Below are positions 1 through 36,775 of a DNA stretch of 36,775 nucleotides, piece after piece; the stretch's first letter is position 1, and the number at the start of each line of letters is the position of its first letter. Source of the DNA: a virus. Both the position numbers and the translations under genes were made by a program. Under the pieces are notes generated by a model, which searched no databases, was not told where the DNA came from, and was given only the letters and a program-made list of their open reading frames with translations. Location of the stretch: the IMG/VR virus record IMGVR_UViG_3300017917_000930, positions 1-36,775 of that record; one strand, 5' to 3'.

Positions 1-891
1 CCTATTCTCATGTGCACTACTACGCCAAAGCCAAAGCCCCTGATTATTGACCTAGTCAATCGTGACGGGGATGATGTCATCGTGACGAAGGCGTCGACTT
101 ACGACAACATGGATAATTTGGCTCCCACGTTCAAGAACCAGATTCTCCAGTACGAGGGTACGAATATCGGGCGTCAGGAGCTCTACGCTGAGATTATTGA
201 CCCAGAAGAGGCGGGCGTCATCAAGAGAACTATGTTCAAGCTTTGGCCTCACGACAAGAAGTTGCCGAAGTTCGAGTACGTGGTTCAAAGCTATGACTGT
301 GCGACATCCGATAAAAACTATAACGACCCGACAGCTTGCTCTGTTTGGGGTGTGTTCCGCCCGTCAGATGACAAGCCTATGTCTGTCATGCTGATTGATT
401 GCTGGTCAGAGCATATGCAATACCCAGATTTACGCCCTCGTGTGGTTGAAGAATCCAAGTCTATCTACGGGGACGAGGACGAATGGGGTCATGGCAAGAA
501 GGTCGACCTCGTTCTGGTTGAGGATAAGTCGGCTGGTATCTCCCTGATACAAGACCTGCAACGAGCTGGCGTACCTGCTCGTGCATACAACCCGGGTAAG
601 GTAGACAAGATGGGGCGCCTCAACGTGGTTGCTCCGATTATTGCCAGAGGGCGGGTATATCTACCAGAATCCATGCGTGGAGACGGAACTGTCCGTGACT
701 GGGCAGATGGGTTCGTCAATCAAGTTTGTGCCTTTCCAGAGGTGCGTCACGACGACTATGTGGATACAATGACGCAAGCGCTAAGAATTTTGCGTGATAT
801 GGGTTTTATTAATATTGACCCAATCCCAGATTCAGGCGATGATTACATTGACGAAACAAAACCACGTAGGGTCAATCCTTATGCCATCTAA
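1..891 (+). CDS. terL: Terminase large subunit, C-terminal part (truncated by window edge)
   Basis: The reading frame is open from base 1, so the start lies outside the window; the first ATG at 10 is internal. The N-terminal ATPase is missing except for its end: TTTPKP is the coupling-type motif after Walker B, followed by the ASTYDNMDNLAPTF segment typical of TerL. The RNase H-like nuclease that cuts concatemeric DNA during packaging is complete. Its three acidic motifs are visible: SYDCATSD near residue 97, LVEDKSAG near residue 172, and HDDYVDTMTQAL near residue 252 (numbering from base 1). The protein docks on the portal encoded at 7946. Unusually, two giant genes separate it from that portal. 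Its stop overlaps the start of the next gene by 11 bases, implying translational coupling. Confidence 0.95.
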   Translation, partial: PILMCTTTPKPKPLIIDLVNRDGDDVIVTKASTYDNMDNLAPTFKNQILQYEGTNIGRQELYAEIIDPEEAGVIKRTMFKLWPHDKKLPKFEYVVQSYDCATSDKNYNDPTACSVWGVFRPSDDKPMSVMLIDCWSEHMQYPDLRPRVVEESKSIYGDEDEWGHGKKVDLVLVEDKSAGISLIQDLQRAGVPARAYNPGKVDKMGRLNVVAPIIARGRVYLPESMRGDGTVRDWADGFVNQVCAFPEVRHDDYVDTMTQALRILRDMGFINIDPIPDSGDDYIDETKPRRVNPYAI

Positions 892-3800
892 ATTTGAAGA
901 TTACGGCTCTATCACACCTGTAGAACAAACCCTACGTGAGAAGACAGCTTCCAAGATTGCAGACATCCTCGGCTCAACACTAGCCAAAGGTAACAAATAC
1001 AAAGCGCAAAAGATTGCAGACACACTTGTCGGTGGTGAACAGTCTAACCTCCCGCTCGGCATGGGCGTGGCATCGATTACTCCCCTTGAGATACCGTTCG
1101 CTGTACAAGAAGGCGCCCGTGACTTCAAGGCTGGAGCAAAGAACATCAAAGAAGGTAACGCACTAGAGGGTGCGATGGATATCGGTTCTGGCGTGCTCAA
1201 CGTTGCAACTGCTTATCCTGCGGTCAAAGTAACGTCTAAAGCATTGAGCGGTTTAAGCGATAACTTAATCCAAGCGATTACTGGTAACCCAAGCGCAACG
1301 GGTGCGAAGGTGATTGATTACGCATCCCAGATGTCACCTGCTACCAAGATTGATATTGGGCCCAAAGCTAAGACGTGGAACAAATCATCCGCTGACATCT
1401 TCCAGAAGAACTACAAAGACTATCGTGCTCAGGGCATGACTCATGACCAAGCAAACAGACAAGCGTGGAAAGACTCACAGGTTGAGGGCAATCTAGGCGA
1501 AGCTGGTACATTGGGGACTCGATTCTTGCCCGGTCATGGTTTAGCTCAAGAGGTAACGGATAGAGGTTTCAAGACTGAGATGCGTCCGTACAAGGGCAAA
1601 GGCTTGCTCGATTTGTTCGACAAGCAATCCCAAGCTAAGTATGGAAAGAACTGGCGTGACTTGAGTGATAACCAGAAAAAAGCTATCCGTGACGAAGAGA
1701 TTAACTTCCGCCGTGTAAAGAATGTATCTCCACATCCTGAGTTGCTCAAAGCCTATCCAGAGATTGGTGAATATCCTGCTGAGATTAAGCGCAAGGCACG
1801 TGTTGAGGGTGGGTTCGCTCCACAGTCTAAGTACTACACAATATCGGGTCCATCAGCCGAAGAGCGAACATCAGGCGCCCTGCATGAGTTAGGTCACGCT
1901 GTACAGCATATTGAAGACTGGCCTACTGGTTCTTCTCCAAAGCTATACGACACAAAAGAATACGCAGACAAGCTCAAGAAGCTTCAAGACGAATACGAAG
2001 TCCTAGAGTACGCTTACCAGACACGCAAGAATGCTGACCGTGCTGGGGTATCTGTCGATGACTTACTTAAACAGCAAGACGCCGACATCGCTCATTTAAC
2101 TGGGGGCGCCCCACCTAATCTGAGCCCACGCATCCAAGAGATGATGGCTCGTGGTGATTTGCTCGCCAAGACTCAGCCAAGAGAAGAATTGCACGCTGAG
2201 TTTGCTAGATTGTCCCAAGAGCTAGACAGAACGCCTATGTCTCCGATGCAGGCGTATCGCCAGACGATGGGTGAAGGTCATGCTCGGATGATTGAAAACA
2301 GACGCAAGAACCTAACTGACGAAGCTCGTAAGAACAGGTTCCCAGAAGACAGCTACGACTTTGACTCGCCTGTGAATAAGTTGCGTTATGACGAGAACTT
2401 GCTTGATTCCCCTGTAGGTTATAAGTTCCCTGATGAACCACAAGGCATGTCTTTGGGTGGTATTGCTAAGGGTGCAAAGAGAGCGGTTCAGCGTAAAACT
2501 CCTGACATCATGAAGAAGGTCGGTAAGAGCAAGGCTGAGCTAGAAGCAGAGCTCCAAGCATTACGTGAGAAGGGTGCTGTTCGTCTGAAGGGTGAAGAGC
2601 CAACCAAAGAATTCGTCAACGTGGGCGCCTCTAAGAATCCTGCTGGTAAATCCAAGAAGCAGTTCGAAGAAGAGCAAGCCTATAAGCATGACATCGAGAA
2701 GACGTTTAAGTTTAAAGACCCGCAAGCTGTAAACGTCGAGCAGTTGCAAGGTGGCGTGTTAGTACCAATACCGGGTGACCGTACCCTAACTGGTGTAGAC
2801 ATCAAGTCTGTTGCAGGCGTTCCGCTTAGCTCACCCTCAACAATGTACGGGGGTCCACGCTACGGTCAGAAGAAGCTCCAAGAGGGAGCGGAAGACTTCT
2901 GGGCGTCTAATGTCTCAGCTGCCAAGGGCGCCCAAAACCGTGTCAAGTTAGCTGGTGAAAAGGGTGAGCCTGTATACGGAATGTACGTATCTATGGCTCC
3001 AGAATCTGGTCAGTTCGCCTTGCATAATGCAGACGCCTTGATTAAACAGCTCGACGCTATGAACCCAAGCAAGAAGCAAGTGCGTGAGTTCGATAAGTTG
3101 ATGCGTAACAGATTCCCAGATTTTGTGGGATTGAAAGACCCTGACCTCATGACTCAGCTACGCTCTGACTCAGAGATGCGCAAGTTCTTGGTTGACCGCA
3201 TGGAAAAGCCAACGATTAGCACAGCTCTAGACTTGCCAAGCGGATTAGCAACTCGTCATGCAATCACAGAACCAGCTCTACGTGATACGCCAACTGGTTT
3301 GACTGGTTACTCAGTCGGTCAGATGCGCCCAGATGTAGACTTAGCTTACGGTCAATACTACTTACATCCTACGTATGACACAAAGATACCGGGCAGGTTT
3401 ATGGGTGAAGCAGACATCCAGTTGCCTTGGGAATACTATTTCCCAGATGTAGCTAAGCGTATTGCTGAGTCACCAAAGCATGCAGAGCACGCCTTTGGCA
3501 CGTTCAAAGCGTCTAAAGAAGCTATCCAGCCTGTGACCCAAGAGATGGTCGACAACATCATGATGCTCAACGAGTTAGCTCGCAAAGGTATGAAAAATGG
3601 CGGTATCGTTGATGAGCAGATGTCCCAGCCAGAGATGCAGGCTCCTGACATGATGCCTCCGCTATTCAACCCATACACACAAATAGGGCTAGAAGAGAAG
3701 TTTGACGATGGCGCATCATTGCTTGAGATGGAAAAATTTTTAAGAAACCCAGAGATTATCCGACGCCCACTCGCACCAGTTCCAGAGATGACAGACGAGA

Positions 3801-4534
3801 TAACAGACTATCTGCGTGAGCGTTATGGCATGGAGTTGATTCGCCCTGAAGATAGACCAAGAAGTCCGGGGCTTGAAGACCTAACCCAGTTAAAGCATGG
3901 TGGATTGGTTCACATGTCTAACGGTGGTTTATCTGAAGAGATGGAAAGTGAATTCCCAAAATCAGAATCTTCAAGAATCAAAGCCCAGTTAGAGGACATG
4001 ATTCGTCGCAAGCGTTCAGAAGAAGAGCGTCAACCCTACAATCCGTTAGGCATTAATGAAGTTCGCATGCTAGATGCTATGACAGCTAAGTCTATGCCAG
4101 ATGAGTTAAAGCCTAACTTGATGCCTACCGTATATGGAACAATTGACGCCATGAATATGGCTGACCAAATGGCTAAGGCAAACAATGCACGCTTGCCTCA
4201 AGCAATAGCTTCTGGTCAGGGCGGTAGTAAATCAGGATTTGCCACAGGTATCATGAACATGCCAGTTGGCGATTCGACTGTGAGATTGACCGCATCCCCA
4301 TATCAATTTGGTAACAAGGCTGGTGTCGCCAACATAGGCGTTGGTGGAACAACTCCTGTAGGAAAAGGCTCGCTATCTGGTTTTTATGAATTTAATCCAG
4401 AGGTCGCTAAAGAAAGAAAAATGGGCGTGAGATATACGCTTCCATTTGCCCAAGGTGGTCTTGTTGATAGATGGGAAGCCTACGATAATCTAGCTGGTAA
4501 CGTTCAAAAAGAAATGGGCTCAGGCTATGTTTGA
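881..4534 (+). CDS. Giant polyvalent protein with HELGH metallopeptidase-like domain (1217 aa)
   Basis: The start is taken at ATG 881 (MPSKFEDYGSITP), preceded by TAGGG; the longer frame from 794 would lie deep inside terL. Residues about 170-500 resemble a large polyvalent protein-associated domain (I recall LPD23-like; not verified). They show HPELLKAYPEIGEY, then HELGHAVQHIEDWPTG at 335-350 with an HExxH zinc-peptidase signature, then REELHAEF near 434-441 and GEGHAR at 464-469 upstream of a basic helix. H438 or E440 could supply a third metal ligand (inference). A second globular region, about residues 595-895, has no family I recognise. The C-terminus holds GG motifs (MKNGGIV, LKHGGLVHMSNGGL, FAQGGLV) and acidic linkers. 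Polyvalent proteins are known as multidomain effectors carried by phages and conjugative elements into the new host. Placement between terL and portal suggests virion association. Substrate unknown. Confidence 0.8.
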   Translation: MPSKFEDYGSITPVEQTLREKTASKIADILGSTLAKGNKYKAQKIADTLVGGEQSNLPLGMGVASITPLEIPFAVQEGARDFKAGAKNIKEGNALEGAMDIGSGVLNVATAYPAVKVTSKALSGLSDNLIQAITGNPSATGAKVIDYASQMSPATKIDIGPKAKTWNKSSADIFQKNYKDYRAQGMTHDQANRQAWKDSQVEGNLGEAGTLGTRFLPGHGLAQEVTDRGFKTEMRPYKGKGLLDLFDKQSQAKYGKNWRDLSDNQKKAIRDEEINFRRVKNVSPHPELLKAYPEIGEYPAEIKRKARVEGGFAPQSKYYTISGPSAEERTSGALHELGHAVQHIEDWPTGSSPKLYDTKEYADKLKKLQDEYEVLEYAYQTRKNADRAGVSVDDLLKQQDADIAHLTGGAPPNLSPRIQEMMARGDLLAKTQPREELHAEFARLSQELDRTPMSPMQAYRQTMGEGHARMIENRRKNLTDEARKNRFPEDSYDFDSPVNKLRYDENLLDSPVGYKFPDEPQGMSLGGIAKGAKRAVQRKTPDIMKKVGKSKAELEAELQALREKGAVRLKGEEPTKEFVNVGASKNPAGKSKKQFEEEQAYKHDIEKTFKFKDPQAVNVEQLQGGVLVPIPGDRTLTGVDIKSVAGVPLSSPSTMYGGPRYGQKKLQEGAEDFWASNVSAAKGAQNRVKLAGEKGEPVYGMYVSMAPESGQFALHNADALIKQLDAMNPSKKQVREFDKLMRNRFPDFVGLKDPDLMTQLRSDSEMRKFLVDRMEKPTISTALDLPSGLATRHAITEPALRDTPTGLTGYSVGQMRPDVDLAYGQYYLHPTYDTKIPGRFMGEADIQLPWEYYFPDVAKRIAESPKHAEHAFGTFKASKEAIQPVTQEMVDNIMMLNELARKGMKNGGIVDEQMSQPEMQAPDMMPPLFNPYTQIGLEEKFDDGASLLEMEKFLRNPEIIRRPLAPVPEMTDEITDYLRERYGMELIRPEDRPRSPGLEDLTQLKHGGLVHMSNGGLSEEMESEFPKSESSRIKAQLEDMIRRKRSEEERQPYNPLGINEVRMLDAMTAKSMPDELKPNLMPTVYGTIDAMNMADQMAKANNARLPQAIASGQGGSKSGFATGIMNMPVGDSTVRLTASPYQFGNKAGVANIGVGGTTPVGKGSLSGFYEFNPEVAKERKMGVRYTLPFAQGGLVDRWEAYDNLAGNVQKEMGSGYV

Positions 4535-7500
4535 AGATGAAAATTTAGAACGCCCCTTTTTCGGTAACCCTAATCTAACTCGCCAAGGGCGAAAAGCTGG
4601 CGTAAAGCCAGAGGGTACTCAGGCGTCTGAGCGCATCATGGGCGTAGCTGAGCCAATAGCCACATTAGGTAGCGGTGTTCTTGGTTTCGTCCCAGCTATG
4701 GTTGAGGGTGTTGTAAGAGGCTCTCAATCTGGAGAAACAACCCAAGGCGGTTTAGCAAGAGCAAGGGAAGAAGCGTTCAAGAATGCCATGGAACGCTATA
4801 CCTACATGCCACAAACAGAGTTAGGTAAAGAGAACGTCGTTGCTATCGGTGAAGGCATCGAAAAGTTCATGGACGTGACTAAGCTTCCCCCAGTCATTCC
4901 ACAGTTGCAATCGTTTACTGGCGTCATGAAGGGTGTTCCAACTCAAGCAAGGGCTTTGCTCAGAGAGTCAAACATTGCTCCAGACGTTCCAACTGTTGTT
5001 AACTCATTAAAGAATTTGCCTGTTGGCGCATCGATTAAGCCATTGGATGAGCTAACCCCACCTAAGTCTGAGATTACGATGGAGTCAGTTCCGCCACAAA
5101 AGGCGTACGCTCCAGCCGATGAGCTAGGCTTTTATTCCAACATCGAGAAGGCGTCCCTTAATTTACAGCGTAAATCTGGTTCTGGTGACGCATTCCTAAA
5201 TGACATCATGAAACAACCCGGTGTCAATAAAGAAGAGCTAGAGTTCATGGGTTTGCAAGACTTCTTGAAGGGTCGCAAAGGAGTAACCCGTGAAGAGGTG
5301 CAAGACTTCGTCAAGAACAATCGCATCCAGTTTGAGGAAAAAGTTTTAGGCGGTAACCGCATGACAAGCAAGCAAGCGGTTCTAGCCCAAAAAGAATTTG
5401 ATGAGCTGGTAAACGGGGGCGCTGTAGACGATGCAACCGTTGCCAGAATGAACGAGTTGGCTGAAATTATTCAGGGTAATAGACAATCATTTAAAGCTCC
5501 AGAGTATGCAACTGTCGCAAGAACGCCGGGCGGTGATAACTACCGTGAGATTCTGATTAAGTTACCAGACACTTCATTAGAAAAGAAATACGACGATATA
5601 TCGATGGAGCTCTATGGGCGCCCTTGGAAAGAATTGGGTTCTGACTACCAAGGCTTTGTAAGACATGATTATGTATCTAGAATTGCTAGAGATTCTCGAT
5701 ATACAGGTCAGCACTTTAATAAAGAAAAAGATGTTTTAGTCCACATGCGTGTGGATGACCGTATCGATAAAGACAATAAAGTTGGCATGCTCTTGGATGA
5801 GATTCAGTCTGATTGGCATCAGGCTGGTCGAACTCAAGGATATCGCAAGGGCAAGACTACAGAGATTGACCGTCTCCAAGCTCAGATTGCTGACTTGCAA
5901 GCTCAATACAAAGAAGCGCAAAAGTCTAGACCTAACAACACTGGCTACGTTCTTTACGACAGCAAAGACAAGCATCGTTCTCAAGTGTTCAACACAAGAG
6001 AAGAGGCTCAAGCAGAGTTACAAAAAATCACTACGCCAGACAATCCTGTGCGTATTGTTAACAGTTATCGCACCAGTCCTGAGCTAGAAGCATGGGAGAG
6101 AAAATATGCCCCAATCCGCCGAGAATACGACGAAAAGTCACGCAGGCTTAGCGACTTAAGAGAAGAGCTTAAGTATGTAGAGGATGAGGATGGTGAGCCA
6201 ATCACCCCAGTTCCTAATGCTCCGTTCAAAGAGAATTACCATGAACTAGCAATGAAGCGTGCTTTGGTTGAGGGCGCTAAAGGTGATTATGACCGCATCT
6301 ATTTGCCAACTGGTGATGACTTGGTTAATCGTTATAAGCAAGCGCTTACCAAAGAAGTGGATGAGGTGCGCCTTAAGAAGTTGCCTAACGGTCGTTATGA
6401 CTTCGTAGCTACTAAGAATGGCAATCCTGTTGCTGGTGAAAAAGACATATCAGCTGGTCGTGTTCGTGAAATGTTAGGTAAGGCCGCTGAGGATTTAATT
6501 AAAAAAGCAGAAGGGCAAGTTGGCGGACAAGATGCCGTCATGAAAGCCCAAGACCTTCGTGTTGGTGGTGAGGGCATGCGCAAGTATTACGACGAAGTCT
6601 ACCCATCGTTTTTGAAGAAGTTCGCTAAGAAGTATGGCGGAACCATAGGAAAAACAGAGATTGAAACTGGAGCCCGCTCTTCTATTCTTGATGCTCTTTC
6701 AGATGCAGGCATGACGATTGATGAGTTCAATGCCTTGGATGCTGACGCCCAAACCGCTCTTTATCAAAAATACCAGAGAAAAAAGACTGTTCCTGTCTTC
6801 TATTACGAATTTAGCCCAGAAGCCAAGAAGAAGATTCTTGGTGGATTGCCTATGAAGAAGGGCGGTCGTGTACGCTTTTCTAATAACCCAGACGTCCAGA
6901 TGATGGAAACGTTTAGCAAGGGCGGAAGCGCTAAGCTTGGCATGAAAGGCTTGCTAGAAAAGATTCGTAATATGAGAGGTGGCTACGAAGCCCGTCGCTT
7001 TGAGAGAGCTTTAGACGAAGTGCCTAACCTTGAAAAGCAATACAACGAAGACGCTTTGTATGGCTTGTTCTCTGGGGATAATGCTAGAGGCATCATGACG
7101 ATGAGCCCTAAAGACTTTGAGAAGTTCGCTACTCCGATTAAAGATACGAGTGGCAGAGTCTATTCTCCAAAGCCCAACCTCGATATGACTCATCAGGAAT
7201 ACGTTAACTATTTGGCTGATGTTGCCAGAAACCAAGGTTTTGACAGTGTTCCATTCCTAGAGTTAAACGAGCAGTACTACAAAGGGTTATTGCCTTACGT
7301 GTCTGGTCATGAAGGGCGTCACAGAACCCGTGCTTTATCTAGCTTAGGTGATGAGAAGACGCTCGTCCAAATGCTTCCAAGGTCAGCTTTGCGTGAGTCC
7401 TATCCAAGACGCTCAAGAGAAGAGTATCTTGATGCGATTAAAGGAAAGATTGGTGAGCGTCCGCTTGTTATCCCTCAAGACCGCACCTATCCTAACCCAC

Positions 7501-7943
7501 GCAAGATGCCAATGACCGATGAGTTGGAGTCTGAGATGTATAACTTAAGATACAAATCAGGTTCTTTGACTGACGAAGAGTATCAGCGCTTAAATGACTT
7601 AGAGCTTATGCGAGATGCGCCTAAAGAATTGCCAGACTGGAAAGAGGCTAAACAATTGCCAGAACTCTATTCTGCTGGTGGTGCTGTTGCAAAAAGCGCT
7701 ATTGAGAAGATGAGAGAGATGCTGGCTAAGAAAGCTATCCAGCAAGACTTGTCTGGTGAGTCTAAGCGCATGGCTGAATACTTGCGTACTGGTAAGATGC
7801 CAGAAGCAAAAGCTGTTACCCCTGAAGAAATTGAAGCAGAATACTTGCGAAAGCAAAAAGAGGGGTCGCCACCGATGAAAAAAGGCGGTAAAGTTCACAT
7901 ATCAAAAAACCTAGACGCCATGCGTTTAGCCATTAAGAGGTAA
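4527..7943 (+). CDS. Second giant polyvalent protein with possible ParB-like domain (1138 aa)
   Basis: The ATG overlaps the previous stop by 8 bases with only a weak ribosome site, so translational coupling is likely. Residues about 60-180 hold hydrophobic Gly/Ala/Val stretches that could be membrane-active. Residues 201-780 match the long domain seen in phage polyvalent proteins: FYSNIEKASLNLQRKSGSGD, MLLDEIQSDWHQAGR (421-435), VPNAPFKENYHELAMKRAL (562-580), DYDRIYLPTGDD (587-598) and GMRKYYDEVYPSFLKKFAKK (from 683). A basic GG motif, MKKGGRV, closes the domain. Residues about 815-1000 form a second domain with GHEGRHRTR (927-935), reminiscent of the GxxR box of ParB/Srx-type folds; this assignment is tentative. 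The extreme C-terminus is MKKGGKVHISKNLDAMRLAI. Enzymatic activity is not evident. Like its neighbour it is probably carried in the virion and ejected (inference from size and position). Confidence 0.78.
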   Translation: MFEDENLERPFFGNPNLTRQGRKAGVKPEGTQASERIMGVAEPIATLGSGVLGFVPAMVEGVVRGSQSGETTQGGLARAREEAFKNAMERYTYMPQTELGKENVVAIGEGIEKFMDVTKLPPVIPQLQSFTGVMKGVPTQARALLRESNIAPDVPTVVNSLKNLPVGASIKPLDELTPPKSEITMESVPPQKAYAPADELGFYSNIEKASLNLQRKSGSGDAFLNDIMKQPGVNKEELEFMGLQDFLKGRKGVTREEVQDFVKNNRIQFEEKVLGGNRMTSKQAVLAQKEFDELVNGGAVDDATVARMNELAEIIQGNRQSFKAPEYATVARTPGGDNYREILIKLPDTSLEKKYDDISMELYGRPWKELGSDYQGFVRHDYVSRIARDSRYTGQHFNKEKDVLVHMRVDDRIDKDNKVGMLLDEIQSDWHQAGRTQGYRKGKTTEIDRLQAQIADLQAQYKEAQKSRPNNTGYVLYDSKDKHRSQVFNTREEAQAELQKITTPDNPVRIVNSYRTSPELEAWERKYAPIRREYDEKSRRLSDLREELKYVEDEDGEPITPVPNAPFKENYHELAMKRALVEGAKGDYDRIYLPTGDDLVNRYKQALTKEVDEVRLKKLPNGRYDFVATKNGNPVAGEKDISAGRVREMLGKAAEDLIKKAEGQVGGQDAVMKAQDLRVGGEGMRKYYDEVYPSFLKKFAKKYGGTIGKTEIETGARSSILDALSDAGMTIDEFNALDADAQTALYQKYQRKKTVPVFYYEFSPEAKKKILGGLPMKKGGRVRFSNNPDVQMMETFSKGGSAKLGMKGLLEKIRNMRGGYEARRFERALDEVPNLEKQYNEDALYGLFSGDNARGIMTMSPKDFEKFATPIKDTSGRVYSPKPNLDMTHQEYVNYLADVARNQGFDSVPFLELNEQYYKGLLPYVSGHEGRHRTRALSSLGDEKTLVQMLPRSALRESYPRRSREEYLDAIKGKIGERPLVIPQDRTYPNPRKMPMTDELESEMYNLRYKSGSLTDEEYQRLNDLELMRDAPKELPDWKEAKQLPELYSAGGAVAKSAIEKMREMLAKKAIQQDLSGESKRMAEYLRTGKMPEAKAVTPEEIEAEYLRKQKEGSPPMKKGGKVHISKNLDAMRLAIKR

Positions 7944-7945
7944 AC

Positions 7946-10453
7946 ATGCCAGAAATGCCGATAGTCCCAGAGGACTTTGAAGAGCCAGAACAAGAGGACG
8001 TTGAAGGTCTTATCGTTGATATGCCCGATGAGGCTGTAGATGTCGAAGAGTTGCCTGATGGCTCAGCTGTGGTAAGCATCGAAGAAGCAGAGAGCGAAGA
8101 AGAGTCTGACTTCTACGAGAACCTTGCTGAAAAAATGGATGGCTGGGAGCTCCAAAAGGTAGCGATGCGCTATCTTGAGCTCATCAAGAAAGACAAAGAC
8201 GCCCGTGAAGAGCGTGACAAGCAATACGAAGAAGGTCTTCGTCGTACTGGTTTAGGCAATGATGCGCCGGGTGGGGCTAATTTTAACGGTGCATCTAAGG
8301 TTGTTCACCCAGTAATGGCTGAAGCCTGCGTAGACTTCGCAGCTAAGGCTATCAAAGAGCTATTCCCACCAGACGGTCCCGTCCGTACCAAGATTATTGG
8401 TGAGGTTACAGAGCAAAAATCAGCCCGTGCTGAGCGCAAGAAAGATTGGAACAACTGGCAGTTAACGACTCAAATCAAAGAGTATCGTGACGAGAAAGAG
8501 CAGTTGCTCACTCAGTTGCCGTTAGGTGGTTCTCAATACATGAAAATGTGGTGGGATGACCGTGCTAAGCGCCCACGCACCGAGTTCTTGCCGATTGATA
8601 ATGTCTTGTTGCCATTCTCTGCGGTTAATTTCTACACCGCACAGCGTGTTACAGAGATTCAAGACATCACTCAGCTAGAGTTCGAGTCCCGTATTTCATC
8701 TGGTTTGTACCGTGATGTAAGCTTTTATAAGCCTTCTGATACACCAGAGCAAACAAAGCCAGAAAAAGCCAACAACAAGATTGAAGGTCGCAATGATAAC
8801 GGTGAAAACATTGACGGAATTCGTCGTGTTTACCATATCTATGTCTTTGATGAGTTCGAAGTTGATAGCTTGGCAAATGATAGCGTTGCTCCATACATCT
8901 TGATGATTGATGAGCAAGAGTCCGAAGTCGTCGGTTTGTACCGTAACTGGGAAGAAGGCGACGAAAAGATGGAGAAGTTGGACTGGATTGTTGAGTTCAA
9001 GTTCATTCCATGGCGAGGTGCCTATGCAATTGGTTTACCACATCTTATTGGCGGTCTCAGCGCTGCTCTTACTGGTGCTCTCCGTGCTTTGCTTGATAGC
9101 GCTCACATCAATAACGCGGCGACTATGCTCAAGCTTAAGGGAGCCAAAATCTCAGGACAGTCCACGCAAGTCGAGGTTACTCAGGTAGCTGAGATTGAGG
9201 GGGCGCCGGGTGTAGATGACATCCGTAAGATTGCGATGCCAATGCCATTTAACCCTCCAAGCCCTGTCTTGTTCCAGTTATTAGGCTGGATAACAGACGC
9301 CGCTAAGGGTGTCGTTTCCACATCTGAAGAAAAGATTGCAGATATCAACTCCAATGCCCCAGTTGGAACGACTCAGGCGTTGATTGAGCAGGGCGCAACG
9401 GTATTCTCTGCAATTCATGCTCGTTTACATGACTCACAAAGCCGTGTTTTGAGCATTTTGAACCGTATCAACCGCTGGTATTTAGAAGAAATGCTTGAGG
9501 ATGACGACATTCCAGAGGGATTGCATGTTATTCAAGAGGATTTCCAAAGAAATTCTGATGTTCAGCCAGTATCTGACCCACATATCTTCTCTGAAACACA
9601 GAGAATGGCTCAAAATCAGGCGGTTTTAGCGCTTGCTGAGAAGAATCCTGACTTATTTGACCGTCGTGCGGTACTCACTCGTGTGCTTAAGCAAATGAAG
9701 GTGCCTAACGTCGCTGAATTGATACCTGACCCACAAGCTGCTGAGGAACACAACCCAGCTGAAGAGAACGTTAAGATGTCATTAGGTCAGTTTGCGACTG
9801 CATTCCCTGAGCAAGACCATCTCGCTCACTTGCAAGTCCACTTTGCCTTCTTCCAAGACCCGATGTTGGGCTCAAACCCTATCATCGCCCCACTCTATTT
9901 GCCTAAGTTTATCGAGCACGCCAAGCAACACTTGACGCTTTGGTACTTACAGCAAATGAACCAGTACGTTAAGAAGACTTCTGGTGGCGATGTGATTGGC
10001 GACAGACAGAATGCCCAGATTGCTGGTGATATTGATAGAGCCTTCGCCGCCGCTTCGCAACACGTCAAGCTCGATACACAGCAAACCTTTGCAACAGGCA
10101 TGCAGATTATTCAGCAAGCTATGCAAATGGTTCAGCAAATGGCTCAGATGCAAGCTCCTCCAATGACTCCAGATGCGAAAGCATTGTTTGATGCTTCTAT
10201 GGCTGAAACTCAGCGCAAGGCTAACGCCGATACCCAAGAGTTTGCCTTCAAAGCCCAGAAGCTGATGACAGATAAAGAGTTGAAGGACAAGCAAATGATG
10301 GTAGACATTGCCTTGAATGCTGAAGACAATTTAACTACCGAAAGAATTAAACAAGCCGAGATGAGTCAAGACATGGATAGATTGCGTCAAGAGCAACTGC
10401 GTACAGCAGAAGGTGCTTTGCGCTCAGCTCGTGACCCATTTAACTTACAGTGA
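7946..10453 (+). CDS. Portal protein
   Basis: An 835-residue protein with an AGAGGT ribosome site before ATG 7946. It would form the dodecameric DNA channel at the capsid vertex, binding terminase on one side and the gp4-like adaptor on the other. The family is recognised from NGASKVVHPVMAEACVDFAA followed by KELFPPDGPVRTKI (residues about 115-150). The wing/stem region includes LPLGGSQYMKMWWDDRAKRP and a long helical part near ALTGALRALLDSAHINNAAT. The C-terminal 150 residues are Gln/Met-rich helices (QQAMQMVQQMAQMQAPPMTPD), fitting the barrel helices of P22-type portals that extend into the capsid. The first 55 residues are very acidic and contain DGSAVVS (38-44), also found in the scaffold protein at 11591. 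The order portal, scaffold, major capsid protein supports the call. Confidence 0.92.
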   Translation: MPEMPIVPEDFEEPEQEDVEGLIVDMPDEAVDVEELPDGSAVVSIEEAESEEESDFYENLAEKMDGWELQKVAMRYLELIKKDKDAREERDKQYEEGLRRTGLGNDAPGGANFNGASKVVHPVMAEACVDFAAKAIKELFPPDGPVRTKIIGEVTEQKSARAERKKDWNNWQLTTQIKEYRDEKEQLLTQLPLGGSQYMKMWWDDRAKRPRTEFLPIDNVLLPFSAVNFYTAQRVTEIQDITQLEFESRISSGLYRDVSFYKPSDTPEQTKPEKANNKIEGRNDNGENIDGIRRVYHIYVFDEFEVDSLANDSVAPYILMIDEQESEVVGLYRNWEEGDEKMEKLDWIVEFKFIPWRGAYAIGLPHLIGGLSAALTGALRALLDSAHINNAATMLKLKGAKISGQSTQVEVTQVAEIEGAPGVDDIRKIAMPMPFNPPSPVLFQLLGWITDAAKGVVSTSEEKIADINSNAPVGTTQALIEQGATVFSAIHARLHDSQSRVLSILNRINRWYLEEMLEDDDIPEGLHVIQEDFQRNSDVQPVSDPHIFSETQRMAQNQAVLALAEKNPDLFDRRAVLTRVLKQMKVPNVAELIPDPQAAEEHNPAEENVKMSLGQFATAFPEQDHLAHLQVHFAFFQDPMLGSNPIIAPLYLPKFIEHAKQHLTLWYLQQMNQYVKKTSGGDVIGDRQNAQIAGDIDRAFAAASQHVKLDTQQTFATGMQIIQQAMQMVQQMAQMQAPPMTPDAKALFDASMAETQRKANADTQEFAFKAQKLMTDKELKDKQMMVDIALNAEDNLTTERIKQAEMSQDMDRLRQEQLRTAEGALRSARDPFNLQ

Positions 10454-10460
10454 GGATGAA

Positions 10461-10793
10461 ATGCCTAAAGTAACCAAAGTAGAAACAGAAGTAGAAGTAA
10501 AGCCAACCGAAAACGGTGGCGTAATGAAGCGCCTCAAGGAAAACTTGATGGGTACAGATGCTCAGAACGCAGAAGCTGATGCTCGTTTAAAGCGTTATTC
10601 TGAGGGTGAGGGCTTCTTGCCTATGGTTGAGCGTGTTATCCGTGGTGGCATTAATACACCATTTGGCGCTATCACCGATAAGGAAAGAGCAACTCTTAAT
10701 AAAAAGACTGGCGGTTCAGTTAAGAAAACTGAATCAAAGGGTAAGGATTGGCATGGCTTCGGTCATTCCAAGACTGGTAGCTGTAAATATTAA
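10461..10793 (+). CDS. Small conserved-looking phage protein of unknown function (110 aa)
   Basis: The start is taken at ATG 10461 (MPKVTKVETEVEV), just after the portal stop and behind a TGAGGATG ribosome site; the frame extends upstream to 10413 but that would sit inside the portal gene. The N-terminus alternates Val/Thr/Glu/Lys. Then follow NGGVMKRLKENLMG, a short helical region, and ITDKERATLNKKTGGSVKKT. The C-terminus is GHSKTGSCKY. No membrane segment or signal peptide is seen. The position between portal and GroES-like/scaffold genes suggests a role in head assembly or a minor virion component, but I do not recognise the family. Confidence 0.75.
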   Translation: MPKVTKVETEVEVKPTENGGVMKRLKENLMGTDAQNAEADARLKRYSEGEGFLPMVERVIRGGINTPFGAITDKERATLNKKTGGSVKKTESKGKDWHGFGHSKTGSCKY

Positions 10794-10807
10794 TCAACGG
10801 AGGATAT

Positions 10808-10981
10808 ATGAGTGATGCAATCCCTATGCACAAACGTATCGCCATGGGTGATGCTTTAACTGGCACATCTTTGGAGGGTAAGTCAATGCAACAAACTAAG
10901 AACACCACTGGCGGTGTGAAGTATGACGCCAAGGGTGGTCAAGGTACAACTGGTAGTGCGAAGTACGACGCTAAGAAGTAA
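10808..10981 (+). CDS. Small unknown protein with duplicated KYDAK segment (57 aa)
   Basis: A 57-codon frame starting MSDAIPMHKRIAMG behind a strong CGGAGGATAT ribosome site (about 10798-10807) and ending in TAA, whose last A begins the next gene's ATG (TAATG). The C-terminal half contains two copies of a Gly-Gly/Thr plus KYDAK unit: GGVKYDAKGG and GSAKYDAKK. The product is basic and probably unstructured. The strong ribosome site and the tight junctions on both sides are the evidence that it is real. Function unknown. Confidence 0.7.
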   Translation: MSDAIPMHKRIAMGDALTGTSLEGKSMQQTKNTTGGVKYDAKGGQGTTGSAKYDAKK

Positions 10982-11166
10982 TGCGCTCAATCAGTGACTT
11001 AATCTCTGCTATCGAGGATAGGAAACGACAAATTAGCGAGTCGCTGGTAAGCGGGACTGCCGTTAATTTTGAAACCTATCAACGATTAGTGGGACAGCAC
11101 CAAGGTTTGCAAGAAACTTTGGATATCTTAAATAATCTCTTGAAAGAAGACGATGACAGTAATTGA
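10981..11166 (+). CDS. Small coiled-coil protein, unknown (61 aa)
   Basis: Begins at the ATG embedded in the previous stop (TAATG) and overlaps the next gene by 14 bases. The sequence (MRSISDLISAIEDRKRQISE ... QGLQETLDILNNLLKEDDDS) is almost entirely predicted helix with heptad-like hydrophobic spacing and a helix-breaking SGTAVNF loop in the middle, so it looks like a helical hairpin. Its acidic tail is DDDSN. This could be a small assembly factor, but no family is recognised. Confidence 0.72.
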   Translation: MRSISDLISAIEDRKRQISESLVSGTAVNFETYQRLVGQHQGLQETLDILNNLLKEDDDSN

Positions 11167-11578
11167 AGTGGTAGAACAGACGCTTGAAGAAGCGTTTCCA
11201 GTAGTTGACCCTCTTATTAAACCGTTAGGTGGCAGAGTTCTCGTGCAAATGAGAGCTGTGAAAGAGAAGGTCACAAAGGCAGGCATCTATATTCCTGAGG
11301 AAACAAAGGAAACAGAGAAGTGGAACAACATGGTAGCGAAAGTTATCTATATTGGTCCGCTCGCCTTTCGCAACCGTGACACCATGGCTGAGTGGCCTGA
11401 GGGAATTTGGGCTAAAGAAGGTGATTTTGTACGTGTCCCTAAATGGGGCGGTGACCGTTGGGAAATCGATTATGACATCGACGGGAACAAAGGAAAGGCA
11501 TTATTTGCCATGTTTAATGACCATGAGCTCATTGGCAAGGTAACTGGTGACCCGTTATCAATCAAAGCTTTTGTATAA
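11153..11578 (+). CDS. GroES/Cpn10-like co-chaperonin
   Basis: A 141-residue protein. After a variable 20-residue N-terminus it follows the Cpn10 pattern: IKPLGGRVLVQMRAVKEK, then TKAGIYIPEETKE where bacterial GroES has its mobile loop (T-x-x-G-I-hydrophobic-hydrophobic-P), then VAKVIYIGPLAF, KEGDFVRVPKWGG and ALFAMFNDHELIGKV. GroES caps the GroEL chamber, and the mobile-loop GI-hydrophobic tripeptide contacts GroEL. T4 gp31 is the known phage example needed to fold the capsid protein. Here the gene sits between portal and scaffold and upstream of the major capsid gene, which fits a capsid-folding role with host GroEL (inference). It is longer than bacterial GroES (about 95 aa). The start overlaps the previous gene by 14 bases. 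Confidence 0.8.
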   Translation: MTVIEVVEQTLEEAFPVVDPLIKPLGGRVLVQMRAVKEKVTKAGIYIPEETKETEKWNNMVAKVIYIGPLAFRNRDTMAEWPEGIWAKEGDFVRVPKWGGDRWEIDYDIDGNKGKALFAMFNDHELIGKVTGDPLSIKAFV

Positions 11579-11590
11579 GGAAAGGCTAGT

Positions 11591-12607
11591 ATGAGTGAAG
11601 CAAAAGATGACGTCATGGACGTCAAAGAAGAGCAAGACGGCTCTGCCGTAGTGTCTCTGCCTGAGGATTTGGTTGACCAACCTGAGGAAAAACAAGAAGA
11701 TAAGGCGCCCCAAAGCGCTGATTCTAACGACGATGACGAAGATGACGATGATGAGGATGGTGTCCAAAGCACGTCTTCTAACTCTGATGAAGGTCAAACT
11801 GATGACGAAAGAGAAGCCATCAGAGCCGCCCGTCGTGAAGAGCGCAAGCTCAAGAAGCAAATTCACAGAGAAAAGGCTCGTGAATCAAGCCACCTGATTA
11901 ATGCATTGCGCAAACAAAATCAGGAAATGGCTGAGCGTTTAGCCGTTTTAGAGAAGCGTACCTCTGGAGCAGAACATGCTCGATTGGAAAAGGCTATCGA
12001 AGACGCTAACGTCCGCTTGATTTACGCCCGAAACAAGATTTCTGAGGCAACCAACGCAGGTGATGGCGAGGCTTTGGCTGAAGCTCAGGACGCTTGGTAT
12101 GAAGCTAGAAAGCAGATTGAAGAGTTGCAGATGATTCGCAAGAAGATGTCTCAGACTCAGTCAGCTCCAAAGCAAAATGCTAAAGCACCTGACCCCATGC
12201 TCCAAAGATACGCAGCTGACTGGATGTCTCGCAATCGGTGGTATGACGCCCAAGGTCGTGACCCAGATTCACGGGTTGCTCTGACTATCGATAACGCCCT
12301 AGCTGAAGAAGGTTGGGACGCTACGACAGCAGAATATTGGGAAGAGTTAGATAACCGCTTGCAGAAATATTTACCTCACCGTTATACTCAAAGTAACGAC
12401 GAGAAACCGTCACTCCGTAATAGGCCAAAAAACGTGATTACTAGTTCAGGAAAAGAGTCCGTATCGACCACCAAGGCAAATCAGTTTGTCTTGAGTCCTG
12501 ACCGTGTAAGAGCGATTAAAGAGGCTGGCAAGTGGGACAACATCGAAGAGCGTAACAAGATGATTCGTAAGTACGCTGAATATGACCGCACACAAAGGAG
12601 TAATTAA
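11591..12607 (+). CDS. Putative capsid scaffolding protein
   Basis: A 338-residue protein. Residues 1-70 are highly acidic, including a run of ten Asp/Glu at 47-56. Residues about 72-170 are charged long helices with heptad character (EREAIRAARREERKLKKQ and following). A Gln/Ser/Pro linker leads to a compact C-terminal region (LQRYAADWMSRNRWYDAQGR), and the tail is basic. Acidic, coiled-coil-rich proteins encoded just before the coat gene are typical scaffolds that nucleate procapsids and then leave. The DGSAVVS motif at 16-22 is shared with the portal N-terminus. An alternative is a combined scaffold and minor head protein. The call rests on composition and position, not on a specific family match. 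Confidence 0.72.
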   Translation: MSEAKDDVMDVKEEQDGSAVVSLPEDLVDQPEEKQEDKAPQSADSNDDDEDDDDEDGVQSTSSNSDEGQTDDEREAIRAARREERKLKKQIHREKARESSHLINALRKQNQEMAERLAVLEKRTSGAEHARLEKAIEDANVRLIYARNKISEATNAGDGEALAEAQDAWYEARKQIEELQMIRKKMSQTQSAPKQNAKAPDPMLQRYAADWMSRNRWYDAQGRDPDSRVALTIDNALAEEGWDATTAEYWEELDNRLQKYLPHRYTQSNDEKPSLRNRPKNVITSSGKESVSTTKANQFVLSPDRVRAIKEAGKWDNIEERNKMIRKYAEYDRTQRSN

Positions 12608-12609
12608 TT

Positions 12610-13146
12610 ATGGATTCTCGTATCAAAAAAACAACGATTGGCGCAGGACGTGAGTCTCGTGCTTCTGAAGACAAGAAGCGCAGTGCTGCCAGTGAATCAT
12701 TAGAATCAACCAAGGAAAGCCGTAGAGCATTCCGCTCGGAGTGGGTACAAGAAGCCCTACCGACACCTCCCGCAATACCGGGATACCATCTTTGCTGGCT
12801 CTCAACGACCAGCTCCTACGACCCAATTCATAAGCGCATCCGTATGGGCTATGAACCTGTAAAAGCCGAGGAATTAGAGGGCTTTGACACATACAAGGTT
12901 AAATCAGGCGAGCATACTGGATTTGTTGCTTGTAATGAGATGCTTCTTTATAAGATACCTGAAGAAATCTATCAGGAGATTATGACGGAGTTCCATCACA
13001 ATGCACCGCTCGAAGAGCAGGACAAAATCAAGATTCAACTTGAGCAAATCCAAGGTGCTCGTGACAGTAATGGTCGGAAGCTGGGAGCTATTGAGGGCGA
13101 CGGGATGGAATTTGACCAAACACCTCCTGCCCCTGTCTTTAGATAA
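12610..13146 (+). CDS. Unknown head-region protein (178 aa)
   Basis: Starts at ATG 12610 with AAGGAG nine bases upstream. The first 45 residues are charged, Ser/Arg/Lys-rich and probably disordered. A compact domain follows: PGYHLCWLSTTSSYDPIHKR, MGYEPVKAEELEGFDTYKV, SGEHTGFVACNEMLLYKIPE, then a helical EIYQEIMTEFHHNAPLEEQ segment. I have an impression of this domain from other uncultured phages, always near scaffold and coat genes, but no function is attached to it. The position between scaffold and decoration/coat implies head morphogenesis (inference). Confidence 0.75.
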   Translation: MDSRIKKTTIGAGRESRASEDKKRSAASESLESTKESRRAFRSEWVQEALPTPPAIPGYHLCWLSTTSSYDPIHKRIRMGYEPVKAEELEGFDTYKVKSGEHTGFVACNEMLLYKIPEEIYQEIMTEFHHNAPLEEQDKIKIQLEQIQGARDSNGRKLGAIEGDGMEFDQTPPAPVFR

Positions 13147-13179
13147 GGGTGGGGTTTTAACTTATTTAAGGAGTAACAA

Positions 13180-13743
13180 ATGTCTGCAACTTCAGCACCA
13201 TTTGGCTTACGCCCAGCATACTTTCCAACAGGTTTGGAGCGTGCTGTAGCACTCGCTAATGGTATCGAATCAGGTTATGCACAGAACCTGTTAAAAGGTC
13301 AGCCAGTTAAACTGGTTGGTGGTTTTATTGTTCGTTCTGACGGTACAGATTCTATTCAAGGCGCTTTCGCAGGCGTTGAGTGGACTGATACCACAGGTCG
13401 TCGTCGTGTAAGCAACTACTGGCCAGCCAACACAGCTGGTACAAACATCGTGGCTTATTACTACGCTGACCAACAAATCGTGTATGAAATCCAATCCGAC
13501 GGTCCTGTCTCACAAACAGCAATCGGCGGTCAGGCTGACATCACAAATCCATATGCAGGTTCAACTACAACTGGTTTGTCACAGTGCACAATGTCTGCAA
13601 CTGTAGCTTCTAGCGGTAACAATCTGTTACGTGTGATTGACATTGCTCCATATCCGGACAATGCTTGGGGCGATAATTTCGTTATCGTACGTGTACAAAT
13701 CGCTCAGCAGCAATACACTGCTAACGTAGCGGCTATTTCTTAA
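13180..13743 (+). CDS. Putative capsid decoration / minor structural protein
   Basis: A 187-residue, almost entirely beta-type protein beginning MSATSAPFGLRPAYFPTG behind AAGGAG at 13168-13173. The opening APFGLRP, the GYAQNLLKGQPVKLV segment, FAGVEWTDTTGRRRVSNYWP and NIVAYYYADQQIVYEIQSDG fit a small structural protein often encoded directly upstream of the coat gene in environmental podo- and siphoviruses. The position immediately before the major capsid gene with a strong ribosome site suggests an abundant virion protein such as a head decoration protein. The name is an inference; the virion role is fairly secure. Confidence 0.7.
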   Translation: MSATSAPFGLRPAYFPTGLERAVALANGIESGYAQNLLKGQPVKLVGGFIVRSDGTDSIQGAFAGVEWTDTTGRRRVSNYWPANTAGTNIVAYYYADQQIVYEIQSDGPVSQTAIGGQADITNPYAGSTTTGLSQCTMSATVASSGNNLLRVIDIAPYPDNAWGDNFVIVRVQIAQQQYTANVAAIS

Positions 13744-13760
13744 TAAGGAGGGCATAGAAA

Positions 13761-14675
13761 ATGGCAGCCCCAATGAGAAGTACGGATTTCCGTTCAATTG
13801 TTGAACCAATCCTGAATGAAGCCTTTGATGGCGTTTATGACCAACGTTCTGATGAATGGAGTCAAGTTTTCACAGAACAGCAAGGTATTCCACGTAACTA
13901 CCACGAAGAGCCAGTATTGTATGGCTTCGGCGCTGCTCCACAGTTGCCTGATGGTAGCCCAGTGACATACCAACAAGGTGGTGTATTGTTCCTCAAGCGC
14001 TACGTATACAACGTATATGGCTTGGCATTTGCTTTGACCAAAGTTTTGGTTGAAGACGGTGACCATATCCGTATCGGTCAGGTATACGCTAAGCACTTGG
14101 CTCAATCTTTGGTTGAGACAAAGGAAACATTAGCCGCTAACGTTCTAAACCGTGCGTTTAACGGCGCATATCCCGGCGGTGACGGTGTTGCTTTGAACGC
14201 AAACAACCACCCAATCGTTAACGGTACTTTCTCTAACTTGTTAAGCACAGCGGCCGCTCTGTCTCAAACATCTCTCGAACAGATGTTGATTCAGATTCGT
14301 CAAGCTGTAGACAACAACGGCAAGAAAATCCGTTTGCAACCAATGAAGATTGTTGTTGCACCGGGCAATGTGTTCCAAGCTGAAGTTCTCTTGAAGTCAG
14401 TTCTCCGTGCTGGCAACGCTAACAACGACATCAACCCAATTAAGTCTATTGGTTTGTTGCCAGAAGGCGCTGCTGTGTTGTCACGTTTGACATCAGCAAC
14501 AGCATGGTGGGTACAGACAGATGCACCAGAAGGTATGAAGCTTATGATGCGCCGTGGTCTCGAAAAGACCATGGAAGGCGATTTCGAAACAGACTCTATG
14601 CGCTACAAGGCAACAGAGCGTTACGACATTGGCTTCACTGACCCACGTGCAATGTACGGTACACAGGGCGTTTAA
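13761..14675 (+). CDS. Major capsid protein (HK97-fold)
   Basis: A 304-residue protein with the best ribosome site in the window (AAGGAGG at 13745-13751, nine bases before ATG). Features are those of an HK97-type coat: an N-terminal helix (FRSIVEPILNEAFDGVYDQR), an E-loop-like segment with FGAAPQLPDGSPVTYQQGG, the long spine helix (AKHLAQSLVETKETLAANVL), and a P-domain with MKIVVAPGNVFQAEVLLKS. The C-terminal signature is SMRYKATERYDIGFTDPRAM. No N-terminal prohead-protease-cleaved delta domain is obvious, agreeing with a separate scaffold gene at 11591. A terminator hairpin follows directly. The unusually strong translation signal plus the terminator fit the high copy number required. Confidence 0.92.
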   Translation: MAAPMRSTDFRSIVEPILNEAFDGVYDQRSDEWSQVFTEQQGIPRNYHEEPVLYGFGAAPQLPDGSPVTYQQGGVLFLKRYVYNVYGLAFALTKVLVEDGDHIRIGQVYAKHLAQSLVETKETLAANVLNRAFNGAYPGGDGVALNANNHPIVNGTFSNLLSTAAALSQTSLEQMLIQIRQAVDNNGKKIRLQPMKIVVAPGNVFQAEVLLKSVLRAGNANNDINPIKSIGLLPEGAAVLSRLTSATAWWVQTDAPEGMKLMMRRGLEKTMEGDFETDSMRYKATERYDIGFTDPRAMYGTQGV

Positions 14676-14682
14676 TGAAGAC

Positions 14683-14706
14683 GGGGGTTCGCCCCCTCTT
14701 CTCTTT
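14683..14706 (+). terminator. Rho-independent-type terminator after major capsid gene
   Basis: A five-G stem (14683-14687), a TTCG loop (14688-14691) and five C (14692-14696) are followed by the pyrimidine-rich tail TCTTCTCTTT. UUCG-type loops make very stable short hairpins. It lies in the 42-base gap between the coat gene and the next gene, so it probably ends a fraction of late transcripts and raises relative coat mRNA. Confidence 0.75.
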
Positions 14707-14717
14707 AGGAGAAAGAA

Positions 14718-15167
14718 ATGTCAGAGACCACATACATTGGTTCAACGTTAAAAACTGGTTCGGGCACTTTGACCGAAAGAACAGATGGCGGTTTTGTTGT
14801 TGTATCGCAAACCACAACTGTTAGTTCAGTGTCTGCTGGTACAGCCGTAACAGGCTCAGTAACAATCCCTGCTGATTCTCAAATCATTGAAATCATTGCA
14901 GACAAGATTGTTGATTGGTCTGTTGGTGGCGGTACAGCTACTCAATTGAACGTTAGCGCTGGTTCAACCTCAGGCGGTGCTCAGTACCTGCCTTCAACCG
15001 ATATGGCTTCTGTAGCTCGTACTACTGGTACGATGACTGTGGCAACCGTAGCGGCTATGGATGACGTCGGTTCTAACACAATCGTGTACTTTACTGTTGA
15101 CCCTAACGGCACTGTATCTACAACACAAGCAACCATCCGTTTCACGGTTGTTTATGCCCAGAAATAA
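14718..15167 (+). CDS. Virion protein of unknown role, beta-rich (149 aa)
   Basis: Begins MSETTYIGSTLKTGSGTL with AGGAG at 14707-14711. The composition is dominated by Thr, Ser, Val, Gly and Ala. The pattern IPADSQIIEIIADKIVDWSV, a loop with GGTATQLNVSAG, and a closing TIRFTVVYAQK strand suggests a small beta-sandwich of the kind used as capsid decoration or head fibre. It lies between two hairpin terminators. No catalytic motif. The assignment as structural comes from composition and position only. Confidence 0.68.
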   Translation: MSETTYIGSTLKTGSGTLTERTDGGFVVVSQTTTVSSVSAGTAVTGSVTIPADSQIIEIIADKIVDWSVGGGTATQLNVSAGSTSGGAQYLPSTDMASVARTTGTMTVATVAAMDDVGSNTIVYFTVDPNGTVSTTQATIRFTVVYAQK

Positions 15168-15171
15168 GATT

Positions 15172-15197
15172 TAGGGGATTAATTTCCCCTATTTCTT
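15172..15197 (+). terminator. Hairpin terminator candidate
   Basis: A perfect seven-base stem TAGGGGA (15172-15178) and TCCCCTA (15185-15191) with a six-base TTAATT loop is followed by TTTCTT. It fills the short gap after the 14718 gene and directly precedes the AAGGAG ribosome site of the next gene (15198-15203). Probably a partial terminator or mRNA-stabilising hairpin. Confidence 0.6.
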
Positions 15198-15212
15198 AAG
15201 GAGAAAAACAGA

Positions 15213-15893
15213 ATGCGCCCGATTCAATTTACTTGGGGTGGTTATGCAATAGCAGACGCCGATTCCATCGCAACTAGCCAGACACCTACTGGTGCTGGTG
15301 ACTTGACGTTGAATGGTGTTTATACAGCACAGCAGTTTGTGCCTGTTGCACAAATCCCACCAGATGTTACAACTCGTGTAGCCACACTTCCAGTATCAGG
15401 ATTGGTAACAATCACTTCTGCTGGTAATGATAGTGGTGTCACATTCACTATCTACGGAACCAATAATTCTGGTGCCCATACTTCAGAAACCGTCACTGGC
15501 GCTAATGCTGGTACTGCGACATCAACATTGTCATTTAAGACAGTGACACGAGTTGCAACTTCTGGCGCTACCGCAGGTGCTGTTGAAGTCGGGACAGCCC
15601 AGTCTGGTCAAACAGATTGGATTCCTTTAGATATTTACACGCCTAACCAAGTTACGAATATTTCCGTAACCGTTAGCGGAACCATTAATTACACGGTTCA
15701 GTACACCAACGAAGACCCATTTAACTTAAGCATTGCACAACAAGTTGTCGCTCATCCAGTAGCTGGTTTATCAGCAGCTACGACTAGCCAGACAGCAGGT
15801 GCTACAACCACTCTGATGAGAGCGGTACGCTTTAAGGTGAACTCAGGCTCTGGCACTGGTCGTGTCACAATCGTTCAGCAGTCTACAGCTTAA
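15213..15893 (+). CDS. Virion structural protein, beta-rich (226 aa)
   Basis: Starts MRPIQFTWGGYAIADADSIA behind AAGGAG. The protein is almost free of charged residues and Cys and rich in Thr/Ser/Gly/Val. An Ig-like or beta-sandwich pattern is visible in LVTITSAGNDSGVTFTIYGT (about 68-87), with NISVTVSGTINYTVQYTNED near residues 149-168. The C-terminal RAVRFKVNSGSGTGRVTIVQ again alternates strand residues. Likely a capsid decoration, head-fibre or tail-associated protein; I cannot say which. Confidence 0.68.
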   Translation: MRPIQFTWGGYAIADADSIATSQTPTGAGDLTLNGVYTAQQFVPVAQIPPDVTTRVATLPVSGLVTITSAGNDSGVTFTIYGTNNSGAHTSETVTGANAGTATSTLSFKTVTRVATSGATAGAVEVGTAQSGQTDWIPLDIYTPNQVTNISVTVSGTINYTVQYTNEDPFNLSIAQQVVAHPVAGLSAATTSQTAGATTTLMRAVRFKVNSGSGTGRVTIVQQSTA

Positions 15894-15906
15894 TTAGGAG
15901 TTATAA

Positions 15907-16455
15907 ATGGAAAGCTTCAAAAAGATGACCAAAATGAAGACAGACGTGCCATGTTATGCAAATGGCGGTACTGTCAAGCGTACTGTTGGCGCAAGCATGA
16001 TGCCTCTACCAAAAGAGCGCATGGAGCGTTCAACAGAAATGAAGGCTACAAAGCCAACCATGTCTAGAATGCCGAAGAGAGCTCGTGCTTCTATGTCTGG
16101 TATGCCTGCACTAGCAATGCCTAACGCCATGCCTACTGGCATGAAAAAAGGTGGTTATGCTAAGGGTGGCAAGCTCCAGAAGGAAATCAGAAATGAATCC
16201 GAGGAGATTGGACGAGTAAAAGCACGTCTTACTAAGCACGAAGATATGGCAGCTTCTAAAGCCCATAAAGGCTTAAAGTCTGGCGGTCGTGCATGTTACG
16301 CCGAAGGTGGCGCAATCAAGAAAGAGTACGTTAACACTAAGGTAGTAGAAGCCAAGAAGCACACAAAGGCTGGCGCTACTGGTGGCGTTAAGGGCTACAA
16401 GACTGGTGGCGTTGCAGAACCCGGCTTTAAACGTGGCGGTCGTTGTGCCAAGTAA
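15907..16455 (+). CDS. Basic Met/Lys-rich protein with repeated GG motifs (182 aa)
   Basis: A low-complexity, strongly basic protein behind AGGAG (15896-15900). It contains at least six copies of a short aromatic/basic-x-x-GG motif: YANGGTV, MKKGGYAKGG, LKSGGRACYAEGG, YKTGGVA and FKRGGRCAK. Between them lie Met/Pro/Arg-rich linkers (SRMPKRARASMSGMPALAMP) and one charged helix (EIRNESEEIGRVKARLTKHE). Cys accompanies three of the motifs. No enzymatic domain. Basic charge and lack of structure would fit a DNA-binding internal virion protein, but that is inference. The same motif occurs in the two giant proteins at 881 and 4527. Confidence 0.7.
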   Translation: MESFKKMTKMKTDVPCYANGGTVKRTVGASMMPLPKERMERSTEMKATKPTMSRMPKRARASMSGMPALAMPNAMPTGMKKGGYAKGGKLQKEIRNESEEIGRVKARLTKHEDMAASKAHKGLKSGGRACYAEGGAIKKEYVNTKVVEAKKHTKAGATGGVKGYKTGGVAEPGFKRGGRCAK

Positions 16456-16846
16456 GAGCAAAGCTCAAGCAAAGCTTATGAGGGCTGTGGCTCACAGCCC
16501 CTCATTTGCTAAGAAGGTTGGCATTCCTGTGAGCGTCGGCAAAGATTTTGCGGAGGCTGACAAGAAAGTCGGCAAGTATGCCAAGGGCGGAGTTTCTTTG
16601 TCTGTTGGTCGTGGAGAAAAGCTCTCTGTATCGAAGGGCGCTGGTCTGACTGAAAAGGGTCGGGCGAAATACAACCGTGAGACAGGTAGCAATTTAAAGG
16701 CACCAGCTCCAAATCCAAAAACAAAGTCTGATGAGGGTCGTAAAAAGTCTTTCTGTGCACGTATGGCTGGCGTTGTGAAGAACGCAAAAGGTGATGCACC
16801 AAGGGCTAAGGCTTCTCTGAAGCGATGGAAATGTTCAGGTTGGTAA
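16445..16846 (+). CDS. Small basic phage protein of unknown-function family, GTG start (133 aa)
   Basis: The start is assigned to GTG 16445, giving MPSKSKAQAKLMRAVAHSPS, because this opening is the one I recognise in related phage proteins; the ATG at 16382 would add 21 unrelated residues inside the previous gene. The start overlaps the upstream stop by 11 bases. Residues about 12-48 (AHSPSFAKKVGIPVSVGKDF) form one conserved block; YAKGGVSL follows. The C-terminal half (GLTEKGRAKYNRETGSNLKA, then RRK-like EGRKKSFCARM and RAKASLKRWKC) fits a family of unknown function that I associate with DUF5872/DUF6321-type names; not verified. The two late Cys residues could bind metal. Role unknown, probably virion or DNA associated. 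Confidence 0.72.
   Translation: MPSKSKAQAKLMRAVAHSPSFAKKVGIPVSVGKDFAEADKKVGKYAKGGVSLSVGRGEKLSVSKGAGLTEKGRAKYNRETGSNLKAPAPNPKTKSDEGRKKSFCARMAGVVKNAKGDAPRAKASLKRWKCSGW
16478..16505 (+). other. Strong imperfect hairpin inside coding sequence
   Basis: ATGAGGGCTGTG (16478-16489) pairs with CACAGCCCCTCAT (16493-16505) around a three-base loop, giving twelve pairs with one bulged C. No T-run follows. It sits about 23 bases after the stop of the 15907 gene and at codons 12-21 of the 16445 gene, so it may affect translation or mRNA stability, or simply reflect codon choice. Confidence 0.5.
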
Positions 16847-16849
16847 AAA

Positions 16850-17908
16850 ATGGCTTATTCAGGTACTGTTGGAACCACGGTTATTGATGTACAAACGCTG
16901 ATTGACCATGGCGCTAGACGTGCTGGCAAGCTTGCAGAAGAGTTAACCTCTGAGCAAGTACAGTCTGCCAAAGAATCCCTCTTCTTTTTGCTATCAAATA
17001 TGGCAAATAGAGGTATTCAGTACTGGTGTATTGAAAAAGAAGTGTATGGTTTAAACATCGATAAGTATGTTTATGAGTTACCTTTGGGTACCGTAGACGT
17101 CTTAAATGCTAACTATCGCACGCTCACACGCCTAACTAACGCACCTTTTAGCTCATCAGGTACTGTTGATAACGCTTTTGATGGAAATGTGGATACTGTA
17201 TGTCAACTGGCAACAAATACTGGCTTCATAGGCATCAATCTGGGTACAAACAACGCCCAGTATGTCGGTACCGTAGGCATTTTGCCTGCCATCACAGGCT
17301 CTGTAACATGCACCATTGAGTATTCCAACGACAATATTACGTGGAGTACGCTCTACGACGTAGGTCAAGTCGCTTGGGTTAACAATGAGTGGCAATATTA
17401 CGAGATTTTGGCTGGTCAAACCGCCCAATATTACCGTTTGAAGCAATCGGCGGGTGCAAATATGGGTGTTCGTGAGCTTGTTTTTGGCACTATGCCAATG
17501 GCAATCCCTCTAGCACGTATGAATCGTGACGATTACACCAATTTGCCAAACAGAAACTTTACATCTAACCGTCCTTTGCAATATTGGTTCGATAGAACGA
17601 TTCCAAGACCGTCCATGTATCTATGGCCAGTCCCCTCTGACCCATTCCCACAGATTGAATTGTGGCGTCATCGCCAAATTATGGATGTGGGTGACTTATC
17701 TGGTGAGCTTGAGATACCACAGCGTTGGTATTTGGCGATACAAAACATGCTCGCTCATCAAATGGCAATGGAATTACCAAACGTGGACGGAACACGCATT
17801 ACTTACCTTGAGCAACAGGGTGAAAAGTACTGGAATATCGCTGAGCAGGAAGAAAGAGATAAGTCTCCTATATTCTTCTCTCCAAACATTAGCGTATATA
17901 CGAGGTAA
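16850..17908 (+). CDS. Head-tail adaptor (P22 gp4-like) with inserted discoidin-like domain
   Basis: A 352-residue protein. N-terminal helices (VIDVQTLIDHGARRAGKLAE, then ESLFFLLSNMANRGIQYWCI) and the strand YVYELPLGTVDVLNANYR match P22 gp4-type adaptors that assemble under the portal ring. The family resumes at about residue 215 with NRDDYTNLPNRNFTSNRPLQ, YLWPVPSDPFPQIELWRHR and IPQRWYLAIQNMLAHQMAME. Residues about 94-213 instead form an F5/8 type C (discoidin/galactose-binding) pattern: DNAFDGNVDT, GFIGINLGTNNAQYVGTVGI, CTIEYSNDNITW and AQYYRLKQSAGANMGVRELV. The adaptor fold is thus split by a carbohydrate- or surface-binding type module, probably displayed outside the neck. Domain reading is by eye. 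Confidence 0.8.
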   Translation: MAYSGTVGTTVIDVQTLIDHGARRAGKLAEELTSEQVQSAKESLFFLLSNMANRGIQYWCIEKEVYGLNIDKYVYELPLGTVDVLNANYRTLTRLTNAPFSSSGTVDNAFDGNVDTVCQLATNTGFIGINLGTNNAQYVGTVGILPAITGSVTCTIEYSNDNITWSTLYDVGQVAWVNNEWQYYEILAGQTAQYYRLKQSAGANMGVRELVFGTMPMAIPLARMNRDDYTNLPNRNFTSNRPLQYWFDRTIPRPSMYLWPVPSDPFPQIELWRHRQIMDVGDLSGELEIPQRWYLAIQNMLAHQMAMELPNVDGTRITYLEQQGEKYWNIAEQEERDKSPIFFSPNISVYTR

Positions 17909-17910
17909 GC

Positions 17911-18243
17911 ATGCCAAAGTGGCTCGATACCCATGGCAATTCTGTGCTGACGATTGCTATTTGCGACCGTTGCAAGATGAAGCGTGCTTACGTAGAATTA
18001 TCACCAGACCCGAACTATCCCGGTCTTCGTGTTTGTAGTGGATGCAAAGACCAGTTCGACCCGTATAGATTGCCAGCAAGGCAACCTGAAAAAATTAGCG
18101 TTCGCTTTCCCAGACCCGATGCGGATGTGGCAGCGACACACGATGCGTTGATTACAGGTCCATACGGCAATAGTCCAATATCGCCAGAAGCACCAACTCC
18201 TGCAACGCCAATTGATGGTAACTTAGACGAATTGAGTCCGTGA
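17911..18243 (+). CDS. Zinc-ribbon protein, unknown virion role (110 aa)
   Basis: Starts MPKWLDTHGNSVLTIAICDR. Two CxxC knuckles, C18-x2-C21 and C42-x2-C45, spaced by 20 residues, predict a zinc ribbon. Directly after come DQFDPYRLPARQPEKISVRF and a Pro/Thr/Ala-rich disordered C-terminus. It lies between the adaptor and the first fibre gene and probably accompanies neck or tail assembly. Stop and next ATG are one base apart. The family looks familiar from environmental phages but has no function that I know of. Confidence 0.72.
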   Translation: MPKWLDTHGNSVLTIAICDRCKMKRAYVELSPDPNYPGLRVCSGCKDQFDPYRLPARQPEKISVRFPRPDADVAATHDALITGPYGNSPISPEAPTPATPIDGNLDELSP

Positions 18244-18244
18244 T

Positions 18245-21085
18245 ATGGCAGATATAAGAATTAGCGAACTACCACAGGCTGGTGCGATACAAGGTACAGA
18301 ATTAGTCCCTATCGTCCAGAATGGTCAAACGGTACAAACCACCACTGGCGCAATTTCTGCGTCTCCGAGCCAAACCCAAACATTCTTAACCGTCACGCAA
18401 GAGTCAACGTTGCCTAATAGCCGTTACTTTGGCGTTGGCTTAGGTTTAGGCTCTTCTGATGCAGGCATCCAAGGCTTGTATCAAATCTATTTAGATGGCA
18501 CCTCAGCAAGCCTAGAAAACGCCTCTACAGGCATCATTGTGAAGTCTGGCGTAGATACTATTACCCCACGTCAAATCGCAACGTCTGGGGCTGGTTTATC
18601 GATTGCTGATGGCTCTGGTGTATCAGGCAACCCAACCCTGTCTTTAAGTGGTTTGCCAGCATCTTTAGCGTCTTTGTCTGGTAATGGCATCTTAGCAGTC
18701 AACGGTGGTTCTTCTATTGTTGCTCGTACGTTAACAGGCACCGCTAATCAAATTAGCATTGCTAACGCTACTGGTACTGCTAATCCAACATTCTCGATTG
18801 CTGATAACCCAGTTTTGGGCGGTACAGCTGGTATGGTTGTTCCTTCTGGTACGACTGGTGAGCGACCTGTTGGCGTTAACGGAACGATTCGTTATAACTC
18901 TAGCTTAGGTCGTTTTGAGGTTTACGCTAACAGTTCTTGGCAAACTGTTGGAGCTGGTGACGGTACCGTGACTCAGGTTAACGGTACGGTGGGTGAGATT
19001 GACGTTATAAATGGCTCAACAAATCCCACAATCGGAATTTCTGATAATGCAATCATGCCCGGCACTGGAGCAATTCGTGTTCCATCTGGAAATACTTCTG
19101 AGCGTGGTTTGGCAGAAAACGGTCGCTTTAGATATAACACCCAAACGCTGACATTTGAAGGTTATTCAGACGGTTTATGGCGTGAATTCGCCGTAACTGG
19201 TGGCGTTACATCATTTAGTGGCGGAACAACTGGATTGACGCCAGCAACATCTACAACTGGCGCTATCACGCTGGGTGGCACATTAGGTGTTGCAAACGGC
19301 GGTACAGGCGCTACCACATTGACTGGTTATTTAAGAGGTAATGGAGCGAGCGCATTTACAGCGGTATCAACTATTCCGACTAGCGACTTGTCTGGAACCA
19401 TCAGTAACGCACAGCTTGCTAACAGCGCTATTACGATTAACGGTAGCTCTGTATCTTTGGGTGGCTCAGTTACAGTTACAGCAACAGCAACTAATGCTTT
19501 GACGATTGGCACAGGATTGTCAGGAACAAGTTATAACGGTTCAACCCCTGTCACTATTGCTATTTCTAGCACTGGCGTAGTAGCAAATACATATGGTTCT
19601 GCATCTGCGGTTCCTGTATTTGCTGTTAACGCACAAGGTCAGATTACTAGCGTAACGAACACAAGCATTTCTATTGCCTCTTCAGCAATTACTGATAAGG
19701 GCTTAGCTAATGGTGTTGCAAGCTTAGACGCAGGCGGAACAGTGCCATTAAGCCAGATTCCAGCGTCTATTCAAGGCGGTGTTAGCTATCAAGGCACATG
19801 GAATGCGTCAACAAATACGCCAACTTTAACTTCTAGCGTTGGCTCAAAAGGCTATTACTACGTAGTTTCTACTGCTGGTAATACAAATCTAAACGGTATT
19901 ACCGATTGGCAAATTGGCGATTGGGCTATCTTTAATGGCTCTATCTGGGAAAAGATTGACAATACGGACGCTGTAACGAGCGTTAACGGATACACTGGCA
20001 CCGTTGTTTTGACAGCCAGTGATGTTGGCGCTCAACCAGCAGGTACTTATGTAACCTCAGTATCTGGAACAGCTCCAATAGCCTCTTCTGGTGGCACAAC
20101 TCCAGCAATTAGCATTAGTCAAGCGACCTCATCTACAAACGGTTATTTGAGCTCTACTGATTGGACTACATTTAATAATAAAGCCAACTCTGGAGCTAAC
20201 TCAGACATTACATCAATGTCTGGTTTAACTGGTGCTATTTCTAGCCCAACCTACATCCAAATGGGTAGTGGTTCAGGTACAACATTGTCCGCTGGGCGTA
20301 TGTGGTATGACCAAACAACTGGCTCATGGAATATGGGCATGGGCAATGGAAATATTACCCAACAGGTTGGTGAAGAGTTATTTGTTTATGGTAAAGCGTC
20401 ATCCACTATTTCTGATAACCCATTGCAAATTGTTTATCAGACTGGCGTGGTTGGCTCTTCTGGCGTTGTTCAATTTGCGCCAACTATTGCTGGAATAACA
20501 AACGGCAATTTAATTCTTGGCTGTGCTACCGAAAATATTGCTACAAATGGTTTTGGTCGAATAACATCTTACGGTCTTGTCAGAGGAATAAACACGAGCG
20601 GTTCTTCTGTTGGCGAGACATGGGCTGATGGCGATATTATTTGGTACAACCCAGTTACTGGAAACCCAACTAAAAATGAGCCAACAGCACCTAATATTAA
20701 GGTTCAGATTGGCATAGTAACAAACGCTGGTAGCGGAGGTTCTGGTTCTTTCTTTGTCTTAGTAAGACCGGGTTCTGTGCTTGGTGGAACCGATAGTAAC
20801 GTTCAGTTTGGAACTCTAAATAACACAGATTTAATCCAATACAACGGGACTTATTGGACAAACGTATCTCCGAGCACAATAACTGTTGGCACAGCAACCA
20901 ACGCAACTAATGTAGCGGTAACAGCGGATTCAACAAACGCAACTCGCTACGTATCTTTTGTAGGCACAACTACTGGAAATAATGGTGTTTTAGTAGATAG
21001 CGACTTGACCTACAACCCATCAACCAATACCATGACGGTAGGTACTTTAGTCGCTACCGTTGGCATCTCTGGAGGCACATTCTAA
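18245..21085 (+). CDS. Large modular tail fibre protein 1 (946 aa)
   Basis: The N-terminus MADIRISELPQAGAIQGTEL is the virion-attachment type start common in phage fibre proteins. A long shaft of Ser/Thr/Gly/Asn repeats follows. A unit of about 50 residues is duplicated at 186-236 and 266-316 (each PSG-T-x-ERxx-NG-x-RYN-x-F-E-Y-x-x-x-W). Then come GTTGLTPATSTTGAITLGGT (328-347), VANGGTGATTL, SLDAGGTVPLSQIPASIQGG, and IGDWAIFNGSIWEKIDNTDA leading to YTGTVVLTASDVGAQ. Late motifs include TSSTNGYLSSTDWTTFNN and GETWADGDIIWYNP. It ends GISGGTF, with the stop sharing its last A with the next ATG. The likely role is host-surface binding or supporting the receptor-binding proteins that follow. Confidence 0.85.
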   Translation: MADIRISELPQAGAIQGTELVPIVQNGQTVQTTTGAISASPSQTQTFLTVTQESTLPNSRYFGVGLGLGSSDAGIQGLYQIYLDGTSASLENASTGIIVKSGVDTITPRQIATSGAGLSIADGSGVSGNPTLSLSGLPASLASLSGNGILAVNGGSSIVARTLTGTANQISIANATGTANPTFSIADNPVLGGTAGMVVPSGTTGERPVGVNGTIRYNSSLGRFEVYANSSWQTVGAGDGTVTQVNGTVGEIDVINGSTNPTIGISDNAIMPGTGAIRVPSGNTSERGLAENGRFRYNTQTLTFEGYSDGLWREFAVTGGVTSFSGGTTGLTPATSTTGAITLGGTLGVANGGTGATTLTGYLRGNGASAFTAVSTIPTSDLSGTISNAQLANSAITINGSSVSLGGSVTVTATATNALTIGTGLSGTSYNGSTPVTIAISSTGVVANTYGSASAVPVFAVNAQGQITSVTNTSISIASSAITDKGLANGVASLDAGGTVPLSQIPASIQGGVSYQGTWNASTNTPTLTSSVGSKGYYYVVSTAGNTNLNGITDWQIGDWAIFNGSIWEKIDNTDAVTSVNGYTGTVVLTASDVGAQPAGTYVTSVSGTAPIASSGGTTPAISISQATSSTNGYLSSTDWTTFNNKANSGANSDITSMSGLTGAISSPTYIQMGSGSGTTLSAGRMWYDQTTGSWNMGMGNGNITQQVGEELFVYGKASSTISDNPLQIVYQTGVVGSSGVVQFAPTIAGITNGNLILGCATENIATNGFGRITSYGLVRGINTSGSSVGETWADGDIIWYNPVTGNPTKNEPTAPNIKVQIGIVTNAGSGGSGSFFVLVRPGSVLGGTDSNVQFGTLNNTDLIQYNGTYWTNVSPSTITVGTATNATNVAVTADSTNATRYVSFVGTTTGNNGVLVDSDLTYNPSTNTMTVGTLVATVGISGGTF
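18800..19192 (+). repeat. Duplicated fibre shaft unit (two copies)
   Basis: Copy 1 is at 18800-18952 and copy 2 at 19040-19192 within the first fibre gene. Shared residues are VPSG-x-T-x-ERxx-x-NGxxRYN followed by F-E-x-Y-x-x-x-x-W. The copies have diverged in DNA, so this is an old duplication or a repeated fold rather than a recent tandem event. Confidence 0.7.
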
Positions 21086-23712
21086 TGGCACAAGCAGGTT
21101 TTACCCCAATTAGTCTTTACTACACAACTACAGCTAGTGCTGTACCATCCGCTGGCAATCTTGTTAACGGTGAGTTGGCTATCAATATTACTGATGGTAA
21201 GCTTTATTACAAAGATAATGGTGGCGTTGTCCGCCTATTAGCAGATAGAACGGCAACTTCTCCAGTTACGTCAATTAGCTTTGGCACTACAGGATTAACG
21301 CCATCCACAACAACAACTGGCGATGTAACGGTTGCTGGCACACTAAATGTGGCAAATGGTGGTACTGGTTTAACTAGCTTAACAGCTAACAGAATCCCTT
21401 ATGGCAACGGCACAAGCGCTTTCCAATCAAGCGCAGGATTAACGTTTGATGGCACTACATTTACTGCTAACGCTTTAACTGTGACTGGCGCTACCGCCCT
21501 AAACGGCGGAACAACCATCGGTGACGCTTCTGGTGACTCATTCACTATTAACTCTAGTGCAGTATCTATTCCTAATGGATTGAACTTTGATAGCAATACT
21601 TTAGTTATTGATGCTACTAATAATAATATTGGTATCGGCACTGCTTCTTTTTCTTACTCTAGTGCTGGCAGAGGTTTGCTTGAAATAAATGGCTCATCTA
21701 ATGCTTTATGTGCATTTAAAGTAGGCAATACAGCGTATGGATATTTAGCTTCTAGTGCATCTGTTTTTGAATTAGCTGCTGTTGGTGCTTCTCAGCCTTT
21801 ATCATTTACTACCAATGGCTCAGAGCGTATGCGTATTAATACTGATGGCAACTTATTAATTGGCACTACATCAGCTACAAACGCTTATACAAGATTACAG
21901 TTAAGTAGGGCTGGTTTTGTTCAGCAAGTATTTTCTAATACTTTACAAAGTGTTGCTGGTGAGGTAGCTGCTTATTCACCTTCGGATGGTTTATGGGTAG
22001 GAACTACAACAGCACATCCATTAAGTTTGACAACAAATGGTAGCGTAAAAGTAAGTATCACTAGTACTGGTAATGTAGGTATTGGAACAAGTAGTCCTAG
22101 CCAGAAATTAGAAGTTGCTGGGACTACAAGCACAACAGTTGCAAAAATTACCGCTACAACGGCATCCGCTTATACTTGGTGTTCAAACACTGGGGGCAGT
22201 TTTTATGTAGGTAAAGACAACAGTGCTGGTTCTGCTTTTGGCTCTGCGTACTCTTCTGTATTGTATTCAGATGGCGCATACCCAATGATATTCTGGACTA
22301 ATTCCACAGAGCGTATGCGACTAGACTCATCAGGCAATCTAGGTATTGGAACTGCTAGTCCTACTGAAAAACTAGATGTGAATGGCAATTCTGCAGTTAC
22401 AGGAACAGGTCAATTATCTTTACAAAGACCAACAATCCCAGTTGCTGTAGACCAAGGCACTCCTCAAATAGCATTTAAGTATTACTCAACAGGTACAACT
22501 TACACCACTGGAGCACAGATTTCTGCTCTAACTGCTGCGGCTTGGTCAAGCACAAGTGCGCCAACAAATTTAGTATTTTCTACAGTTCCATCAGGAAGCA
22601 CAACGCTTGTTGAAAGACTCCGTATTGACTCATCAGGCAACCTTGGTCTTGGGGTAACTCCTAGTGCTTCATGGGATGCTGCAAGAAAAGTAATACAAGT
22701 ATCTACTACAGGTGCTTTTGTAAGTTCAGCAGGAAACACTTTAATTGGTGATAACTGGTATATAGATGGAACTTCAACTTCTCGCTATTTAACCACTGCT
22801 GCTATTTCATTGTATCAAGCAACATCAGGGCAACATCGCTGGTTTAATGCACCAAGCGGAACTGCAGGAACTGCTGCAACTCTCACCCAAGCAATGACAC
22901 TAGATGCTGGTGGTAATTTAGCTGTTGGAAACACAAGCCCTGCTACAAGATTACATGTAACTTCAACAGGAACAACTGCAACTATTCAAAGCACATCAGG
23001 AGAAGTGTATTTAAGATTTACAGCTCCTTCTGCTACTGGTGGATATATTGGTTATGGTGTCAGTTCAACAGAAACAATGACATTTTTGACCAATTCTGTA
23101 GAACGCATGAGAATAGACTCTAGCGGTAACTTGCTAGTGGGGACTACAACCGCATTTTCTGCTTTAGCTGTTAACAGAGCACAGAGTGGTGCATCTACAA
23201 TCATAGGTGTTCAAAATGATGGTACAGTCGGACTTTCAACAAAAGCAGGTTTCGGTTTTTATGACGGTAATGCACTTCGAGCAGCTTTAATTCGCACCAG
23301 AGATGGTTCATCATCACCAATTGCTTTAGAAACATATGACACTGTCCCATTAGTTTTTGGAACTAACAACGCAACACGATTAACAATTGACTCCGTTGGC
23401 AACGCAACATTCGCCAAAGCCGTACGTGCCACCATCACGACCGACAACGACCTGTCGTTTGACATGAACGCAGCGAGTAACTTTAAGTCCACACCGACAG
23501 CTGGTGGAGCCTTGACGTTTACTAACATCACTAGCGGTCAGACAGGTAACATCATCTTGGTGAACAACTCAAACTACGCCATCACAGCGGCCGCTACGAC
23601 TAAAGTAAGCTCAACCTGCTTGGCTACTATCTCAGCAACAGGAACTTACTGGTTGTCTTACTACTCTGACGGCACAAATGTGTATGTAGCCAACACAGGA
23701 GCTTTAGCTTAA
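21085..23712 (+). CDS. Tail fibre protein 2 with ERMRIDSSGNLGIGT-type repeats (875 aa)
   Basis: Begins at TAATG shared with the previous stop. N-terminus (MAQAGFTPISLYYTTTASAV, then GELAINITDGKLYYKDNGG) is a known fibre start module. Residues 67-115 repeat the GTTGLTP ... VANGGTG segment of fibre 1. Between 244 and 776 there are seven degenerate units of the form N-x-x-ERMRIDSSGNLGIGT, spaced about 68-102 residues apart; this unit is widespread in trimeric phage fibres and adhesins. The C-terminal cap (GGALTFTNITSGQTGNIILV, then TYWLSYYSDGTNVYVANTG) is another common module. No S74 intramolecular chaperone is seen. DNA composition changes abruptly near 23390. The role is receptor contact or shaft; start and end modules probably anchor exchangeable middles. 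Confidence 0.85.
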   Translation: MAQAGFTPISLYYTTTASAVPSAGNLVNGELAINITDGKLYYKDNGGVVRLLADRTATSPVTSISFGTTGLTPSTTTTGDVTVAGTLNVANGGTGLTSLTANRIPYGNGTSAFQSSAGLTFDGTTFTANALTVTGATALNGGTTIGDASGDSFTINSSAVSIPNGLNFDSNTLVIDATNNNIGIGTASFSYSSAGRGLLEINGSSNALCAFKVGNTAYGYLASSASVFELAAVGASQPLSFTTNGSERMRINTDGNLLIGTTSATNAYTRLQLSRAGFVQQVFSNTLQSVAGEVAAYSPSDGLWVGTTTAHPLSLTTNGSVKVSITSTGNVGIGTSSPSQKLEVAGTTSTTVAKITATTASAYTWCSNTGGSFYVGKDNSAGSAFGSAYSSVLYSDGAYPMIFWTNSTERMRLDSSGNLGIGTASPTEKLDVNGNSAVTGTGQLSLQRPTIPVAVDQGTPQIAFKYYSTGTTYTTGAQISALTAAAWSSTSAPTNLVFSTVPSGSTTLVERLRIDSSGNLGLGVTPSASWDAARKVIQVSTTGAFVSSAGNTLIGDNWYIDGTSTSRYLTTAAISLYQATSGQHRWFNAPSGTAGTAATLTQAMTLDAGGNLAVGNTSPATRLHVTSTGTTATIQSTSGEVYLRFTAPSATGGYIGYGVSSTETMTFLTNSVERMRIDSSGNLLVGTTTAFSALAVNRAQSGASTIIGVQNDGTVGLSTKAGFGFYDGNALRAALIRTRDGSSSPIALETYDTVPLVFGTNNATRLTIDSVGNATFAKAVRATITTDNDLSFDMNAASNFKSTPTAGGALTFTNITSGQTGNIILVNNSNYAITAAATTKVSSTCLATISATGTYWLSYYSDGTNVYVANTGALA
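21814..23412 (+). repeat. Seven degenerate fibre repeat units
   Basis: Protein-level repeat units in fibre 2 at residues 244-260, 318-334, 406-422, 508-523, 602-615, 670-686 and 761-776. Consensus is N-x-x-E-R-M-R-I-D-S-S-G-N-L-G-I-G. The last unit (NNATRLTIDSVGNATFA) is the most divergent and lies where base composition changes. Confidence 0.8.
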
Positions 23713-26171
23713 TGAGCGCAATTCTCGGTACCTCGGTTACAGGCGCTGGAGGCCCAGCAGCCTATACGATTGATAACTCACTGCGCTTTCGTAGCTCTGC
23801 TAGTGCTGATTTAAGTAGAACGCCTAGTAGCATTGGAAATCGTAAAACTTGGACTTGGAGTGGATGGGTTAAGCGAGGTTCTTTAGGTTCATTGCAAGTT
23901 CTTTTTGGTGCGGGCACTTCTTCTGGAACGCCTCCTTATGAAACAGCTTTGCTTTTTCTAAATACTGACCAATTAGCAATAGTCATAAATGGTAATGCGG
24001 GTATTGGCGGTCAAGCCTCAACTTCAGCCGTCTTTAGAGACCCATCTGCTTGGTATCACATTGTTGCTTATGTAGATATGTCAGCATCTGGACAAGCAAA
24101 TAAAGCTCGTCTATATGTAAATGGTGTTTTGCAGTCAGTCTCTTATGCAAACTTAGGCACAACCGACGATACTCAAGTTAATAACAATGTTATACATACA
24201 ATAGCTCGATATTCATATACAACCGCTGGTTATTTTGATGGCTACGTAGCCGAAGTTAACTTCATCGACGGTCAAGCCCTAACCCCATCATCCTTTGGCG
24301 AAACAAACTCGTCTACAGGCGTATGGCAACCTAAAGCCTACACTGGCTCATACGGCACAAACGGCTTCTATTTAAAGTTCAGCAATATTGCCACAACTTC
24401 TGGTTCTAATACAGGATTAGGTCGAGACTTCTCTGGTAACGGTAATTTCTGGAACACGAACAACATCAGTGTGACGGCTGGCTCAACTTATGACGCCATG
24501 ACTGATAGCCCAACACTGAAGAGCAATACGATTGGCAATTACCCTGTATTTAATCCAGTAAACAATCTTCCAACTAATAATTCGGCAGGAACGGTTATTT
24601 CTTCAGGAAATTTACAGCTTTTTTCTAATGGCGCAGAGGGGTTTGTAAACGGAACAGCTATTGGTACGATGCAAATACCAAGTACGGGAAAATGGTATTG
24701 GGAAGTTACGATTACCAATAGAGCTACTGCTGCCCCCTCAAGAAGCCAAGTGGGGATTATTGCGCAAGCGGCTTACTACGCTGCAAGCTTAGATGTTGTC
24801 TATGCGACTGTTGCTGGTGTTTATGCGTATACAGGGAATGGACAAAAGGCCGCTTCCCCTAACGGAATATTTACTAATTATGGAAGTTCATGGTCAAACG
24901 GCGATGTAGTTGGTGTTGCTTGTGATTTTGATGCAGGTACAATCAGTTTTTATTTAAACAACGTAAACCAAGGCGTTGCTTTTAGTGGCTTAAGCGGTTC
25001 TTCTGGTTATTATCCAATTGTCGGGTATTGGGGAACATTTAACATTAATTTCGGGCAACGCCCATTCGCATACACTCCTCCCAGCGGATTTAACCGCTTA
25101 CAAACATTCAACCTGCCAACCCCAACAATCGGCGCATCAGCGACCACACAGGCTAATGATTATTTTGATATAAGTTTGTATAGTGGCAATAATAGCACTC
25201 AAACAGTAACGAATTCGGGGGCAATGCAACCTGATATGGTTTGGATTAAGTCTAGAAACGTAAATGGTGCTAACCATGTTGTTACTGATTCAGTTAGAGG
25301 TGTAAATAGATTTGTAATTACAAACCTTTCTGATTCTGAATTTAACGTAGCCAACACTCTAACTAGCTTTAATAGTAATGGGTTTTCTCTTGGCAATAGT
25401 GTTTATGACTTCAACATTAGTGGAAATAATTATGTCGCTTGGCAATGGAGAGCAAACCAAGGAACTAATGTAACCAATACTGCTGGTTCTATTACTTCAA
25501 CAGTAAGTGCTAATACAACCGCTGGATTCTCTGTAGTGACTTGGACAGGTGCTGGCTCAACAGGAACTATTGGCCATGGATTGGGCGCAACCCCTAACTT
25601 TATTATTCTTAAAAGAAGAAACGCGGCGGTAAACTGGTTTGTTGGTGGAAGCAACATAGCATCTGCTGGTAATGGAACTTGGTCATCAGTTATTGAAGGT
25701 TTAAATACTACAAATGGTGTAAATACTGGCGCAACGGCTATATTTAATAGCACGGCACCAACTAGCACAGTATTTACTGGTGGCTCAGAAATGACTATTA
25801 ATGGCGCAACTTATGTTGCTTACTGTTTTACTCAAGTGCGTGGTTACTCAGCCTTCGGCTTATATACAGGTAATGGCTCTACTGATGGCCCATTTGTATA
25901 CTTAGGTTTTAGACCTAGATTTGTTATGTTTAAACGTACAGATGCATCAAATAGCTGGTATATGTATGACACATCAAGAACTACAATCAACGTTATGGGC
26001 GCTGAACTAGCTGCGGATAGCTCTGGAGCAGAGTCTACATTTAATTCTAGAGATTTTTTATCAAACGGATTTAAACTGCGCTCAGCAAATGCTTCATTAA
26101 ACGCTTCAGGCGGTACATACATCTATATGGCTTTTGCAGAGTCACCCTTTAACTATTCACTTGCAAGATAA
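23712..26171 (+). CDS. Receptor-binding type protein with LamG-like and SPRY-like domains (819 aa)
   Basis: Starts at TAATG after fibre 2. Residues about 20-225 fit a concanavalin A/LamG-like lectin jelly roll: FRSSASADLSRTPSSIGNRK, WSGWVKRG, ARLYVNGVLQSV and FDGYVAEVNFIDGQALTPSS. Residues about 317-449 resemble a SPRY domain: KWYWEVTITN, VGIIAQAAYY, WSNGDVVGVACDFDAGTISF, YLNNVNQGVAF and FNINFGQRPF. Residues about 480-815 form a third repeated-looking beta region (MVWIKSRNVNGANHVVTDSV, then later FVMFKRTDASNSWYMYDTSR), possibly the DUF7483-type domain I associate with such proteins; not verified. Binding folds in series fit a host-recognition protein. Base composition alternates between GC-rich linkers and AT-rich modules. 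Confidence 0.82.
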   Translation: MSAILGTSVTGAGGPAAYTIDNSLRFRSSASADLSRTPSSIGNRKTWTWSGWVKRGSLGSLQVLFGAGTSSGTPPYETALLFLNTDQLAIVINGNAGIGGQASTSAVFRDPSAWYHIVAYVDMSASGQANKARLYVNGVLQSVSYANLGTTDDTQVNNNVIHTIARYSYTTAGYFDGYVAEVNFIDGQALTPSSFGETNSSTGVWQPKAYTGSYGTNGFYLKFSNIATTSGSNTGLGRDFSGNGNFWNTNNISVTAGSTYDAMTDSPTLKSNTIGNYPVFNPVNNLPTNNSAGTVISSGNLQLFSNGAEGFVNGTAIGTMQIPSTGKWYWEVTITNRATAAPSRSQVGIIAQAAYYAASLDVVYATVAGVYAYTGNGQKAASPNGIFTNYGSSWSNGDVVGVACDFDAGTISFYLNNVNQGVAFSGLSGSSGYYPIVGYWGTFNINFGQRPFAYTPPSGFNRLQTFNLPTPTIGASATTQANDYFDISLYSGNNSTQTVTNSGAMQPDMVWIKSRNVNGANHVVTDSVRGVNRFVITNLSDSEFNVANTLTSFNSNGFSLGNSVYDFNISGNNYVAWQWRANQGTNVTNTAGSITSTVSANTTAGFSVVTWTGAGSTGTIGHGLGATPNFIILKRRNAAVNWFVGGSNIASAGNGTWSSVIEGLNTTNGVNTGATAIFNSTAPTSTVFTGGSEMTINGATYVAYCFTQVRGYSAFGLYTGNGSTDGPFVYLGFRPRFVMFKRTDASNSWYMYDTSRTTINVMGAELAADSSGAESTFNSRDFLSNGFKLRSANASLNASGGTYIYMAFAESPFNYSLAR

Positions 26172-26180
26172 GGATTAAAT

Positions 26181-26747
26181 ATGTTTGCAATCGTACAAAA
26201 CGACCAAGTAGCCCAATACGTACCAGATGGTTCTGCGTTTACGTGGGATGGCGTTCAATATCCACCACAATGGGTTGCTCAAGCTACGCCAGAACAAATG
26301 GCACAAATCGGCATGCTTCCAGTGGTATACGGTCCATATCCAAACGACCAATACTATTGGGTGGGTGAAAACGCTCCTGTGATTACGGCTACTGAAGTGA
26401 CTATCACTTACACAGCCACGCCAAAAGACTTAACTCAACTTAAGGCAAATCAGGTTAACACTATCAATCAAACAGCGTATTCAATCCTATTACCTAGTGA
26501 CTGGATGGTAGTTAAGGCTGTTGAAACATCTACTACAGTGCCAACTGATTGGAACACGTGGCGTCAAACTATACGTAATGAAGCGGCTGCTGGCGTAACA
26601 GCGGTAGAAGCTTGTACAACTGTAGAAGAATTGGCTACCTTACCAGCTATTCAATGGTCACCAGACCCAGACCAAGTGGCTAGACTTGTTGCGCAAGAAG
26701 CAACACAATTAGCACAATCAACCGAACAACCAACTGAAGGAGTTTAA
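26181..26747 (+). CDS. Tail-fibre-associated / assembly-like protein (188 aa)
   Basis: AAGGA at 26170-26174 precedes ATG 26181. N-terminal MFAIVQNDQVAQYVPDGSAF, then WDGVQYPPQWVAQATPEQMA, resembles the small domain at the start of tail-fibre assembly or XkdW-like proteins. The middle has a helical ITATEVTITYTATPKDLTQL segment. Later SDWMVVKAVETSTTVPTDWN and WRQTIRNEAAAG match the common phage motif DW-x-VV-x-x-E-x-x-x-x-VP-x-x-W-x-x-WR-x-x-IR. Encoded immediately after the receptor-binding gene, it probably helps fibre folding or attachment. Confidence 0.7.
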   Translation: MFAIVQNDQVAQYVPDGSAFTWDGVQYPPQWVAQATPEQMAQIGMLPVVYGPYPNDQYYWVGENAPVITATEVTITYTATPKDLTQLKANQVNTINQTAYSILLPSDWMVVKAVETSTTVPTDWNTWRQTIRNEAAAGVTAVEACTTVEELATLPAIQWSPDPDQVARLVAQEATQLAQSTEQPTEGV

Positions 26748-26749
26748 TT

Positions 26750-27088
26750 ATGTCAGCAATAATTACATGGACAGTCACAGCGATGGACTGCTACCCAGAG
26801 GTAGACGGCGAGCAAGACGTAGTATTTACAGTTCACTGGACTTGTTCTGGCGTGCAAGATACTTACTCAGCCTCTGTTTATTCAACCCAGTCTGTAACAG
26901 TAGACTCTGGCGCAACATTTACACCATACGACCAACTAACTGAAGCTCAGGTTTTGGGCTGGATTTGGGAGGCTGGCGTAGATAAAGTTGCTACAGAAGC
27001 CACTGTACAGCAACAGATTGATAACCAGATTAATCCTCCAGTGGTGACTCCACCACTGCCATGGGCGCCAGCTCCAGTAGAGGCATAA
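26750..27088 (+). CDS. Small phage protein, DUF7936-like (112 aa)
   Basis: AAGGAG at 26737-26742 precedes ATG 26750. The pattern MSAIITWTVTAMDCYPEVDG, then VVFTVHWTCSG, TFTPYDQLTEAQVLGWIWEA and a terminal QIDNQINPP fits a small family found beside phage fibre genes. I recall the name DUF7936 but cannot verify it. Beta strand then helix arrangement, no catalytic residues evident. Probably a fibre or tail accessory protein. Confidence 0.7.
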   Translation: MSAIITWTVTAMDCYPEVDGEQDVVFTVHWTCSGVQDTYSASVYSTQSVTVDSGATFTPYDQLTEAQVLGWIWEAGVDKVATEATVQQQIDNQINPPVVTPPLPWAPAPVEA

Positions 27089-27101
27089 AGTTATGGGCAA
27101 G

Positions 27102-27121
27102 CCGTCAGCCCTTTTTGACGG
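27102..27121 (+). other. Small hairpin in intergenic gap
   Basis: CCGTCA (27102-27107) pairs with TGACGG (27116-27121) around an eight-base loop that contains five T. The T-run is in the loop rather than after the stem, so it is a poor classical terminator. It may mark mRNA processing in the 53-base gap between 27088 and 27142. Confidence 0.4.
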
Positions 27122-27141
27122 TACTTTAATAGGAGAATGAT

Positions 27142-27369
27142 ATGGGCGAGAAAAAAACAACCCCAATCACAATCGATGGCGTGGAATATATCTATGAAGA
27201 CATGACTCAGAAGCAACAAATTCTGATGAATCATGTTTTAGATTTAGATAGGAAAATGGGTTCTGCACAATTTAACCTTGACCAATTAGCTGTTGGTAAG
27301 CAAGCATTTATTGCTATGCTAAAAGAAGAATTGTCAAAACCTGCTGAAGAAGCTGAAAAAGTGGAGTAA
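27142..27369 (+). CDS. Small helical protein, DUF6447-like (75 aa)
   Basis: AGGAG at 27131-27135. The sequence TPITIDGVEYIYEDMTQKQQ followed by helices (HVLDLDRKMGSAQFNLDQLA, then FIAMLKEEL) matches a small beta-hairpin plus coiled-coil family common in phages; I recall it as DUF6447-like. The acidic C-terminus is AEEAEKVE. Function unknown; position between fibre accessory genes and the lysis cassette. Confidence 0.7.
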   Translation: MGEKKTTPITIDGVEYIYEDMTQKQQILMNHVLDLDRKMGSAQFNLDQLAVGKQAFIAMLKEELSKPAEEAEKVE

Positions 27370-27371
27370 AG

Positions 27372-27605
27372 ATGGACTGGCAAACCCTCATCAACGTTGG
27401 TTGTGGATTAATACTAGCTATGATGGGCTGGTTTGCCCGTGAGCTATGGGACATGGTTCAAAAGCTTAAAGATGACGTCCAAAAGCTGGAGGTCAAAATG
27501 AGTGAAGAGTACTTAAAGAAAACGGACGTGAATAATCGATTTGACAAAATTGATGCAATTCTTGGCAAAATTTTTGACAAATTGGATAGTAAAGTCGATA
27601 AATGA
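27372..27605 (+). CDS. Small membrane protein with coiled coil (holin-like candidate, 77 aa)
   Basis: One transmembrane segment near the N-terminus (LINVGCGLILAMMGWFAREL, about residues 6-25) is followed by a long charged coiled coil (MVQKLKDDVQKLEVKM) and a second helix ending in KIFDKLDSKVDK. The topology, short N-terminus outside and coiled coil in the cytoplasm or the reverse, is not settled. It opens the lysis/envelope cassette and its stop overlaps the next start as ATGA. It could be an accessory holin or antiholin; no lytic function can be shown from sequence. Confidence 0.72.
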   Translation: MDWQTLINVGCGLILAMMGWFARELWDMVQKLKDDVQKLEVKMSEEYLKKTDVNNRFDKIDAILGKIFDKLDSKVDK

Positions 27606-28075
27606 AAAACCTTACGCTTTTTTTGGTTGGGTTACTAATAGGTGGGCTAACCGCTAAAGCGATAGCGCAAGACACCACCATTAATTACAAGGGTCAGCCA
27701 CCCCCAACGGCAATGGCTCCTAGCATGTCAGCATTCTCTCAGGATGTCTGCGCAGTTCCCGTAGCTGGCGCTGTTAGCTCTACAGTCATCGGCTTTTCTG
27801 GTGGCACGATGTATAAAGATGAGAACTGCGAGCGCATTAAGTTAGCCAAGACTCTCAATGACTTAGGGCTTAAGGTGTCTGCGGTAGCGGTTTTATGCTC
27901 AGATAACAGAGTTTGGGATGCCATGATGATGTCTGGCACCCCATGTCCTATAGATGGTCTCGTTGGCGACGCAGCACGTAACGAGTGGATAAAGAGACAC
28001 CCTAAGAGATTTGAGAAGCTATATGGTACGGTTCCTCCTTTGGTTTCTGTTACTCCTTCTGCCGAGGCTAAGTGA
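27602..28075 (+). CDS. Exported protein with signal peptide, unknown (157 aa)
   Basis: MKNLTLFLVGLLIGGLTAKA followed by IAQDT is a clear Sec signal peptide with an AIA cleavage site at about residue 22/23. The mature part is Pro-rich at first, then a hydrophobic Gly/Ser segment (VAGAVSSTVIGFSGGTMYKD), then ENCERIKLAKTLNDLGLKVS and AVAVLCSDNRVWDAMMMSGT with Cys residues that could form disulphides in the periplasm. I recall similar ENCER...LCxDxRVW proteins in other phages, placed in lysis or tail regions, without known function. The last 53 bases overlap the next gene in another frame, as in spanin gene pairs. Confidence 0.75.
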   Translation: MKNLTLFLVGLLIGGLTAKAIAQDTTINYKGQPPPTAMAPSMSAFSQDVCAVPVAGAVSSTVIGFSGGTMYKDENCERIKLAKTLNDLGLKVSAVAVLCSDNRVWDAMMMSGTPCPIDGLVGDAARNEWIKRHPKRFEKLYGTVPPLVSVTPSAEAK

Positions 28076-29003
28076 TGCTCAATATAATGCGTGCTATTGC
28101 ACAACCCCTTGGACTGCAAACCAAACCTTCGGGCAATCTTGCACGGCAAACGCCGACTGCTGGGCTTGTGCACCGGGGGCTTACTCAACCATATGGCAAC
28201 AAGCGTTCTGTAGTGGCTACCAAGCTCCACAAGTCGTCGCTTGCACCCAAGAAACCCAGTTCCAAACTCAAAGTTGCCCAGTTAATTACAGCGGAATCAT
28301 TACGCAAACCCGCACAAAAATATGTCCAAGTGGAGTTTGGACAGAGTGGCAAACAACGCAAAACACCTGTACGCCGAACCCACCAACATGCCAAGTAACG
28401 ACAGAATCTCAAACTCTAGCTTGTCAGATAGGCTATACGGGGAGCATTACCCAGACTCGTTCCTCGACTTGCCCGAATCCGTACGGGCAACCGATATTCG
28501 GAGCTTGGGTGACTACATCGGACAGTTGCAAAAAATCGATAACCAACACAACAAACCCTGCGTCGCCTGTATCGCCCCTGAATCCAGCTTCCAACATATC
28601 TGCCCCAACAATCCCATCCTCACCTGCAATTGCGCCAACCCCGTCGATTGCCCAGAGCTCGGCTCCGACCCCGATGGCAACTCCAGAAGTGAAAACGGAA
28701 ACCAAAACAGAGACGAAGCAGGAAGTAAAAACAGAAACGAAGACAGATGCCCCAACCACGACGGCTTCTCCGACAACATCGAATACATCAAGCCCAAGAT
28801 TAGTAACTCCCCTTGGCCTTGCGTTGTCGTTGGAGCTATTTGTGAAACCAGCTTTAACCCAGCCGAGTCTTTTTCCAGACTTAGCGATAAAACAGGAATT
28901 GCCAATAGAGATGCTGATGCAGGACAAGACGGTAATGAGTCTTATGTTTCAGCCAACCATTGAGCAAAATTTAGAAACTCAAGATTTAGGATTTGAGCAA
29001 TGA
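28023..29003 (+). CDS. Secreted Cys-rich protein with two TSP1-like repeats (326 aa)
   Basis: The start at ATG 28023 gives a textbook signal peptide (MVRFLLWFLLLLLPRLSDA, cleavage before Gln20). A TTG four codons upstream (28011) is an alternative. The signal peptide is encoded wholly inside the preceding gene in another frame. Mature residues 20-73 hold Cys at 24, 26, 40, 46, 49 and 63. Then two related repeats, residues 74-116 and 123-169, share C-x10-C-x(6)-GxITQTR-x3-C-P ... W ... C, similar to thrombospondin type 1 units. A Pro/Ser/Thr linker and a Lys/Glu/Thr repeat (222-242) follow, then a hydrophobic stretch near 262-275. The frame is confirmed by synonymous third-base differences between repeats. 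Likely periplasmic or outer-surface; role in lysis or superinfection is unknown. Confidence 0.75.
   Translation: MVRFLLWFLLLLLPRLSDAQYNACYCTTPWTANQTFGQSCTANADCWACAPGAYSTIWQQAFCSGYQAPQVVACTQETQFQTQSCPVNYSGIITQTRTKICPSGVWTEWQTTQNTCTPNPPTCQVTTESQTLACQIGYTGSITQTRSSTCPNPYGQPIFGAWVTTSDSCKKSITNTTNPASPVSPLNPASNISAPTIPSSPAIAPTPSIAQSSAPTPMATPEVKTETKTETKQEVKTETKTDAPTTTASPTTSNTSSPRLVTPLGLALSLELFVKPALTQPSLFPDLAIKQELPIEMLMQDKTVMSLMFQPTIEQNLETQDLGFEQ
28242..28529 (+). repeat. Two Cys-rich TSP1-like repeats
   Basis: Copy 1 at 28242-28370 and copy 2 at 28389-28529. The shared ITQTR (28299-28313 and 28446-28460) is spelled with four of five codons different at the third base only, which shows selection on this reading frame. 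Confidence 0.7.
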
Positions 29004-29452
29004 GCGATACAGAAAAGTTAGATAAAGTACAAGGATTCGTAGAAAAGTGGGTGTCATGGGCTAAACAAAATACCATGATTGCTGGCTTTATTATCACTGG
29101 AATCCCCGTAATTGGCGGAGCAGGATACACCGCTATTACTAAATTTAATGAAGTCAAAGACATGTATGAGAGCTTTAGCGATGTTGCTGGAGATGCCAGC
29201 GTTGCTAAGCGCAAAGCAATTGCCTTAGAAGAAAAGGTGCAGGAACAGCGTGAGACTATTATTAAGCTTCAGGAGCGTCTTGCAGAGGCGCTAATGGCAT
29301 CCCGTGAAGCCAAAATTCTTTCGGAATCCAATCAAAAAGAGCTACGTGCTGGATTAAACGCTCAAAAGACAGAACTTGAGGTAACTGCAAACTCTCTTAA
29401 ACAAGAAATGAACTCTGTTCGCCGTGCAACCACTAACCGTTTAGGACAATAA
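29000..29452 (+). CDS. Membrane-anchored coiled-coil protein (150 aa)
   Basis: ATGA overlap with the previous gene. One transmembrane helix (MIAGFIITGIPVIGGAGYTA, about 26-45) is followed by about 85 residues of charged coiled coil (KAIALEEKVQEQRETIIKLQ and onward), ending basic. An N-terminal anchor plus long periplasmic coiled coil is the layout of inner-membrane spanins (Rz-like). The helix could equally belong to a holin accessory. No outer-membrane lipoprotein partner with a lipobox is seen, so the spanin call is only a hypothesis. Confidence 0.7.
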   Translation: MSDTEKLDKVQGFVEKWVSWAKQNTMIAGFIITGIPVIGGAGYTAITKFNEVKDMYESFSDVAGDASVAKRKAIALEEKVQEQRETIIKLQERLAEALMASREAKILSESNQKELRAGLNAQKTELEVTANSLKQEMNSVRRATTNRLGQ

Positions 29453-29453
29453 C

Positions 29454-29957
29454 ATGCTATCTCTATTTTCAACCCTAGGTGGTCTATTAATCTCTGGCTT
29501 ACCCAAAGTTCTTGAATACTTCCAAGACAAGTCTGACAAGGCTCATGAGCTCAAATTAGCGCAAATGCAGACTGAGCGTGAGCTCCAAATGTTAGAACGT
29601 GGCTATATTGCGCAAGCCAAAGTTGAAGAAATCCGTACTGACCAGATTGCTATCAATGCAGATATGGAAATGACAAAAGCAGCTTATGAGCACGATGCCA
29701 AAGTCCTAGAAAAAGCTGCCCCTTGGGTGTCTTCATTTGTGGGTACAGTGCGCCCAGTGGTGACTTATTTGTTCGTTTTAGAGCTTTTTGTTATCAACGT
29801 CGGGATTGGTATTTATGCGTTTACACACCCCGGTATTATTACCAATATTGAGGACTTGATTAAGATTTCCCAAGAGATTTTCAGTGACGATGAGATGGCT
29901 ATGCTAGGTGGCATCATCGGTTTCTGGTTCGGCTCACGTAATTGGTCTAAAAAGTGA
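29454..29957 (+). CDS. Putative holin, 3TM GTA-type (167 aa)
   Basis: An N-terminal hydrophobic or amphipathic stretch (LSLFSTLGGLLISGLPKVLE) leads into a long charged helix (HELKLAQMQTERELQMLERG). Two C-terminal transmembrane segments follow (VRPVVTYLFVLELFVINVGI and MLGGIIGFWFGSRNW). The order helix, WVSSFVGTVRPVVTY, then GFWFGSRNWSK is that of the three-TM holin family described from gene-transfer agents (GTA_holin_3TM, from memory). Holins form the membrane lesions that release endolysin, encoded next door with a GTGA overlap. Confidence 0.78.
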   Translation: MLSLFSTLGGLLISGLPKVLEYFQDKSDKAHELKLAQMQTERELQMLERGYIAQAKVEEIRTDQIAINADMEMTKAAYEHDAKVLEKAAPWVSSFVGTVRPVVTYLFVLELFVINVGIGIYAFTHPGIITNIEDLIKISQEIFSDDEMAMLGGIIGFWFGSRNWSKK

Positions 29958-30430
29958 AAGTAAGCGACAAAGCCATCAAAATGATAAAGCACCATGAGGG
30001 GGTCAAAACACGCCCCTATCAGTGCCCTGCTTTATTGTGGACGGTTGGCGTTGGGCATGTAATTGACCCAACTCACGCTAGAGTTCCATTGGCTGAGCGC
30101 AAGAATTTACCAATTCCTGAGGGGTGGGATAGAACCCTGACGATGGATGAGGTGGACGATATACTTAAGAAAGATTTAGCAAGGTTTGAGGCGGGTGTTT
30201 TAAGGTTATGCCCAAAAGGCAAAAAACAGGGGCAATTTGATGCTTTGGTTAGTTTTGCCTTTAACGTCGGTCTTGGCAACCTACAAAACAGTACTTTACG
30301 GATGAAGCACAATCGTGAAGACTATGAGGGTGCATCTGAAGAATTCTTAAAGTGGAACAAAGCTGGAGGCAAGGTTTTACGAGGTTTAACGATACGCCGA
30401 GAAGACGAGAAGGCGTTGTATTTATCTTGA
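29954..30430 (+). CDS. Endolysin, GH24 lysozyme
   Basis: The start codon is GTG at 29954, overlapping the holin stop (GTGA). The 158-residue protein is a single GH24 muramidase. Catalytic residues fall at the canonical spacing E-x8-(D/C)-x5-T: Glu15 (KHHEG), Cys24 (in place of Asp), and Thr30 (TVGVGH). The Cys variant is known from P22/lambdoid relatives. Other marks are QFDALVSFAFNVGLGNLQNS, the conserved Ala-Phe-Asn region, and GLTIRREDEKALYL at the end. There is no signal peptide or SAR helix, so it needs the holin to reach the peptidoglycan, where it cleaves between MurNAc and GlcNAc. Confidence 0.93.
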   Translation: MKVSDKAIKMIKHHEGVKTRPYQCPALLWTVGVGHVIDPTHARVPLAERKNLPIPEGWDRTLTMDEVDDILKKDLARFEAGVLRLCPKGKKQGQFDALVSFAFNVGLGNLQNSTLRMKHNREDYEGASEEFLKWNKAGGKVLRGLTIRREDEKALYLS

Positions 30431-30442
30431 AAGGAACATAAA

Positions 30443-30613
30443 ATGGCAACAAAGAAACCTGTATGGGATAAGGCTCGACCAAAGAGCCTTGGCGAACCAA
30501 AGAAGTTAACACCCCAACAAAAGGCTTCTGCTAAGCAACGTGCAACACGTGCAGGAAGGCAGTATCCTAATTTAGTGGATAACATGGCTGTAGCCAAACG
30601 GAAGAAAAAATGA
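30443..30613 (+). CDS. Small basic phage protein (56 aa)
   Basis: An AAGGAAC ribosome site precedes ATG 30443. The product MATKKPVWDKARPKSLGEPK, followed by KLTPQQKASAKQRATRAGRQ and YPNLVDNMAVAKRKKK, fits a small very basic protein that I recall from phage genomes with the same PxW-x-K start and YPNLVDNM end. Its stop overlaps the next start as ATGA. Charge suggests nucleic-acid contact, possibly internal to the virion; no function is known. Confidence 0.75.
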   Translation: MATKKPVWDKARPKSLGEPKKLTPQQKASAKQRATRAGRQYPNLVDNMAVAKRKKK

Positions 30614-31248
30614 CCGCTGCCTCTGTAATGACCTATGACTCGCTAAGTGCAGACGTTCTTTCTTATCTAGAACGTTCGGACGAAGCTACCATTCAAAAGA
30701 TACCAACATTCATTATGTTGGCAGAATCTAAGATTTCTAACGAAATCAAGATTCTTGGTCAAATTCAGGTCGTTACAAGCAATATGGAAGTTGGTAATGG
30801 AATTATCAACAAACCAGCTCGCTGGCGTGAAACCGTATCCATGAACATAACAGTTGCTGGCGTTCGCCGACCAGTTCTCAATAGGCGCTATGAATACCTA
30901 AGAACCTATTGGCCTGACGCCTCCCAAACAGATGTTCCTAAGTTTTATTCAGATTATGACTACAACCATTGGTTTGTAGCACCAACCCCAAATGATGATT
31001 ATGCATTTGAGGTTCTTTACTATGAGCGCTTACAGCCACTAAGCTCTGCCAACCAGACAAACTGGTTAACCATCAATGCACCTCAATTAATGCTTTATGG
31101 CACCTTATTAGAAGCGATGCCATTCCTTAAAAATGATGAGCGAGTTCCTCTGTGGCAGGCTATGTATGACCGTGCTTTACAGACGCTTAAGATTGAAGAC
31201 GTCAAGGGAATTGCTGACCGTCAAGCTATCGCAGTGGAGAATAGATAA
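30610..31248 (+). CDS. Head-tail adaptor / connector protein (212 aa)
   Basis: The start (MTAASVMTYDSLSADVLSYL) and ERSDEATIQKIPTFIMLAES match the Y-x-x-L...I-x-x-YL-x-R-D...IP-x-FI-x-LAE opening of phage adaptor proteins that sit beneath the portal in short-tailed phages. A beta region holds KPARWRETVSMNITVAGVRR. Late motifs WFVAPTPNDDYAFEVLYYER and LMLYGTLLEAMPFLKNDERV are also family-like. With the gp4-like protein at 16850 this would give two ring proteins in the neck. No catalytic motif, ATGA coupling upstream and TAATG downstream. Confidence 0.78.
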   Translation: MTAASVMTYDSLSADVLSYLERSDEATIQKIPTFIMLAESKISNEIKILGQIQVVTSNMEVGNGIINKPARWRETVSMNITVAGVRRPVLNRRYEYLRTYWPDASQTDVPKFYSDYDYNHWFVAPTPNDDYAFEVLYYERLQPLSSANQTNWLTINAPQLMLYGTLLEAMPFLKNDERVPLWQAMYDRALQTLKIEDVKGIADRQAIAVENR

Positions 31249-32480
31249 TGTCCTATATCAACGTATTTGCTGGTGACGTTATCCAGCCAACCGATGTTAG
31301 TTATTTAGCGATTTCGCTAACAACTAATACGACACTAGAATGGCCAATCAACGGTAACGACAGCGATAACTACGCAGCTCGTATTATGAACGTCACGCCA
31401 AGCACGGCTGGCTTGTCGTTGTTGATGCCCCCTGCCAATCAAGTCTCTACTGGTACAGACGCCCTTATTAGAAACTTGGGCGCTTCTACATTTACGGTTC
31501 GTGACTATAACAACAACACGATTGTTGCCATCCCAGCAGGTGAAGCAAAGTATATCTATGTAACCAATAACTCAACGATTGGTGGCACATGGGGAGTTAT
31601 CGCTTTCGGCGCAGGCGCTTCTCAGATTGATAGCTCAACTTTGGCTGGTTTTGGCTTAAAGGCTATCTCTACAACACTTAATACAGCTCATCCTGTATCG
31701 ATTATCTCTGCTAGTTATACTGTTGACGCATCAGATAGAGCATCTTTAATTACGTGGACTGGCGGTGTTGGTACGGTGACTTTGCCCGTAGCCGCTAATC
31801 TTCAAGACAATTGGTTTTTCTTAATCCGCAACTCTGGAACTGGCGTTTTAAACGTAGATTGTTCTGGTATTGATACGATTGACGGTCAAACTGACATTGA
31901 TTTACAAGTCGATGAGTCTTGCATCATTGTATGTTCTGGTTCTTCATACTTTACTGTTGGGCGTGGCAGAAATACTAGTTTTGCCTTTACACAGCTCTCT
32001 TATGCAGTAACTACAGGAACTTATACATTAAGCGCAGAAGATGCTTCTAACGTCATTCAAGTTTACTCTGGAACATTAACTGGTAACGTTGAGATAGTTT
32101 TACCTTCTTACGTTCAGGTTTATTACGTATCCAACCAAACAACAGGTCCATACACCCTAACATTTAAGACAAGTTCTGTTGGCGCTACCACGGTTAACCT
32201 TGACCAGAACAACCAAGCTATCTTAGTTTGTGACGGTACAAACGTATTGAATGCCTCCACCGCTTTGGTTGGTTCTGTGAGTATTAGCTTTGCTGACGGC
32301 TCTGCTGGCAATCCGTCCATTCGTTTTGCGACTGACCCAGATACTGGCTTTTATCACCCAGCAACCAATCAGATTGGCGTATCCACAAACGGAACTAATA
32401 TTGCTACCTACTCAACCACAGGTTTAACTGTTTCAGGCACTGGAACGTTTACTGGTGGTGTTACTGGCGGGACGTTTTAA
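31248..32480 (+). CDS. Tail or neck fibre-like structural protein (410 aa)
   Basis: A beta-rich protein (MSYINVFAGDVIQPTDVSYL, then LAISLTTNTTLEWPINGNDS). It shows repeated strand-turn units around residues 30-110, 155-215 and 250-325 (each has GxxT...LP...V.....I.N.GT-like segments). The C-terminus contains PSIRFATDPDTGFYHPATNQ and IGVSTNGTNIATYSTTGLTV, a common fibre motif, and ends GVTGGTF like fibre 1. Likely a head/tail fibre or stopper attached near the gp10-like protein that follows. Confidence 0.75.
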   Translation: MSYINVFAGDVIQPTDVSYLAISLTTNTTLEWPINGNDSDNYAARIMNVTPSTAGLSLLMPPANQVSTGTDALIRNLGASTFTVRDYNNNTIVAIPAGEAKYIYVTNNSTIGGTWGVIAFGAGASQIDSSTLAGFGLKAISTTLNTAHPVSIISASYTVDASDRASLITWTGGVGTVTLPVAANLQDNWFFLIRNSGTGVLNVDCSGIDTIDGQTDIDLQVDESCIIVCSGSSYFTVGRGRNTSFAFTQLSYAVTTGTYTLSAEDASNVIQVYSGTLTGNVEIVLPSYVQVYYVSNQTTGPYTLTFKTSSVGATTVNLDQNNQAILVCDGTNVLNASTALVGSVSISFADGSAGNPSIRFATDPDTGFYHPATNQIGVSTNGTNIATYSTTGLTVSGTGTFTGGVTGGTF

Positions 32481-34534
32481 TGCCTAAAAAGATATTTGGC
32501 ATAACCACACAACCCGGTATCCGTCGGGATGGAACCATCATGGATGGTAACCAGTACTCCGATGGTGAATGGGTTCGCTTTCAGCGTGGTAGACCTCGTA
32601 AGATTCGAGGCTATCGTGAGATTACGCCAAATCTCAACACGCCATCACGAGGCATTTATCTAGATACCCAGAATACTATTACTCGTATTTTTAATGGTTA
32701 CAACAGTGGTGTGCAGGTTGTTACGATTGACGAAAATGGAGTTGGAGCAGATAACGACCAATCTCAGTTTGGTGGAATTATTTTGACTTTAGGGAGTCTC
32801 GTTGGTGGTACTTTATATACCAATGGAACATATAACAACGTCACTTTGACTGGCGGTGAAGGCTCTGGCGCAATTGCTGATATTGTTGTTGCTGGTGGTG
32901 CTGTAACTTCGGTTACTTTAGATACTGGCGGTAATGGATATCTTGTTGGTGATACTTTAACAGCCCCAGCTTCTGCTATTGGCGGTACTGGTTCTGGTTT
33001 TTCAATAAAAGTTGCTACGATTAATGATGGATATTCGGAATCTAATCAGCATTTGTGGCAATTTGACGAGATGTATGACTCTAATGGAGCTTCATCTGTA
33101 TTAATAGCGCACCCCGGTCTTAATTTAAATGCTATTGATAACACGGTAGATAGCCCTGTTTTGATTGCTAACGTTTCTGGGAACCCTGAAGAATATGTTT
33201 TTAGACCTGTTACGGATAGTGGAACGCCTGTTTCTGTCTCAGGAGGTGTTGTATCTATCCATCCTTACCTGTTTGTGTATGGCAACAATGGTTACATTGC
33301 AAATAGCGGAGCTGGTAATCCTTTCGACTGGACATCCCCTGATTCAAACGCTGTCAACGTGGCTTCTGGGAAGATAGTCAAGGGTATGGCTGTGCGTGGC
33401 GGTACAACGTCACCAGCAGGTCTGTTTTGGGCTTTAGATTCGCTTATTCGTGTGTCTTTTGTGGGCGCCCCGCTCTACTGGAGATACGATATCGTTGGTC
33501 AATCAACCATTCTGTCATCATCTTCTGTCGTTGAGTATGACGGTATTTATTATTGGTGTGGCGTTGACCGTTTCTTGATGTACAACGGCGTTATTAATGA
33601 AATATCTAATGGTATGAACCAAAACTATTTCTTTGATAACCTAAACTACAACCAGCGCCAAAAGGTTTGGGGTACAAAAGTGCCTCGTTTTGGTGAGATT
33701 TGGTGGTTTTATCCACGTGGTACAGCAACAGAATGTACTGATGTAATCATTTATAACGTGCGTGAGAAGACTTGGTACGATGCTGGTCAAGCGCCGGGGG
33801 CTCGTCGCTCGGCTGGATACTACACACAGGTTTTCCCATTCCCAATTAATGCAGATACAACCCCTGAGCGGTTAGGCGTTATATTAAATTTAGGCGGTAT
33901 TACTGGTGGTGGCGGTTATGCAAACGGTTTATATCAGAATGTAAGCATGACTTTAGGAACGGGTCGAGGCGCTCGTGCAAATATCACGGTATCTGGTGGT
34001 GCTGTGACAGATGTTAGCCTTATTTATGGTGGCGAAGGATATACTGCTGGCGAAACAATTAGCGCAGATGATGCCCAAATAGGCGGTGGCTCAGGCTTTG
34101 AGGTTGTAATATCTAAAGTAGTGGATGTAGGTCCACTCTGGCAACATGAAGTTGGCGTTGACAGAATTAAAGGTCAAACACAAACAGCTATTCGCTCATC
34201 ATTTACAACAAACAATTTAGGCTGGGTAACTGGTAATCCATCTCAGCCAAGTCCTATTGGTGACAATCGTTGGATGCGTGTTGAACGTATTGAACCAGAC
34301 TTCATACAAGATGGTCAGATGAATGTTTATGTGACTGGTAAATCATACGCACAGGGTGAGACAGAGGTCAGTCAGCCCTATCCATTCGAGCCAAATACTC
34401 CTAAAATTGACATAAGACAACAGCGTCGTGAATTGCAATTGATATTTGAATCAAACACTGTCCGTGGAGATTTTCAGATGGGTAATGTGATTGTTCATGC
34501 AGATATTGGCGACGTAAGAGGTAACGCAGAATGA
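32480..34534 (+). CDS. P22 gp10-like packaged-DNA stabilisation protein with duplicated Gly-rich inserts
   Basis: A 684-residue protein with TAATG start. The opening MPKKIFGITTQPGIRRDGTI and DGEWVRFQRGRPRKIRGYRE, the middle IHPYLFVYGNNGYIANSGAG and GLFWALDSLIRVSFVGAPLY, and late IWWFYPRGTATECTDVIIYN resemble the beta-propeller hub/plug of short-tailed phages that caps the neck and keeps DNA in (P22 gp10 type). Two related inserts of about 80 residues interrupt it: residues 100-180 and 467-547, each with YxNGxYxNV...GGAVTxVxL...GGxGYxxG...IGG...GSGF. They are probably surface-displayed beta domains. The gene ends in ATGA. Confidence 0.78.
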   Translation: MPKKIFGITTQPGIRRDGTIMDGNQYSDGEWVRFQRGRPRKIRGYREITPNLNTPSRGIYLDTQNTITRIFNGYNSGVQVVTIDENGVGADNDQSQFGGIILTLGSLVGGTLYTNGTYNNVTLTGGEGSGAIADIVVAGGAVTSVTLDTGGNGYLVGDTLTAPASAIGGTGSGFSIKVATINDGYSESNQHLWQFDEMYDSNGASSVLIAHPGLNLNAIDNTVDSPVLIANVSGNPEEYVFRPVTDSGTPVSVSGGVVSIHPYLFVYGNNGYIANSGAGNPFDWTSPDSNAVNVASGKIVKGMAVRGGTTSPAGLFWALDSLIRVSFVGAPLYWRYDIVGQSTILSSSSVVEYDGIYYWCGVDRFLMYNGVINEISNGMNQNYFFDNLNYNQRQKVWGTKVPRFGEIWWFYPRGTATECTDVIIYNVREKTWYDAGQAPGARRSAGYYTQVFPFPINADTTPERLGVILNLGGITGGGGYANGLYQNVSMTLGTGRGARANITVSGGAVTDVSLIYGGEGYTAGETISADDAQIGGGSGFEVVISKVVDVGPLWQHEVGVDRIKGQTQTAIRSSFTTNNLGWVTGNPSQPSPIGDNRWMRVERIEPDFIQDGQMNVYVTGKSYAQGETEVSQPYPFEPNTPKIDIRQQRRELQLIFESNTVRGDFQMGNVIVHADIGDVRGNAE
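32777..33019 (+). repeat. Gly-rich insert, copy A
   Basis: Residues 100-180 of the gp10-like protein. About half of the residues match copy B at 33878-34120 by eye, including GGAVT-x-V-x-L and GSGF. Confidence 0.75.
33878..34120 (+). repeat. Gly-rich insert, copy B
   Basis: Residues 467-547 of the gp10-like protein. Aligns with copy A with one single-residue gap near the final GGxGSGF, yet the copies are almost 300 residues apart in different blades of the presumed propeller. Confidence 0.75.
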
Positions 34535-34770
34535 TAATTTATGACCCACGTGGGCAAACATTCGTATCTTGGGCTTCTCTCATGTGCGAATTGTTTTCTG
34601 CAAACCAGTTAGCTGTTCCTGATGAGGATACTGACTGGCGTGCGTGGGGCACAGGTTTGTATGGTATTGGTTTGTTTGCGCAAGATAACATCCCGCTTCC
34701 TGATTCTTTTGAAAACTGGGAAGATTGGGCTCAACGTTTAGTAGAGGTAATCAATGTCCCCATCCAATAA
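34531..34770 (+). CDS. Small unknown phage protein, Trp-rich (79 aa)
   Basis: ATGA overlap with the previous gene. MIIYDPRGQTFVSWASLMCE, then DWRAWGTGLYGIGLFAQDNI and FENWEDWAQRLVEVIN, with five Trp in 79 residues. I have seen this kind of small DWRxWGxGL...FxxWxxWA protein between gp10-like and ejection-protein genes in environmental phages. A compact helical protein, probably a tail/neck component; function unknown. The end overlaps the next gene by 17 bases. Confidence 0.75.
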   Translation: MIIYDPRGQTFVSWASLMCELFSANQLAVPDEDTDWRAWGTGLYGIGLFAQDNIPLPDSFENWEDWAQRLVEVINVPIQ

Positions 34771-35269
34771 AGGCGGGTTACAACAACAAGGCGGTATGCA
34801 AGCTAGGCGCACAGGCGCTCTTGTTGACAGTAGAAAGATGCCTCTTGAGATTCAAGACATCATCGGCGTTGCTTTGACGAATAGCAAAGAGACTTATTAC
34901 GCTCCAGCTGTTGCTTATACAGCGATTGCTAAAGAATTAAGCATGCCTAACACGATGCCTATGATTTATGGCAACACGTTGTTTATTGTTCATCCAAGCG
35001 AAAGAAATAATCGTTTTGGTTACTTTAGAGCTTTAAACGCTGATACAGCTAATAACTATTTAGAAAATTCAATAGAGTTTGTAAAAGGCGCATACGATGC
35101 TGGCTTTGATGTCCTTGTTACTCAGTTCTCTGACCCAACCATTTTGAATATCTTCAAGGGAATTTCTAGAAATCCTCCCAATGAAGGCATGGGTTATGAA
35201 GCTAAAAAGGTTTCAAATGGCAGTTACTATAACGTCACATTAAAACTCGGCGAGCCAAGGGGTGAATGA
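34754..35269 (+). CDS. Possible GNAT-like fold protein in ejection-protein region (171 aa)
   Basis: A GAGGTAATCA ribosome site precedes ATG 34754, inside the previous gene's end. The N-terminal 30 residues are Gln/Gly-rich (SNKGGLQQQGGMQARRTGAL). The rest alternates helix and strand: TLFIVHPSERNNRFGYFRAL, NYLENSIEFVKGAYDAGFDV, LVTQFSDPTILNIFKGISRN, then YEAKKVSNGSYYNVTLKLGE. The order, with a final Tyr-rich strand, is reminiscent of N-acetyltransferase (GNAT) folds, which occur among T7-like internal virion proteins. The acetyl-CoA loop (Q/R-x-x-G-x-G/A) is not evident, so a catalytic role is doubtful. Position before the right-end protein supports a virion/ejection role. Confidence 0.65.
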   Translation: MSPSNKGGLQQQGGMQARRTGALVDSRKMPLEIQDIIGVALTNSKETYYAPAVAYTAIAKELSMPNTMPMIYGNTLFIVHPSERNNRFGYFRALNADTANNYLENSIEFVKGAYDAGFDVLVTQFSDPTILNIFKGISRNPPNEGMGYEAKKVSNGSYYNVTLKLGEPRGE

Positions 35270-36775
35270 TGGGTGGTGTGGCAGATTTTGCTGGTGATGT
35301 AGTTGGTGATGTAGTCGATTTTGCTGGCGACGCCGTCGGTGACGTTGCAGATTTTGTCGTTGATGAGGTTATTGAGCCAGTTGTTGACACAGCCGTAAAC
35401 GTTGTTGAGGGTATGGCAGAAGACCCCCTTAAAACAGCTGCGACGGTCGCCGCTATTGCTACCCAACAATATTGGGCATTACCAGTAATCAACGCCGCTG
35501 ATACTGCTATAGCTGGTGGAGATTTGGGGGATATTGCAACCTCCGCTGCTGTTTCTTATGTTGCCATGGAAGCAGGCATGGCTCTAGGTGACTACGCCGC
35601 TCAGGCAAGTACCGCAGCTCAATATGGAACACAGTTAGGTACACAACAAACTGCAATGTTAGCAGCCCAAGATGTTGGCATTAATACGATAACGCAAGCG
35701 GCGGTTAATATTGGCGCATCCACTGGTATGGGTGGAGCTGGAGCAGGCTTAACAGGCGGAAGCATTCTAGAAGGTGCTTTAACTGGCGCTATTGAGGGCG
35801 GTTTAGGAACTGGTACAGACCTTCTAATGAGCTCTGGCAAAGACATGTTTGGCAACGATACGTTCGATACAGGTCTTTTAGATGATAGCTTTACGCCTGA
35901 CTTTAACGCTCCACAAGCAGATTTCACAGCTCCAAGAATGTCAGCTCAGGAATACTACGACCTTGCTGAGCAAGCATTTAACTCTGGAGACCAATTATTA
36001 GGTGTTAATTTGTTCCAGCAAGGCATGCAAGCTGATGCAATGACTGGTTCTACTCCTATATCGCAAATTGGCGCTAATTCGTTCTATGACGCAACGACGG
36101 GTGACGTGATGTCATTCCAAGATGGCGCTATGACAACGCAGAACGTAGGTTCTAATTTGACCCCTAATGAGGCATTTATTGCTAGTTCTGGTCAGGGTGG
36201 AAACCTATCTCAGTTCAACCCACAGATTATTGTTCACGGTCTTGACCCAGAAACTCCAGACACATTGGCTTCTTTTGGCGGTGACCCCAATGCTGACTAT
36301 TCTGGCGCAACTCCAACGATGTACGGACAGTCGACAGGTCCAGCAGACACAGGAATTTACCCAGTAACAATCTCTTCTACTCCTCCAGCTCCTCCAGCTC
36401 CGACAGAAGTTTTCTATCCAGAAGACTTTTCTCCAGAAACTGGTGCTAATTTGACCCAGATTCCTAAGATTGAAGGTACTGGTGGCGGTGGATTGTCTGA
36501 CGTTAAGGGCGGTATACCGGGTGGTGGTGGCGAATCACAAGTTGCTGGTGGCGGTGGTGATTCATTGGATATTGGCGCTCCATCATCTAGCCAGACAGGA
36601 ACTGGAGCTACGTCTCAAACTGCTCCATTAGGCATGGGTGAGGCGATTGCCATGACTGGATTAGGCGGTCTAGGTCAAGCTCAAACAGGTCAAACACAGG
36701 TGGCAGGCACAACTGCTCAGCAATCAGGCATGGGTGGCGGTACTGGCGGTGGATTAGGTGCTGGAACAGGCTCTA
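35269..36775 (+). CDS. Large Gly/Ala-rich putative ejection (internal virion) protein, truncated at right edge
   Basis: The frame begins at ATG 35269 (TGATG overlap with the previous stop) and stays open to the window end, so at least 502 residues are present. Residues 6-49 are four 11-residue units: DFAGDVVGDVV, DFAGDAVGDVA, DFVVDEVIEPV and VDTAVNVVEGM, an amphipathic hendecad pattern able to lie on or enter membranes. Then come Ala/Gly-rich helices (AATVAAIATQQYWALPVINA), a Gly-zipper-like region near 150-180 (GASTGMGGAGAGLTGGSILE), a helical YYDLAEQAFNSGDQLLGVNL segment and long Gly/Ser/Thr/Pro-rich disorder. No enzyme motif. Composition and place after gp10/GNAT-like genes fit a pilot or ejection protein that crosses the envelope with DNA. 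Confidence 0.7.
   Translation, partial: MGGVADFAGDVVGDVVDFAGDAVGDVADFVVDEVIEPVVDTAVNVVEGMAEDPLKTAATVAAIATQQYWALPVINAADTAIAGGDLGDIATSAAVSYVAMEAGMALGDYAAQASTAAQYGTQLGTQQTAMLAAQDVGINTITQAAVNIGASTGMGGAGAGLTGGSILEGALTGAIEGGLGTGTDLLMSSGKDMFGNDTFDTGLLDDSFTPDFNAPQADFTAPRMSAQEYYDLAEQAFNSGDQLLGVNLFQQGMQADAMTGSTPISQIGANSFYDATTGDVMSFQDGAMTTQNVGSNLTPNEAFIASSGQGGNLSQFNPQIIVHGLDPETPDTLASFGGDPNADYSGATPTMYGQSTGPADTGIYPVTISSTPPAPPAPTEVFYPEDFSPETGANLTQIPKIEGTGGGGLSDVKGGIPGGGGESQVAGGGGDSLDIGAPSSSQTGTGATSQTAPLGMGEAIAMTGLGGLGQAQTGQTQVAGTTAQQSGMGGGTGGGLGAGTGS
35284..35415 (+). repeat. Four 33-base (11-residue) tandem units
   Basis: Units at 35284-35316, 35317-35349, 35350-35382 and 35383-35415 encode hendecads; units 1 and 2 match in 8-9 of 11 residues, and units 3-4 are progressively degenerate. 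Third-base differences between units 1 and 2 (for example GGT/GGC and GAT/GAC) indicate protein-level conservation. Confidence 0.7.

Follow-up and report, generated by a model that had tools for sequence, protein, structure and literature searches.

What does a secreted, cysteine-rich protein with internal repeats do for a phage? This question is raised by an open reading frame (ORF), here called X, at positions 28023 to 29003 of a 36,775-nucleotide viral sequence (IMG/VR record IMGVR_UViG_3300017917_000930, positions 1 to 36,775; referred to as the window). A sequence-only reading had noticed two repeats at 28242 to 28529, compared them to thrombospondin type 1 (TSP1) modules, and proposed that the secreted product modifies the infected cell surface or seals receptors. 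Here, we describe the protein, its relatives, an overlapping frame within it, and its genomic neighborhood, and we argue that a role in lysis is the best available explanation. X, its neighbors, and the overlapping frames described below all lie on the plus strand.

Domain layout of X and its four-cysteine repeats

X is a predicted protein of 326 amino acids (aa) that begins 53 bases within the 3′ end of the preceding gene, P2. Its N-terminus is a Sec-type signal sequence, MVRFLLWFLLLLLPRLSDA (28023 to 28079; cleavage site placed by eye), and relatives keep a hydrophobic N-terminus. The signal is followed by a head with characteristic cysteine spacings (C24 to C63; 28092 to 28211), two repeats of four cysteines each (C74 to C116, 28242 to 28370, and C123 to C169, 28389 to 28529), a linker (28530 to 28811), and a conserved C-terminal segment (LALSLELFVKP..FPDL..QELP in alignment A1; 28812 to 29000). 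The head, a third cysteine-rich module N-terminal of the repeats, is unrelated to them. The linker, which is rich in Pro, Thr, and Ser and also in Lys and Glu, is predicted to be disordered (pLDDT of <50). The codon signature of the X frame is found in the repeats and the C-terminus, where X third positions change fastest. Searches of Pfam and PHROG returned no family match for X.

The two repeats are real, and their reported span corresponds exactly to C74 to C169 of X. Local alignment of repeat 1 with repeat 2 (BLOSUM62) gave a score of 98, compared to a mean of 26 (standard deviation, 5.5; maximum, 56) in 2,000 shuffles. Four of the five codons of the shared ITQTR motif differ by silent third-base changes (ATT ACG CAA ACC CGC versus ATT ACC CAG ACT CGT), as had also been noticed. 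The signal sequence, the repeat score, the silent changes, and the recurrence of the module in relatives bear out the claim of a secreted, duplicated, and selected disulfide-type module in a phage protein. Across the 82 loci described below, the repeats follow the pattern C-x10-C-x15/16-C-x14-19-C, with one invariant Trp between Cys3 and Cys4 and 3 to 6 residues between repeats; repeat 2 is the most conserved. An AlphaFold2 model of both repeats, based on 67 sequences, had a pLDDT of 91 and contained three strands per repeat. Our guess is that the disulfides pair as C1-C3/C2-C4 within a sheet of three strands.

The proposed TSP1 identity did not withstand comparison, as neither a TSP1 profile, motif, or cysteine pattern nor a TSP1 structure was found. 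In the profile comparison, only 1 of 67 family members reached a TSP1 family (TSP1_ADAMTS; E value, 8.4). A profile search of PDB sequences yielded chance matches and no TSP1 (best match, kallikrein-6; E value, 0.08, taken as chance). Foldseek, which is weak on tiny disulfide domains, found nothing significant in the PDB for the repeat model and no TSP1 among the 50 matches listed. The repeats might still be genuine but divergent TSP1 domains: TSP1 domains (PF00090/PF19028/PF19030) are likewise small, tandem, extracellular disulfide-type modules of ∼45 to 50 residues, the three short strands predicted for each X repeat equal the strand number of the TSP1 fold, which has a layered Cys-Trp-Arg core, and G-x-ITQTR-x3-C bears a superficial resemblance. 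However, TSP1 has six cysteines forming three disulfides, whereas the X repeats have four conserved cysteines, and it carries WxxWxxW ahead of the first cysteine as well as CSxTCG, neither of which occurs in the X repeats, where Cys1 is followed by x10-C and the Trp is misplaced. With no match in profile or structure, we consider divergent TSP1 domains extremely unlikely, and we rejected TSP1 homology on the Pfam, PDB-sequence, and Foldseek searches, although a remote resemblance in fold is conceivable.

A modular family in freshwater phages

X is a member of a previously undescribed modular secreted family that occurs in many freshwater phages. IMG/VR was scanned first with X and afterward with an alignment; together with MW202481.1 and the window, these scans gave 82 loci that carry the gene. 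Many of these are near-identical, so locus counts are not counts of independent lineages. Members combine exchangeable cysteine-rich heads of several types, mostly two and otherwise three to five repeats, a Pro/Thr linker, and the conserved C-terminus. Mapped onto a tree of Z, the protein encoded downstream of X, the family shows no fewer than 9 switches of head type and no fewer than 14 of repeat number. The switches of head type suggest that heads are exchanged.

One member had been annotated previously. The X homologue of the Manatee Spring podovirus (MW202481.1, 35869 to 36975; UOF77515.1) contains both repeats, shares 53% identity over the match, and is labeled “transport protein tonB.” We put this TonB identity down to the Pro/Lys-rich linker, and it is probably a misannotation. 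Unlike X of the window, this homologue lacks Y, the overlapping frame described below. Outside phages, we observed a single copy of the four-cysteine repeat in a 907-aa surface-like protein from a small-genome bacterial metagenome-assembled genome (L086:3999-6722); 286 further sampled genomes from the same phylum gave no match. Plasmids gave one weak match (E value, 0.1).

An overlapping frame under selection in the linker

Within X, the −1 frame (Y) is open for 225 codons (28286 to 28963), with candidate ATG starts at 28322 and 28388. Shuffling synonymous codons within the gene gave an expectation of 90 codons (P < 0.002). X is alone in this excess among the 28 genes of the window, the other 27 being without it, and the openness of the Y frame reached a P value of <0.05 in 70 of the 82 relatives. 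Elsewhere in the window, the gene at 16850 to 17908 has a +1 frame without stops over 127 codons, compared to 64 expected (P = 0.018), a borderline value given that 28 genes were tested.

In the linker, the Y frame encodes the motif H-x-C-x7-C-x-C-x4-5-C, which reads HICPNNPILTCNCANPVDC in the window (28595 to 28651); many members add C-P-x5-C-x4-C-x3-C. The C-x-C motif occurs in 74 of 82 loci, and the remaining 8 are without the first Y motif. In alignment A4, which covers the core, H28, C30, N33, C38, and C40 are invariant and C46 is nearly so; in an alignment of divergent Y sequences, H26 and seven cysteines are invariant. Searches for homologues of Y returned no Pfam match, no significant PHROG match, and no match in the PDB or in annotated phages. 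The matches obtained were in contigs that hold X, plus one new contig (L128) with P2 and Y.

Substitution patterns in the linker follow the Y frame. We numbered linker codons after the last cysteine and defined the core as +25 to +54. Here, rates at X positions 1, 2, and 3 were 0.068, 0.173, and 0.103, and X position 2 is position 3 of Y. Among 24 informative disjoint pairs, whose phylogenetic independence is not guaranteed, 20 had their highest rate at position 2 (sign test, P = 0.0015). Changed core codons were synonymous in Y in 46% of cases versus 22% in X (Fisher’s test, P = 8e-7). The gene for Z, which lies in the frame of Y further downstream, has the same positional pattern and provides a positive control. 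Purifying selection acts on the Y frame, and the linker DNA is doubly coding by this measure; an overlapping gene, with a putative product, is strongly indicated. We rejected antisense coding as the reason why X position 2 changes fast: the third positions of one antisense phase coincide with those of Y, but the rate order and amino acid conservation fit that phase worse.

When linker codons +20 to +84 were considered together, the excess of position 2 over position 3 was smaller (P = 0.054); the constrained core of Y is therefore short. This marginal value, the constraint that X itself places on the sequence, and the nonindependence of related loci speak for the view that the open frame merely reflects the codon usage and composition of X, with no gene behind it. 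The shuffles preserved codons, however, the 27 control genes behave differently, Y third positions are the fastest in the core, and the Cys and His residues of Y stay invariant across divergent linkers. In view of these results, we regard the by-product explanation as highly unlikely.

Possible routes to translation of Y

No Shine-Dalgarno site was seen for Y. NTG codons in its frame occur at Thr-Cys and x-Trp positions of the last X repeat, because X is conserved at those positions. Frameshifting into Y is a possible route that gains no support from the sequence: there is no conserved slippery heptamer, and the RNA structure is weak (−6.7 kcal/mol).

A third ORF, the tentative Q (28075 to 28398; +1 relative to X), starts at the stop codon of P2 (TGATG). 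Of 64 loci, 63 have an ATG between −3 and +9 bases of this stop, across three different stop codons. In the window and many relatives, Q ends ∼10 bases beyond a Y-frame ATG, an arrangement that would fit coupled reinitiation. We considered Q as a second overlapping gene: its start is conserved, yet constraint is at most weak over the first 15 codons and no protein-level constraint was detected past ∼15 codons, and we left Q as tentative. In several relatives (L003, L025, L028, and L041), Q begins with MFKRLVMLVRGLMGC or a near variant, which may be a lipobox, and the remainder is Pro/Lys-rich.

A conserved neighborhood in the lysis region

In the window, the gene order is small membrane protein, P2, X, Z, holin-like protein, endolysin. 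The unit starts with a 77-aa membrane/coiled-coil protein (27372 to 27605; PHROG 12220, E value of 1e-9) that resembles an Rz-like spanin family only weakly (E value, 0.044). P2 (27602 to 28075; 157 aa) is a secreted protein with conserved cysteines. Z (29000 to 29452) has a single N-terminal hydrophobic segment and a long coiled coil and ends in NRLGQ. It is followed by a holin-like protein (29454 to 29957), which matches PHROG 6637 (E value, 1e-17) and the holin family PHROG 3427 (E value, 4e-4) and weakly matches GTA_holin_3TM, and by a phage lysozyme-type endolysin (29954 to 30430; PF00959, E value of 3e-37; PHROG 7).

This arrangement recurs. Of the 82 loci, 76 have P2 next to X and 72 have Z immediately 3′ of X, with X and Z mostly sharing 4 bases. 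In the window and complete relatives (for example, L001 to L004), holin and endolysin genes come after Z. The adjacency of X to the holin and endolysin genes points to lysis. The unit is situated shortly downstream of tail fiber-like genes. There was no sign of a promoter for X alone (three promoter-like sites versus five expected by chance). The endolysin type varies within otherwise syntenic cassettes, being a lysozyme in the window (29954-30430) and an unrelated peptidase-like protein in L001 (5867-6328). L001 also has a GIY-YIG-like ORF between P2 and X (3385-4047), and it seems that a mobile gene was inserted exactly at the P2/X junction.

By sequence, the layout of Z (N-terminal membrane segment followed by a coiled coil) is like that of an i-spanin, a type II inner-membrane protein with a periplasmic coiled coil, and there was no significant match to a spanin family. 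A lipoprotein scan of all frames of the window gave no convincing candidate, only one weak antisense ORF. On the plus strand, no lipobox protein with a signal-like N-terminus was found, and X of the window has no lipobox. Neither an o-spanin, which is an outer-membrane lipoprotein, nor a u-spanin was therefore found in the window, and we rejected a lipoprotein or o-spanin on the same scan.

Homologues of P2 are present in pelagiphages and roseophages. In HTVC202P, HTVC033P, Mosig, Baldr, HTVC115P, HTVC023P, and an uncultured Autographiviridae phage, P2 and Z flank a different secreted protein. The order of these P2-middle-Z units, exemplified by HTVC033P gp46-gp45-gp44 (annotated as hypothetical or putative carbohydrate binding), is that of the window. 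Freshwater and pelagiphage Z are homologous (HHalign probability of 96%; E value, 4e-9) and have a common N-R/P-L-G tail. Like X, the pelagiphage middle protein is secreted and has a head that is joined by a long linker to a C-terminal segment. It differs in its heads, which are often weakly carbohydrate-binding module (CBM)-like, or of other types, rather than four-cysteine repeats; its linker is acidic, its C-terminal segment is its own, and it is mostly without the Y frame. No relation between the C-termini of X and the middle proteins was detectable (HHalign E value, 0.48), and we rejected their homology on this value. In HTVC033P, HTVC023P, CRP-207, and CRP-810, a gene for a lysozyme or an M15 endolysin is found close to P2; some P2 loci adjoin terminase rather than endolysin.

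Discussion

Phages that appear to be without spanins are an open problem: ∼13% of surveyed phages have no identifiable spanin, and spanin function could be provided by proteins that are anchored in other ways (PMC6139136). Given this possibility, and with no convincing lipoprotein in the window, we prefer a bridging role in lysis. Our main reading, to which we assign a probability of roughly 0.4, is that X is a modular lysis-region protein, that P2-X-Z is an envelope-bridging lysis complex, and that the linker of X also encodes Y. X would be exported by Sec and be disulfide-rich, and its head and repeats may bind a glycan or protein in the outer envelope. The flexible linker would join the repeats to the conserved C-terminal segment, and P2, X, and the inner-membrane coiled-coil protein Z would most likely form a complex that bridges the envelope. 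Such a complex could help to disrupt the outer membrane at lysis, taking the place of a two-component spanin with no lipoprotein involved. The DNA of the linker would be doubly coding, its −1 frame giving Y, a small Cys/His-rich and probably metal-binding protein. Within this scheme, we infer ligand binding, the P2-X-Z complex, the lysis role, and the translation of Y.

Two other functions deserve consideration. X could alter the infected cell surface, as the sequence-only reading proposed, acting in the manner of a lectin to mask receptors (superinfection exclusion) or to keep progeny off debris. Its secretion signal agrees with this proposal, exchangeable heads and a variable repeat number would fit a binding protein that tracks host surfaces, and the pelagiphage middle proteins at the same position often have weakly CBM-like heads. 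The tight coupling of X to Z, P2, and the holin and endolysin genes, and the missing sign of its own promoter, argue against such a function, which we find rather doubtful. Alternatively, X, with P2, could be a virion or tail-associated adhesion protein, given its modular binding heads and the tail fiber-like genes next to the unit; we think this very unlikely, because virion proteins that assemble in the cytoplasm do not usually carry Sec signals, as X and P2 both do, and because Z is a membrane protein.

Returning to the envelope-bridging reading, a three-gene unit of P2, a secreted middle protein, and the i-spanin-like Z is common to freshwater phages and pelagiphages; with the secreted partner in place of the lipoprotein, it would be a testable candidate for how phages without an identifiable spanin open the outer membrane. 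Y, in turn, would be a conserved gene hidden in a low-complexity linker and missed by standard annotation, a case in which a disordered linker may be able to carry a second protein. More speculatively, P2-X-Z may be a means of lipoprotein-free outer-membrane disruption in phages that infect abundant aquatic bacteria and otherwise look spanin-less, with the freshwater X linker overprinted by a metal-binding Y expressed from the same mRNA, perhaps by P2-to-Q-to-Y coupling or by frameshifting. Taken as a whole, we judge this broader proposal fairly unlikely.

The two-component Rz/Rz1 spanins (PMC6139136) offer a comparison for both parts of the main reading. They differ from P2-X-Z in number, being encoded by two genes rather than three, and P2-X-Z has no sequence match to known spanins; moreover, X and P2 carry Sec signals without a conserved lipobox. 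Both systems are in the lysis region, however, Z resembles the i-spanin by layout, and Rz/Rz1, like X, includes a partner with a disordered, Pro-rich linker and makes use of overlapping frames. Among overprinted or embedded phage genes, Y differs from Rz1 in being Cys/His-rich rather than a lipoprotein, and its host gene X is not an i-spanin. As with Rz1 within Rz, Y would be read in a second frame of a gene from the lysis region, over a stretch whose host-frame product is disordered.
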